Assembly: GCA_020435335.1 (NCBI GenBank)
Contig: JAGQZT010000016.1
Span: 1-48,560, forward strand
Length of the DNA stretch: 48,560 bases
Direction of reading: 5' to 3'
Source: Flavobacteriales bacterium
Lineage (GTDB): Bacteria; Bacteroidota; Bacteroidia; Flavobacteriales_E; Vicingaceae
Shown here: positions 1 through 48,560 of the stretch, piece by piece
How the letters are laid out: each line of letters begins with the position of its first letter
How positions within the stretch are numbered: position 1 is the stretch's first letter
The notes under the pieces: generated by a model
Told to the model about the DNA's origin: nothing
Databases searched by the model: none
What the model saw: the letters and a program-made list of their open reading frames with translations, nothing else
Program-made: the position numbers and the translations under genes

Positions 1-108
1 GGAGAAAGCATGGAGAAACAACGTCAGCTCATCAATGAAGCTTTTGAGAACTGGAAAGGAAGTCTCGACCAGTTGGACGATGTGTGCATTATAGGCGTTA
101 GGCTATGA
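1..108 (+). CDS. SpoIIE-type serine phosphatase, C-terminal tail (partial)
   Basis: An open frame enters from the left edge and ends with TGA at 106-108, giving 35 residues. The ending, WKG followed by QLDDVCIIGVRL, matches the C-terminus usual for Bacteroidota PP2C phosphatases of the SpoIIE/RsbU family (known pattern: WKG..EQ.DDV..IGV.). These enzymes remove phosphate from Ser/Thr of anti-sigma antagonists or SiaC-like proteins, and often carry TPR or GAF sensor domains upstream, which are outside this window. No catalytic metal-binding residue is visible in this fragment, so the call rests only on the tail. A 64-bp block containing its last seven codons plus stop is repeated downstream. 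Confidence 0.6.
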   Translation, partial: GESMEKQRQLINEAFENWKGSLDQLDDVCIIGVRL

Positions 109-149
109 TGCAGCCTGTGGTGAGCGAAGTTGAACCATGATTGGCGTGA
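86..149. repeat. 64-bp direct repeat, copy 1 (gene tail plus REP-like sequence)
   Basis: This block spans the last codons and stop of the partial phosphatase gene and about 40 nt after it. It matches 198..261 at nearly every position: three differences in the coding part and one near the right end. The noncoding part contains TGAGCGAAGT, which resembles the short palindromic intergenic repeats (CCCTGAGC..GTCGAAGGG type) seen in many bacterial genomes. Confidence 0.85.
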
Positions 150-197
150 AGGTATGAACGGAAATTACGCACAGTTTACCCTGAGTGTAACCGAAGG

Positions 198-261
198 GCA
201 TTATAGGTGTAAGACTATGATGCAGCCTGTGGTGAGCGAAGTTGAACCATGATTGGAGTGA
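198..261. repeat. 64-bp direct repeat, copy 2
   Basis: This is the second copy of 86..149. It still encodes I-I-G-V-R-L-stop in one frame (200..220), and the three differences from copy 1 inside that tail are all third-codon-position, synonymous changes. An upstream in-frame stop (188..190) leaves only a relic. A separate REP-like partial palindrome, CCCTGAGTGTAACCGAAGGG, lies immediately before it at 179..198. The stretch 262..310 shows nothing recognisable. Confidence 0.85.
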
Positions 262-310
262 GAATTTAGCTTTTCAAAAGAATGAGTATCACAGAATACA
301 AATGCTGAAT

Positions 311-2680
311 TTACTTCAACAATTCCAGGTAACTCTCGTAAATCTCCCCGTTTTCCAGCGTCAGAATGTAGAAATAGGTTCCGTCAGAAAGGTCTTTGGG
401 CGACCAGTCGTTCGCGTAATTATCCTGCTCGTATAGTAGTTTCCCCCAGCGGTTGTATACCTTCAGGTTGTTGCTGCCGAAGTACTCCAGATTTTCAAAA
501 ATGAGGTAATCGTTCAGGTTATCGCCGTTGGGCGTGATCACGTTAGGTAGGGTCAGTTCTGCCGGGATCACCTCAATGGTGGAACATAACGTGTCCTGAC
601 AACCCTCGGTGGTTTCCATGAAGAGGCACACTTCGTAAGTACCCGGCGTGGTGTAGGTGTGTGTCGGTGCCGGCTGCGAACTGTAAGAGCCGTCTCCGAA
701 TGTCCAGAACCAATTGCCGGAACCTCCGCCGTAGGTTGTACTGTTGTCGGTAAAGGTTACCGGGATGTTGGTGATCGTGGGGTTGGGGTCTGTTCCGAAA
801 TTGGCAACAGGGATCGGCACCGTGTTTACCGAAAAAGTGATGGTATCCGACAAACAACCGTTGTTGTCGGCATAAATGTCGTAGTCGGTTGAAGAAACTG
901 TCGTTCCGGTGTTGGTGATCGACTGGCTGACGGATCCTCCCGTACCGCTTCCGCCATTGCCGCTCCAGTTAATTGTGCTCGAAGGAATACAAGAGCTCAG
1001 TGTCGTTGAGAAGGTGTCACCCGAACACATGGTGATTGATGGCGGCGTGGCGGTGATGTCGGGAACCTGGGTAATGCTGATCGTTTTGGATGCAATGCCG
1101 GTTACCACATTCCCACAGGCATCCACCACGGTTGGAGCGGGAACGGTAATGCTGGTCGTCGTGTCGCAGATCGTCGGACAATTCGGGATTGTCAGGCTGA
1201 GGTTGTTGATGTTCGAAGCCGTGGAACAACCTGCTGGAGAACCTACGGTCAGGCTTCCGGTCATCCAGGGATGCGTAATGGTGAACGGCGGTACACCATA
1301 ACGGATGTATGTGGTAGCCGCAATATCACATTCGTCGGAGCATAAGCTCGTTGCCGAGGTGTTGAATACCGGGCCGAACCCTTCAACGGTATAACCCTCC
1401 ACATAAGCACTGAACGGATAAGCCCCGTTCGGATCGTGATAGATGTAGGTGTTGTTGCATCCCGAACCGCCAGCAGTTCTCGAAATGTGCATGGATAAGT
1501 AAAAGGTCTGGGCACTACAGGATTGCGGGATGCAGCAGGTAAGCGGACTCTTCAGGTTTGCTGCCGTGAGGTAAGCCGTTCCCGGTAAGGTTCCCGTTGA
1601 GCCGGTTGTGGTATAATTGCTTGTTGCTCCGCAACTGGTCTGAAAGAACATGGCTCCGTCGTTCATGATGGCTGTGGTGAACGGATCGGCATAATAACTG
1701 CCGCTTACGATCAGTCCGGTAACGGTAATTTGTGCCGGAATGGTTACCTGGATGCTGTCGGAACCCGAGTTCGGGCTGATGCATGATGGAATGTCCGGAC
1801 CGGTATAGGTCGACGTCGGACCGGTAACCAACGGATCGATCGTAATGGGATAGGATCGCCCCGGAGCATTGATCCAGGAATTCGGTAAGATGATCTGGAG
1901 TGTGTGAACACCGTTGGAGATCGATGTTTGATAAGCTGCAGTAATGTAGCTTCCTTTGGCGTCATAACACAAAGCACCCCGAATGCTGCCGAGCAGGTTC
2001 CCGGCCTCATCCTTGATCGTTAATCCGCCATGCCAGCCGTCCTGCTTCATGCTTCCTTTGCCATCGGGCTCAAGAATGGCTCCCTGAGGAAGAACGAGTT
2101 CCTCTTCCAGGATCAGACTCGCTGAGTTGGAGCTCAGCGCATTTTGCATCACATAATTGTATTTCAGAGAGTTGAAACGGAAGGTGAATTCCTTCGTCAG
2201 ACCGGGAATGTTGGTGGTCATGCTCAATGATTTGCCGTGTACACTGGCCTGTCCGGTTGTGATGGAAATGCCGTTGATCCGTGCATTACCCGAAAACCGC
2301 AGGTTGTCGTGATCGGGAGAGGTCAGTTCAACCGTTCCGTCATTCAGAACCGAAACGGGATTGGGTTGGTACATGGCACGGTATCCGTTGCCCGTAGCAA
2401 CAGGTTCCAGGTTCACCGGGACCAGTTTTCCTGCGGCGTTGTAGTAATTGAGCGGCTGTTTGCTGTAATGGATAATCACCCGGTTGTCAGGAGTTTTGTA
2501 AGAGCTGGAATAGACTTCACGCTTATCGGTCAGTTCCGTCCAGTTTTCCCGGTCACGAAAAAAATCCGGCTCTTCCTGATCCGCCTGCGGAATGGAAACA
2601 GAAAGCTGAGCCGTTAGCTGAAGAGAGGGTAAGGCCAGCAATACAGCCAGCAGGGCATGGGTAAGTCGTTTGTGTAGCAT
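311..2680 (-). CDS. PKD-domain surface protein with gliding-motility-type C-terminal domain
   Basis: This 789-residue secreted protein has an N-terminal signal peptide of about 25 residues ending TAQ. The middle is a long Ser/Thr/Gly-rich beta region without a named domain. A PKD domain with the FGDGSYSS motif and the THTYTTPGTYEV strand lies near residues 640-695. The C-terminal ~85 residues start with LPNVITPNGDNLNDYLIFEN and include VYNRWGKLLYE. They match the CHU_C / gliding motility-associated C-terminal domain, the type B sorting signal recognised by T9SS. The protein should therefore cross the outer membrane and be surface-attached or released. No enzyme motif is visible; adhesion or matrix function is an inference. 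It is monocistronic, with 67 bp separating it from comEC. Confidence 0.88.
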   Translation of the reverse strand: MLHKRLTHALLAVLLALPSLQLTAQLSVSIPQADQEEPDFFRDRENWTELTDKREVYSSSYKTPDNRVIIHYSKQPLNYYNAAGKLVPVNLEPVATGNGYRAMYQPNPVSVLNDGTVELTSPDHDNLRFSGNARINGISITTGQASVHGKSLSMTTNIPGLTKEFTFRFNSLKYNYVMQNALSSNSASLILEEELVLPQGAILEPDGKGSMKQDGWHGGLTIKDEAGNLLGSIRGALCYDAKGSYITAAYQTSISNGVHTLQIILPNSWINAPGRSYPITIDPLVTGPTSTYTGPDIPSCISPNSGSDSIQVTIPAQITVTGLIVSGSYYADPFTTAIMNDGAMFFQTSCGATSNYTTTGSTGTLPGTAYLTAANLKSPLTCCIPQSCSAQTFYLSMHISRTAGGSGCNNTYIYHDPNGAYPFSAYVEGYTVEGFGPVFNTSATSLCSDECDIAATTYIRYGVPPFTITHPWMTGSLTVGSPAGCSTASNINNLSLTIPNCPTICDTTTSITVPAPTVVDACGNVVTGIASKTISITQVPDITATPPSITMCSGDTFSTTLSSCIPSSTINWSGNGGSGTGGSVSQSITNTGTTVSSTDYDIYADNNGCLSDTITFSVNTVPIPVANFGTDPNPTITNIPVTFTDNSTTYGGGSGNWFWTFGDGSYSSQPAPTHTYTTPGTYEVCLFMETTEGCQDTLCSTIEVIPAELTLPNVITPNGDNLNDYLIFENLEYFGSNNLKVYNRWGKLLYEQDNYANDWSPKDLSDGTYFYILTLENGEIYESYLELLK

Positions 2681-2747
2681 AGGTGAAGTTTGTTAGCTAA
2701 AGTTAAAAAAAATTAACGAAAATTTCAATATTTAAAAGGATGAAAAG

Positions 2748-4883
2748 CTACAAATCAGCCTGAAAAGCGCCTTTTTCGGCCACATCCCACAACACAGCAT
2801 CCTGGGATTCCATCGTTTTTTTCCAGCGTTCACGGTGATAATTCGAATTGCTGGCATCAATCACAACGTATGGAGTCGTGAACATGCTCATGAGTGCTTC
2901 GGCATCGATGGGGGCATTTTTGGTGATGATGATGAGGTCGCATACCATTTTATGCCTGATTTCCCGGGCCTGGAAAGCCGGATCAATGATGACCACGCGG
3001 TAATCGTAGAATTGCAGGTAATTCCTTTTAAGAAATAGATGGGGGTTGTCTATCCTGATCAGGTTGGATAACCGGTGTTTGCCCGTTAAATGGCTCAGCT
3101 GCAGAAATTTTTCCTGCGCTACTCCTTGGTGGATCCAATTGTTTTCGGTGTGAAACAACAGTTTGCTGCGGTTGGTGGTTAGCTCCAGATCGGAAAACAG
3201 CACATTGTCCGTGCCATCGATAAAATTGAGGGCAGAATACCCGGGGATGTGATAGACCATGATGGTCTTTTGCTGATTGCGCTGGATGAGGTAGAAGAAG
3301 TGAGAAGCCAGGAAAATCAGCAGCGCGGTGCAGCCCATAAAGAAATAACGGAATTTCCGGTAAGCGATCAAAAGCAACATGGAACCGATTGCGAGATAGA
3401 TCAGCCAGGTATCGGTAGCCGTAAACCGGATCTGGTTTGAAACGGCATAGGGTAACCGGTCGATGGTCTGAACCGTTTCATTCAGCAATTTGATCAGGAA
3501 CTGAAGCCCTTGCCCTGAAATAGGACCTAGAACTGGAATGGCATGGAGGCAGATTGTCGCAATGCCAAAGCATAAGATGACCGTTGCCAGGGGAACAACG
3601 ATCAGGTTGGCTGCGATGAAGTAATTCGGGAACTGGTGGAAGTAATACAGCCCGAGAGGGAAAGTAGCCAGTTGAGCGGCTAAGGTAACCGCCGTAAGCG
3701 ACCAGATTTTCCGTAACGGCATCCACCGGAACTGAAACAGGTTGTTGATCCGGGGTTGGATCAGAACGATGCCCGATACGGCCAGGTAGGAGAGCTGGAA
3801 ACCCACATCCATCACCAAAAAGGGGTTGAAAATGAGCAGGAGAAAGGCAGAAGCCGCTAGCGTATTGAAAAAACCCGAATTCCGGTTGAGTGCCTTGGCG
3901 AGGATCACGAAACTGAACATGGTGGCAGCGCGCATCACGGAGGGAGATAATCCGGTGATCAGCGCATAGAACCACAGGATCAGAATCAGGATGCATCCCT
4001 TGATCCAACGCCCCTGTTTCCAATGATCCAAAAATACAAGGATCTTGCTGAAAATCAGAAAAATGATCCCAACATGCAATCCGGATACGGCCAGAACATG
4101 CATGGCTCCCGCACTGGAATAAGCCTGCTTCAGGTGGGCGTCCAGATTGTCCTTGTAACCCAGGATCAGCGCGGAAGCAACAGCCAGTTCATTGCCGTTC
4201 AGTCCCTGGTCCTCCAGTATCCCGATCAGGTGTTCCCGCAGAGCGGAAGCTACGTGGAAGATATTCAGGTTGGTTTCATGCCGGATCAGCTTCCAGTTCG
4301 TTGAACGCAGGTAAGTTTGCTGGTGAATCAGGTGGTAAGACAGGTATTTGCGGTAATCGAACTCATGGGGATTTTTCGGAGCGTCCACATGTTTCAGATC
4401 CGGTTCAAAAGACAGAACATCTCCCGGGATCAAAGTAGCGGAAAGGGAGTCTTTCTCGAGGTAAGCAATGATCGTTTCCCGGGTGGCAACCCACTGGTTT
4501 TGTTGGCGGAACCCCAGCAATTCGACCGTTAGCTTAACTGATCGTTCTTTCACAACCGGATTGCCTTTAACCTTTCCGATCAACAGGGCTTCATTCGACG
4601 ATTCGAAAAGGTTCAGTGAATTCCGGGAGGAATCATACTGTATACTGCTTAAAGAGGCTCCTGCAAACAAAAAACATCCGTAAAGTAATCCACCCATGAT
4701 CCAGCGGCGGGAATAACTTGTGTTGATGGATGAAACACGTAGCAACGCCAGGTATGCCAACAGGGATATCCCGAAAAAAGCCGGCATCCAACGGCCATGT
4801 GCTTCTGTGTTTACGGTTAACATGATTCCTGCAATAAAAGGGATCAATAAGCGTATTAATGGGATATTGTTTAAATTTATCAT
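2748..4883 (-). CDS. comEC: ComEC/Rec2-family DNA uptake channel protein
   Basis: A 711-residue polytopic inner-membrane protein. Residues ~1-190 contain two or three N-terminal membrane helices and a DUF4131-like soluble segment. The competence domain follows, with the family's ALILG and LAVSGLHVGI motifs near residues 240-275 and about eight more helices. In the family this forms the channel that passes single-stranded DNA into the cytoplasm. The last ~170 residues sit where a metallo-beta-lactamase domain is found in longer ComEC proteins, but no HxHxDH metal motif is visible, so this part looks degenerate. Short forms like this are usual in Bacteroidota. Only 27 bp separate its start from the divergent gene at 4911. 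Confidence 0.92.
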   Translation of the reverse strand: MINLNNIPLIRLLIPFIAGIMLTVNTEAHGRWMPAFFGISLLAYLALLRVSSINTSYSRRWIMGGLLYGCFLFAGASLSSIQYDSSRNSLNLFESSNEALLIGKVKGNPVVKERSVKLTVELLGFRQQNQWVATRETIIAYLEKDSLSATLIPGDVLSFEPDLKHVDAPKNPHEFDYRKYLSYHLIHQQTYLRSTNWKLIRHETNLNIFHVASALREHLIGILEDQGLNGNELAVASALILGYKDNLDAHLKQAYSSAGAMHVLAVSGLHVGIIFLIFSKILVFLDHWKQGRWIKGCILILILWFYALITGLSPSVMRAATMFSFVILAKALNRNSGFFNTLAASAFLLLIFNPFLVMDVGFQLSYLAVSGIVLIQPRINNLFQFRWMPLRKIWSLTAVTLAAQLATFPLGLYYFHQFPNYFIAANLIVVPLATVILCFGIATICLHAIPVLGPISGQGLQFLIKLLNETVQTIDRLPYAVSNQIRFTATDTWLIYLAIGSMLLLIAYRKFRYFFMGCTALLIFLASHFFYLIQRNQQKTIMVYHIPGYSALNFIDGTDNVLFSDLELTTNRSKLLFHTENNWIHQGVAQEKFLQLSHLTGKHRLSNLIRIDNPHLFLKRNYLQFYDYRVVIIDPAFQAREIRHKMVCDLIIITKNAPIDAEALMSMFTTPYVVIDASNSNYHRERWKKTMESQDAVLWDVAEKGAFQADL

Positions 4884-4910
4884 ACTTAATTACTCCAAAA
4901 TCCTTTTGTT

Positions 4911-5444
4911 ATGAAAAAAATGTTCCTGTTTTTGATCCTTTGTGCCACAACGTTTAGCGTCTTTTCCCAGGCCAGGGAAGAAGATGATTCGGGTTACCGA
5001 AAGGTTTACGCCATCATTCTTTCCAAGAATGGGGAGGTCAAACACATCATCAAGCAAGGAGAAGATATCAGTGCCGACATCGACGGTAAGAACGTAAACG
5101 GACGCTGGTTCTTTAAAGCGTATCCCGATATTGTAGAGATTGTGGATAGAAAAAACGAGGTAGTGGGTGAAATTGCGTTGAATCAGCAAGATCCGTTACA
5201 GATCAGTGTGCCGCAACCCAAGAGTGGAATGAGTGTTGGTATTGGTGTTGGCCCGGTATCTGTGTCCAACATGGGAGGCGGAATGCAATCGTTTAACATG
5301 GAAAAATGGAAGGCCGAAATCTCCGAACGGATGGAGACCAAAGAAGAAAAGCTCAAACGCGAGTATTACGAGCAAAAAGAGCAGGAGCGGCAAGCCAAAG
5401 AAGCAGCCAAAGCGGCCAAAAAAGCAGCAAAGAAATCCAAATGA
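4911..5444 (+). CDS. Small secreted protein with basic Ala/Lys-rich tail
   Basis: I do not recognise this 177-residue protein. It starts with a signal peptide (MKKMFLFLILCATTFSVFSQ). A compact region of about 75 residues follows, containing VYAIILSKNGEVKHIIKQG and NGRWFFKAYPD, which look like beta strands. Next comes a Gly/Met-rich stretch near 100-120. The final ~45 residues are highly charged and end in an Ala/Lys repeat, likely a coiled coil or flexible basic tail. It is divergent from comEC by 27 bp and ends directly against the convergent SpoIID-type gene with no spacer. Periplasmic or outer-membrane location is inferred from the signal peptide alone. Confidence 0.7.
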   Translation: MKKMFLFLILCATTFSVFSQAREEDDSGYRKVYAIILSKNGEVKHIIKQGEDISADIDGKNVNGRWFFKAYPDIVEIVDRKNEVVGEIALNQQDPLQISVPQPKSGMSVGIGVGPVSVSNMGGGMQSFNMEKWKAEISERMETKEEKLKREYYEQKEQERQAKEAAKAAKKAAKKSK

Positions 5445-6608
5445 TCAGAAATCGGCCTTAAAGAAAGCCAGCGATTCCAGGTTGATCATGTGCACATCTT
5501 CGTAATAATAATGGAGGATATCAATGTAGTTGTACCCCAGCTTCGCCATACGCATGGCTCCTTCCTGACACAAGCCCACACCATGGCCGAATCCGCGGCC
5601 TTTTAACGTGACATGACTTCCTTCATCTTCTACGTCGAACAGGGCTGACTTCAAGTTAAAATCCTGACGGATCTTAACAAAAGGGATTTTCACATCATCC
5701 TTCCAGTAAAATTGCTCACGGCCATTCTGGAAATACTCCACACTGCATTCACTGCTGAGCGCGTCTTCGCTGCAGTTATGCTGTTTGAGGTAGGCTTCCC
5801 AGTTGGTTTTGGAAATTGTTTTCGACCACACGGAATTGTTCTCGTTGAGGCAGAAGGTGTCTCTCACAGACCTTAAATAGTACAGGTCCTGTCGCCAGAC
5901 TTCTTCCGAATTGGCCGTAACTCCTCCGCAATTGGAGTAGAAGGTCGCCGTAATGAGGTTGATGTCACTATCCACGATCACGATGCCATTGGTTTCCAGG
6001 GAGGCCTCCCGGATCAGTAAAGATTTCGGCTTGCCGTGATAAGCCTGGCAATGTACCTTGTCGCAGAGGCTAAACCCTTCTGCCGTATGGCGGTCAATGT
6101 TTTTCAGCGCATAAGTCCGGCAGATGATCGCCTGCAGTTTGAAGTATTCCGGCGGTGGACTGCGTCCCACTTCCGACTCTACAACCCCTGAAATGTAATG
6201 ATCGATCTCGATGTTGTTGATCAACTGGAAGTAATTGTAGTAATTGTGGAGGTTTACAAAAAGGTTGTCTTCATACACCTTGATCTTGTTGTTGTAGGGG
6301 AGTTTGATTTTAAAGCTGTTTGTTCCTGAAATGCCGATGAAACGTACTTTCTTGAAGGTGCCATAATCTTTGTCGAGCGATTTGATCGAGATCTGGTTGT
6401 TCTTGAGAGAAACCTCCAGAATTTCCCCTTTGTCAATGTCCATGAGCTTACCATGTTCGGTGAAGATGCTGTAATTGCCTTCCTCCGGATGAAATACGAA
6501 GGAGGTAAGCTTGCTTGTATGTAGAATGCCGATATTCACCATTTCGGCCCTGACAGGCAGAAAGGACATGGAAAGGCATAGAATGAATATGAATTTCAGG
6601 CGTTGCAC
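5445..6608 (-). CDS. SpoIID/LytB-domain protein
   Basis: A 387-residue exported protein. The start is GTG at 6608; it gives a proper signal peptide (QRLKFIFILCLSMSFLPVRAE) and lies just after a good -7 box. The SpoIID signature is seen as GVVESEVGRSPPPEYFKLQA near residues 140-160 and GRGFGHGVGLCQEGAMRMA near 340-360. In Bacillus, SpoIID is a lytic transglycosylase that cuts denuded peptidoglycan; non-sporulating Bacteroidota carry homologues presumed to act on cell-wall glycan. The conserved Glu of VESEVG fits the proposed catalytic acid. The stop codon directly abuts the stop of the convergent 177-residue gene. Confidence 0.87.
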   Translation of the reverse strand: MQRLKFIFILCLSMSFLPVRAEMVNIGILHTSKLTSFVFHPEEGNYSIFTEHGKLMDIDKGEILEVSLKNNQISIKSLDKDYGTFKKVRFIGISGTNSFKIKLPYNNKIKVYEDNLFVNLHNYYNYFQLINNIEIDHYISGVVESEVGRSPPPEYFKLQAIICRTYALKNIDRHTAEGFSLCDKVHCQAYHGKPKSLLIREASLETNGIVIVDSDINLITATFYSNCGGVTANSEEVWRQDLYYLRSVRDTFCLNENNSVWSKTISKTNWEAYLKQHNCSEDALSSECSVEYFQNGREQFYWKDDVKIPFVKIRQDFNLKSALFDVEDEGSHVTLKGRGFGHGVGLCQEGAMRMAKLGYNYIDILHYYYEDVHMINLESLAFFKADF

Positions 6609-6612
6609 GTCA

Positions 6613-6620
6613 CAAAAATA
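6613..6620 (-). promoter_or_regulatory. -7 promoter box of SpoIID-type gene
   Basis: On the minus strand this reads TATTTTTG, a full match to the Bacteroidota TAnnTTTG box. It ends four bases before the GTG start at 6608, so the transcript would begin at or within a few bases of the start codon. A -33 element is only approximate (TTTA around 6641-6644). Confidence 0.5.
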
Positions 6621-6672
6621 TCAGAATAGTTTCCCTGATATAAACGGAAAAAGAACAGTTATTCACAGTGAT

Positions 6673-7785
6673 TTATGAATTACTCAGGTAGGCAACGATC
6701 TTTTCGGCTGTCCTTTTGGATGCACCATACCCTCCTAATTTGGCTGCCAGCTCGTTGTATTCTCGGAGCATCCGTTCTCGGTTTTTGGGTTCAATTAATT
6801 TTTTTAACTCATTGATTAAGTTATCTTTATTGAAGTCATATTGAATTAATTCTTTAACTACTTCCTTGTTCATGACCAGGTTCACCAAACTCGCGTAATC
6901 GACTTTCACGACCATCATGGCGATCTTGTAAAAAATGTAATCCACCTTATAACAAACTACCTGAGGTACTTTGAATAAAGCTGTTTCCAGAGCTGCTGTT
7001 CCGGATGCCACAATGGCCGCATGTGCATGTTGCAGGAGGTCGTACGTTTTGTTTTCCACAATGGAAATGTCGTGGTTCATAAACCGGTGATAAAAGCTGA
7101 GTGGTTGCGACGGAGCTCCGGCAATTACAAACTGATAATCCGGGAAGAATTCGGTGATGGAACTCATCAGGGAAAGCATTTTGCTGATTTCCTGTTTCCG
7201 GCTCCCCGGTAAGATGGCAATAATGGGTTTCTCGCTTAACTGATGGTTTTTCCGGAATGCTACCGGATCGGATTTCGGATGATCTCCGATGATATCCAGT
7301 AAAGGATGTCCTACATAATCGACAGGATAATCGAATTTGGCATAGAAATCTTCCTCAAAAGGCAGGATCACAAACATTTTGTCGACATAAGCCTTGATCT
7401 TGAAACCCCGTTTTTGGTTCCAGGCCCAGATTTTCGGAGAAATGTAATAATACACCCGGATGTTGTTTTCATGAGCCCATTTGGCCATCTTCATGTTAAA
7501 ACCCGGATAATCAACCAAGATCAGCACATCAGGATTGAACTTCAGGATGTCTTGCTTGCAGAACTTGATGTTGTTCAGGATGGTGCGCAGATTCAGGATC
7601 ACCTGCTCAAAACCCATAAATGCCATTTCTTTATAATGCTTTACCAAAGTCGCACCCTGCTGCTCCATCAAATCACCGCCAAAGCACCGGATGTCGGCAT
7701 CCGGATCGGCAAGCTTCAGCTCTTTAACGAGGTAGGAAGCTTGTAAGTCTCCTGAAGGTTCTCCTGCAATGATGTAGTACTTCAT
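6673..7785 (-). CDS. lpxB: Lipid-A-disaccharide synthase
   Basis: A 370-residue GT19 glycosyltransferase. It joins UDP-2,3-diacylglucosamine and lipid X to form the lipid A disaccharide at the inner membrane. The start chosen, at 7785, places the family motif YIIAGEPSGDLQAS at the extreme N-terminus; a longer frame adds 20 residues unlike the family. Further family segments are FDYPVDYVGHPLLD, IAILPGSRKQEI and IVASGTAALETAL. It is the last gene of the surE operon, 7 bp after the small membrane protein. Length and motifs are complete. Confidence 0.95.
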   Translation of the reverse strand: MKYYIIAGEPSGDLQASYLVKELKLADPDADIRCFGGDLMEQQGATLVKHYKEMAFMGFEQVILNLRTILNNIKFCKQDILKFNPDVLILVDYPGFNMKMAKWAHENNIRVYYYISPKIWAWNQKRGFKIKAYVDKMFVILPFEEDFYAKFDYPVDYVGHPLLDIIGDHPKSDPVAFRKNHQLSEKPIIAILPGSRKQEISKMLSLMSSITEFFPDYQFVIAGAPSQPLSFYHRFMNHDISIVENKTYDLLQHAHAAIVASGTAALETALFKVPQVVCYKVDYIFYKIAMMVVKVDYASLVNLVMNKEVVKELIQYDFNKDNLINELKKLIEPKNRERMLREYNELAAKLGGYGASKRTAEKIVAYLSNS

Positions 7786-7792
7786 AGTGGGG

Positions 7793-8092
7793 TTACATAA
7801 AGAACATGTAGTAAAGGTAAAAAGCGCCGTAAATGAGTGTGGCATAAATCACACCCCGGGCGGATTTGTCTTTCTTCAGCCAGTAGAAGATGAAGAATAC
7901 CCCCAGGTTGAAGAATAAACACCCCTTCAGGTTATTCAGAATGGGGCTGAACATGGGGTTTTCGATCAGATACATCAGGTCCAGATTGGAGTAATGTTGC
8001 AGGATGAAATGCATGGCTGTGATCGGAACGATCAGTCCCAGGATCAATCCTACCAGTGTGTGGTTCAAGTGTTTAAATCCTTCTTTATACAT
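7793..8092 (-). CDS. Small three-helix membrane protein between surE and lpxB
   Basis: A 99-residue protein with three predicted hydrophobic helices: about residues 12-32 (VGLILGLIVPITAMHFIL), 56-70 (CLFFNLGVFFIFYWL) and 80-98 (VIYATLIYGAFYLYYMFFM). A basic loop KKDKSAR lies between helices two and three. It overlaps the end of surE by 8 bp and stops 7 bp before lpxB, so all three are translated from one message. I know no name for it. The tight position next to a lipid A gene suggests an envelope role, but that is inference from context only. Confidence 0.8.
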   Translation of the reverse strand: MYKEGFKHLNHTLVGLILGLIVPITAMHFILQHYSNLDLMYLIENPMFSPILNNLKGCLFFNLGVFFIFYWLKKDKSARGVIYATLIYGAFYLYYMFFM

Positions 8093-8855
8093 GGGCCAGG
8101 TAATTGATGGTGTTTAATGTTTCGTAATCGGTGATGTCGGGCTGAACAGGAACGATGGAAACATAGCCGTTGTTCAATGCCCATTCGTCCGTATCCGTGC
8201 CGTCATCGTCAATCTCAAACTTGCCCGTTAGCCAGTAATAGGTTCTGCCCATCGGATCCGTGCGTTCGTCGTATTCTTCACGCCAGTTGCCTTTGGCCTG
8301 ACGGCAAACTTTACTGCCCAGGATCAGATCGTAGGGCAGGTTAGGGATATTAACGTTTAAACAGAGGGATTTATGGTGGTTTTGTTCCAGAATTGCTTGG
8401 ATGATTTTTCTGGCGTATGCCTGGGCAGCACTGAAATCAGCATCGATCGAATGATCAAGCAGGGAGAAACCGATCGAAGGAATATTCTCCAGGCTCCCTT
8501 CTACGGCTGCCGACATGGTTCCGGAGTAGATCACATTAATGGACGAGTTGGAACCGTGATTGATCCCGGAAACAACCAGATCGGGGAGGCGGGGCAGCAA
8601 CTTGTTAACCGCAATTTTTACACAATCTACAGGTGTGCCGCTGCAGGCATAGGCCGGAGTTCCGTCCACATCGGTTTTACGGACATGCAGGGTGGAGCTG
8701 ATGGTAATGGCATGCCCCATGCCGCTCTGTGGCTTGTCGGGAGCAACCACCACGGTTTCGGCAAACTCATTGGCGACTTCCAGTAAGGCTTTGATGCCGG
8801 GAGCCGTAATGCCGTCGTCGTTCACGACCAGAATTAACGGTTTCTTGATACTCAT
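8085..8855 (-). CDS. surE: 5'/3'-nucleotidase SurE
   Basis: A 256-residue cytosolic metal-dependent phosphatase that removes phosphate from nucleoside 5'- or 3'-monophosphates. The N-terminus has LVVNDDGITAPGI with the metal-binding Asp pair (residues 13-14). The conserved APDKPQSGMGHAIT, CSGTPVDCVK and SGINHGSN segments follow. The start at 8855 was preferred over a frame six codons longer because it places NDDG at the normal distance. It heads a three-gene operon with the small membrane protein and lpxB. Confidence 0.95.
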   Translation of the reverse strand: MSIKKPLILVVNDDGITAPGIKALLEVANEFAETVVVAPDKPQSGMGHAITISSTLHVRKTDVDGTPAYACSGTPVDCVKIAVNKLLPRLPDLVVSGINHGSNSSINVIYSGTMSAAVEGSLENIPSIGFSLLDHSIDADFSAAQAYARKIIQAILEQNHHKSLCLNVNIPNLPYDLILGSKVCRQAKGNWREEYDERTDPMGRTYYWLTGKFEIDDDGTDTDEWALNNGYVSIVPVQPDITDYETLNTINYLAHV

Positions 8856-8870
8856 GTAAAGGTTTTTTCG

Positions 8871-8878
8871 CAAATTTA
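8871..8878 (-). promoter_or_regulatory. -7 promoter box of surE operon
   Basis: TAAATTTG on the minus strand matches TAnnTTTG and ends 15 bases before the surE start. I see no clear -33 TTG at the expected distance. Confidence 0.45.
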
Positions 8879-8927
8879 CAGCTTATTAATGACATTTTAG
8901 TTAGCTTTAATTCCTCAACCTCAAACC

Positions 8928-9701
8928 ATGTATAATATCTTAGTGCCAACCGATTTTTCTGAGTTTTCCGACTTTGCGTTGCAGTACGGGACATTTCTGG
9001 CGAAGAAGAATGACAGCAACCTGTATATCCTGCATATTGTTCGGAATGAGGAGAAATACGAAGCGGCACAGAAAAAATTAAAAGCCATTTCAAAGCTTCC
9101 GTCCCTGAGAGAAGTGAAGGCCCACATCGTTCTGGAAAAGGGAAATAACGTCAGCAAAAATATCAATAAAGTGGCTGAAGAACTGGAGGTGAAACTGATC
9201 ATTATGGGATCCAACGGGGTTTCCAATGTGGAGGAAATGATCCTGGGGAGCAATACCGAAAACGTGATCATCAAAACCCGTTTCGATGTGCTGACGGTGA
9301 AGCATGAGATGAACAGCCAGGAGTTGAATACCATCCTTTTTCCGTCCAACTTCAAGCAGGAGGCCTACAATGTGTTCGAATCCGTGATCAAGACTGCCAA
9401 GGCTTTCAACGCGTGTATCCACTTATTGAAAGTTGGTAAGGATACGCCGAAAGACCGCGAACGGGTCAACGACTTTGTGAGTTATTTCCAGCTTGAGGAA
9501 CAGGGAATCGATTATTGCATCAACATCCTGGATAACAGTTCCCTGGAGCTGGGCATCCTGAACTATGCGATGAACAATGACATTGATCTGATCGCAATTG
9601 GTACGCACGGCAAAGGAGCCATCAAAAAATTACTGCAGGAAAGTACCTCTCAAAATCTGGTAAGAGATGCTTTCAGGCCGGTGTTGACCATGCGTTTTTA
9701 G
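8928..9701 (+). CDS. Universal stress protein with two UspA domains
   Basis: A 257-residue cytosolic protein made of two UspA folds. Domain one opens with ILVPTDFSEFSDFALQYG and has the ATP-binding pattern G-x2-G-x9-G in MGSNGVSNVEEMILGSNTEN. Domain two starts near residue 145 with the weaker TILFPSNFKQEA and ends with IGTHGKGAIKKLL, so nucleotide binding there is less certain. Members respond to stress or starvation, often by dimerising. A near-consensus -7 box (TAGCTTTA at 8902-8909) precedes it, divergent from surE. Its TAG stop overlaps the TAA of the convergent fhs gene by four bases. Confidence 0.92.
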   Translation: MYNILVPTDFSEFSDFALQYGTFLAKKNDSNLYILHIVRNEEKYEAAQKKLKAISKLPSLREVKAHIVLEKGNNVSKNINKVAEELEVKLIIMGSNGVSNVEEMILGSNTENVIIKTRFDVLTVKHEMNSQELNTILFPSNFKQEAYNVFESVIKTAKAFNACIHLLKVGKDTPKDRERVNDFVSYFQLEEQGIDYCINILDNSSLELGILNYAMNNDIDLIAIGTHGKGAIKKLLQESTSQNLVRDAFRPVLTMRF

Positions 9702-11383
9702 GATAATCCTGAAATTTTTCCGTTATTATCGATCGTCATGCCTTCGGAAGCCGGAGTAGCCGGTAAACCAGGCATACGCATCATGTTTCCTAAGATCGGG
9801 ATCACGAATCCTGCTCCGGCAGCCACTTCGAATTCACGCACATTTACCGTAAATCCGGTCGGCCTTCCGATCAGGCTTTCGTTATCGGAGAATGACTTTT
9901 GCGTTTTAGCCATGCATACAGGCAGGTTCTGTAATCCGAGTTCTTCCAGTTTTTTCAGGTCGCTGTTCGCCATTTTGGAATATTCAACCCCGTCGGCACC
10001 GTAAATCTCTTTGGCAATACGCTCGATCTTTTCCTTAATGGTTAAGTTCCAGTTGTACAACGGATGGAAATTGTTGCGTCCTGATTCCACTTCTTTTACC
10101 ACCGCTTCCGCCAGGTCGGTCATGCCGTTACCACCACGGGCAAATCCCTGGGCAACGATTGCCTGAACACCCATTTTGGCGCATTTATCCTGAATCAGCT
10201 TAACTTCCTCTTCCGTATCCGAAGGGAATCCGTTGATCGCTACAACCGGATTCAGGCCGAATTTTTTACAATTCTCAATGTGTTTCTGGAGGTTGGCAAA
10301 TCCTTTCTCTACACGGTCCACGCTTGGGGTGTTGTACTCTTCTTTTTGAGCGCCTCCGTGGTGACGAAGTGCTCTGATCGTAGCAACCAGTACCAGTGCT
10401 TTCGGTTTGAGTCCGGCGGAAACACATTTAATATCCAGGAATTTTTCAGCACCCAGATCGGCACCAAAACCGGCTTCCGTTACCACATAATTAGATAAAG
10501 AAAGCCCCATTTTTGTTGCAATGATGGTGTTTGTTCCCTGAGCAATGTTAGCAAATGGCCCGCCGTGAATGATGGCCGGATTTTCCTCTAAGGTCTGAAC
10601 CAGATTCGGTTTGATGGCATCTTTCAATAAGATGGCCATGGCATTTTCAGCCTTCAGGTCACGGGCATAAACCGGTTTTTTATCGAAGGTGTAGCCAATG
10701 AAAATATTACCCAGTTTTTTCTTCAGGTCTTCGAAATCTTCAGCCATACATAAAATGGCCATCACTTCCGATGCAGGGGTGATGTTGAATCCGTCTTCCC
10801 GCGGGATACCGTTGGCAGTACCACCCAGTCCGATGGTAATGTGACGCAAAGAACGGTCGTTCATGTCCATCACGCGTTTCCATACAATGGTTCGGGGGTC
10901 AATGTCGAGGCTTCTGCTCTTGCTTTGGATGTTGTTGTCGATAAGGGCAGATAACAAATTGTTTGCCTTCTCTACGGCCGAGAAATCGCCCGTAAAGTGC
11001 AGGTTAATGTCTTCCATCGGTACCACCTGGGCATAACCGCCTCCTGCGGCTCCACCTTTAATCCCGAATACAGGGCCCAAAGAAGGTTCGCGCAACACCA
11101 CCGTAGCTTGCTTGCCGATTTTATTCAAACCTTCCGTCAAACCGATGGAGGTGGTTGTTTTTCCTTCTCCGGCAGGAGTAGGCGTTAAGGCTGTAACCAA
11201 AACCAGGTTGTTTTGATCGATCTTTTTCTTGTCAATCAACGATAAAGGCAATTTGGCTTTGTACTTTCCGTACAGTTCCAGTTCTTCCGTGTTAATACCT
11301 AGTTTTTCAGCAACGGTGTTGATGTGAATCATTTCATTGCCTTGAGCAATCTCAATGTCTGATGGAAATTTTGTTTCTGCCAT
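9698..11383 (-). CDS. fhs: Formate--tetrahydrofolate ligase
   Basis: A 561-residue cytosolic enzyme that makes 10-formyl-THF from formate, THF and ATP, feeding purine synthesis and one-carbon metabolism. The P-loop-like TPTPAGEGKTTTSIG is at residues 67-81. VVLREPSLGPVFGIKGGAAG and the C-terminal RMPGLPATPASEGM are also family signatures. Length is normal. It is transcribed alone, convergent with the universal stress gene. A near-consensus -7 box (TATCTTTA, one mismatch) lies about 20 bp upstream of its ATG. Confidence 0.97.
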   Translation of the reverse strand: MAETKFPSDIEIAQGNEMIHINTVAEKLGINTEELELYGKYKAKLPLSLIDKKKIDQNNLVLVTALTPTPAGEGKTTTSIGLTEGLNKIGKQATVVLREPSLGPVFGIKGGAAGGGYAQVVPMEDINLHFTGDFSAVEKANNLLSALIDNNIQSKSRSLDIDPRTIVWKRVMDMNDRSLRHITIGLGGTANGIPREDGFNITPASEVMAILCMAEDFEDLKKKLGNIFIGYTFDKKPVYARDLKAENAMAILLKDAIKPNLVQTLEENPAIIHGGPFANIAQGTNTIIATKMGLSLSNYVVTEAGFGADLGAEKFLDIKCVSAGLKPKALVLVATIRALRHHGGAQKEEYNTPSVDRVEKGFANLQKHIENCKKFGLNPVVAINGFPSDTEEEVKLIQDKCAKMGVQAIVAQGFARGGNGMTDLAEAVVKEVESGRNNFHPLYNWNLTIKEKIERIAKEIYGADGVEYSKMANSDLKKLEELGLQNLPVCMAKTQKSFSDNESLIGRPTGFTVNVREFEVAAGAGFVIPILGNMMRMPGLPATPASEGMTIDNNGKISGLS

Positions 11384-11443
11384 AGTTTTATTTTTTTCAG
11401 AAGCCTAAAGATAGAAAAATTAATACAGAACTTGAATTAAGAT

Positions 11444-11451
11444 TAAATTTG
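11444..11451 (+). promoter_or_regulatory. -7 promoter box of the outer-membrane barrel gene
   Basis: TAAATTTG matches TAnnTTTG and lies 48 bases before the chosen ATG at 11500. This supports the shorter start, since an upstream in-frame codon at 11449 overlaps the box itself. Confidence 0.5.
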
Positions 11452-11499
11452 TTATACATTTATTCACCTGAAATTCATCTTGGTATCATTGTTGCTAGG

Positions 11500-12291
11500 A
11501 TGCAAGCTAAAATTCAACCTGTGAAAAGTTTTATTATTGTTTGCTTTATTGGTTTGTCATTTCCCCTTTTTGCACAACTGGACAGCCTGTCTGTTGCGCC
11601 CGATAACCAACAGATCTTTACAGACGACAATGAGCGTCTTCTCGAGCCTAAAGTGACCTTCGATTTTGATATCCGGGCTGCTTTTACCTCGGGAGAATTC
11701 AAAACGTTTTACCCCAAACCGGGAATGGGAGGGATGGGGTTGACTGTCCTTTTTCCACTCGGCAAACGGTTTCCGCTTGATCTGGGTGTCGATCTGGGCT
11801 ATTACTTCATGAGCCAGTCTCAGGAAACCTTTAACTACTATACCCCGGGTCTGGGAGATTACGACGTGGAATCGCGGGTTTCGGGAGGAATGTTTACGAT
11901 GCATGCGGTTGGCAGGGTTTACCCGTTTAAGACCGTTAAGCTGCCGATACAGCCTTATGTGGAAGGTCTTGCCGGATTCAGGGTGTTTTCAGCCAATCAA
12001 AAGTTGGAGACCTATGTTTATGCTACGGACGAATACCTGCCTGTAGAAAAAGATTACAACTATTACGGAGCCTGGAGTTACGGTTTCGGAGCCGGTGTTA
12101 AGGTGATGCTCAGCAAGAACGAATTGCTTTACCTGAATTTAAAGGTCGATCAGATTTACGGTACGGCCACTAAAAACATGGATCCGTCTACCGTGGAATT
12201 GTACGACGACGGAACTTATACGTATTCTGAATTTACTTCACGAACCGATATCTTGCGCTTTGCACTCGGAATTCATATTATGATCGAATAA
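11500..12291 (+). CDS. Outer-membrane beta-barrel protein
   Basis: A 263-residue protein. The start at 11500 gives a clean signal peptide (KSFIIVCFIGLSFPLFAQ) and sits downstream of a promoter box. The mature part alternates aromatic and polar residues in strand-like segments, such as FPLDLGVDLGYYFMS, MFTMHAVGRVYPF, AWSYGFGAGVKVML and ILRFALGIHIMIE. It has the size and terminal strand of an 8-10-stranded barrel of the OMP_b-brl type. No ligand or OmpA-like domain is seen. The DUF4197 gene follows 11 bp later, probably in one operon. Confidence 0.75.
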   Translation: MQAKIQPVKSFIIVCFIGLSFPLFAQLDSLSVAPDNQQIFTDDNERLLEPKVTFDFDIRAAFTSGEFKTFYPKPGMGGMGLTVLFPLGKRFPLDLGVDLGYYFMSQSQETFNYYTPGLGDYDVESRVSGGMFTMHAVGRVYPFKTVKLPIQPYVEGLAGFRVFSANQKLETYVYATDEYLPVEKDYNYYGAWSYGFGAGVKVMLSKNELLYLNLKVDQIYGTATKNMDPSTVELYDDGTYTYSEFTSRTDILRFALGIHIMIE

Positions 12292-12302
12292 AATACTGAA
12301 AC

Positions 12303-13052
12303 ATGAAAAAAACAACGACACTGTTACTGATCGCAGGTACCTTGTGTACCATGACTGCTTCTGCTCAAAGCTGGAAAAGCTGGAAGAAAAAAGCGGAAGA
12401 TAAAACCAAGGAAATCAAAACCAATGGCCTCCCGTCAACCGGATTGTCGAACGAAGAGGTCGGTGCCGGCCTGAAGGAAGCACTCAATCAGGGAGTGACG
12501 AAAGGAGTAACTCAATTGCATAAGAAAGACGGGTATTTCAAAGATCCTCAGATTAAGATTCCAATGCCTCAGGAGGCTAAGAATGTGGAGGAGAAGTTGC
12601 GTGCACTGGGACAGGGAGAGAAAGTGGATGAAGCGATCGAAAGCATGAACAGAGCCGCTGAAGATGCTGCTGAGGGAGCTAAAGATATCTTTGTTGCTGC
12701 TATCAAAGGAATGACCCTGAGCGATGCGATGAGCATCCTGAAAGGGGAGGATGATGCGGCAACTCAATACCTGAATAAAGCCACAAGAGAGGAGTTGAGC
12801 AAAAAATTCAGACCGATCATCAAGGTGTCTCTGGATAAAGTTGGAGCAACCAAACACTGGAATACCCTATTTAAATCCTACAACAAGATCCCGATGGTGA
12901 AGAAAGTGAATCCGGATCTGGAAGAGTATGTTACCGATAAAGCGCTGGACGGACTCTTCATTCAGGTTGCCAAGGAAGAGCTGAACATCAGAAAGAATCC
13001 CGGAGCACGGGCTACTGATTTGCTGAAAAAGGTTTTTGGATCGAACAATTAA
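12303..13052 (+). CDS. DUF4197 family exported protein
   Basis: A 249-residue protein with a signal peptide (KKTTTLLLIAGTLCTMTASAQ). The rest is helical and matches the DUF4197 pattern: GLKEALNQGVTKGVTQL, a DGYFKDPQIKIPMP segment, then FVAAIKGMTLSDAMSIL and ATREELSKKFRPIIKVSLDKVG. The family is widespread in Gram-negative bacteria and has no known function; a periplasmic location is expected. It shares an operon with the barrel protein (11 bp gap) and is followed by a strong hairpin terminator. Confidence 0.9.
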   Translation: MKKTTTLLLIAGTLCTMTASAQSWKSWKKKAEDKTKEIKTNGLPSTGLSNEEVGAGLKEALNQGVTKGVTQLHKKDGYFKDPQIKIPMPQEAKNVEEKLRALGQGEKVDEAIESMNRAAEDAAEGAKDIFVAAIKGMTLSDAMSILKGEDDAATQYLNKATREELSKKFRPIIKVSLDKVGATKHWNTLFKSYNKIPMVKKVNPDLEEYVTDKALDGLFIQVAKEELNIRKNPGARATDLLKKVFGSNN

Positions 13053-13056
13053 AGAA

Positions 13057-13087
13057 AAAAGGTAGAAGTATAAAACTCCTACCTTTT
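13057..13087 (+). terminator. Rho-independent terminator after DUF4197 gene
   Basis: Inverted repeat AAAAGGTAG / CTACCTTTT with a 13-base loop, starting 5 bases after the stop and ending in T4. The A-run on the left also allows weak termination from the other side. Confidence 0.8.
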
Positions 13088-13189
13088 CGAACTAAAAATC
13101 TGCAATCTTTTGATTACGACATAAATCTATAACCAATTTGAATTCACTCCTTATTTTTTAACTTTAAGTTATTAAGACTTTATTGTTAA

Positions 13190-14083
13190 TTATAATCCGT
13201 TCAGGTAGGAAGTGAGTGCCGCATCGGTTGTTTGCGACAGGCTTAAATCAATCGTGGCGCTGGAATTAACCGTTCTGCTTTCGGTGTAGCTAAACAACTG
13301 CCCGTTGGCATCCTGAGCCATCAGCACGATCTTAACACTGGTTCCGTTTGGAATTAGCCCTGACACCTTGTTGTAAACCTGCATCACGGTTTGTGTAGCT
13401 GGCATATAAATGAAGATGCCCACATTGGTCAGGTCGTCAGTGCTGGAAGTAAATGTTAACGTGTGTCCTCCCGATCCGGCAACCTGGTCGGCATTATGCC
13501 ATCCCAGTGTATTACTGTAGCCTAAATAACCGTAAGCTGTTAGTGTGAACGGAGTCTGACTGTCCACCCAATTCACGTAGCTGCCATTGTCGTTACCGGT
13601 AAAGATGGTCATGTTTGCATCCGGATTCCCGTTAGGCATTTCAAAACCAAACGGACAGCCTGGTTTTAAGATCAACTCCTGTCCGTTGGCCGTAGCGCGA
13701 ACACGGATTTCTCCATCGGTTTCTAAAATGGAGCCGCTGGCTATGGTAGGCATTTGCCAGTAGATCATATCTTTCGGAGTGTATAACTCAACCAGATGGA
13801 CTGTAAACGGGTAATCGATGGTATCCATGTTCGGGTATACCAGGCATTGTTTAGAGCCATAGATCCGTGTTCCCTGATTTCCGACTATCGTATCGTTACC
13901 GGGACCGGGAATAACAAAATCCTGTTCCTGTTGTTTTTTACTGTCGAGGTAAGAATTAATGGGTTCGTAGGCATTCAACTGTTCCGGTTCCGGGGTTTCA
14001 ATACGGTCTTTTTTACAACTGTAGATCAAAGATGATGCAACGAAAAGTATTGAAACGGCTAGTGTGGTTTGTGTTTTTTTCAT
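13190..14083 (-). CDS. Secreted lipoprotein, unknown function
   Basis: A 297-residue lipoprotein: the signal peptide ends in the lipobox SLIYSC followed by KKD. The start at 14083 (KKTQTTLAV) was chosen because the 28 codons upstream overlap the preceding barrel gene and do not look like an exported start. The mature part is rich in beta-type sequence and Asn/Thr/Gly. It includes repeated tyrosine- and glycine-rich stretches near the middle and ends in SQTTDAALTSYLNGL. I recognise no named domain. It is the last gene of a four-gene leftward operon headed by a subtilase, and is probably anchored in the outer membrane. Confidence 0.7.
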   Translation of the reverse strand: MKKTQTTLAVSILFVASSLIYSCKKDRIETPEPEQLNAYEPINSYLDSKKQQEQDFVIPGPGNDTIVGNQGTRIYGSKQCLVYPNMDTIDYPFTVHLVELYTPKDMIYWQMPTIASGSILETDGEIRVRATANGQELILKPGCPFGFEMPNGNPDANMTIFTGNDNGSYVNWVDSQTPFTLTAYGYLGYSNTLGWHNADQVAGSGGHTLTFTSSTDDLTNVGIFIYMPATQTVMQVYNKVSGLIPNGTSVKIVLMAQDANGQLFSYTESRTVNSSATIDLSLSQTTDAALTSYLNGL

Positions 14084-14094
14084 GGTTAAAGTGT

Positions 14095-14619
14095 TTAGTA
14101 TGCGGGGCAAATTACATGGTTTCGCATGCGGTTGGGATCGCGGTAGCCACCGCCATCTCCTCCACATCCAAAGATATACAATAAGCCTAATCTTAAATGG
14201 GTTTCTTGAAATTTAACATTGTATCGGTATTCTAAGAACGGGCGAAGGCAGTGATTCGTTGTGATGCCAACTCCTCCTTCCAGGTTCCAGTTGGCCGCTT
14301 GTGCGCCGTCCATGGCGGAAGAACCGGAATTCATCCATTGGTTATATCCTCCGTGAGCCATCAAATAATAGTTAAATGTGTTCCCTCTTTTGATTTTGGC
14401 TTCAATGCTCAGCCCGAGCGTGAATTCGGAAACCGGGCCAATAAAGTAATACGAGAATTGAGGGACATAACTGATGGTACGGTTCGGGAAAACGTTTACC
14501 CGAGCTCCGGCACCCCAGCTTTCCGATTGGAAGTTGTACATGGCAGAGGCTCCGACTCCGATGTTTTGCGAAACGGCCAGAACCGGAATTAAAATAAGGG
14601 TAAGAAGAAGCGTTCTCAT
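14095..14619 (-). CDS. Small outer-membrane barrel-like protein
   Basis: A 174-residue protein beginning RTLLLTLILIPVLAVSQ (signal peptide); the start at 14619 is preferred over one eight codons earlier. Strand-like segments include NIGVGASAMYNFQSESWGAGARVNV split over two strands, VPQFSYYFIG, and FLEYRYNVKFQETHLRLGLLYIFG, consistent with a small barrel. The last 20 residues are unusual: a Gly-rich CGGDGGGYRDPNR stretch with two cysteines. It lies 30 bp after the Asp-box gene and 11 bp before the lipoprotein gene in the same operon. Function is not known. Confidence 0.65.
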   Translation of the reverse strand: MRTLLLTLILIPVLAVSQNIGVGASAMYNFQSESWGAGARVNVFPNRTISYVPQFSYYFIGPVSEFTLGLSIEAKIKRGNTFNYYLMAHGGYNQWMNSGSSAMDGAQAANWNLEGGVGITTNHCLRPFLEYRYNVKFQETHLRLGLLYIFGCGGDGGGYRDPNRMRNHVICPAY

Positions 14620-14649
14620 GGTATGTTGGGCAACAAGAACCATTCCAAC

Positions 14650-16227
14650 CTAGTTGATAATCAACTTTTTAATACTGGATCCGGCAGGACTCGTAAATCG
14701 AACAAAATAAATGCCACCGGCCAGACCGGTTACATCCAGTTGGGTTATGGTTTGTTTTGGCCTGATCTGCTTCACTAGTTGTCCCCGGCCATCCATCAAA
14801 CTGACGGATGATTCTTCATTAAGCGGATTGGCTCCCAGATCGATCAATACCTGGTTCGTAGCAGGGTTAGGGCTCAATGTAAATGGCATCACATCATTTG
14901 CCAGATCGAGCACGCTGCTGCTGCCGCTCACCAGATCCAATCGCTGAAACCAGATGTTCAGGAAATTATTCCGGGTGTCTCCCCAAACCGTGTATGCAGT
15001 ATCGTTAACCAGCTGAACACACATAAAGTCGTTACCACTGTTTTCCAGTACGGTGTTGTAGCTGATCAGAGAATCCGTTATCGGGAAATTGGCAGAGAAG
15101 GAAGTGGAGTCTTTCCACCTGATTGCTCCCCAGATCTCCGAAGGGGTTTTGTAGGTTGAATCGGGAGCATTTCGGCGATCTCTCCAGGTGACGATCAGAT
15201 CACCGTCATAGTCGAAATCGGCCCAGATCAGATCCTGCATCCTGTTGTTCGCAATCGGGTCGTCATTTACCCGAACGGGTGTGCCCCAGCTTGCTCCGGC
15301 GTTGAGGCTTTCAATGATGTACACATCAATGTCGCCATTGTCAAAGTTTGGGTAAGCAAACAGGAGGTGATTGGCATCCGCCGGATTGCTGATGAGTAAG
15401 TAGCCCTTTTTAGGCAATGTATCATTGTTGGTGGTAGCGGTTTGAGCTACGGTATTGTACGTAAATGTGCTTCCTGCAGATGTGGAAGAAGCAACAAACA
15501 TTTGGGCAAACAAGCTTTGACTAACTACATAGCTCGGATATACGGCATGAAAGGTGCCATCTGCTGATACACAAGGTGTAGGCATAGGCTGTGGAATGAA
15601 ACTTCCGGCCAGGTAATTGGCCGTGTCCAGGTACCTCCACGGTTCGAAGCTGGTGCCGCCGTTTACCGATTTGATGAAGTAGGGGTTGTATGGAGGCGCT
15701 ATGGGCCCCAGTACTTTAGGGTTCATCGTGGTCACGTAAATATTTCCGTCATAAATGCCTCCCGAATTATCGATAGCCATCCATGGTCTGTCAAGTGGGT
15801 ATTGGGTGCCGTCCGCAAAAGCATTGATCACTTCAACCGGTGTGCCCCAGCTCAAACCGCCGTCGGAAGATTTGGCTACGTAAACAGCGCCGGCAATCGG
15901 ACTCAGACTGTAGTCGATGTAGCAAAGAAAAACGTTCCCGTTATTGTCGAAAGCCAGTGAAGGGTCGGCCGACTGATACGTGCTCACGACATGAGGAATG
16001 TTGGTGGTCGTGCTCCAGGTATTTCCGGCATCGGTACTAACCCGCGTTTTGATCACGGTTTTGTTTCCCAGTTTAAATCCGATCCACGCAACTACCAGGT
16101 GCTTGGGATTGGAAGGATTAACGGCAATGTAGGGTTCTCCATCGAAAACAAGGCCGTTAGAGAGGTTTGTGTTTTGAGCCAGAGCAAAAAAAGGGAAGAA
16201 CAGGGATATGAATAAGAGAAATCTCAT
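14650..16227 (-). CDS. Asp-box (BNR) repeat protein with T9SS type A sorting domain
   Basis: A 525-residue secreted protein. After the signal peptide (RFLLFISLFFPFFALAQ) it carries Asp-box repeats of the sialidase-propeller type: STDAGNTWS, SSDGGLSWG, SVNGGTSFE and SLNAGASWG. A beta-propeller of about 400 residues is expected. The catalytic Arg triad of sialidases cannot be assigned, so no sugar-cleaving activity is claimed. The final ~80 residues (FTLSPNPATNQVLIDLG to SIKKLIIN) form a T9SS type A C-terminal sorting domain. The gene overlaps the upstream subtilase gene by one base (TAATG), which suggests coupled translation and matched surface delivery. Confidence 0.85.
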   Translation of the reverse strand: MRFLLFISLFFPFFALAQNTNLSNGLVFDGEPYIAVNPSNPKHLVVAWIGFKLGNKTVIKTRVSTDAGNTWSTTTNIPHVVSTYQSADPSLAFDNNGNVFLCYIDYSLSPIAGAVYVAKSSDGGLSWGTPVEVINAFADGTQYPLDRPWMAIDNSGGIYDGNIYVTTMNPKVLGPIAPPYNPYFIKSVNGGTSFEPWRYLDTANYLAGSFIPQPMPTPCVSADGTFHAVYPSYVVSQSLFAQMFVASSTSAGSTFTYNTVAQTATTNNDTLPKKGYLLISNPADANHLLFAYPNFDNGDIDVYIIESLNAGASWGTPVRVNDDPIANNRMQDLIWADFDYDGDLIVTWRDRRNAPDSTYKTPSEIWGAIRWKDSTSFSANFPITDSLISYNTVLENSGNDFMCVQLVNDTAYTVWGDTRNNFLNIWFQRLDLVSGSSSVLDLANDVMPFTLSPNPATNQVLIDLGANPLNEESSVSLMDGRGQLVKQIRPKQTITQLDVTGLAGGIYFVRFTSPAGSSIKKLIIN

Positions 16228-18821
16228 TATTGCTTGATGATTTTGTGTGCGACGCTGCCTTTGTTATTCATGAACTTTAGCAGGTACACGCCATGGCTTA
16301 ACGTCGACAGGTCTATGGTTTGTTGTTGTTGGGTCACGACACGAGACAACAATTGTTTGCCCATCAGGTCGTAGAGTGCGATGGATGCGTTTTCCAGGTT
16401 GTTGTTACCCGTGTTTATGGTTAACTGATTGGTGGCCGGATTCGGGAAAATGCTCAACTGCTCCAGGTGGTGTTCCTGAACGGTGAGGGGTTCGATTCCC
16501 TCATAGACCCAGATGTTGTCCAGGTAGATGTTGTTCCCGCTTTTATTGTAGGTCTCGAATTTCAGGATCACATCGTTGTTCGCGTACGCTGTAATGTCAA
16601 TGTGTTCGGTGCGCCACTCATGAAAAAATGCCGGCACGAATTGAGGGGAAATCGTGTCCTGCGTTTCGAGGCTGTCGCCACCCACTTTGTAGATGAGGTC
16701 GAAGTTGTTTCCGCAATCGGAAGAGATGTAAACCATGAGCGTATCGGCAATTACCTGATGGATCATGTTGTAGGCCAGATCGAACCGCACGAATAAAGAA
16801 TCGTCGTTAGGAAGCGAGATCCGGGTAGAGATCAGATCATCCAGTTGACCCGAACCGGTGTAGTCGTACATCTGTACAGTAGCGGAATGAGCACCCCAGG
16901 GTAATCCTGCTGTCATGGCCGTGTCCCAGGTTGTTATTCCGTCAGGATTCAAAATCAGCCATTCGGAGCTATCGATGCGCATCAGTTCAAAATCTTCTTT
17001 ATAAGGAAGAGTTGTGTGTAAATCCCGGATGTTGAAACGGAATACGCGCTGGTTGTTGATGTAGTCACATTCTGTTTTGGCCGTGTCTATATCGGCCTTA
17101 ACAATTAATTCGTAGTCACCTGTACTTTGGGCTGTAATCGAAGGCAGGTTCACGGAAGTAGTATCTCCGGAAACCAAGTTTCCACTCCAGGCAAAACTTT
17201 GAGTCGGCTCATTGTTCAGGCGGTAGGTAATGTTAGCTGAAGTGATCGTGCTGTCTCCTAAATTTTTCAGGAGGATTTTAGGGGAGATCATGTTGTCGCA
17301 ACGAATGGTTTCCGTTGGGGATAAGATTTTACTGATGGTCAGGTCGTACTTGAACTGAGTAGGGGGAGCAGGGGTGTAGGTCAACGCCAGCGAATCAAAA
17401 GCCGCTTTTACATCGATCATGCCCATACCGTAAGTGTTGTCTTCACCGGGAATTCCCAGATCGACAGCCGAATAATACAGAGCCAGTAATATTTCTTCAC
17501 CGGTAGCATTAGGGAAGGCTTCCTTAAGGAGGAGAACCGCACCGGAAGCGTGCGGACCGGCCATAGAGGTTCCCTGGTAATTGGCGTAATTGTTCTGGTC
17601 AACAGAAGACCGGACGTTAACACCCGGCGCGGCAACTTCCGGTTTGATGGACAGGGAGCCGGTTACCGGGCAAACGGTTGGACCTCTGCTGGAGAATCCT
17701 GCAATCGGATTTCCTGCGGATTGGGCATTCAAAGCACCGACGGTGAACGTATTTACCAAGCCGGTACTTACATACTGCGGTTTACCGATTGTTGTGTCAT
17801 TCGAACCTTCATTTCCGGCGCTGAATACGTTGGCGATCCCGGCCGCCTCAATGGCATCGAACATCTGGGTGACATATCCGGCGCAGATGCTGGTGTCGAG
17901 GTGTTCGGCAATTCCCCAGGAGTTGTTGATCACGTCGGGAATATCGTTGGTGGTGTTGGTGTCACCATCAGGGTTCAAGGCAAACTGAAACACATCAATG
18001 TATTCAGGTAAAGGTTTGATATCGTTCAGGTTAGTAACGATCGGATCGGCCACCATGAAATAGGCATTAAAGGCAACGCCGATGGTATCACTCGTTAACG
18101 GGTCAAGTCCCAGTACTGTTCCGGCGGTGTGTGTACCATGCGAACCGTTCTTGTCTACCGGAATGGGCGAATCGATTCCGTTCCAGGCTTGGCTTAACGG
18201 TTGGTAATTTCCGAGCCAGTTGTCGGTTAATGCCGGATGGTCTTTCCATACACCGGTATCGATGTTGTAGAGTTTTCGGGCTTTTCCGGTGTAGCCCATC
18301 GCCCAGAGCTTGTGAGCATTGATGGAGATCAAACCAGGTTCGGCAGCTCCCACGGCTTTGGTTACAGTGCCCTTGCTTTCCATGATGTCGATCGGTTTAC
18401 CTGTAAAGTGGTCATACAATTCGATGTAATCGATCTCCGGCATAAAGGCGAGTTGCAGGATGATGTCTTTCCGGGCTTCAATGGTCATCATGTTGATGAC
18501 CCAGAGCGATTGGTAGCTTTTTACTTTGTTGGTGTTTTGGTTCAGGAAATGGATGATACCTGACTGGGTATTGTTTGCCAGTTGCATGGATTTCCGGATA
18601 ACGGTTTTAGCCCGCTCATCTAAACTTACATGCCTGTCTTTTAACTCCTGATTCAAACTGATATGATCTACCTGATCCGCCAGTACGATATTGACTTTCA
18701 GATAATCCTTATTCGATGCTGCGATTAATTGATCATTGAGGCTGTTTGTTAAAGTTGCTGTTTGAGCAAAAGTTAACATGCCGGAAACAAGCAGACACAA
18801 GGCGATAAACGTTCTTTTCAT
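16227..18821 (-). CDS. Subtilisin-like (S8) secreted protease with T9SS sorting domain
   Basis: An 864-residue exported serine protease. The signal peptide covers residues 1-20 and a propeptide-like region runs to about 160. The S8 domain has all key residues: Asp188 (NIDTGV), His228 (GSHGTHTAG), the oxyanion Asn337 (SAGNEG) and Ser419 (GTSMAGP). A CARDB-like or Ig-like region follows, then a jelly-roll-like segment ending YLDNIWVYEG. The type A sorting domain (LSIFPNPATNQLTI to SVAHKIIKQ) is at the end. The start at 18821 fits the signal peptide better than one seven codons upstream. It heads a four-gene operon. Confidence 0.93.
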   Translation of the reverse strand: MKRTFIALCLLVSGMLTFAQTATLTNSLNDQLIAASNKDYLKVNIVLADQVDHISLNQELKDRHVSLDERAKTVIRKSMQLANNTQSGIIHFLNQNTNKVKSYQSLWVINMMTIEARKDIILQLAFMPEIDYIELYDHFTGKPIDIMESKGTVTKAVGAAEPGLISINAHKLWAMGYTGKARKLYNIDTGVWKDHPALTDNWLGNYQPLSQAWNGIDSPIPVDKNGSHGTHTAGTVLGLDPLTSDTIGVAFNAYFMVADPIVTNLNDIKPLPEYIDVFQFALNPDGDTNTTNDIPDVINNSWGIAEHLDTSICAGYVTQMFDAIEAAGIANVFSAGNEGSNDTTIGKPQYVSTGLVNTFTVGALNAQSAGNPIAGFSSRGPTVCPVTGSLSIKPEVAAPGVNVRSSVDQNNYANYQGTSMAGPHASGAVLLLKEAFPNATGEEILLALYYSAVDLGIPGEDNTYGMGMIDVKAAFDSLALTYTPAPPTQFKYDLTISKILSPTETIRCDNMISPKILLKNLGDSTITSANITYRLNNEPTQSFAWSGNLVSGDTTSVNLPSITAQSTGDYELIVKADIDTAKTECDYINNQRVFRFNIRDLHTTLPYKEDFELMRIDSSEWLILNPDGITTWDTAMTAGLPWGAHSATVQMYDYTGSGQLDDLISTRISLPNDDSLFVRFDLAYNMIHQVIADTLMVYISSDCGNNFDLIYKVGGDSLETQDTISPQFVPAFFHEWRTEHIDITAYANNDVILKFETYNKSGNNIYLDNIWVYEGIEPLTVQEHHLEQLSIFPNPATNQLTINTGNNNLENASIALYDLMGKQLLSRVVTQQQQTIDLSTLSHGVYLLKFMNNKGSVAHKIIKQ

Positions 18822-18839
18822 AGGTTCTGGTTTGAGTTT

Positions 18840-18847
18840 CAAATATA
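18840..18847 (-). promoter_or_regulatory. -7 promoter box of the subtilase operon
   Basis: TATATTTG on the minus strand matches TAnnTTTG and lies 18 bases before the subtilase ATG. No clear -33 TTG is seen at the usual distance. Confidence 0.5.
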
Positions 18848-18936
18848 CTCAATTCTCCAGCTTTACCATTTTATCGATGTTGATTTGTTGCTTTTGGCAC
18901 AGCTTTTGAAACTGACGTTAAAAAAAACGAAGCATT

Positions 18937-19455
18937 ATGAAAAAGTTGAAGTGGATAGCAAGTATGATGCTCCCCCTGTTTTTTGCGAGTTGCATCATCG
19001 TAGACAATACGCCCGGGCCAAGAGGCAGAGACGGCCTCTCGTTTTTCGGAGTGGATTATGAACACCAGGCGCCCTACAGTTATTGGGATAACAATTCGGC
19101 AGTGCCGTATAATCCTGCTTTGGGTCACTATTACCAAACGAGACCGGGTGTTTATAACTTTGAATACTTTATCAATGCCTATGATTACTGGTATGGCACC
19201 TACGAAGTGTGGTATAATCCGGGAGGACCGGGAGGACCGCATGGCGAACCGGGATATGATGGAAGAGATGAGTACCTGATGTTAATTTGTGATCCGAACG
19301 GTTTTCACGAGCATCGTGATAACTACAGAATCCCGGATAATGAAGTACTTGTCATTGAGAAAAATGAAGGGACATTGAATTTTAAATTGACCATACAGAA
19401 AGGCAACATACTAACCCGGACGGCACAGCAGCCGAAGTATAAAAGAGATTCATGA
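18937..19455 (+). CDS. Lipoprotein with collagen-like Gly-Pro stretches
   Basis: A 172-residue lipoprotein: the signal peptide ends in the lipobox LFFASC. Directly after the Cys comes TPGPRGRDG, and a second Gly-x-y stretch GGPGGPHGEPGYDG lies near residues 98-111. Between them is a region very rich in Tyr, Trp and Asn (SYWDNNSAVPYNP, NAYDYWYGTYEVWYNPG). The last ~60 residues look like one small beta domain (DNEVLVIEKNEGTLNFKLTI). I recognise no family. The collagen-like parts are too short for a triple helix. It is transcribed alone, divergent from the subtilase operon. Confidence 0.72.
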   Translation: MKKLKWIASMMLPLFFASCIIVDNTPGPRGRDGLSFFGVDYEHQAPYSYWDNNSAVPYNPALGHYYQTRPGVYNFEYFINAYDYWYGTYEVWYNPGGPGGPHGEPGYDGRDEYLMLICDPNGFHEHRDNYRIPDNEVLVIEKNEGTLNFKLTIQKGNILTRTAQQPKYKRDS

Positions 19456-19484
19456 AGCTTTTAGTGTAAGTTAGGTGAGTGATT

Positions 19485-19507
19485 GGGGCGCAGCAATGCG
19501 CCCCTTT
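19485..19507 (+). terminator. GC-rich hairpin terminator after the lipoprotein gene
   Basis: Perfect 8-bp stem GGGGCGCA / TGCGCCCC closed by the GNRA tetraloop GCAA, followed by a short TTT. It lies between convergent genes. The weak T-run makes it a less typical terminator. Confidence 0.6.
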
Positions 19508-19513
19508 CCATTG

Positions 19514-19786
19514 TTATAAGGAAATGATCCCTTCAATCTTTTCGGCCTGTTGATAGACTGAAATAATGGACTCGGCGGAAAGCATGACCTCTTTCGCCGT
19601 GATGCTGATGTATTTATTGGTTTTGGATTGATGAGTGGTTATTTCTGCGGTCTCACCGAACAACGCCTCAACCATCGCCAGCCTCCGGTTATCGGCGGGG
19701 ATGATGAATTTAAACATGTACAACAGGGGGAAACTATGCTGTTCCTCCAGTTGAGTTCTTAGCTTGCTATAAAAATCTTCCTTCAC
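19514..19786 (-). CDS. DUF493 (YbeD-like) family protein
   Basis: A 90-residue cytosolic protein. The sequence follows the DUF493 fold: SFPLLYMFKFIIPADN as the first strand, then a helix, and a C-terminal HQSKTNKYISITAKEVMLS ending with a helix (SIISVYQQAEKIEGI). In E. coli YbeD sits near the lipoate genes; the biochemical role is not established. Its promoter box TAGTTTTG is at 19804..19811. It is followed on the other strand by the lipoprotein terminator. Confidence 0.88.
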   Translation of the reverse strand: MKEDFYSKLRTQLEEQHSFPLLYMFKFIIPADNRRLAMVEALFGETAEITTHQSKTNKYISITAKEVMLSAESIISVYQQAEKIEGIISL

Positions 19787-19803
19787 CTGCAGTAATTTAA
19801 CTG

Positions 19804-19811
19804 CAAAACTA
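19804..19811 (-). promoter_or_regulatory. -7 promoter box of the DUF493 gene
   Basis: TAGTTTTG on the minus strand matches TAnnTTTG and ends 17 bases before the DUF493 start. It lies just downstream of the stop of the 32-residue membrane peptide gene. Confidence 0.45.
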
Positions 19812-19817
19812 GGAAAA

Positions 19818-19916
19818 TTACTCTACGGAGTTGATGATTTTAACGGCACAAAACCCGATGGCAAATAAAAAAGACACAACGGCTAATCCAATGGCTAATA
19901 ATTCAAATGCTCCCAT
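19818..19916 (-). CDS. Putative 32-residue single-helix membrane peptide
   Basis: A short open frame that starts with ATG at 19914-19916 and ends with TAA at 19818. The peptide begins MGAFELLAIGLAVVSFLFAI and ends in KIINSVE. It has one hydrophobic helix of about 22 residues, a short acidic N-terminus and a Lys right after the helix, the layout of small inner-membrane proteins. It lies 31 bp upstream of the DUF493 gene on the same strand, with an AT-rich leader. No similar named family comes to mind. Composition strongly favours a real membrane peptide over chance, but expression is unproven. Confidence 0.5.
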   Translation of the reverse strand: MGAFELLAIGLAVVSFLFAIGFCAVKIINSVE

Positions 19917-20047
19917 GATGTAAAATTTTAAGGTTTCGACTAAAGTAAAGGGTTTATTCCCTGCAGAACATGATTCAGGTTAGGATGAAATATGATAAAT
20001 GTCAGTTTTTGTGGAAATCTGGCGACGGATGTTTTTAGCGATTCATC

Positions 20048-20068
20048 AAACAAAAATGAGCTTACTCA
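20048..20068. repeat. Collapsed copy of the tRNA-Leu terminator sequence
   Basis: AAACAAAAATGAGC followed directly by TTACTCA repeats the two flanks of the hairpin at 20185..20218 with the inner part missing. It looks like a duplicate that lost its loop. The rest of 19917..20184 shows no gene I can support. Confidence 0.5.
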
Positions 20069-20184
20069 GTTCCTGAATGGAGTTGCTTTTAGATGAGATG
20101 AGGGTCTGCTTCGCAGCTGCCCAACTGCTGGTCAAGGTCAAAATAAAACCACTGCATGCTGCGCATACCATCCATTTCTTCGTA

Positions 20185-20218
20185 AACAAAAATGAGCAAG
20201 CTCTTTTTGCTTACTCAT
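20185..20218 (-). terminator. Rho-independent terminator of tRNA-Leu
   Basis: On the minus strand the stem ATGAGTAAGC / GCTTGCTCAT (one mismatch) with a 7-base loop is followed by TTTTTGTTT. It is 31 bases downstream of the tRNA-Leu 3' end. Confidence 0.8.
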
Positions 20219-20249
20219 CCATGTCTATCCAGGTGGTTTTATTCTCTGG

Positions 20250-20331
20250 TACCTGAGATGGGAGTCGAACCCACACGTCTTGCGACACACGGCCCTCAAC
20301 CGTGCCTGTCTACCAATTCCAGCACTCAGGT
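20250..20331 (-). tRNA. tRNA-Leu (GAG)
   Basis: An 82-base tRNA with acceptor stem ACCTGAG / CTCAGGT and discriminator A. The D-arm contains GGAATTGGTAGAC, typical of tRNA-Leu. The anticodon stem CACGG / CCGTG closes loop TTGAGGG, giving anticodon GAG. A long variable arm (TGTCGCAAGACGTG) confirms the class II type. The T-arm reads GGGTTCGACTCCC. CCA is not encoded. A weak -7-like box (TATATTCG) lies at 20342..20349. Confidence 0.97.
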
Positions 20332-20361
20332 AAATTCGGTGCGAATATACTTTAAAAAAAT

Positions 20362-20407
20362 AAAAGCACCTCGTATTTGAAGTGCTTTTTGTGACCTGGC
20401 TGGGGCT
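20362..20407. repeat. Duplicated terminator plus tRNA-Lys 3' end (scar copy)
   Basis: This 46-bp block repeats 20480..20524 with two differences. It contains the hairpin AAAAGCAC / GTGCTTTT and then GTGACCTGGCTGGGGCT, the reverse complement of the 3' end of tRNA-Lys, but no tRNA body follows. It is the free copy of a direct repeat whose other copy belongs to the intact tRNA-Lys. Between them, inverted heptamers TACCGGT (20408..20414) and ACCGGTA (20433..20439) open a 72-bp unique segment. Confidence 0.85.
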
Positions 20408-20479
20408 TACCGGTATTCCGCTGGTCGCTTCAACCGGTACAGGCTTCTCGCCGAGAAATTCTAATGCTTTATAAATAAA

Positions 20480-20506
20480 AAAAGCACCTCGTGTTTGAAG
20501 TGCTTT
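20480..20506 (-). terminator. Rho-independent terminator of tRNA-Lys
   Basis: Stem AAAAGCAC / GTGCTTTT with an 11-base loop, followed on the minus strand by a T-rich run. It starts three bases after the tRNA-Lys 3' end and forms part of the direct repeat shared with 20362..20407. Confidence 0.8.
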
Positions 20507-20508
20507 TG

Positions 20509-20581
20509 TGACCTGGCTGGGGCTCGAACCCAGGACCCTATCATTAAAAGTGATATGCTCTACCAGCTGAGCTACCAAGTC
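20509..20581 (-). tRNA. tRNA-Lys (TTT)
   Basis: A 73-base tRNA: acceptor GACTTGG / CCAGGTC with one G-T pair and discriminator A. The D-arm is AGCTCAGCTGGTAGAGC. The anticodon stem TATCA / TGATA surrounds loop CTTTTAA (anticodon TTT), and the T-arm is CTGGGTTCGAGCCCCAG. CCA is not encoded. It has a promoter at 20600..20629 and its own terminator. Confidence 0.97.
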
Positions 20582-20599
20582 ATTCCTTAAAAAGGAGTG

Positions 20600-20629
20600 C
20601 AAATATAACAGTACTTTTCAAATACCAAA
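20600..20629 (-). promoter_or_regulatory. Promoter of tRNA-Lys
   Basis: On the minus strand a TTTG at 20626..20629 and TATATTTG at 20600..20607 are 18 bases apart, close to the TTTG-N19-TAnnTTTG consensus of Bacteroidota. The predicted start is about 14 bases before the mature tRNA. Confidence 0.7.
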
Positions 20630-20683
20630 AACTTTTAAGTGTATTTTTTGCAAGTTATTGTTAATGGCCGAATGATCAGGGAT

Positions 20684-21847
20684 TTACTCCATAATCGGGC
20701 ACCTTTCGAAGGGCTTGCTTCGGTCGAAGAGGTAGCGGTATGTTGCATAGCTCCGGTATACCGTAGCACCTAAATTCTCGCAGATTTTCAGCATTTTGGG
20801 ATTGAAATCGCCAATCCAGGTTAATACGGTCTCCGAATACCGGCCAAGTGAAACAACATGGTCTTCCGCCCATTTGATCATGGCTGCTTCCACACCTTTG
20901 CCCTGAAACTTCCGGTCGACACCGAATACAATCCCGACCATGGTTTGGGGAGTTCTCCGCCATTTGTGATAAAGGAAAATCAACTTTCCCCACCAGTTCA
21001 AATTGCCGTTCACATACCTGAAGATCTCATTCAGTTCGGGAATATTGACATAAAAAGCGATGGGCTTGTTGTTGTAGAACACAAATATGATGATCTCCTT
21101 ATCGAATACGGGTTGGAGTTGTTTGACAATTTTCATGGCGGTTTTCGTATTCATATCCTGAAAATTATTGTGTCCTCCCCAGGCATTGTTGTATACTTCC
21201 CTGAAATTCATGGCAATGTCTTCAATACTCATACCTTGTGCATTTCGGATAGCATATCCCTTCCGGCTCATAATGCGCTCACTTTTCTCCACAAAAGAGT
21301 CCTGCACCGGAATGCCTGTTTTCCTTTTGTACATGTATTGATTGTAGTAAACCTGAAATCCGTAGTCCTCAAAAAAAGTATGGTAATAAGGAGGATTATA
21401 ATTCATGCCATAACTGTTCGGGTCGGTAAAGTTTTCGGTTAATAGTCCCCAAAACATATTTTTCTCTCCAAAGTTGATCGGTCCGTCCATCGCTTCCATG
21501 CCCTGTTCCTGTAGCCAGTCTTTGGCTGTGTCAAACAATTTAAAAGCGGCTTCCCGGCTGTCGATGCATTCGAAAAAACCAATGCCTCCCGTCGGTTGTT
21601 CAAAAGTGTTGGCAGTGGCATAATCGATAAAGGCTGCTATGCGGCCTATTGTTTGCTCGTTAGCATCTTGCAGAATCCAGCGGATGATCTTGCCATTGGC
21701 ATGTGCCTTGTTCTGCTGCGGGTCAAAAACTTTTTCGATGTCTTGCTTGAGATGGGGAATCCAGTTGGGGTCGTTTTGGTAGATTTTCCAGGGGAGGTCG
21801 GTGAATTCTTTTTTTGTTGTGTCGTCTACTACTTGTTTAATTTGCAT
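20684..21847 (-). CDS. GNAT-like conserved protein (YghO-type)
   Basis: A 387-residue soluble protein. It belongs to a conserved family usually annotated as hypothetical or GNAT acetyltransferase-like, related to E. coli YghO. Family-typical stretches are DLPWKIYQNDPNWIPHLKQD at the N-terminus, MDGPINFGEKNMFWGLL near the middle, and a C-terminal GNAT-like region with GIVFGVDRKFQGKGVEAAMI and ETVLTWIGDFNPKMLKICENL. The acyl-CoA-binding pattern (R/Q-x-x-G-x-G/A) is represented by the QGKGVE segment. The substrate is unknown. It is divergent from the SDR gene. Confidence 0.8.
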   Translation of the reverse strand: MQIKQVVDDTTKKEFTDLPWKIYQNDPNWIPHLKQDIEKVFDPQQNKAHANGKIIRWILQDANEQTIGRIAAFIDYATANTFEQPTGGIGFFECIDSREAAFKLFDTAKDWLQEQGMEAMDGPINFGEKNMFWGLLTENFTDPNSYGMNYNPPYYHTFFEDYGFQVYYNQYMYKRKTGIPVQDSFVEKSERIMSRKGYAIRNAQGMSIEDIAMNFREVYNNAWGGHNNFQDMNTKTAMKIVKQLQPVFDKEIIIFVFYNNKPIAFYVNIPELNEIFRYVNGNLNWWGKLIFLYHKWRRTPQTMVGIVFGVDRKFQGKGVEAAMIKWAEDHVVSLGRYSETVLTWIGDFNPKMLKICENLGATVYRSYATYRYLFDRSKPFERCPIME

Positions 21848-21852
21848 TTAGC

Positions 21853-21860
21853 TATCTTTG
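21853..21860 (+). promoter_or_regulatory. -7 promoter box of the SDR-aroK operon
   Basis: TATCTTTG matches TAnnTTTG, with a TTG at 21834..21836, 16 bases upstream. Transcription from here would start about 35 bases before the chosen ATG at 21901. Confidence 0.5.
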
Positions 21861-21900
21861 CCCGCAAAGGTCAGCATTATATTACGATATGCATCATGAT

Positions 21901-22707
21901 ATGAGAAATAAAGTGGTTATCATTACCGGTGCTTCTTCCGGAATCGGAGAGGCTTGTGCCCTGGCATTTGCCGATCAGGGCGCTCATGTTGTGCTGGCCG
22001 CCAGAAATGCAGAACGCTTAAATGCAGTGAAACAATCCATCGCACAAAAAGGTGTGGAGTCGTTAGCTGTAGCGTGTGATGTGTCCGTGAAATCGGATTG
22101 TGAGAAACTGGTGAACGAAACGGTCAGTCAATTCGGCCGCATCGATGTGCTGGTGAACAATGCCGGAATTTCCATGAGGGCCCTGTTCAACGATATGAAC
22201 CTGGATGTTTTGGAACAGGTTATGGCCATTAACTTCTACGGAACGGTCTACTGCACCAAATATGCCCTGCCTTATTTACTGAAAAGCAAAGGCTCGGTGG
22301 TTGGAGTATCCTCCATTGCAGGGTATGTCGGACTACCTGCACGGACAGGTTATTCGGCTTCCAAGTATGCCATGCAGGGATTTCTGGATGCGCTACGGAC
22401 TGAGAATTTAAAAACCGGCCTTCATGTTATGGTGGCTTGTCCGGGATTCACGGCCTCGAACATCCGGAACACGGCTTTATCGGCTGACGGAAGTGCGCAA
22501 GGAGAAAGCCCGAGGAACGAAGGCAAGATGATGACTGCCGAAGAGGTGGCTCAACGGATTGTGCAGGGGGTTCAAAAACGAAAACGAACCATCATCATGA
22601 CCGGCGAAGGGAAACTGGCCGTATTTCTCGGCAAGTTGTTTCCGAAGTTCGTCGAGAAGCAAGTCTACAACAAAATGGCCAAGGAGCCGGATAGTCCGAT
22701 CAAGTAA
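21901..22707 (+). CDS. Short-chain dehydrogenase/reductase
   Basis: A 268-residue classical SDR with complete motifs: cofactor-binding GASSGIG (residues 10-16), NNAG (86-89), catalytic Ser138, Tyr151 and Lys155 (YSASK). ARN after strand two suggests NADP(H) preference through the Arg. A C-terminal basic stretch and the segment KLAVFLGKLFPKFVEKQVY resemble membrane-associated SDRs (DHRS7-like or YqjQ-like), so the substrate may be lipid-like. The first ATG at 21889 is possible; 21901 was chosen by fit to the family. Shikimate kinase follows 2 bp later. Confidence 0.9.
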   Translation: MRNKVVIITGASSGIGEACALAFADQGAHVVLAARNAERLNAVKQSIAQKGVESLAVACDVSVKSDCEKLVNETVSQFGRIDVLVNNAGISMRALFNDMNLDVLEQVMAINFYGTVYCTKYALPYLLKSKGSVVGVSSIAGYVGLPARTGYSASKYAMQGFLDALRTENLKTGLHVMVACPGFTASNIRNTALSADGSAQGESPRNEGKMMTAEEVAQRIVQGVQKRKRTIIMTGEGKLAVFLGKLFPKFVEKQVYNKMAKEPDSPIK

Positions 22708-22709
22708 AG

Positions 22710-23231
22710 GTGTCTTACCCCGAAAAAATATTCTTAACCGGTTTTATGGGAAGTGGAAAATCCACGCTCGGAAAAAAACTGGCAGCCAAGCTGAACCGCC
22801 CCTTTTTCGACCTGGATGCGGAACTGGAAAAGGCTGCCTCCATGCCGGTCTCAGCGATCTTCGATCAATTAGGGGAAGTGCATTTCCGGGAGATGGAACA
22901 ACAACTTTTGCGTAAGCTTACAGCCGGAAATCAGGAGTTTGTGATGGCCCTGGGAGGAGGTACGCCTTGTTTTTATGATAACATGGCGTTTATTAATGAA
23001 TCGGGAGTATCGATTTACCTGAAGTATAATGCCGGGATGCTCTATTCCCGGTTGAAGTCGGCAAAGGCATCAAGACCCCTGCTGAGCGGTAAGCCGGATA
23101 AAGACCTGGAAGAATATATTGTAGAGAAACTGGCCGAACGCGAGCCGGTTTATGGTCAGAGTAAATTGATTGTTGAGGATGTGAACCTGTCTGCAGAAAA
23201 GGTGATTGTTTTGTTAGAGGAGCTTGTATAG
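22710..23231 (+). CDS. aroK: Shikimate kinase
   Basis: A 173-residue cytosolic enzyme that phosphorylates shikimate at O3 in aromatic amino acid synthesis. It has the P-loop GFMGSGKST (residues 11-19), the shikimate-binding Asp pair in FFDLDAE (34, 36), Arg60 in HFREME, the GGGT turn (82-85) and the lid Arg in ASRPLL. The start is GTG at 22710, two bases after the SDR stop; no in-frame ATG gives a complete N-terminus. It is probably translated by reinitiation. Its last 18 bases overlap the convergent SirB1-like gene. Confidence 0.96.
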   Translation: MSYPEKIFLTGFMGSGKSTLGKKLAAKLNRPFFDLDAELEKAASMPVSAIFDQLGEVHFREMEQQLLRKLTAGNQEFVMALGGGTPCFYDNMAFINESGVSIYLKYNAGMLYSRLKSAKASRPLLSGKPDKDLEEYIVEKLAEREPVYGQSKLIVEDVNLSAEKVIVLLEELV

Positions 23232-24047
23232 GGCTTCCAGTTCTTCTTTTTTATCCAAATAACCGAGGTTGTCGTAAGAATAAATCAGGTGCTGCAGCAG
23301 CCTCTTGATCACCGTCAGGTTATCGCAGGGGCGGTAATAGGAGTCTTTAGGTTTCTTGTCCAGTTGTTTCAGAAACCGATCGATATCATGTTTACCGAAA
23401 ACACTACCCTTGTTAAAAACATTCAGGTAAAACAAAGCATCTTCACCGTTTTCAGAGTAGGCCAGGATGAAATGAGCCGGTATATCCACACCGTAAATCG
23501 GGATGTCAAGCATCTGGCATATGGCCAGATAAATAATGCCTAAAGAGATTGGATTTCCCTTCTTGGTCTCCACCACATTGTTGAGGTAGGAGTTTTGTGG
23601 AGAGTTGATGTTCTTGGTGTTGCCGTAAAGTCCGTGGATGTCAAACAGAATCCGGTTGAGCACCTTTACTTTTTCCAACGCGGTCAGGTTATCGTTCAAC
23701 TCCAGCCAAACATCCTGTTTCAGTTGCTGCACATAGGCTTTGATCTTTTGATAGTCGATATCCGGATATTGATATTTGGCAATAATGAGAGCGCCCTCAA
23801 TCAGGTTGTGATCCGGAGTGGCTTTCCAGTCGGATAATTCCTTTTGGATGGAAGAAAACTGCAATTGATGGATGATGTTTTCGATCCGGCTTTGCAGCAA
23901 ATGATCAAAAGAGTTCTCCCACGCATGTTCAAGGTGGGGGATGACCTGATCGCCGTAAGCGATCAATTTAGACCTGATCTCATCATAGATGTGAGCGTCC
24001 GGGTCGTCAAGCAGACTGATTAATGCATTTAATTCAGATTCCGACAT
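23214..24047 (-). CDS. SirB1-like transglutaminase-fold protein
   Basis: A 277-residue soluble protein of the SirB1 / Transglut_core2 family. The core has LNRILFDIHGLYGNTKNI, SYLNNVVETKKGNPISLGII and DIPAHFILAY. The nucleophile Cys expected in active transglutaminases is replaced in the GNPISLG segment, so it is likely non-catalytic, as usual for SirB1. The N-terminal ~90 residues are a helical extension starting with LNALISLLDDPDAHIYDEIR, which resembles a HEAT-like repeat. It overlaps aroK by 18 bp at the 3' end. Function is unknown. Confidence 0.85.
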   Translation of the reverse strand: MSESELNALISLLDDPDAHIYDEIRSKLIAYGDQVIPHLEHAWENSFDHLLQSRIENIIHQLQFSSIQKELSDWKATPDHNLIEGALIIAKYQYPDIDYQKIKAYVQQLKQDVWLELNDNLTALEKVKVLNRILFDIHGLYGNTKNINSPQNSYLNNVVETKKGNPISLGIIYLAICQMLDIPIYGVDIPAHFILAYSENGEDALFYLNVFNKGSVFGKHDIDRFLKQLDKKPKDSYYRPCDNLTVIKRLLQHLIYSYDNLGYLDKKEELEALYKLL

Positions 24048-24101
24048 ATATCAAATATACGTCAAGGAGTATTTAAAGGTTCTGATTGACAAGGGGATTT
24101 A

Positions 24102-24980
24102 TTAACCTCGTTCTGTTAGCTTTGCCAGTACCAATTCGATCAGTTTTTTGACGGAAGCCTTATAATCTTTACTGAATTCGTTGGTAAACCGGTTGGCGAC
24201 AATAGCACAAACCGTACAGGTTTCATGTCCGAGAGCCCTTCCTAAACCGTAGAGTGCGGAAGTCTCCATTTCGAAGTTGACCACCTTCAAATGCTGGTAG
24301 CGGAAACCGTTTAATTTTTCATTGAGCTGGGGTTCCTGAAGTGCCAATCGCAGTACGCGACCTTGCGGACCGTAAAAACCGGGAGCCGTAGCCGTGATGC
24401 CGCTGTGGCATGAATCCTTGAAGAAGTTGAATAAATCGGAAGAGCCTTTAATGAAATAAGGTTGTGCAAATGCTTTCAGGTATCCGGTCTGACGATAGAA
24501 CTCATTGAGTAGTTCCATTTCAAGATCAGTTTGATCGTAAGCGTAGTAATTCATAAGCCCGTCTAACCCAAGACCGTATTCCGACACCACGTAAGAATCT
24601 ACCGGAATGTCGGCCTGCAGCGAGCCCGATGTGCCGATCCGGATGATGTTGAGCGACTGATGTTCCTGCTTTACCGTCCGGTTGGCCAGGTCAATGTTCA
24701 CCAGGGCATCGAGTTCGTTCATTACAATATCGATGTTGTCGGTTCCCATGCCGGTCGACATCACGGTCAGGCGTTTTCCGTTCAGGGTGCCGGTGTGTGT
24801 TACGATCTCCCGGTTGGAAACCTGATGTTCGATCGTATCGAAATAGGCGGAAATCGTCGATACTCTTCCGGGATCACCTACCACAATAATATCCCTGGCC
24901 AGTTGCTCAGGATGTAATTTGAGGTGGTAAACACTGTTGTCATCATTCAATACCAGTTCCGAAGGAAGAATCTTAGTCAT
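24102..24980 (-). CDS. Nucleoside phosphorylase (uridine phosphorylase-like)
   Basis: A 292-residue cytosolic enzyme of the PNP/UDP family, which splits nucleosides with phosphate into base and ribose-1-phosphate. It shows the phosphate-binding IIVVGDPGRV (residues 31-40) with Arg39, STGMGTDNIDIVMNEL, the IRIGTSGSLQADIPV loop with the phosphate-contacting GTSG, and VVNFEMETSALYGLG, where Met-Glu binds ribose. Length is slightly above the typical 250-260 because of insertions after residue 150. Uridine is the likeliest substrate, but purine nucleosides cannot be excluded. It is transcribed alone. Confidence 0.88.
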   Translation of the reverse strand: MTKILPSELVLNDDNSVYHLKLHPEQLARDIIVVGDPGRVSTISAYFDTIEHQVSNREIVTHTGTLNGKRLTVMSTGMGTDNIDIVMNELDALVNIDLANRTVKQEHQSLNIIRIGTSGSLQADIPVDSYVVSEYGLGLDGLMNYYAYDQTDLEMELLNEFYRQTGYLKAFAQPYFIKGSSDLFNFFKDSCHSGITATAPGFYGPQGRVLRLALQEPQLNEKLNGFRYQHLKVVNFEMETSALYGLGRALGHETCTVCAIVANRFTNEFSKDYKASVKKLIELVLAKLTERG

Positions 24981-25104
24981 AACGTATTCTTAGATTAAGC
25001 CAAATTAAGAGTTAAAATAACGAAGAATTAAATTAAGCTACCCAATAACCGTTGAAAATTTAATAATTTGATTATATTCACATCACAAAATCAAAGCGAA
25101 ACGT

Positions 25105-26391
25105 ATGAAAAAAATCACCTTCATCTTGGCATCGTTCTTACCGGTGCTGAGCTTCGCGGGAGGCTTCCAGCTTAACCTTCAGGGGTTGAAAGCAGTAGCC
25201 ATGGGCGGGGCATTTGCAGGAGCTTGTTCCGATGCATCTTCTGTTTTTTTTAATCCCGGCGGGATGTCCAATTTAAGCGGGCACAACTTCACTGTAGGGT
25301 TCAACCTGGTCGACCCGCATGTGTCGTTGCAAACAGCCTCAACGGCCAACATCGATCAAACCAGTCCGAAAGCCACACCGATTCATCTGTATTACGTAGG
25401 ACAGGTAACGGATAAACTGAATTTCGGGTTTTTAGTGAATAATCAATTCGGATCATCATCCTCTTTTGAAGACGATTGGCAGGGGAGGTACATCATTCAA
25501 AATATTTCATTGAAAACCTTCATGTTCCAGCCAACCGTTTCATATAAGATCCATGATTTGGTGAGTGTTGGGGGAGGATTCGTATATACCAAAGGAAGCT
25601 TCTCTACCGAAAAAGCGATTCCGGTCGCTTCTGCCAGCACAACGGAAGGGAAAGCCCACCTGGAAGGAAGTGGAGACGGTGTCGGTTACAACATCGGAAT
25701 CTACTCGCAATTCCTTACACTTGGTGATGAAACCAAACAAACCAAATTCGCCATCGGACTCGATTACCGTTCCAAACTGGCAGTAGATCTGGGTAACGGA
25801 ACAGCCGAGTTTACCGATATCCCGAATTCCTTGCGGGATAAATTTCCGGAAAAGACAACCTTTACGTCAAAAATTACCTTGCCTTCCGTGTTTACGGTTG
25901 GGATCAGCGCGAAGCACATCATCACCGACAAATGGTCGCTGGAGTTGGTGTACGATCTGAACATGACCGGGTGGTCATCGTATGATACCCTGGCCTTTAA
26001 CTTCGATAACAATGAAACACCTGATTCCAAAGTCACCAAAGATTGGGAAAATGTAATGACTCACCGCTTAGGGGCCGATTTTACCTACAAAAACAAGTAT
26101 AGCGTGAGAGCGGGCTTATACATCGATAACACACCGATGAAAGACGGTTTTGTGAGTCCTGAATTACCCGGAATGACACAAACGGCGTACACAGCCGGCT
26201 TAGGGTACAAGGTAAACGAAGCCATTTCGGTAGATTTCTCGTACATCCGTCAAAATGCCGATCGTGAAGCATCACTGGATGATGCGAACTGGAGTGCCAA
26301 ATACAAACGCATTGTGAATGTGTACGGATTGGCTCTGAACATCAAGTTCGGAGATAAACCCGCAAAAGAAGGCCAGCCTTCAATAGAATAA
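25105..26391 (+). CDS. FadL/OmpP1/TodX-type outer-membrane transport protein
   Basis: A 428-residue outer-membrane porin of the FadL family, which passes long-chain fatty acids or other hydrophobic molecules. After the signal peptide (KKITFILASFLPVLSFAG) the N-terminus has GGFQLNLQGLKAVAMGGAFA, the plug-forming start typical of OmpP1, and SSVFFNPGGMS, a strong family mark. Fourteen amphipathic strands are expected. An SGNH lipoprotein gene lies 22 bp downstream and a hydrolase of that class often works on lipid esters, so the pair may import and cleave lipids; this is inference. Confidence 0.92.
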   Translation: MKKITFILASFLPVLSFAGGFQLNLQGLKAVAMGGAFAGACSDASSVFFNPGGMSNLSGHNFTVGFNLVDPHVSLQTASTANIDQTSPKATPIHLYYVGQVTDKLNFGFLVNNQFGSSSSFEDDWQGRYIIQNISLKTFMFQPTVSYKIHDLVSVGGGFVYTKGSFSTEKAIPVASASTTEGKAHLEGSGDGVGYNIGIYSQFLTLGDETKQTKFAIGLDYRSKLAVDLGNGTAEFTDIPNSLRDKFPEKTTFTSKITLPSVFTVGISAKHIITDKWSLELVYDLNMTGWSSYDTLAFNFDNNETPDSKVTKDWENVMTHRLGADFTYKNKYSVRAGLYIDNTPMKDGFVSPELPGMTQTAYTAGLGYKVNEAISVDFSYIRQNADREASLDDANWSAKYKRIVNVYGLALNIKFGDKPAKEGQPSIE

Positions 26392-26413
26392 CGAATACCA
26401 AAAGATGACAACG

Positions 26414-27715
26414 ATGAAAAAATTACAACATATCAGTTTAGGGGTAGCTGTGTTAGCATTGGCTGCCTGTACGAAGACTCAATTTGATGAATTTGAACTG
26501 AATTCAGGAAGTGCCGATTTCTCAAACTACGTGTCAGTAGGAAATTCACTGACTCAAGGGTTTCAGGATAATGGAGTTCACAATGAAAGGGGGCAGCAGG
26601 ATAATTCGTTCCCGGCCATTTTATCGCAACAGATGCAGCTGGTGAATCCTTCCGCCAAGTTCAAGCAACCTACGGTTTCGGGTAACGGATCCGGCTATAT
26701 TCACCTGGAGTGGATCAATGAAGAGATCGAATTGGTTGATGTACCTGCCGCAGGCTCCTGGGGAGCCACGGGCGATGCTTCGTGGGATGTGAATACGAAA
26801 TACAACAATCTCGGGGTTTCCGGAATCCGTTTAACGGACTGTGTGCCTACTAATGGCGATCTGCTTTCACCAACCATCAACCAGTTTATTACATCCAACA
26901 ATCCGATGGGTGGTTTTCTGGATTGGGGATCTTTATTCTCGCCTGTTTCTTACCTGGATCACATCAAAGCAAGTAGTGCCACCTTCTTTACCTGCTGGTT
27001 GGGGAACAACGATGTGCTGGGCTGGGCCACTTCAGGAGGAGATGACGGAGCCATTACCATTCCGCTGATCGGGAGCATCAATCTCTCCGAGATGACGGCG
27101 GTAGATGTGTTCAGCTACAAATACGACTCTGTATTAACGGCTTTCGACCGGATGGGGGCAAAAGGTGTTTGTGCTACCATTCCGGATGTAACGTCTATTC
27201 CTTTCTTTACGACCGTTACATTGGATCGTGTCGGAGATGATGTCTGGATCGAAGAAGGACCGTATTCTTCCACTCCGGGAAATGTAAGATTAGCTACCAA
27301 GGATGACCTCTTAACACTATATGCGTCTCAGGATCTGGGTGATGGGATCGGATTTACACAAGCTAACCCGATTCCTCATGAAGATGTACTTGACCGTGAT
27401 GAAGTGGTGGTGAGTCAAACCCGGACCAAAGAATTGAATGGTGAGATCAAAGCCATGGCGGCCAAACACGGTTTTCCGGTGGCCGATATGTATGAATACA
27501 TGAAAGAGCTTGAGTCAGGAATCACACTCGACGGGGTGGATTACGATGCTAAGTATATCGAAGGCGGAGCCTTCTCCCTGGATGGCATTCATCCGAACAA
27601 CAGGGGGTATGCACTCGTGGCCAATAAATTCATTGAAGTGATCAACCAGGCTTACGGATCGAATATCCCGCCGGTGATCGTTGCGAATTATTCGGGAATC
27701 TATTTTCCGAACTAA
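26414..27715 (+). CDS. SGNH/GDSL-family hydrolase lipoprotein
   Basis: A 433-residue lipoprotein: the signal peptide ends in the lipobox LALAAC. The SGNH blocks are visible: block I VSVGNSLTQGF (nucleophile Ser), block II GVSGIRL, block III FFTCWLGNNDVLG (oxyanion Asn) and block V DGIHPNNRGYALVA with the catalytic Asp-x-x-His. It should hydrolyse esters on the periplasmic or outer side. The ATG at 26414 was chosen because it gives the tightest lipoprotein signal; an ATG three codons earlier is possible. It forms an operon with the FadL-type gene and is closed by a strong terminator. Confidence 0.9.
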   Translation: MKKLQHISLGVAVLALAACTKTQFDEFELNSGSADFSNYVSVGNSLTQGFQDNGVHNERGQQDNSFPAILSQQMQLVNPSAKFKQPTVSGNGSGYIHLEWINEEIELVDVPAAGSWGATGDASWDVNTKYNNLGVSGIRLTDCVPTNGDLLSPTINQFITSNNPMGGFLDWGSLFSPVSYLDHIKASSATFFTCWLGNNDVLGWATSGGDDGAITIPLIGSINLSEMTAVDVFSYKYDSVLTAFDRMGAKGVCATIPDVTSIPFFTTVTLDRVGDDVWIEEGPYSSTPGNVRLATKDDLLTLYASQDLGDGIGFTQANPIPHEDVLDRDEVVVSQTRTKELNGEIKAMAAKHGFPVADMYEYMKELESGITLDGVDYDAKYIEGGAFSLDGIHPNNRGYALVANKFIEVINQAYGSNIPPVIVANYSGIYFPN

Positions 27716-27728
27716 CTAAGCCAAACCG

Positions 27729-27758
27729 ACGCCCCGATCAACATCGGGGCGTTTTTTT
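27729..27758 (+). terminator. Rho-independent terminator after the SGNH gene
   Basis: Perfect 10-bp stem ACGCCCCGAT / ATCGGGGCGT with a CAAC loop and T7. It lies directly before the promoter box of the next gene. Confidence 0.93.
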
Positions 27759-27762
27759 GTCG

Positions 27763-27770
27763 TAACTTTG
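27763..27770 (+). promoter_or_regulatory. -7 promoter box of the Smr-domain gene
   Basis: TAACTTTG matches TAnnTTTG and ends only four bases before the ATG at 27775. Transcription would start at about the start codon. A -33 TTG is not clear because the region is occupied by the terminator hairpin. Confidence 0.5.
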
Positions 27771-27774
27771 CAGC

Positions 27775-28332
27775 ATGGAATTTGCAGTCGGCGATAAGGT
27801 TAAATTTGTCAACGAATCCCTCGAAGGGGAAGTTGTTGCCGTAAACGGAAAACAGGTCCGGGTAGCCTGTTCCGACGGTTTCGATCATGATGTGGCCGTT
27901 TCCGAACTCATCCTGATCCGGGAGAACGATCAGTTCCATTTTTCGCCGGATCACGACCGGATCAAAGACAAGGTCAAACACGTGAAGATCAATCAGCCGT
28001 TAACCAATAATTTTTTATCCCGCTACACGGCGACTACCAAATACCAGTTCGATCGGGTGGTGGAGATTGATCTGCATCTGGAAGAACTGGTAGAATTTCC
28101 AGGCCGGCTCGACGACTGGCAGAAGTTGCACACGCAGTTGCAGCATGTTAAGAAATGCCTGAGTGCCGCCATGGATGCCCGGATCAAACGCATGGTCTTT
28201 ATTCATGGAAAAGGAACCGGCGTATTGAAGGCCGAACTCCTTCATCTGCTGGGCGACTACGACAACCTGATCGTAAAGGAAGCCGACTTCAGAGCGTATG
28301 GTGGTGGTGCGACCGAAGTGTATTTCAAATAA
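27775..28332 (+). CDS. Smr-domain protein
   Basis: A 185-residue protein of the Bacteroidota DUF2027/Smr class. Residues 1-50 form a small beta domain with a KOW/SH3-like look (VGDKVKFVNESLEGEVVAVN). Residues ~95-185 are an Smr (small MutS-related) domain: VVEIDLHLEELV, RMVFIHGKGTGVLKAELL with HGKGTG at 144-149, and the terminal YGGGATEVYF. Smr domains are known to nick nucleic acid, notably RNA at stalled ribosomes. It is placed between a strong terminator and the RNase P RNA gene. The ATG is the only plausible start. Confidence 0.9.
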   Translation: MEFAVGDKVKFVNESLEGEVVAVNGKQVRVACSDGFDHDVAVSELILIRENDQFHFSPDHDRIKDKVKHVKINQPLTNNFLSRYTATTKYQFDRVVEIDLHLEELVEFPGRLDDWQKLHTQLQHVKKCLSAAMDARIKRMVFIHGKGTGVLKAELLHLLGDYDNLIVKEADFRAYGGGATEVYFK

Positions 28333-28338
28333 TTCAAC

Positions 28339-28346
28339 TACTTTTG
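28339..28346 (+). promoter_or_regulatory. -7 promoter box of RNase P RNA
   Basis: TACTTTTG matches TAnnTTTG and ends four bases before the first paired base of the RNA (28351), exactly where a -7 box should stand. Confidence 0.7.
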
Positions 28347-28350
28347 CAAC

Positions 28351-28700
28351 GCAAATCGTTCTATCGCTCCCGAGCAATCGGGTGAGGAAAGTCCGGGCAG
28401 CGCAGAGAATCCGGCCAGGTGAAAGCCTGGGGGCTCCGAAAGGAATTTCGGGGCAACAGCAAGTGCTACAGAAAATATACCGCCCTGAGCTTGCTTGGGG
28501 TAAGGGTGAAAAGGTGAGGTAAGAGCTCACCAGTTGCAGCAGCAATGTTGTAAGCTAGTAAACCTCCGGAGCTGTAAGATCAAATATACCAGGGCTTAAG
28601 GGCTTCTCGTCCGACCTGGAGGGTAGATTGCTAGTGCTTCGGGGTAACCTGAAGTCCAGATAAATGATAGAACTCGACAGAACCTGGCTTACAGATTTGC
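28351..28700 (+). ncRNA. rnpB: RNase P RNA (type A)
   Basis: The catalytic RNA of RNase P, which removes 5' leaders from tRNA precursors. It contains the conserved GAGGAAAGTCCGGGC block (28382-28396), the GGGGCAACAGCAAGTGCTACAG region split over P7-P11, and the 3' core CAGAACCTGGCTTACAG. The ends pair: GCAAATC at 28351 with GATTTGC at 28694-28700 forms helix P1. Its promoter and terminator fit these ends. Ends are given to within a few bases. Confidence 0.95.
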
Positions 28701-28711
28701 ATTTTTTGAAG

Positions 28712-28742
28712 ATCCCGTTCCTTAACCAGGACGGGATTTTTT
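28712..28742 (+). terminator. Rho-independent terminator of rnpB
   Basis: Stem ATCCCGTTC / GGACGGGAT (one G-T pair), 8-base loop and T6. The T-run reads TTA at 28741..28743, which is also the stop codon of the convergent 78-residue gene. Confidence 0.9.
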
Positions 28743-28977
28743 ATTCGACCACTTCAGCCCGTCTGGGTAACAAAGCATCCCGAACGGCAAACACAATAGC
28801 CTCCTTCACGGTCATGTAGGCGATGTAGTGCTGTTCACCGATCTGCTCGCTGCCGATAGCCAGTGCGCCGGTCTTTTCGCGGGCATCGAACTCCCTCAAA
28901 TGAATGGCGTGGTGCTCTGCCGTCTTTTCGGCATCGGCTCCATGAAAGTCCCAAATTAATTTGATATTCCGATTCAT
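28741..28977 (-). CDS. Conserved 78-residue protein next to rnpB
   Basis: A small soluble protein, MNRNIKLIWDFHGADAEK at the start and PRRAEVVE at the end. It contains three His in HHAIHLREF and a mixed alpha/beta pattern (IGEQHYIAYMTVKEAIVFAVRDAL). Similar short proteins occur in Bacteroidota, but I can name no function. The stop codon lies in the T-run of the rnpB terminator. The His cluster may be a metal or nucleotide site; that is speculation. Confidence 0.7.
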   Translation of the reverse strand: MNRNIKLIWDFHGADAEKTAEHHAIHLREFDAREKTGALAIGSEQIGEQHYIAYMTVKEAIVFAVRDALLPRRAEVVE

Positions 28978-28998
28978 AGGATAAAATTACACGTTATA

Positions 28999-29040
28999 AA
29001 TTCCAAACTACAAACTACAAATTTCAAATGACAAACTAAC
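28999..29040. repeat. A/C-rich degenerate repeat (CAAA motif)
   Basis: Intergenic stretch with repeated CAAACTA, CAAATTT and CAAATGA units between two leftward genes. It is similar in composition, but inverted, to the TTTG-rich repeats at 30332..30420 on the far side of the aminotransferase gene. The following bases (29041..29072) contain related AACTGAACAACTGGACAACT units. Confidence 0.6.
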
Positions 29041-29072
29041 TAAATAAATAACTGAACAACTGGACAACTTCT

Positions 29073-30254
29073 TTATGTCAAACAATCGATTATGATTTTG
29101 CCGGCTTCTTTCAACTCGTTTTCCGTAATCGAAAGGGGGGGGGATAAACGGAATGCGGTTGGGGTAGAGAGAAACCAGAATCCGATGAGCCCTTGTTTCA
29201 AACATTTCTCTACAACAGCCTGAACCCGTTCTACACTGCCTAATTCAATGGCAAAGAATAAACCGGCCCGCCTGATTTCCAGAACACCCGGTGCATCGGT
29301 TAACAGATTCTCCAGCAATTGCCCTTTGCTTTCAGCCTGGGAAATCCAGTCTTCTTCTTTCAATACATCGATGCAGGCATTGGCCGCGGCACAGATCACC
29401 GGATGCCCCCCAAATGTAGTGATGTGTCCCAATACTGGATTATGAGTTAGGGTATTCATGATTTTGTAGGAAGAAATGAATGCGCCGATGGGCATGCCGC
29501 CACCGAGGGCTTTTCCTAATGTTAAAATGTCTGGAATTACTCCGTAATGCTCAAAAGCAAAGAACTTACCGGTTCTGCCCATACCGACCTGTACTTCATC
29601 AAAGATCAGTAAAGCACCCGTTTCATCACATTTACGGCGTACGGCTTCAATAAATTCCTGCGTGGGTTTGATCAGCCCGGCATCTCCCTGGATGGTTTCC
29701 AGAATCACGCCGGCCGTTTGCTCAGTGATCACATCCAAAGAATCGATGTTGTTGAATTCGATGAACTGTATCTTCGGTAAGAGTGGTTTAAAACCGGATT
29801 GCTTTGTTTCATTTCCGGTAACACTCAGCGATCCGTGCGTGCTCCCATGATACGATTGCCGGCACGACACGATTTCTTGTCGACCGGTATACCGTTTCGC
29901 CAGTTTTACGGCAGCCTCGTTGGCTTCAGTGCCGGAATTAACAATGTAGGAGCAATGTAAATTATCGGGCAGGACGGAGGCCAGATTCCTAGCCAGGGCC
30001 AGCTGACTGTCCTGGATGTATTCGCCGTACACCATTACATGCAGGTGTTTGTCTACCTGTTGTTTGATGGCTTCTACCACTTTGGGGTGATTGTGCCCGA
30101 TGTTGTTGACGGCCACGCCGGCGATCATGTCCATGTAGCGTTTGCCCGACTTATCCCAGATATAAAGACCCTCAGCACGATCCACGTCGATCAGGTAGGG
30201 GTAAGGACTGGTTTGTCCCTGCAGGGTTAAGAATTGTTCTTTACGGTCAGACAT
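29073..30254 (-). CDS. Class III PLP aminotransferase
   Basis: A 393-residue cytosolic enzyme of the acetylornithine/ornithine/4-aminobutyrate type. Known residues are present: NSGTEANEAAVKLAKR (phosphate site), the Asp219-Glu-Val-Gln pair in LIFDEVQVGMGRTG, and the PLP Lys248 in LTLGKALGGGMPIG. The substrate is not fixed by sequence; an amino donor such as ornithine or beta-alanine is likely. No arginine-biosynthesis gene is adjacent. Near residue 371 the gene runs through a C9 homopolymer, where a slip would change the last ~20 residues. AT-rich repeats lie on both sides. Confidence 0.9.
   Translation of the reverse strand: MSDRKEQFLTLQGQTSPYPYLIDVDRAEGLYIWDKSGKRYMDMIAGVAVNNIGHNHPKVVEAIKQQVDKHLHVMVYGEYIQDSQLALARNLASVLPDNLHCSYIVNSGTEANEAAVKLAKRYTGRQEIVSCRQSYHGSTHGSLSVTGNETKQSGFKPLLPKIQFIEFNNIDSLDVITEQTAGVILETIQGDAGLIKPTQEFIEAVRRKCDETGALLIFDEVQVGMGRTGKFFAFEHYGVIPDILTLGKALGGGMPIGAFISSYKIMNTLTHNPVLGHITTFGGHPVICAAANACIDVLKEEDWISQAESKGQLLENLLTDAPGVLEIRRAGLFFAIELGSVERVQAVVEKCLKQGLIGFWFLSTPTAFRLSPPLSITENELKEAGKIIIDCLT
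29135..29143. repeat. C9/G9 homopolymer inside the aminotransferase gene
   Basis: Nine consecutive G on the + strand are read on the minus strand as TCC-CCC-CCC-C (Ser-Pro-Pro). The run lies 70 bases before the stop codon. Tracts of this length are prone to slipped-strand changes. Confidence 0.9.
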
Positions 30255-30331
30255 GGTTTAATTTTTAAATAACAAAAACACAAGCTCCAAAATGCAAACT
30301 AAGCTTAAAGAATGGTGTTGTATCGTAATAA

Positions 30332-30394
30332 AATTTGAGATTTGGATATTGCCATTTGTTATTTGAGGTTTGCGATTTGGAATTTGAATATTGC
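30332..30394. repeat. Three 21-bp imperfect tandem repeats
   Basis: Units at 30332..30352, 30353..30373 and 30374..30394 share the pattern ATTTG-x2-ATTTG-x4-TTGC (approximate). A partial fourth unit follows. They fill the gap between the aminotransferase start and the end of the ABM-like gene. No gene is supported in 30255..30411. Confidence 0.8.
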
Positions 30395-30411
30395 TATTTT
30401 GGATTTGTAGT

Positions 30412-30702
30412 TTATAAATTTTCAATACGGTCAACACTCCAGGCTTCCGGTTTGGCACTGAAAAGGGGTTTGGTTTTGCTCCAGACGCTTTGGAATAAAT
30501 CGGAATGACGATATGCTTCAAGGTGTGCCTCCGATTCCCAAATGCTGTAGGTAAAGTAGATGTTAGGCTGATTCTTATCGTTAAGTAATGCCAGATGTTG
30601 AACCCCGTCAAAGTTTCGGATCAGTTGCTTATTCTGCTCAAAGTTGGCGAGAAACTCCTCCACCTTATCGGGTTGAAATGTCATTTTAACGATCCTAATC
30701 AT
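30412..30702 (-). CDS. ABM-fold (dimeric alpha-beta barrel) protein
   Basis: A 96-residue protein resembling the antibiotic biosynthesis monooxygenase fold: MIRIVKMTFQPDKVEEFLANF (strand and helix), GVQHLALLNDKNQPNIYFTY, SIWESEAHLEAYRHSDLFQS, and a final strand near EAWSVDRIENL. Members are often heme- or quinone-related monooxygenases, or small detoxification proteins; no substrate can be assigned. The start at 30702 overlaps the end of the SAM hydrolase gene by 8 bp, so the two are coupled. Confidence 0.8.
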   Translation of the reverse strand: MIRIVKMTFQPDKVEEFLANFEQNKQLIRNFDGVQHLALLNDKNQPNIYFTYSIWESEAHLEAYRHSDLFQSVWSKTKPLFSAKPEAWSVDRIENL

Positions 30703-31477
30703 AGAACTCAATACGGATGATGTCTCCGATCTTTATGTTGAACAATTCTTTAGCACTTCCTTTGTTAATCGCTATTTCAATGTTTCCGGTAGAGCTGAAT
30801 AAAGCCAGTTTTTCTCCTTCAACAACACTGTTGTAGGATTTACTGATCTCATCGATGTCGTATTCTCCTCCACGGAAAAACAATTTGAACGGACGATTCT
30901 TACCAAACTCCTTGAACATGCGAATGGTAATGTTGGTCACTACGTTGCCGTAATGATCGATGTAGATGACCATCCCCTTGATCAGGTTGTTTTCCGAAAC
31001 GGCTCTGAAAACGGCTTTCTCCGATAGTTTCGGATAAGGCTTGCCGATGATCTCCATGGTTCCGCCCCGGGCAATGTGGCAGGCAGCCTTCACAAAAACA
31101 TCTTTTGTGGGAAAAGTAATGTTGTCGGTATCCTGAGAAATGGTCAGTTCTACGGCTTTTTCCGGAGGGGTATCCGTAATCAGCGAAAAAATCCCGTTAT
31201 CGGCTCCGATAAAATAGTGTCCGTTGGCATACACGACAACGTGCGGATGCTCCAGATCAAAATCCGAATTAATGCCGATGATGTGTATGGTTCCCTCCGG
31301 GAAATCCAGGTAGGAATTCCGGATCACAAAAGCCGATTTTTGTAAATCAAACGGCGGGATCTCGTGAGAGATGTCTATGATGTTGGCATCCGGCAGCTCT
31401 TTCAGGATGGCACCTTTAACGGAAGCAACGTAATAGTCTTGTAGTCCAAGATCGCTCGTTAAAGTAATTATTGCCAT
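30695..31477 (-). CDS. SAM hydrolase / SAM hydroxide adenosyltransferase family protein
   Basis: A 260-residue protein of the DUF62 family, which splits S-adenosylmethionine into adenosine and methionine using water as nucleophile; fluorinase and chlorinase are relatives. The N-terminus IITLTSDLGLQDYYVASVKG carries the conserved Asp for ribose contact. VVVYANGHYFIGADNGIFSLI and IYIDHYGNVVTNI are also family segments. The halogenase-specific loop is not present in an obvious way, so hydrolysis is the likelier activity. It overlaps the ABM-like gene and is divergent from phoH. Confidence 0.92.
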   Translation of the reverse strand: MAIITLTSDLGLQDYYVASVKGAILKELPDANIIDISHEIPPFDLQKSAFVIRNSYLDFPEGTIHIIGINSDFDLEHPHVVVYANGHYFIGADNGIFSLITDTPPEKAVELTISQDTDNITFPTKDVFVKAACHIARGGTMEIIGKPYPKLSEKAVFRAVSENNLIKGMVIYIDHYGNVVTNITIRMFKEFGKNRPFKLFFRGGEYDIDEISKSYNSVVEGEKLALFSSTGNIEIAINKGSAKELFNIKIGDIIRIEFYD

Positions 31478-31550
31478 GTATCGGAAATGTTTATTAATTC
31501 AATCAATAATGCATCAAAATACCGATATTTACGTATTATTGAAAACGATT

Positions 31551-31558
31551 CAAAGGTA
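31551..31558 (-). promoter_or_regulatory. -7 promoter box of the SAM hydrolase operon
   Basis: TACCTTTG on the minus strand matches TAnnTTTG, 73 bases before the SAM hydrolase ATG and only 19 bases upstream of the divergent phoH start. Confidence 0.4.
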
Positions 31559-31577
31559 TTAATTTAAAAGGAATTAA

Positions 31578-32534
31578 TTGAGCGAAAAACAGATTGAAAT
31601 TAGTGGCATTAACCCGGTGGATTTGTATGGTGTTAATGAGCGGAAATTAAGTAAGATCAAGAGTTATTTTCCCAAAGTGAAAGTGGTTGCCCGGGGGGAC
31701 GTGCTTAAGGCGATCGGCGAAGATGCGGAGATCGACCTCTTCGAGAAAAAGATCGGGTTGCTCATCCAGCACCTGCTGAAATACAAACAACTGACCGACA
31801 ATAACATCGAACGTTTGATGGATAAAGACCTGGAAAGTAATAAGGAAAACGTGCTGGCTCATGCCGACGACGCGATCGTGTACGGGAATAGCGGATTGGT
31901 GGTGAAAGCAAGAACGGTGAATCAGCGGAAACTCGTTCATGAATGTGAAAAGAAGGACCTCATTTTTGCCGTTGGTCCTGCCGGTACGGGTAAGACTTAT
32001 ACAGCCGTGGCATTGGCCGTTAAGGCATTGAAAAATAAAGAAGTAAAACGGATCATTTTAACTCGTCCTGCGGTTGAATCCGGAGAGAACCTTGGGTTCC
32101 TGCCCGGCGATCTTAAAGAAAAGCTCGATCCCTACATGCAGCCCCTTTATGATGCTCTGCGTGACATGATTCCGGCCGAAAAGCTGAAAGAAATGTTGGA
32201 AACGGGTATCATTCAGATTGCTCCTCTGGCGTTTATGCGTGGCCGGACCCTGGATAAATCCTTTGTGATTCTGGATGAAGCTCAAAATGCAACGGAAAGT
32301 CAGTTTAAGATGTTCTTGACGCGTATGGGGCAGTCGGCCAAGTTCATCATTACCGGCGATGTGTCTCAGATCGATTTACCTAAAAAGCAACCTTCCGGAT
32401 TGATTCAGGCATTGCGTATTCTTAATGATATTCCGGAGATCGGAAAAGTGTTCTTCGATGAAAAGGATGTGATCAGGCACCAGTTGGTAAAAACCATCAT
32501 TAAGGCCTACGACGAAAACACAAAGCCCCAATAA
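31578..32534 (+). CDS. phoH: PhoH-family ATPase
   Basis: A 318-residue cytosolic ATPase of the PhoH/YbeZ type, known to act with YbeY in RNA metabolism. It has Walker A GPAGTGKT (133-140), LTRPAVESGENLGFLPG (161-177), and Walker B FVILDEAQNAT (229-239). The N-terminal ~110 residues hold a KH-like part (YGVNERKLSKIKSYFPKVKV). The start is TTG at 31578, preceded by AAAAGGAATTAA; the next in-frame ATG would cut away about 80 conserved residues. Confidence 0.94.
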   Translation: MSEKQIEISGINPVDLYGVNERKLSKIKSYFPKVKVVARGDVLKAIGEDAEIDLFEKKIGLLIQHLLKYKQLTDNNIERLMDKDLESNKENVLAHADDAIVYGNSGLVVKARTVNQRKLVHECEKKDLIFAVGPAGTGKTYTAVALAVKALKNKEVKRIILTRPAVESGENLGFLPGDLKEKLDPYMQPLYDALRDMIPAEKLKEMLETGIIQIAPLAFMRGRTLDKSFVILDEAQNATESQFKMFLTRMGQSAKFIITGDVSQIDLPKKQPSGLIQALRILNDIPEIGKVFFDEKDVIRHQLVKTIIKAYDENTKPQ

Positions 32535-32537
32535 TTT

Positions 32538-32568
32538 TTTGTTATCCCGGCAGATTGACATATATTTG
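32538..32568 (+). promoter_or_regulatory. Consensus promoter of the STAS gene
   Basis: TTTG at 32538..32541 and TATATTTG at 32561..32568 are 19 bases apart, a full match to the Bacteroidota TTTG-N19-TAnnTTTG promoter. It starts 4 bases after the phoH stop, so the STAS gene has its own start. Confidence 0.8.
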
Positions 32569-32588
32569 TATATACAATCGATTGGCTC

Positions 32589-32942
32589 ATGAGCTTTGCA
32601 GTAAATAAACACGACAATTATACCATCATCAATTTTACAACGGATAAGCTTGATGCTATTGTTGCACCCGATCTCAAATCGGAACTGGTGATCATCAATA
32701 AACAAGGTGAAAAAAACATCATCGTGGATTTGGCCGAGGTGAAGTATTGCGATTCTTCCGGATTGAGCGCCTTATTAATCGGTCATCGGTTATGTAAAGA
32801 AGCTCAGGGTCTGTTTATGATCTCATCCATTCAGCCGAATGTGGAAAAACTGCTTTCCATCTCCCAATTACTCAATGTCCTGAACATTAAAGACTCCCTG
32901 CCCGAAGCCATCGACGCTTTGTTTGAGCAAGAAATCGATTAA
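32589..32942 (+). CDS. STAS-domain protein (anti-sigma factor antagonist type)
   Basis: A 117-residue single STAS domain protein, like SpoIIAA/RsbV. The phosphoacceptor site is VKYCDSSGLSALLIGHR, with Asp55-Ser56-Ser57-Gly58; Ser57 or Ser56 is the expected target. In the known pathway a serine kinase inactivates the protein and a SpoIIE phosphatase reactivates it. No anti-sigma kinase lies beside it. A SpoIIE-type tail and a SiaB kinase are elsewhere in the window. It has its own consensus promoter and RNase Z follows 9 bp later. Confidence 0.92.
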   Translation: MSFAVNKHDNYTIINFTTDKLDAIVAPDLKSELVIINKQGEKNIIVDLAEVKYCDSSGLSALLIGHRLCKEAQGLFMISSIQPNVEKLLSISQLLNVLNIKDSLPEAIDALFEQEID

Positions 32943-32951
32943 TTTAGCTGC

Positions 32952-33878
32952 ATGACGAAATTCAACGTCTTAATACTCGGAAACGCTTCTGCAGCCCCAA
33001 CTTTATCCCGAAACCAGACCGCACAACTGATCAATATCGATGAGCAGTACTTTTTAATGGACTGCGGTGAAGGTACTCAATTGCGTCTCCGGGAGCACAA
33101 CATCAAATTTCAAAGGATTAACCACATCTTTATCAGCCACCTGCACGGAGATCATTTTCTGGGGCTCATGGGCTTGTTGCAGACGATGCACCTGCTTGGG
33201 CGACAAACCGACCTGCACATCTACAGCTGTGGCCATGTGGAGGAGATCGTTCATGTTCACCTCAAACATGCCAAAGGGAACATTGGTTATCCCATCCATT
33301 ATCACACCGTCGGTACCGACCAGTCAGAACTGGTGTTCGAAGATCATAAAGTAGAAGTGCATAGCATTCCGTTAAAGCATAAGATTCCATGCACGGGATT
33401 CCTTTTTCGGGAAAAACAGAAACCCAGAAAGGTAAACCCGGAAGGTTTAAAGAAATACAAAGTTCCCCGTTTCGAAATTGCCCGGATAAAGGCCGGGGAA
33501 GATTTTATCGATGCAGGAGGGAATACCGTTCCTAATGATGCCTTGACATTTGCACCCGATGCGTCACATGCCTATGCTTTTTGCTCCGATACAGCTTATC
33601 TGGAATCCATCATTCCGATTATTGAAGGGGTGGATCTGCTCTATCATGAGGCTACATTTCTGGAAGAACACCGTGATCGCGCAGGGCAGACCTTGCATGC
33701 TACCGCTGCCCAGGCTGCTACCATTGCCCTGAAGAGCCGGGTGAAAAAACTCATTATCGGACATTTTTCGAATAGGTACTCCGATTTGGAACTGCTTCTG
33801 AATGAGGCAAAAAGCATCTTTGAAGCGACGGAAATTGCCGAACAGGATCGATGCTTCGATTTGCTGAAAAGCCAGTAA
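32952..33878 (+). CDS. rnz: Ribonuclease Z
   Basis: A 308-residue metallo-beta-lactamase-fold endonuclease that cuts the 3' trailer of tRNA precursors lacking encoded CCA, which fits the two CCA-less tRNAs in this window. The zinc motif SHLHGDHFLGLMGLL is at residues 62-76. Further ligands lie in FCSDT and near the C-terminus in IIGHFSNRYSD, and LYHEATFLE is a family segment. Length is typical for the short form (RNase Z S). Probably cotranscribed with the STAS gene (9 bp gap). Confidence 0.96.
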   Translation: MTKFNVLILGNASAAPTLSRNQTAQLINIDEQYFLMDCGEGTQLRLREHNIKFQRINHIFISHLHGDHFLGLMGLLQTMHLLGRQTDLHIYSCGHVEEIVHVHLKHAKGNIGYPIHYHTVGTDQSELVFEDHKVEVHSIPLKHKIPCTGFLFREKQKPRKVNPEGLKKYKVPRFEIARIKAGEDFIDAGGNTVPNDALTFAPDASHAYAFCSDTAYLESIIPIIEGVDLLYHEATFLEEHRDRAGQTLHATAAQAATIALKSRVKKLIIGHFSNRYSDLELLLNEAKSIFEATEIAEQDRCFDLLKSQ

Positions 33879-33942
33879 AATCAATGTTGATAGCTTGTTA
33901 ATAACTAAATTCGGGCTGTTTCGAACGCCATAAGATTTCTAT

Positions 33943-33950
33943 TAAATTTG
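33943..33950 (+). promoter_or_regulatory. -7 promoter box of the HU gene
   Basis: TAAATTTG matches TAnnTTTG and is 40 bases upstream of the ATG. The -33 position holds TTTC rather than TTTG. Confidence 0.5.
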
Positions 33951-33990
33951 GTTCAGTAAATTCATTTAATAATTAAAAATTTCTAAAATT

Positions 33991-34263
33991 ATGAACAAAG
34001 GAGATTTAATTGATGCAATTGCAAAAGATGCAGGATTATCAAAAGCTGATGCTGGAAGAGCGTTAAACGCGTTTGTTGACAACGTAAGCGGAGCTTTAAA
34101 GAAAGGAAACAGTGTTCAATTGATTGGATTTGGAACTTTCTCTATTTCTAAAAGAGCTGCAAGAAGCGGTAGAAACCCACAAACAGGTGCTACTATCAAA
34201 ATTGGAGCTAAAAAAGTTGCTAAATTCAAAGCTGGTAAAGCTTTAGCTGACAAAGTAAAATAA
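33991..34263 (+). CDS. hup: HU-family DNA-binding protein
   Basis: A 90-residue histone-like protein that bends and compacts DNA. It has the HU pattern: N-terminal helices [28 protein letters not shown] (split here by family convention), the [20 protein letters not shown] arm base, the [14 protein letters not shown] arm and [15 protein letters not shown] end. Codon use is biased toward A/T-ending codons more than in its neighbours, as expected for a highly expressed gene. It has its own promoter and a strong terminator. Confidence 0.97.
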
Positions 34264-34284
34264 TCTCGGTTATTTGAAAATAAG

Positions 34285-34313
34285 AAAGCCCCACCATGTG
34301 GGGCTTTTTTTTT
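34285..34313 (+). terminator. Rho-independent terminator of the HU gene
   Basis: Stem AAAGCCCCAC / GTGGGGCTTT with a very short loop, followed by a T9 run (34305..34313). The T-run merges with the stop codon (TTA at 34312..34314) of the convergent membrane protein. Confidence 0.93.
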
Positions 34314-34554
34314 ATTCGTTGTTGCTTGGTCGTGGCGGTGTCGGAGGTGGAAGCCTCTGTTCATCACCGCTTTTATACAAGACTGAAAATATGAAGAGCA
34401 GGATCGCTGCCGATACAAAGATCACGAGTATCGAGTATAGCGACTTGGAAGCAATGTGTTTCACATCGATAATGTCCCAAATCCCTAGAATAGCCAATAC
34501 CGTGAAAAAGATCGTCAATATTGCCAGTAAAATAGAAATGCCTTTTCTGAACAT
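34312..34554 (-). CDS. Small two-helix membrane protein
   Basis: An 80-residue protein with two hydrophobic helices: about residues 5-27 (ISILLAILTIFFTVLAILGIW without the ends) and 39-61 (LYSILVIFVSAAILLFIFS). A short basic segment separates them and the tail is Pro-rich (LPPPTPPRPSNNE). No family is recognised. Its stop codon lies in the T-run of the HU terminator. A -7 box TATATTTG lies at 34577..34584. Confidence 0.75.
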   Translation of the reverse strand: MFRKGISILLAILTIFFTVLAILGIWDIIDVKHIASKSLYSILVIFVSAAILLFIFSVLYKSGDEQRLPPPTPPRPSNNE

Positions 34555-34576
34555 AGTTGTAGTTTTTTGGTTTATC

Positions 34577-34584
34577 CAAATATA
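34577..34584 (-). promoter_or_regulatory. -7 promoter box of the small membrane protein gene
   Basis: TATATTTG on the minus strand, a full TAnnTTTG match, 22 bases before the ATG at 34554. No -33 TTG is seen. Confidence 0.5.
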
Positions 34585-34628
34585 ACGAATAATAGGCGAA
34601 AGTGTTCCGGATAAAATGTTAAGGTATG

Positions 34629-35393
34629 TTAAATCATCCTAAAGGAACCGCTGGCCGGATCAAATTGAACAGCATTGCTGCTAAACGTTTCCCGGAATAA
34701 TTCATCCTTAACCAGCTCGGATGGAGATGCATGGTGCACAACTCCTTCCCGGATCATCCAGACTTCATCGGCAATCCGCAGTGCATGCTCTACCATGTGG
34801 GTGGAGAAGATCACCGTTTTACCGTGATCCTGCACCAGGCTCTTCAATAGTTTTAACAGCTCGATCTTATTAATCAAATCCAGGTGAGTGGTCGGTTCGT
34901 CCAGTAGAATCAATTCTCCTTGCTGGGCGATGGCTCTGGCAATATGGACCCGCTGTTTTTCTCCGTCGCTGAGCTCTTCATAATGGCGATCGGAAAATGA
35001 AGCAATGCCGCACAGTTCAATGGCCTGTTCAACGAGCGAGTCGTCTTGCTCGGAAGTAACGCCAAGCCAGTTCGTATAGGGGTAGCGGCCAAAAGCAATG
35101 AAATCCCGTACACACACATGTTCCAGCATCATCTTATACGTGGTTACGATGCTTAATAGCTTGGCTCGCTCACTACTGGAAATAGTCAGTACCGGTTGTC
35201 CCCTGAACCGGAAGTCGCCGGACAAAGGAGGATGAACACCGGCCAGGGTTTTCAGTAAGGTTGATTTTCCGTCGCCATTTCTCCCGATCAGGGCGATCAA
35301 TTGCCCGGAATTCGTCGATATGTTGATGGACGAGGCAATGGTCTTGTTGGGATAACCGATGCTCAGGTTTGCTATTTCAAGGTCTGTTTTCAA
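34629..35393 (-). CDS. FecE-type ABC transporter ATP-binding protein
   Basis: A 254-residue cytosolic ATPase for an iron-siderophore/heme/B12-type importer. Walker A is GRNGDGKST (37-45), signature LSDGEKQ (141-147), Walker B LILLDEP (161-167) and the switch His199 in FSTHM. The C-terminal ~40 residues continue beyond the core with EVWMIREGVVHHASPSEL. It overlaps the permease gene by 4 bp (ATGA), so the subunits are translated together. No substrate-binding protein gene is adjacent. Confidence 0.93.
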   Translation of the reverse strand: MKTDLEIANLSIGYPNKTIASSINISTNSGQLIALIGRNGDGKSTLLKTLAGVHPPLSGDFRFRGQPVLTISSSERAKLLSIVTTYKMMLEHVCVRDFIAFGRYPYTNWLGVTSEQDDSLVEQAIELCGIASFSDRHYEELSDGEKQRVHIARAIAQQGELILLDEPTTHLDLINKIELLKLLKSLVQDHGKTVIFSTHMVEHALRIADEVWMIREGVVHHASPSELVKDELFRETFSSNAVQFDPASGSFRMI

Positions 35394-36424
35394 TTGATGG
35401 AAGCCATGCGTTTGTTCTTAAAAATGATCCAGATAATGACCGGAATTCCGATCAGTGACGTAATGGAATTGATGGGTAAATTGAAATTTAATTGGGGCAG
35501 TTGCGATAAGATGTCGGCCAGCAATAAAACATTCATACCCAGTAAAATACTAAGCGGGATCAGGATGCGATGGTCGTAGGTTTTAGCTAAGAAACGGGCC
35601 ATGTGGGGAATAACGATCCCGATAAATCCGATTGGCCCGCAAAAAGCAGTAACACTTCCTGTCAGTATCGACGTAATGATAATGATCAGCATGCGCGACC
35701 GGTTGATGTTTACGCCGATGCTTGTGGCATAGGTTTCGCCCAGTAAATAACTGTTTAAGGGTTTCGATAACATAAAAGAAGCAATCAATCCAAACACGAC
35801 CACCGGAAATAAAATGAGCAACTGATTCCCGGTTACGGCACTCAGATCACCCATGGTCCACATCACGAAGGTTTTTAAATCGGCCTCGTAACTAAAAAAC
35901 TGGATCAGGCCGATCAATGCGGTAATCACACTGCCGATCATCACACCTAAGATCAGAACGGTCATGATGTCGTTCAAACGCCTGATCACGACAATTAAAA
36001 GCGAGAGGATCGAAACCGAGCCTAAGATTGAAGAAAGAGCGATACCCAGGCTGGAGTTCAGGCTCAGGTCGCCCATGGAGAATCCAAGCGCCCCGGCTCC
36101 CATAATGAACAAAGCAACTCCGAGCGCTCCACCGGAACTGATGCCCAGAATGTATGGTCCCGCCAGCGGATTCTTGAATAAGGTTTGCATTTTCAATCCA
36201 GAAACGGAGAGTGCCGCTCCGCATAACACTGCGGCAAGCGATTGGGGGAGCCGTGATTGTAAAATAATGATGTCCCAGGTTTCCTTTTGTGATTGGCCGC
36301 CAACGAGCACACGGACAACTTCCTGAAAAGGGATGTGTACGCTGCCTATAAAAATATCGAGCAGAAACAGGCCAGCCGCCGAGAGTAGCAGGAGCAGATA
36401 AAATACACGGTGTTTTTTAGGCAT
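35390..36424 (-). CDS. FecCD-family iron-type ABC permease
   Basis: A 344-residue inner-membrane permease with about ten helices. FecCD marks include LPQSLAAVLCGAALSVSGL, MQTLFKNPLAGPYILGISSG, and FCGPIGFIGIVIPHMARFL near the coupling helix that contacts the ATPase. The substrate class is ferric siderophore, heme or cobalamin. It is the first gene of a two-gene operon; the periplasmic binding protein must be encoded elsewhere. Confidence 0.94.
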   Translation of the reverse strand: MPKKHRVFYLLLLLSAAGLFLLDIFIGSVHIPFQEVVRVLVGGQSQKETWDIIILQSRLPQSLAAVLCGAALSVSGLKMQTLFKNPLAGPYILGISSGGALGVALFIMGAGALGFSMGDLSLNSSLGIALSSILGSVSILSLLIVVIRRLNDIMTVLILGVMIGSVITALIGLIQFFSYEADLKTFVMWTMGDLSAVTGNQLLILFPVVVFGLIASFMLSKPLNSYLLGETYATSIGVNINRSRMLIIIITSILTGSVTAFCGPIGFIGIVIPHMARFLAKTYDHRILIPLSILLGMNVLLLADILSQLPQLNFNLPINSITSLIGIPVIIWIIFKNKRMASIN

Positions 36425-36508
36425 AACAGGGTAAAATTAAGGCTTTGGCATTAATTAACATAAAGAAATAATATCAACAATAAATTCTTAGTACTTCATG
36501 TAAATAAG

Positions 36509-36541
36509 TTGTTATTAATAGGTTAAGAATACCTACTTTTG
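36509..36541 (+). promoter_or_regulatory. Promoter of the alpha-oxoamine synthase gene
   Basis: TTG at 36509..36511 and TACTTTTG at 36534..36541 are separated by 22 bases, within the 17-23 range reported for Bacteroidota. The ATG is 16 bases after the box. Confidence 0.6.
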
Positions 36542-36557
36542 CCAAAAACTTTTAAGT

Positions 36558-37802
36558 ATGAAAGATTTATTTGAAAAAATAAAAGATAATCGAGGTTCTT
36601 TAGGTAAATACTCCAAAGAAGCTCACGGATACTTTACGTTCCCAAAACTGGAAGGCGAACTCTCAAATAAAATGATGTTCAGGGGAAAAGAAGTGTTGCA
36701 ATGGAGTTTAAATAATTACCTGGCTTTAGGAAATCATCCTGAAGTCCGAGCGGTTGATGCCAAAGCTTCTCAGGATTGGGGATTGGCTTATCCGATGGGA
36801 GCCCGGATGATGTCAGGAAATACGAATTATCACGAACAATTGGAAGCCGAACTGGCTGATTTTGAGCAAAAAGAAGATGCGATCTTGTTGAATTTCGGAT
36901 ACCAGGGTATGGTTTCGGCCATCGATGCGATCTTAGACCGGAACGATGTTGTGGTATATGATGCCGAGAGCCATGCATGCATCCTCGACGGATTGCGTTT
37001 GCATCAGGGTAAACGGTTCGTGTACCAGCACAACGATATGAAGAGCCTGGAAAGCATGCTCGAAAAAGCGACCAACATTGCGGAAAAAACAAATGGTGCT
37101 ATCCTGGTGATTACCGAAGGTGTTTTCGGAATGTCAGGAAATCAGGGCGACCTCAAAGCAATCGTTGAATTGAAGAAGAAATTTAAGTTCCGCTTATTTG
37201 TTGACGACGCTCATGGCTTCGGAACAATGGGACCTACAGGTGCCGGAACTGGTGAGGCTCAGGGCTGTCAGGATGGGGTAGATATCTACTTCGGAACATT
37301 CGCAAAAGCCATGGCCAGTATTGGTGGATTTATTGCCGGGAGCGAGGATTTAATCGACTTTCTGCGTTACAACATGCGTTCACAGATCTTTGCAAAATCA
37401 TTGCCCATGCCAATCGTAATCGGCAACCTGAAAAGACTGGAATTGCTTCGAAATAGCCCGGATCTCCGGGAAAAATTGTGGACCATAGCGAATACCCTGC
37501 AATCCGGACTGAAAGAAAATGGGTTCAACCTCGGAACTACATCCACTCAGGTAACTCCTGTTATTCTGGATGGTGATATTCCGGAAGCAACAAACCTGAT
37601 CCTCGACCTGCGTGAGAATTATAATATTTTCTGTTCCATGGTTGTTTATCCGGTAGTTCCGAAAGGGATCATCATGCTGCGTTTAATCCCTACAGCCATG
37701 CATACGATGGAGGACGTGGAATACACACTCAATACCTTCAAGTCCATTCAAGATAAGTTGAAAAACGGAGAATACCGTTCCGAAACGCTGGCAACGTTTT
37801 AA
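36558..37802 (+). CDS. Alpha-oxoamine synthase family enzyme (SPT/KBL-like)
   Basis: A 414-residue PLP enzyme that condenses an amino acid with an acyl thioester and loses CO2. PLP residues are Asp216 and His219 in VDDAHGFG, and Lys250 in FGTFAKAMASIGG. His139 in ESHACILDG stacks on the cofactor. The family includes serine palmitoyltransferase, 2-amino-3-ketobutyrate ligase, 8-amino-7-oxononanoate synthase and the cysteate-using enzyme of sulfonolipid synthesis. The N-terminal KDLFEKIKDNRGSLGKYSK is a clade feature; I cannot fix the substrate, but sphingoid or sulfonoid base synthesis is a fair guess. It is monocistronic with its own promoter and terminator. Confidence 0.85.
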   Translation: MKDLFEKIKDNRGSLGKYSKEAHGYFTFPKLEGELSNKMMFRGKEVLQWSLNNYLALGNHPEVRAVDAKASQDWGLAYPMGARMMSGNTNYHEQLEAELADFEQKEDAILLNFGYQGMVSAIDAILDRNDVVVYDAESHACILDGLRLHQGKRFVYQHNDMKSLESMLEKATNIAEKTNGAILVITEGVFGMSGNQGDLKAIVELKKKFKFRLFVDDAHGFGTMGPTGAGTGEAQGCQDGVDIYFGTFAKAMASIGGFIAGSEDLIDFLRYNMRSQIFAKSLPMPIVIGNLKRLELLRNSPDLREKLWTIANTLQSGLKENGFNLGTTSTQVTPVILDGDIPEATNLILDLRENYNIFCSMVVYPVVPKGIIMLRLIPTAMHTMEDVEYTLNTFKSIQDKLKNGEYRSETLATF

Positions 37803-37827
37803 TAACTAGTCAATCAATCAGATACGG

Positions 37828-37853
37828 AAAGGCTCCCTCGTGGAGCCTTTTTT
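37828..37853 (+). terminator. Terminator between the oxoamine synthase and ZIP genes
   Basis: Stem AAAGGCTCC / GGAGCCTTT, 5-base loop CTCGT, then T-run to 37853, which supplies the TTA stop codon of the convergent ZIP gene. Confidence 0.93.
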
Positions 37854-38568
37854 ATTGAACCGTTAGCATGGCAATGAGGAATCCCAGGATTACAACCAGG
37901 AATTTTTTCAAATTGAATTTGTGGTTGTCTGCCGTTTCGAACAGGATGGTCGTGGAAATGTGCAGAAATATCCCCACGGCAAATGCAAGGAATATGGTTT
38001 CGTTTTCAACAAAAGGAAGAATATGGCTGCTGGCCACGAGTAACCCCAGCGGTGCCGAAAGGGCAAAAATAACAATGGCCACAAAGTACAGACTTCGATG
38101 AATGTTTTTGGTTAGTAGCATGGAACTGAGGACAATGGCAATCGGAATTTTATGGATCACAATGCCCAGCAGTAAAGGAAAATGAGAATATTCAGCATGT
38201 TCATTGTCGGTCAATGCCATCCCTTCAATAAAGGAATGGATGCATAAACTCATAAACACGGCATAAGGAAAAGCTGCTAAATGATGATTGTGAGCATGAA
38301 AATGGCCGTGTTCAATTCCTTCTGAAAAGAATTCCAGCAACAATTGCAATAAAAACCCCAGTAAAATAAAGATGCCCACCTGGGAAGAATAGTTGGTATA
38401 GATTTCAGGGATGAGGTGCAAAACACAGATAGCCAGTAAAAACGAACCGCTGAATGAGTTGATGATCTTTAAGTTGGCAGAGAACTTCAGCTTAAATGCC
38501 AGCACGGAAAGGCTGCCCGCAAGGGCAGCTGTTATTAAAATGATATGGATCACGAACAACTGATTCAT
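37852..38568 (-). CDS. ZIP-family metal transporter
   Basis: A 238-residue inner-membrane protein with about eight helices that brings Zn2+ or other divalent metal into the cytoplasm. Metal-site residues are visible in HSFIEGMAL (His111, Glu115) and HKIP (His139). A His-rich loop HGHFHAHNHH (residues 87-96) precedes helix four, a usual metal-sensing or binding loop. It overlaps the upstream methyltransferase gene by 4 bp. Regulation by a zinc repressor site was looked for but not seen. Confidence 0.92.
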   Translation of the reverse strand: MNQLFVIHIILITAALAGSLSVLAFKLKFSANLKIINSFSGSFLLAICVLHLIPEIYTNYSSQVGIFILLGFLLQLLLEFFSEGIEHGHFHAHNHHLAAFPYAVFMSLCIHSFIEGMALTDNEHAEYSHFPLLLGIVIHKIPIAIVLSSMLLTKNIHRSLYFVAIVIFALSAPLGLLVASSHILPFVENETIFLAFAVGIFLHISTTILFETADNHKFNLKKFLVVILGFLIAMLTVQ

Positions 38569-39308
38569 TTTTTAGCAATAATAATGATTCTGTCAGATTC
38601 CTGAAGATTAAAATCACCGAGTTCGTAATCACCGAACTCAAACAAGACTTGAAATCCGGCATGTACAAACAAATCAATCAATTGGTCCCGGGTAATGATT
38701 TTGACTTTTTCGAGGAACGAGAAGTGCCTGGATCGGTCGGAGAATGTGATCCGTTTTTCAATAAAACCATTGGATACTGATTTTTCGATGTGAAAATCAA
38801 TCCCGTCAATCGACTTGGTTTCCTGCTCAACCAGATGGTTCATCACACGGGCTACATTCATGAAGTCCATAACGAACCTGCCACCTGGTTTTAAGCTGGC
38901 GTAAATCGCTTTTAAAGCTTTGAGGTTGTCGGCTTCATCCTCAAAGTAGCCGAAACTCGTAAACATATTAAAGGCATAATCATAGTGCGTGTCTTTCAGG
39001 GGAGTCCGAATGTCATTGATGAAGAATTTTAATCCGGAAGACTCATGTTTTCTGGCCAGTTCGATGTTGTTAGGGGAAAGGTCGAAAGCATGCACCTGGT
39101 AGCCGAAGGATGCCAGAAATATGGCGTGCCTCCCTTTTCCACATGCCGCATCCAGCATCATGCTTTGAGGTGCAGGAGAAAGAAATCCGATCAGGGTTCT
39201 GATGAATTCCTGTGCTTCCTGGTTGTCACGGGTCTTATATAACGTATGGTAGTACGGAGAATCGAACCAATCGCAATACCATTCACTTTTATCTTCAGAG
39301 GAACTCAT
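38565..39308 (-). CDS. Class I SAM-dependent methyltransferase
   Basis: A 247-residue cytosolic enzyme. Motif I is MLDAACGKGRHAIFLA, motif II ends with VHAFDLSPNN, and motif post-I/IV is YDYAFNMFTSFGYF. LKPGGRFVMDFMNV is the usual post-motif strand. The acceptor substrate is unknown. The ATG at 39308 was chosen over an upstream TTG. It precedes the ZIP gene with a 4-bp overlap. A -7 box TAATTTTG (39315..39322) stands 6 bases before the ATG, giving a very short leader. Confidence 0.9.
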   Translation of the reverse strand: MSSSEDKSEWYCDWFDSPYYHTLYKTRDNQEAQEFIRTLIGFLSPAPQSMMLDAACGKGRHAIFLASFGYQVHAFDLSPNNIELARKHESSGLKFFINDIRTPLKDTHYDYAFNMFTSFGYFEDEADNLKALKAIYASLKPGGRFVMDFMNVARVMNHLVEQETKSIDGIDFHIEKSVSNGFIEKRITFSDRSRHFSFLEKVKIITRDQLIDLFVHAGFQVLFEFGDYELGDFNLQESDRIIIIAKK

Positions 39309-39314
39309 AGCAGA

Positions 39315-39322
39315 CAAAATTA
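39315..39322 (-). promoter_or_regulatory. -7 promoter box of the methyltransferase-ZIP operon
   Basis: TAATTTTG on the minus strand matches TAnnTTTG. No -33 TTG is found at 18-20 bases. Confidence 0.45.
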
Positions 39323-39447
39323 GCTAATGCCATTTAATAACTTGGAATTTTACCTGAGATTCTATTTAAAGGAATGCCTGAAACGACAGGTGGATTCTGT
39401 TTATGGGTGTTTTTTTTCATTTAATCTAAAAAATTAAAGCATTAGAC

Positions 39448-39477
39448 TTGTTTAATTCATCCAAATTAATATCTTTG
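39448..39477 (+). promoter_or_regulatory. Consensus promoter of the siaBC pair
   Basis: TTG at 39448..39450 and TATCTTTG at 39470..39477 are exactly 19 bases apart. The siaB-like ATG follows 28 bases after the box. Confidence 0.8.
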
Positions 39478-39505
39478 GAATCACAATTAGACGAGAACAT
39501 TGCGA

Positions 39506-40048
39506 ATGAACAATATTCACGAGTTTTACGATAAAATGGAGAAGGGTAACATTATGTTATCGTTTAAGGGTGAGGTGACTTCTGACCTGCTTACTTCTGT
39601 TCTTCAAATCATGGAATCCAAAATGGAGACCCTGGAGGAACCCCCAAAAATCAAAAAGAAAGTTTACAACATATTGGTTGAATGTCTTCAAAACCTGTAT
39701 CATCACATCGAAGAAGATGATAAGACAACAAAAGCGAATGAAAAAAGCGCGTTGTTTATGATCAGGAAAGAAGATGATGAATATTCTATCATGACCGGTA
39801 ACTACATGGCTCAGGAAAATGTTGAGCTGATGAAGAGCAGGCTGGATAGGATTAACGGAATGGATAGAGACGAATTAAAAGATTATTACAAAGAGGTGCT
39901 GAATAACGGAGAAATGTCTGCCAAAGGTGGTGGAGGATTAGGAATGATCGACATTGCCCGTAAATCAGGAAAAAAACTCGAATATAATTTCGACCCTGTT
40001 GATGATCAGTATTCGTTTTTTAGTTTAAATGTTAAAGTGGAAAAATAA
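39506..40048 (+). CDS. siaB: SiaB-family protein kinase
   Basis: A 180-residue cytosolic protein kinase with a HATPase-type fold. The N-box is KVYNILVECLQNLYHHIEED, where Glu and Asn bind Mg-ATP, and the G-rich lid is SAKGGGGLGMIDIARKSGK. SiaB of Pseudomonas phosphorylates SiaC on a Thr and thereby stops SiaC from activating the diguanylate cyclase SiaD. The ATG at 39506 was preferred over a TTG two codons upstream. SiaC follows 12 bp later; no SiaA or SiaD gene is next to it. Confidence 0.88.
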   Translation: MNNIHEFYDKMEKGNIMLSFKGEVTSDLLTSVLQIMESKMETLEEPPKIKKKVYNILVECLQNLYHHIEEDDKTTKANEKSALFMIRKEDDEYSIMTGNYMAQENVELMKSRLDRINGMDRDELKDYYKEVLNNGEMSAKGGGGLGMIDIARKSGKKLEYNFDPVDDQYSFFSLNVKVEK

Positions 40049-40060
40049 AAAAAATTAATA

Positions 40061-40444
40061 ATGGAAGAGTTAAAAATTGAAGGTTCACCCAAAACTCCAA
40101 CTATTGAATTTAATCCAAGTACTGGATATTTATTGTTAAGAGGGAGATCTATACCTGAGAATTCAATCGAATTTTACAAGCCTCTGATCGATACACTTGA
40201 GGCTTACAACCAGAATTCACAGGCGAATACGAAAGTTGATGTTCAACTGGAGTATTTCAACACCAGTTCTTCTAAATGTATTTTAGATGTTTTCAAGAAA
40301 CTGGAGGCCATTAATGCCGGTAGTAGTGAAGTGACAATTAACTGGTATTATGAGGAAGATGATGAGGATATGTTGGAAGCAGGTGAAGATTACCAGGCGA
40401 TCATCAACGTTCCATTTAAAATGATTGAAGTAGAAGAGCAATAA
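40061..40444 (+). CDS. siaC: SiaC-family regulatory phosphoprotein (DUF1987)
   Basis: A 127-residue cytosolic partner protein. DUF1987 marks are IEGSPKTPTIEFNPSTGYL, LRGRSIPENSIEFYKPL and VQLEYFNTSSSKCILDVF. Thr68 lies in EYFNTSSSK at the same number as the Thr68 reported to be phosphorylated in P. aeruginosa SiaC. It is cotranscribed with the kinase SiaB and ends at a strong terminator. Its output partner, a diguanylate cyclase in Pseudomonas, is not present in this window. Confidence 0.92.
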   Translation: MEELKIEGSPKTPTIEFNPSTGYLLLRGRSIPENSIEFYKPLIDTLEAYNQNSQANTKVDVQLEYFNTSSSKCILDVFKKLEAINAGSSEVTINWYYEEDDEDMLEAGEDYQAIINVPFKMIEVEEQ

Positions 40445-40463
40445 TCAAAGCTTTACGATCTAT

Positions 40464-40495
40464 AAAAAAAAGCCGTTCATTTGAACGGCTTTTTT
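40464..40495 (+). terminator. Bidirectional terminator between siaC and the TPR-like gene
   Basis: Stem AAAAAAGCCGTTCA / TGAACGGCTTTTTT with a minimal loop; both strands end in U-rich tails, so it can serve both genes. Confidence 0.93.
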
Positions 40496-40520
40496 ATTGG
40501 GTGATTATTTCTTCTCGTGA

Positions 40521-41489
40521 TTAGTTGTCGTTCCCGTCATCTTCCGCTTCTTTCTCGATCTCATCCAATTTGCTGTCGGCATCTTTATTCTCAGTTCCGT
40601 TTCCATTGGATCCGTAACCATCTTTAATGATCACATTGCCTTTACGGTCTTTGTTGTCCTCATCGTCTTCATCACTGTAAAACTGACGCATCACACGGTC
40701 GTCTTTAGCCGCTTCCTTGGCTTTTGCCTGACGTTCTTCCATTTTTTTCTTGTCCAGTTCGTCCGGATCGTATTTCTTGAATACTTCAACCAGTTTCTTG
40801 GCTTTGTCAGCTTCAGTATACAGCTCATTTGAACGGAGAAGTTCTTCCGCCAATTGTAAGCCGTGTGGGAGTACGGCAGATGTGGCTTTGGAAGGGACAA
40901 ATTTCTCATCAATCTCTTTCATCGCTTCAATTAAGGCTAATTTACCTTCATTGGTGTTCTTCGCCTTGATGTAATTAATGCCTAACCACAGTTTTAATAC
41001 CGGGTCTGCCGGTACGCCACGCGCAGCCGCTTTATAAACCGATGCGGCTTTACTGTATTTTTCATTTAAAAACAGGAATTGGGCCATCTTATTGGAGGTG
41101 TCGGCAATATTGATATAGTATTCTTTAAAATCATCGTACCAGTTGGTCTCGTAATATTTCTGAGCTTTGGAATCTTTTTGAATGAACTTGTACAGGTACT
41201 TCTGGGCATCCTTTAAGGGGTTGGGAAATTCGGATTCTTTCTCTCCGACACTGTATTTGCCAGGTAATTTACTCATTTCATAATAAGCCATCGAACAGTA
41301 AATGTATGGCAACGGATGTCGTCTTAAATCATCATCTTCCATCGCAGATTGGGCTTTATAGACCAATTTATCGTATTTTCCATCCACAAATAAGAAAACC
41401 AGTTCGTCAATTTTCTTGTCTGACTTTTGAGCGGATAAACAAAAGGGGAGTGTAATGAGTACTGTTAATAGTAGTTTTATGCGTTTCAT
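40521..41489 (-). CDS. Secreted TPR-like helical protein with acidic tail
   Basis: A 322-residue protein with a signal peptide (KRIKLLLTVLITLPFCLSAQ). Residues ~25-230 are helical and look like TPR-type repeats (FLFLNEKYSKAASVYKAAAR, LKLWLGINYIKAKNTNEGKL). A Lys/Glu-rich linker follows, then a tail very rich in Asp, Glu and Asn with the DGYGSNGNGTENKDADSK stretch. No named family beyond repeat fold is recognised. A periplasmic scaffold role is a guess. The start at 41489 was preferred to one six codons upstream. Confidence 0.78.
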   Translation of the reverse strand: MKRIKLLLTVLITLPFCLSAQKSDKKIDELVFLFVDGKYDKLVYKAQSAMEDDDLRRHPLPYIYCSMAYYEMSKLPGKYSVGEKESEFPNPLKDAQKYLYKFIQKDSKAQKYYETNWYDDFKEYYINIADTSNKMAQFLFLNEKYSKAASVYKAAARGVPADPVLKLWLGINYIKAKNTNEGKLALIEAMKEIDEKFVPSKATSAVLPHGLQLAEELLRSNELYTEADKAKKLVEVFKKYDPDELDKKKMEERQAKAKEAAKDDRVMRQFYSDEDDEDNKDRKGNVIIKDGYGSNGNGTENKDADSKLDEIEKEAEDDGNDN

Positions 41490-41536
41490 ATAGAATGTGT
41501 TTAACACGTAAAATTAAAAATTTAACACCTTAGTTA

Positions 41537-41544
41537 CAAAGATA
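41537..41544 (-). promoter_or_regulatory. -7 promoter box of the TPR-like gene
   Basis: TATCTTTG on the minus strand, a full TAnnTTTG match, 47 bases before the ATG at 41489. It shares a 95-bp divergent region with the gene at 41585. Confidence 0.5.
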
Positions 41545-41568
41545 ATGCCTAAATAATCTTAACTATCC

Positions 41569-41576
41569 TATTTTTG
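41569..41576 (+). promoter_or_regulatory. -7 promoter box of the PH-like membrane protein gene
   Basis: TATTTTTG matches TAnnTTTG and ends 8 bases before the ATG at 41585, giving a leader of only a few bases. There is no good -33 TTG. Confidence 0.5.
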
Positions 41577-41584
41577 TAATCGCT

Positions 41585-42127
41585 ATGAAAAATGAAAGGA
41601 TCAGAATCGAAAAAGAGCACGAAGCACTGAAAATTAACATCAGGGCTTTTTTCGACCCCAGAAAACAGCAATTGCTGATGCTTTGGATTGTTTTATTCAG
41701 TATTTGCGGGATAGCTATCATTTCCCAGTTTTTCGGCAATTATGAGCGCGGCGTTAAGCTTTTCTTTGTCGTATATCTGGTGTTCTGGTTCTTTTTTGAA
41801 TTTAAGGTGGTGTATGCCTTCAGGTGGCGAAAATATGGTCTGGAAGAGCTGATTGTTGAAAAGGATACGTTTACGTTGGTCAAATCAATCGGAAAAAGGG
41901 GGATTACAACAAGTTACAGACTTGAAGACATTAAAAAAATCGACTTCTATAAGGATGCCAACGGTAAATTTGTCAAGTCCATGAATACCTCCTACTGGAA
42001 CATTAACCGCTATAGTTTAGCCCTTTACCTGGAAAAAGAAACGGTTCCTTTTGCTATCGACATCGAATCGTCTGAAGCTAAATCCATATTGCACCAACTC
42101 AGAACAGCGATAAAAGAACTGCAATGA
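41585..42127 (+). CDS. Membrane protein with two helices and PH-like C-terminal part
   Basis: A 180-residue protein. Helices near residues 28-48 (LLMLWIVLFSICGIAIISQF) and 57-77 (VKLFFVVYLVFWFFFEFKVV) are followed by a soluble part of about 100 residues with beta strands (LEELIVEKDTFTLVKSIG, TTSYRLEDIKKIDFYKD) and a final helix, as in bacterial PH-like domains. The function is unknown. The stop codon (42125..42127) touches the stop of the convergent CoA transferase gene. Confidence 0.75.
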   Translation: MKNERIRIEKEHEALKINIRAFFDPRKQQLLMLWIVLFSICGIAIISQFFGNYERGVKLFFVVYLVFWFFFEFKVVYAFRWRKYGLEELIVEKDTFTLVKSIGKRGITTSYRLEDIKKIDFYKDANGKFVKSMNTSYWNINRYSLALYLEKETVPFAIDIESSEAKSILHQLRTAIKELQ

Positions 42128-43192
42128 TCAGTCACTGATCTTAAAAACAGCTGTTTTAACTCTTCTGGTCAGTATACCGTCTATTTCCTCTTCTAGCACC
42201 AGATCCAGAGCAGAATCATCGGCAAAAACCTCGTCAATGGTCTTAATCAGCCCTACGGGAATGTTACACTCCAGAAATTGGGTCATGAGTTCCGTCGCAT
42301 TGTTTTGCTCAAAGTAAGGCTGGAGTGCTTCATCCAGCGCTTTTCGGTTTATGACCCGTAACTGATTCGTCAGGTAACTTTCATGCTCCTTGAGTTCTTC
42401 CGCGCCCAGAATATCCAGAAGGAGGTGAAAGTGCTCATCGCTACCGATTCCCAATACCAGATAACGGTTATCTTTCGTTTTAAACGTTTCACCATAAGGC
42501 GCTATGTTAGGATGGATCGATCCGATCCGTTGCGGAACGAAATGATTCATGAGCCAGTTTGTCGCCTGGTTTTTAAGAGATGATAAGGCGGCATCATACA
42601 GCGACACCTCTACAAAGGCACCTTTTCCGGTCCGTTCTTTTTGCAATAAAGCCAGGAGCAGACCTTCTTTCAACTGATGGGCAGCAAAAACATCGATCAA
42701 AGCAACCGGCATTTTAATGGGTCCGCTTTCAGGAGTGCCATTGATAGACATAAAGCCCGTTTCAGCTTGTAAAACAACATCATAAGCCGCACGCTTGTTT
42801 TTTTCTCCATATCCGTTGATTTCTCCGTATATGATATGGGGATTGTGCTTTTTCAGGCTGCTGTAGTCCATGCCGAGCTTAATTGCTGCTCCGGGTTTGT
42901 AATTCGCAACGACAAGGTCCGCATCCTTGACCAGGGCATAGACCCGGTCCCGGTCGGATTCGTTTTTCAGATCAAGAAATAAGAACTCCTTGTCGTACTT
43001 TACGGATGAAAAATAGGCAGAGACACTTGCATTTTTGTCTTCCGTAGCACTTTTCCATTTCCGGGTTACATCACCCCCCGAATGCTTGTTCTCTATTTTT
43101 ATAACGTGGGCACCCAGCTCGGCAAAGAACATCCCGACATCGGGGCCAGCAAGTACGCTGGCCAGCTCTAATACGCGTAATCCTTCTAACAT
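42128..43192 (-). CDS. Family III CoA transferase (CaiB/BaiF type)
   Basis: A 354-residue cytosolic enzyme that moves CoA between carboxylic acids. Marks include LEGLRVLELASVLAGPDVGMFFAELGAHVIK (start of the fold, given here in parts: LELASVLAGPDVG), VANYKPGAAIKLG and the catalytic Asp138 in AYDVVLQAETG. It is shorter than many members (about 400 residues) and lacks part of the middle insertion. The substrate cannot be told from sequence; acyl-CoA degradation is usual. It overlaps the end of the TPMT-like gene by 7 bp, in an operon headed by the repeat protein. Confidence 0.88.
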   Translation of the reverse strand: MLEGLRVLELASVLAGPDVGMFFAELGAHVIKIENKHSGGDVTRKWKSATEDKNASVSAYFSSVKYDKEFLFLDLKNESDRDRVYALVKDADLVVANYKPGAAIKLGMDYSSLKKHNPHIIYGEINGYGEKNKRAAYDVVLQAETGFMSINGTPESGPIKMPVALIDVFAAHQLKEGLLLALLQKERTGKGAFVEVSLYDAALSSLKNQATNWLMNHFVPQRIGSIHPNIAPYGETFKTKDNRYLVLGIGSDEHFHLLLDILGAEELKEHESYLTNQLRVINRKALDEALQPYFEQNNATELMTQFLECNIPVGLIKTIDEVFADDSALDLVLEEEIDGILTRRVKTAVFKISD

Positions 43193-43770
43193 GCTTTATT
43201 GATCAGTTTAATAAACAGCTCCCGGTTTTGACGGGGTCCGATGGAATTGTAAGCCTTTTCCAGGGTGTTTAATTCGAAATAAGGTTCGAACAACTCCTCA
43301 TATTCGGTTTTGCTTCCTCCGAAAGGGGGATGCTCGGTATTCAGCGGGTCATCAAACAACAAACCGATCAATTTGCCTCCGGGATTTAAAAGCGTAGAGG
43401 CGTGTTTAACGTAGTCTGCCCGCAGTTTAGGATCGATCGCACAAAAGAACGTCTGTTCAACCATCAGGTCATACTTTTCGTGATGTTGAAAAAAGTTGCC
43501 GCAGATCAATTGATCTTTCGGGAATTCAGGATTCCGGGTTTGAAAAGCATTCAATGCTTCCTGAGAAAGATCAATCAGATAAACATGTTCAAAGCCAAGT
43601 TTAAAGAGGTATTCTGCTTCGTAAGCATTGCCGCATCCCGGTATCAGAATGCGCAGCTTGCGGTTCGTTAACTGATCGAAATATTCTTTTAACGGACGAG
43701 ATATTTCTCCCAAATCCCAACCGGTATCATGCTTCAGGTACCGCTCATTCCAATACGTTTGACTTAACAT
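43186..43770 (-). CDS. TPMT-family methyltransferase
   Basis: A 194-residue SAM-dependent methyltransferase of the thiopurine S-methyltransferase group. It has the family start QTYWNERYLKHDTGWDLGEISRP, motif I LIPGCGNAYEAEYLFKLG, and motif VEQTFFCAIDPKLRADYV. The group methylates S, Se, Te or halide-like nucleophiles. The ATG at 43770 is chosen because the family motif starts two residues after it, and it lies one base after the stop of the repeat-protein gene (TAG-C-ATG). The operon position hints at a thiol- or metalloid-related role together with the Cys/His-rich protein, as inference only. Confidence 0.9.
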   Translation of the reverse strand: MLSQTYWNERYLKHDTGWDLGEISRPLKEYFDQLTNRKLRILIPGCGNAYEAEYLFKLGFEHVYLIDLSQEALNAFQTRNPEFPKDQLICGNFFQHHEKYDLMVEQTFFCAIDPKLRADYVKHASTLLNPGGKLIGLLFDDPLNTEHPPFGGSKTEYEELFEPYFELNTLEKAYNSIGPRQNRELFIKLINKAC

Positions 43771-43771
43771 G

Positions 43772-46700
43772 CTATTTTCCACCGGGTCTGACAGTTTTCG
43801 TAGGACTGGTTTTTGTTGTTTTTCCTGATTTTGCATTACCACCACAAACACCTTGCGTATCTCCATGTGCCTGATGGGTAGGCCATTCAGAAACAGGAAT
43901 AACAATGGTTTGGGGTTTACTGTTCTTGCCTGGCGGGGTATGACAAATGGTTATTTTATCATTTCCTGAGTTGCCGCCATTGTTATTTCCGCCTCCTGAA
44001 TTTCCACCGCCATTGTTTCCTCCCGGGTTAGCAGCAGGCTGGCAGGATCCTTTCGTGTCACCGTGAGCTTCATGAGCTGCCCATGCCGATTCCGGAATTT
44101 CGATGGTTTGCGGATTGCCGGTATTTCCCGGTGGGATGTGGCAGATTGTGATCTTTTTGTTCGATCCTCCGCTAGTATTCCCACCAGGGGTTGTCGCAGG
44201 GGCACATGCTCCTTCGGTATCACCGTGAGCCTTGTGTGCCGGCCAGGCGGAAACAGAAATTTCAATGGTTTGTGGATTATTCTTGTTGCCTGGAGGGTAG
44301 TGGCAAATGGTCATTTTACCATTACCCGGGTCGCCGGAGTTGCCACCGGTAGAGCCGCCGGGCGTATTTGACGGTGGTTCGGTGTTCGATGGCTGGCAAA
44401 TCCCTTTTGAATCTCCGTGAGCTTCATGTGCCGGCCACGCTGATTCGGGAATCTCAATGGTTTGCGGATTACCCGGATTACCAGGCGGAATGTGACAGAT
44501 CTTTATTTTTTTGCTGGTTTGTGCATTCGGATCATCTCCCGGAGTTGTAGTCGGGGTACATTCTCCTTGCGTGTCGCCATGTGCAGCATGAGCCGGCCAG
44601 GCGGATTGAGGAATCTCTATGGTTTGCGGATTCCCTGTGTTTCCTGGCGGATAATGACAGATCTTGATCTTATTGTTGGAGCTTCCTCCTGTACCGGGCG
44701 TTCCTCCTCCGGTATCTTTCGGTTTTATAGGACATGCCCCTTTGGTATCGCCGTGAGCAGCATGAGCAGGCCAATCGGTTTCCGGAATAACCATCGTTCT
44801 CGATGGGATTGTGGTGCCGGCAGGACTGATAATCGGTGAATCCACTACATGATGGCAAATGGTGATCATCTTCACAGGAGGCGTATTTCTACAGGCTCCC
44901 ATTTGATCACCGTGCGATTTATGGATAGCCCATTGCGACTCGGGAATGTTCAACGTTTGGGTTTGTCCCGGTTTACCTGGAATGTTGTGACAGATGGTAA
45001 TCTGTTTTTCAGGACATGCACCTTTGCTGTCGCCATGTGCAGCGTGAGCAGGCCATGCTGATTCGGGAATTTCGATGGTTTGCGGGTTATTGGCATTTCC
45101 CGGAGGAAGATGGCAGATCGTGATCTTTTTCTCTTCGACCGGACAGGCTCCTTTGGTGTCGCCATGGGCAAAATGGTTTGCCCATTCACTTGCCTTGATG
45201 GTCATATTCACCTTTACATTGCCTTGCTTGTGACAAATCTCAATCATTTTTTCAGGGCAAACACCTTTACTGTCTCCGTGTGCCTGATGTGCCGGCCAGG
45301 CTGATTCGGGAATTACAATGGTTTGCGGATTATCCGGATTGCCGGGAGGTAAGTGGCAGATCGTGATCCTGTTCTCTTGTTTCGGACACTCTCCCTTCAC
45401 ATCTCCATGGGCAGCGTGGATCGGCCAGTCGCTCTCTTTAATGGTCATGGTAACTGTTGTATTGCCCTGATTATGGCAGATTGTTATGTTGTTAACAGGT
45501 GCAGGACAGGGGCCTTTTGTGTCGCCATGTGCGGCATGGCTGGCCCATAAGGACTCGGTGATCGAAATATTCTCTTTTTGACCTGTTGCCGGATTGGTAT
45601 GGCAGATGATAAAGGATGCCTCAGGACATTTTCCTTTGCTGTCCCCATGTCCAAAATGTTCGTTCCATCTGAATTCAGGGATAACCATATTAACATTGGT
45701 GTTGCCTTGCTTATGGCAGATGTCGATCATAGGTTCCGTTGCCGGACAGGTGCCCTGATAATCTCCGTGGGCCTGATGCACCAGCCATTCATTTTCAGGA
45801 ATGGTCATGGTGATGCGCTTGTTTCCGGATTCCGGTATGTGGCAGATCGTGATCATGTTAACTTGTTTCGGGCAATCCCCTTTGGTATCGCCATGGGCAG
45901 CATGAGTTGCCCAGTCTTTTTCATCAATGGTAATCACCTGGTTGTTGTGGCAGATGGTGATCAGTTTTTTCTCAGCACAGGTGCCCAAATAGTCGCCATG
46001 TGATTGATGGATGTTCCAGTCGGATTCGGGGATGCTGATGGTTTGTGTTTGCCCCGGCTTGCCTGGAATGTTATGGCAGATCGTGATGTTTTTTGCGACA
46101 CAATCACCCTGCAAATCGCCATGAGCCTGATGTTCCTTCCACTCGGAAGCTTTAATGGTTAAATTGGTGAACGTGCCATCCAGTTTTTTATGGCAGACTT
46201 TCATGGTTCTGCTGTCTGTGCAGGACAGATTAAAGGTTTTGGTATCAGAGAAATTTCCGCTCCTTGCCACAATCTTAAAGCTGTTGTTTCCTTCTTTCAG
46301 GTCGACTGTGGATTTAAACGTTGGTGGAGTAAAGAAATATTTGTAGGAAGCCACCTTGGTTCCATTTTGATAAAAGTCTATATCACTTTGGTTGTATACG
46401 TTTTCAATTTTAGCTGTAATTTCTACCTGACAATTAGGAGCGTAAAAATCAGTGCCGGTAGGATTCGTTAAGGTAATAACAGGTTTTTTCGGTGTTGTAG
46501 TGATCGGGGTGATCGGGTCGGGAGTCACCGGATCGACAGGAGGTACATATGTAGTCGGCTCATAGTCATGTACAATGCTAAAGATAAGTCCCAGGGATGT
46601 ATAATGGTACATATCCTGAATAAAACTCGGATCACCATTGTCAATTTCCTGTCCGTCGAATAAATCGGTTTGAGGTAAAGAAATCTTGTGTTCCAGCGCG

Positions 46701-47368
46701 AAATCAACGCCCGGAGCAAGTCTGAAGCCTAATCCAACACCTACGGAAGGAGTGAATACGGTCGTGTTGTAGCCCGGATTAACCAGTTCGGTCTCAAATT
46801 CACCATCCTGAAAGTTCTTGATTTCATCAACGGATGGGTTGGAAGAGAGGAGCAGGCTGTAGTCGTAGGGGGCTCCCGAAAGATCTTTCTGGTCTGTTTC
46901 AACCAGGTAATTGGTAAAACCGCCACCTACATACAAGTAAAATAAAATGCCATGATTTCGATACAATTTATTCCACTTCAGCATGGCTTCAAGAGAGAAC
47001 TCATTGAGTTTGGTCCTGTTGTTCAAAAACAAAGGGGCATTACTATAGTTAAAAGAAGTGTCGGAAACACCATTAAGCGCATTATTACTGATAATACCTT
47101 CGTGCAATAAGTTGTTATAACCGGTAGTTTTACCATTTAAAAAACGGCCTCTTAGCGAGAATCCGAAAAAACTGCTTTGCTTTTGGTAAACCGCATATTC
47201 AAGTGTGGCCCCAAATCCAAAGTTATACACGTCATGCCTTACATCGGCCTTCTGGCAGAGGCCACCCACGTTAACACCGAGGTGCCACCGACCGATACCG
47301 GCCGATAAATACTGAGAGAATGTCTGTTGAGCAAATAATAGAACAAGAATCAGGTAGAATTTTTTCAT
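43772..47368 (-). CDS. Exported protein with barrel-like N-terminus and 17 Cys-His...HGD...Cys modules
   Basis: A 1198-residue exported protein. Residues 1-19 are a signal peptide (KKFYLILVLLFAQQTFSQ). Residues ~20-275 resemble an outer-membrane beta barrel (GIGRWHLGVNVGG, FFGFSLRGRFLNG, VGVGLGFRLAPGVDFALEHK). A Pro/Thr linker and an Ig-like segment (NCQVEITAKIENVYNQSDID) follow to about 385. From Cys392 to Cys1175 there are 17 modules. Each has I/V-C-H, a variable arm, W-x2-H-x2-H-G-D-x2-G-x-C. Short loops join modules 1-12; Gly/Asn/Thr-rich linkers join 12-17. The end is basic and lacks a T9SS sorting domain. It is the first gene of a three-gene operon. Metal or disulfide function is inferred; the family's role is not known. 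Confidence 0.85.
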   Translation of the reverse strand: MKKFYLILVLLFAQQTFSQYLSAGIGRWHLGVNVGGLCQKADVRHDVYNFGFGATLEYAVYQKQSSFFGFSLRGRFLNGKTTGYNNLLHEGIISNNALNGVSDTSFNYSNAPLFLNNRTKLNEFSLEAMLKWNKLYRNHGILFYLYVGGGFTNYLVETDQKDLSGAPYDYSLLLSSNPSVDEIKNFQDGEFETELVNPGYNTTVFTPSVGVGLGFRLAPGVDFALEHKISLPQTDLFDGQEIDNGDPSFIQDMYHYTSLGLIFSIVHDYEPTTYVPPVDPVTPDPITPITTTPKKPVITLTNPTGTDFYAPNCQVEITAKIENVYNQSDIDFYQNGTKVASYKYFFTPPTFKSTVDLKEGNNSFKIVARSGNFSDTKTFNLSCTDSRTMKVCHKKLDGTFTNLTIKASEWKEHQAHGDLQGDCVAKNITICHNIPGKPGQTQTISIPESDWNIHQSHGDYLGTCAEKKLITICHNNQVITIDEKDWATHAAHGDTKGDCPKQVNMITICHIPESGNKRITMTIPENEWLVHQAHGDYQGTCPATEPMIDICHKQGNTNVNMVIPEFRWNEHFGHGDSKGKCPEASFIICHTNPATGQKENISITESLWASHAAHGDTKGPCPAPVNNITICHNQGNTTVTMTIKESDWPIHAAHGDVKGECPKQENRITICHLPPGNPDNPQTIVIPESAWPAHQAHGDSKGVCPEKMIEICHKQGNVKVNMTIKASEWANHFAHGDTKGACPVEEKKITICHLPPGNANNPQTIEIPESAWPAHAAHGDSKGACPEKQITICHNIPGKPGQTQTLNIPESQWAIHKSHGDQMGACRNTPPVKMITICHHVVDSPIISPAGTTIPSRTMVIPETDWPAHAAHGDTKGACPIKPKDTGGGTPGTGGSSNNKIKICHYPPGNTGNPQTIEIPQSAWPAHAAHGDTQGECTPTTTPGDDPNAQTSKKIKICHIPPGNPGNPQTIEIPESAWPAHEAHGDSKGICQPSNTEPPSNTPGGSTGGNSGDPGNGKMTICHYPPGNKNNPQTIEISVSAWPAHKAHGDTEGACAPATTPGGNTSGGSNKKITICHIPPGNTGNPQTIEIPESAWAAHEAHGDTKGSCQPAANPGGNNGGGNSGGGNNNGGNSGNDKITICHTPPGKNSKPQTIVIPVSEWPTHQAHGDTQGVCGGNAKSGKTTKTSPTKTVRPGGK
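43844..46207 (-). repeat. 17-unit coding tandem repeat
   Basis: Seventeen units, each about 105-200 bp, encode the module with invariant Cys-His, Trp, His, His-Gly-Asp, Gly and Cys. Units 13-17 are the most alike (PPGN..NPQTIEIPESAWPAH pattern); units 1-7 are more diverged. Units 2 and 11 share NIPGKPGQTQT, and units 5 and 9 share a short KQGN..VNM arm, so multi-unit segments were copied. Every unit reads without a stop or frameshift. Confidence 0.93.
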
Positions 47369-47440
47369 AATGCTTGGTTTGTTGGTGCTTGTTTTCAAAT
47401 ATCATTCCAAGAATAATGAGAATGAATCAACAAAGGCTTA

Positions 47441-47475
47441 AAAATAAAAAAACGCCTTGATAATTCAAGGCGTTT
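47441..47475 (-). terminator. Rho-independent terminator of the sigma factor gene
   Basis: Stem AAACGCCTTGA / TCAAGGCGTTT with loop TAAT; on the minus strand it is followed by a long U-rich run. It begins about 20 bases after the sigma factor stop codon. A near-consensus -7 box (GATATTTG) of the repeat-protein gene lies to its left near 47395..47402. Confidence 0.93.
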
Positions 47476-47495
47476 CTTCGATATTGTTGACAAGT

Positions 47496-48359
47496 TTATA
47501 AGTATGTCTGTAAGTTGTTGGTTCTTGAAAGTCTTCTCAACCTTCTTAAACCGCGTTCTTTAATTTGTCTGATTCTTTCGCGGGTCAATCCGAAGTGGTT
47601 TCCGATTTCCTCGAGGGTCATTTCTTTACGACCACTCAACCCGTAGAATAATCGAATCACTTCCGCTTCCATGCCTTTCAGGTAGGAAAGCGTACGCTCG
47701 ATATCGGTTGAAAGTGATTCGTGAATTAAAGAATCATTTGGGGCAGGAGTGGAATCGCTCTCAATAACGCTGATGAGGCTGTTGTTGTCTTCATCATTGG
47801 CCATCGGAGCATCCAAAGAAGCCTGCTTTTTCGACATCTTTCTGGAGTTTTGTACTTTTTCAATGTCCATGTCCAGAATTTCAGCCAGTTCTTCGTCGGT
47901 TGGTTCTCTTTCAACTTGTTGCTCGAACTCACTGGAAGCGCGGTTGATCTTTTGAATTTCACCCAAACGGTTGTGTGGTAAACGAATGGTTCGGGAATTA
48001 TCGGCAGCGGCTTTCAGAATGCTTTGGCGGATCCACCAAACAGCGTAAGAAATGAACTTAAACCCTTTGGTATGGTCGTATCTTTTGGCGGCTTCAATCA
48101 GTCCAAGATTTCCTTCGTTGATAAGGTCTTCCAGAGTTAGGCCGGTGTTTTGGTATTGCTTGGCCACACTGATGACAAACCTCAGGTTGGATCGGACAAG
48201 TTTGTTTAATGCCTCATCATCACCTTCTTTTATTTTTTGGGCTAATTCCACCTCTTCATCGGCAGTAATCATGCCTTCACGGGAAACCTCCTGTAAGTAT
48301 TTCTCGAGAGATTTACTCTCTCTCTTGGTAATTTGTTGTGTGATTTTTAATTGTCTCAT
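47496..48359 (-). CDS. rpoD: Primary RNA polymerase sigma factor (RpoD/SigA, short form)
   Basis: A 287-residue sigma-70 group protein of the Bacteroidota primary type: no region 1.1, starting near region 1.2 (SLEKYLQEVSREGMITADEE). Region 2 has NLRFVISVAKQYQNTGLTLEDLINEGNLGLIEAAKRYD and the -10-reading YAVWWIRQSILKAAADNSRTIRLP. Region 4.2 has the helix-turn-helix TLEEIGNHFGLTRERIRQIKERGLRRLRR (given here as one region, near 245-275). It recognises the TAnnTTTG boxes seen across this window. Monocistronic, with a strong terminator. Confidence 0.95.
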   Translation of the reverse strand: MRQLKITQQITKRESKSLEKYLQEVSREGMITADEEVELAQKIKEGDDEALNKLVRSNLRFVISVAKQYQNTGLTLEDLINEGNLGLIEAAKRYDHTKGFKFISYAVWWIRQSILKAAADNSRTIRLPHNRLGEIQKINRASSEFEQQVEREPTDEELAEILDMDIEKVQNSRKMSKKQASLDAPMANDEDNNSLISVIESDSTPAPNDSLIHESLSTDIERTLSYLKGMEAEVIRLFYGLSGRKEMTLEEIGNHFGLTRERIRQIKERGLRRLRRLSRTNNLQTYL

Positions 48360-48560
48360 ATTCTTTTTTCTCCCTTAATTTTTCTTGTAGTTATTGCAAA
48401 AACCGTGCAATTTATTTTGGGTATCCTCTACTACAACGCACAAAACTCAGTTTTGTTTCGGTCCCAGCAGGTATTTAACATTTATTAACATACACAATTC
48501 CGAAGATTGGCGGACACTATTTCATTTTTTTTATAATCACTTTGTTATCCAGTGCTTCTA
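48360..48560. other. Upstream region of the sigma factor gene
   Basis: No gene, tRNA or consensus promoter is visible on either strand in this last 200 bp. There is one perfect inverted repeat, ACAAAAC-TCA-GTTTTGT, at 48440..48456, which could be a small hairpin in the leader or an operator. Pyrimidine-rich stretches lie close to the sigma start. Confidence 0.6.

Follow-up and report, generated by a model that had tools for sequence, protein, structure and literature searches.

Outer-membrane proteins of the OmpA family combine an eight-stranded β-barrel with long outer loops, short turns and a Pro-rich linker past the barrel, and they are characterized by a periplasmic C-terminal domain that binds peptidoglycan (PF00691). 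The array protein described here shares the loops, the turns and the linker, its barrel is predicted to have 8 strands and OmpA is its best fold match in the PDB, but in place of PF00691 it has one Ig domain followed by a run of 17 mini-domains and by a tail of basic residues. The barrel probably works like OmpA-type barrels and is derived from them, whereas the whole protein is not filed as a member of the OmpA family since the peptidoglycan-binding domain is absent. Inverse autotransporters (intimin/invasin) also present an N-terminal barrel followed by Ig domain(s) and C-terminal modules, but they differ from the array protein in having 12 strands versus the 8 predicted here, and no LysM was found in the array protein. 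Classical C2H2 zinc fingers resemble the mini-domain (in the following called module) in the strand-strand-helix order of its predicted fold and in the two histidines at the helix end. In contrast with these fingers, the module has no Cys-x2-4-Cys knuckle but one cysteine in strand 1 and another one past the helix, its histidines are spaced H-x2-H instead of His-x3-5-His, its cysteines appear to behave as a disulfide, it is exported, and it shows neither a sequence nor a fold match to them. It is therefore not filed as a zinc finger, the defining Cys knuckle being missing. The putative metal-binding motif of MopE (PF11617) is likewise a short repeated motif of secreted bacterial proteins; nevertheless it is another motif, and the array protein has no PF11617 match.

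Here, we describe the array gene in a stretch of 48,560 nucleotides from a Flavobacteriales bacterium (contig JAGQZT010000016.1; this whole analysed stretch is the window). With a probability of about 0.52 its product consists of metal-plus-disulfide beads that form a periplasmic stalk on an OmpA-type barrel, a reading in which the module fold and the barrel are predicted and in which we infer the metal and its identity, the disulfide and the side of the membrane. Directly visible in the sequences are the 17 modules, their conservation, the joint loss of the His/Asp residues, the order of domains and the synteny. An OmpA-type outer-membrane barrel would be followed by one Ig-like domain and by a row of 17 mini-domains, each about 28-43 residues long and made up of a putative β-hairpin with a short helix. 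A disulfide from C1 (end of strand 1) to C2 (after the helix) would close the mini-domain, and one metal site would be built from H1 beside C1, from H2 and H3 at the end of the helix and from the D that follows directly, with His3(Asp) as the shell and Zn(II) as the most likely occupant. Metal and disulfide would jointly stand in for a hydrophobic core. We further infer that the chain, which according to the barrel topology would be located in the periplasm, could act as a sturdy stalk exchangeable with the Ig-domain stalks of relatives, and that its basic tail probably touches an anionic envelope surface, e.g., peptidoglycan or inner-membrane lipid.

The open reading frame that spans the array gene (43772-47398, minus strand) has its listed start at a TTG at position 47398, and the ATG at 47368 is the likely start, giving a protein of 1198 aa whose features are collected in Table 1. 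M1 and Q19 at the N-terminus are invariant across homologues. The Ig/cadherin-like domain is found in 3-12 copies in homologues. The modules occupy residues 391-1175, and the following C-terminal tail is short and basic in orthologues as well (net +3 to +7), with the exception of one apparent frameshift (L209). A T9SS sorting domain (PF18962 or PF13585) was not found in the array protein by profile search. Other proteins encoded in the window do match T9SS cargo sorting domains. The array gene is adjoined by a sigma-70 gene on one side and by a methyltransferase gene on the other, and the count of terminator-like sites in its region is not above that of shuffled sequences.

Table 1. Coordinates of the array gene and its features in the window.
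Feature	Position	Strand	Basis or remark
Array gene, 1198 aa	43772..47368	-	ATG 47368, stop 43772-43774; orthologues at same locus in relatives
Terminator-like hairpin, interval between upstream sigma-factor gene and array gene	47446..47479	-	15 pairs and T run
Signal-peptide-like N-terminus MKKFYLILVLLFAQQTFSQ, residues 1-19	47312..47368	-	sequence; hydrophobic helix 2-13 in model
OmpA-type β-barrel, 8 strands (predicted), residues 28-265	46574..47287	-	structure model; Foldseek; PF13505 near cutoff
Pro/Thr-rich linker, residues 266-296	46481..46573	-	sequence; low model confidence
Ig/cadherin-like domain, residues 297-383	46220..46480	-	PF12733 0.0015 (below cutoff); β-strands in model
Module 1	46100..46198	-	
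Module 2	45977..46081	-	
Module 3, shortest, 28 aa	45872..45955	-	same-position module without His/Asp set in relatives L205, L206, L210
Module 4	45746..45847	-	
Module 5	45626..45721	-	
Module 6	45506..45607	-	
Module 7	45386..45481	-	
Module 8	45257..45361	-	
Module 9	45143..45238	-	
Module 10	45014..45118	-	
Module 11	44891..44995	-	
Module 12, longest, 43 aa	44732..44860	-	
Module 13, first preceded by long flexible linker	44558..44662	-	
Module 14, the one folded	44396..44500	-	pLDDT 92
Module 15	44204..44308	-	
Module 16	44042..44146	-	
Module 17	43844..43948	-	
Basic C-terminal tail GGNAKSGKTTKTSPTKTVRPGGK, net +6	43775..43843	-	charge kept in same-family orthologues

The preliminary description had reported 17 modules with the fixed residue order C-H…W-x2-H-x2-H-G-D-x2-G-x-C, and at least 51 histidines together with 34 cysteines. 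Our recount arrives at 17 modules with the pattern in all of them (C1, H1, W, H2, H3, G, D, G and C2 are invariant in 17 of 17), and these modules hold 34 cysteines and 51 conserved histidines; three further cysteines (38, 313 and 383) lie outside of them. The spacing is uneven, since modules 1-12 are linked by 6-10 residues and modules 13-17 by linkers of 19-31 residues rich in Gly, Pro, Asn and Ser. At the DNA level the module cores are 50-82% identical. Synonymous differences between modules are near saturation (mean pS 0.81), whereas nonsynonymous sites differ little (mean pN 0.25). This means that purifying selection acts on each module and that the repeats are old and not a young product of slippage.

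The suspicion that the N-terminal part is barrel-like was well founded: it is modelled with eight OmpA-type strands (28-40, 47-61, 68-84, 114-132, 141-161, 200-218, 221-230 and 253-265) in a model built on 7 sequences with a mean pLDDT of 71. Comparison with the PDB by Foldseek gives OmpA as best match (6.5e-8) followed by Ail, NspA and OmpX, and the match to PF13505 (2.1e-6, 28.5 bits) remains just under the 28.7-bit cutoff. The strands are connected by 6, 6, 29, 8, 38, 2 and 22 residues, i.e. long loops (29, 38, 22) alternate with short ones (6, 8, 2). Provided that both termini face the periplasm like those of OmpA, the long loops point outward, which would put the array on the periplasmic side. 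In a protein with a homologous barrel (L214 in genome G052) the C-terminal part is an OmpA domain of the peptidoglycan-binding kind (PF00691, 4.5e-12). Because of the loop pattern, this PF00691-bearing homologue and the T9SS sorting domain that was not found, we consider it fairly probable that the array resides in the periplasm and not on the surface. Fully extended, 17 modules might reach past the periplasm.

It is unlikely that the array is exported to the cell surface as an adhesin or display stalk comparable to the inverse autotransporters, where it would bind partners or surfaces. Such a function would fit the intimin- or invasin-like order of barrel, Ig domain and long repetitive C-terminal part as well as the patchy presence in the family (17 of 46 genomes) with its clean empty sites. 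Modules are also found in a T9SS cargo protein (L120) and in one pilin-like protein that has an N-methylation motif (L126), and by analogy with these clearly extracellular single-module hosts the array may be located at the surface. On the other hand the barrel is predicted to have 8 strands and not 12, with OmpA, OmpX and Ail as best matches, and the C-terminus should be periplasmic judging from the loop pattern and the homologue with PF00691. The array protein is also without a detectable T9SS sorting domain, although T9SS cargo is encoded in the window.

In relatives the full array gene is found at the same locus with 43-60% identity and about 7-17 modules; the array protein of G036, a member of the same family, has 791 aa. 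Modules were detected by a wider search in 17 of 46 family genomes, their presence being patchy. Among 60 relatives searched, array and barrel occur together in all 13 same-family genomes that have an array (own genome included), and the other family members have neither of them, save for a weak barrel-like match in G017. In G011 and G017 the sigma-factor gene directly adjoins the methyltransferase gene and the array gene is absent. Because of these empty sites the array gene has to be regarded as accessory and not tied to its neighbours. A functional tie to the thiopurine-methyltransferase-like neighbour was rejected, since that gene is also present in genomes without the array and empty sites exist. 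The order of module types 1-6 is kept across the genus. Block duplication has reshaped the middle of the array, and in some relatives certain fixed array positions are taken by metal-less modules. The barrel homologues comprise an Ig-rich class (L066 with 9 Ig domains and 1 module, L211 with 9 and 0, L212 with 8 and 0) and a module-rich class with one Ig domain and about 8-17 modules. In the 17 proteins whose C-terminal end lies within the contig, Ig and module numbers are inversely correlated (rho -0.71, p 0.0015; kinship is ignored and L050 and L208, which are the same gene, are counted twice). This trade-off fits interchangeable beads on a stalk.

A rather doubtful alternative is that the modules are a metal store or buffer of the envelope (for Zn, Cu or Ni) with about 17 ions per protein and a copy number selected for capacity. 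It would be in line with the 34 cysteines and 51 conserved histidines of a single envelope protein, with a module number that varies between relatives from about 7 to 17, and with one Myxococcales protein in which the module occurs together with the MopE metal-binding motif. Against a store speaks that single modules are the usual form outside of the array-bearing bacterial family. In addition, metal-less modules persist at fixed array positions of some orthologues, although mere storage would give no reason to retain them. Moreover, no metal transporter or regulator was found among the scanned neighbours (sigma factor, methyltransferase and CoA-transferase), and the hydrophobic refilling of lost sites (see below) suggests that the sites are embedded in the core and not exposed. 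Among the rivals of the periplasmic stalk, the sponge and the surface readings are those that most deserve experimental exclusion.

The proposed chemistry of the beads is based on a predicted fold and on natural variants. AlphaFold modelling of module 14 together with 79 aligned modules results in a confident β-β-α mini-domain (strands 3-8 and 18-23, helix 24-32, mean pLDDT 92), and the same strand/strand/helix elements are seen for modules 1 and 2 in a longer model. Among 354 unique modules the H1/H2/H3/D set is complete in 332, wholly absent in 14 and intermediate in 8. Under independence 0.002 complete losses are expected versus the 14 observed, which come from few lineages and are not independent events, kinship being ignored. 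In an earlier set of 305 modules there were 9 complete losses, and at most one of the four residues was present in 10 modules, a count reached by 0 of 20,000 shuffles. Modules without His/Asp belong to several array proteins and to one distant non-Bacteroidota genome (L267); all 14 retain both cysteines, and the lost positions are mostly refilled by Leu, Met, Ile, Tyr, Phe, Gln or Ala, which suggests a structural role of the metal. The reverse case is a secreted paralogue (L116, 4362-4562) which has lost both cysteines and kept H1/H2/H3/D, and which adjoins a normal small secreted module protein. Since the Cys pair forms a unit separate from the His/Asp block, the cysteines are probably not metal ligands. 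Judged from these sequence variants, C1 and C2 presumably form a disulfide. The putative His3(Asp) site is distinct from it and most likely binds a metal which, on general grounds, is most likely Zn(II). All four modules with a D-to-C exchange also have a cysteine at column 20, and this suggests a second disulfide and hence an oxidising site. Apparent losses of the second cysteine in a viral-contig variant and in other variants were mostly rejected, the cysteine being situated later, past a longer loop. The preliminary description had left it at one metal per module, one disulfide per module or both; due to the separate loss of His/Asp block and Cys pair it is the last of these options that is best supported.

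The same variants bear on the idea that cysteines and histidines jointly bind zinc in a C2H2-like manner (Cys2His2 or Cys2His3) without a disulfide. Although the two kinds of residues are conserved to nearly the same degree and the strand-strand-helix order resembles that of classical zinc fingers, we consider it improbable. The cysteines remain in 14 unique modules devoid of His/Asp, His/Asp remain at L116 where both cysteines are lost, and extra cysteines at columns 20 and 34 co-occur. Furthermore C1 and H1 adjoin on one strand, and as neighbours their side chains should face opposite ways. That the three histidines and the aspartate, which could serve other chemistry, are a hydrogen-bond core, a catalytic set or a heme or ligand site and not a metal site is very improbable, because catalysis is hardly expected from a domain of about 35 residues in 17 copies and the mostly hydrophobic or aromatic refilling fits a structural metal.

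Searches in several libraries revealed no characterized family that explains the module. In the array protein it has no match in Pfam, NCBIfam or PHROGs, and 79 diverse modules gave 0 matches in Pfam and NCBIfam, Pfam zinc-finger models included; the best hit of all these searches, at 0.023, is at chance level. Chance-level matches only were obtained in the PDB by sequence, and by fold nothing was found there below an E of 2.5. Text searches of the literature with the motif strings returned nothing, and general searches returned nothing relevant, most subscription literature being outside their scope. The domain thus appears to be unnamed in Pfam, NCBIfam and PHROGs, with InterPro and CDD outside the comparison. 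We tentatively propose, as a possibility rated well below the stalk itself, a widespread extracytoplasmic finger domain whose fold is held by a disulfide and a His3(Asp) metal, and which here would have been multiplied into a metal-dependent periplasmic tether with stiffness or anchoring responsive to the metal and redox state of the envelope. With about 40 residues, eight of which are nearly invariant, the domain extends from archaea to Myxococcota and Bacteroidota, and the libraries searched contain no entry for it. Nature already supplies mutants in which the His/Asp block or the Cys pair is lost as a whole, so that the metal-plus-disulfide idea is directly testable on a short peptide. If true, it would provide a chemistry for many "hypothetical" exported proteins and an OmpA-type tether made of metal beads.

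That single modules without assigned function occur in other secreted proteins, as stated in the preliminary description, is borne out across phyla. Of 395 genomes in a sample of the phylum, 27 (own genome counted) have modules, as do 52 of 146 genomes of a sample drawn around Myxococcus xanthus, mostly with one module per genome. Further hosts belong by name to Planctomycetota, Chloroflexi, Omnitrophota, Gemmatimonadetes, Nitrosopumilus and Pacearchaeota. Most of the hosts look exported: with hydrophobic stretches as a simple guide, a signal appears to be present in 74 of 90 ORFs with a module, compared with 115 of 538 neighbouring ORFs. Some of them are small secreted proteins with little beyond one module. 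A phage or plasmid origin was rejected, with 0 matches in phage records and 1 in plasmids. The module is carried by one haloarchaeal plasmid.

The organization of the array varies in the genes of relatives. Pattern matching detects 11 modules in that of L210 (G035:C49); five of them have lost the whole set of three histidines and one aspartate, and the module block 3-4-5 is duplicated. In the array gene of L207 (G030:C1) one adjacent module pair has multiplied repeatedly, its copies scoring almost the same in the search, and this amplification is a recent expansion. At L209 the reading frame of the array is interrupted close to its end and the final module together with the basic tail carries on in a different frame past the break (an assembly error, a frameshift or decay).

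Coordinates of the array genes, paralogue and secretion cargo discussed
Feature	Sequence	Coordinates	Remark
Array gene	L210	2264-4918	His/Asp set absent in modules 3, 4, 6, 7, 9
Array gene	L207	7414-10476	
Frame interruption	L209	about 10754-11089	
Cys-less paralogue	L116	4362-4562	
Subtilase	window	16227-18842	T9SS sorting domain
BNR-repeat protein	window	14650-16227	T9SS sorting domain
PKD protein	window	311-2680	T9SS sorting domain

The small secreted paralogue at L116 has lost both cysteines but retains H1, H2, H3 and the aspartate; it is located immediately downstream of a normal secreted protein with a single module. In the module of L037 (G120:C11) an acidic DxDGD stretch lies within the loop from HGD to the second cysteine and looks as if a calcium-type loop had been inserted. 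The module proteins of L104 and L095 (Chloroflexi) show near residues 260-335 a second motif, CHATGS...GHATHPGDIIPAP...C, that looks related to the module and may represent its sister family.

The module is also embedded in proteins that resemble pilins or pseudopilins and belong to Bacteroidota of the Ignavibacteria type and to Omnitrophota (L084, L124, L126, L080). An unusual expansion of single-module proteins is found in the deltaproteobacterial genome of L101 (G467), with 25 module matches over about 20 contigs.

Since three window proteins bear T9SS sorting domains, the organism probably possesses this secretion system, of which the array protein appears to make no use.
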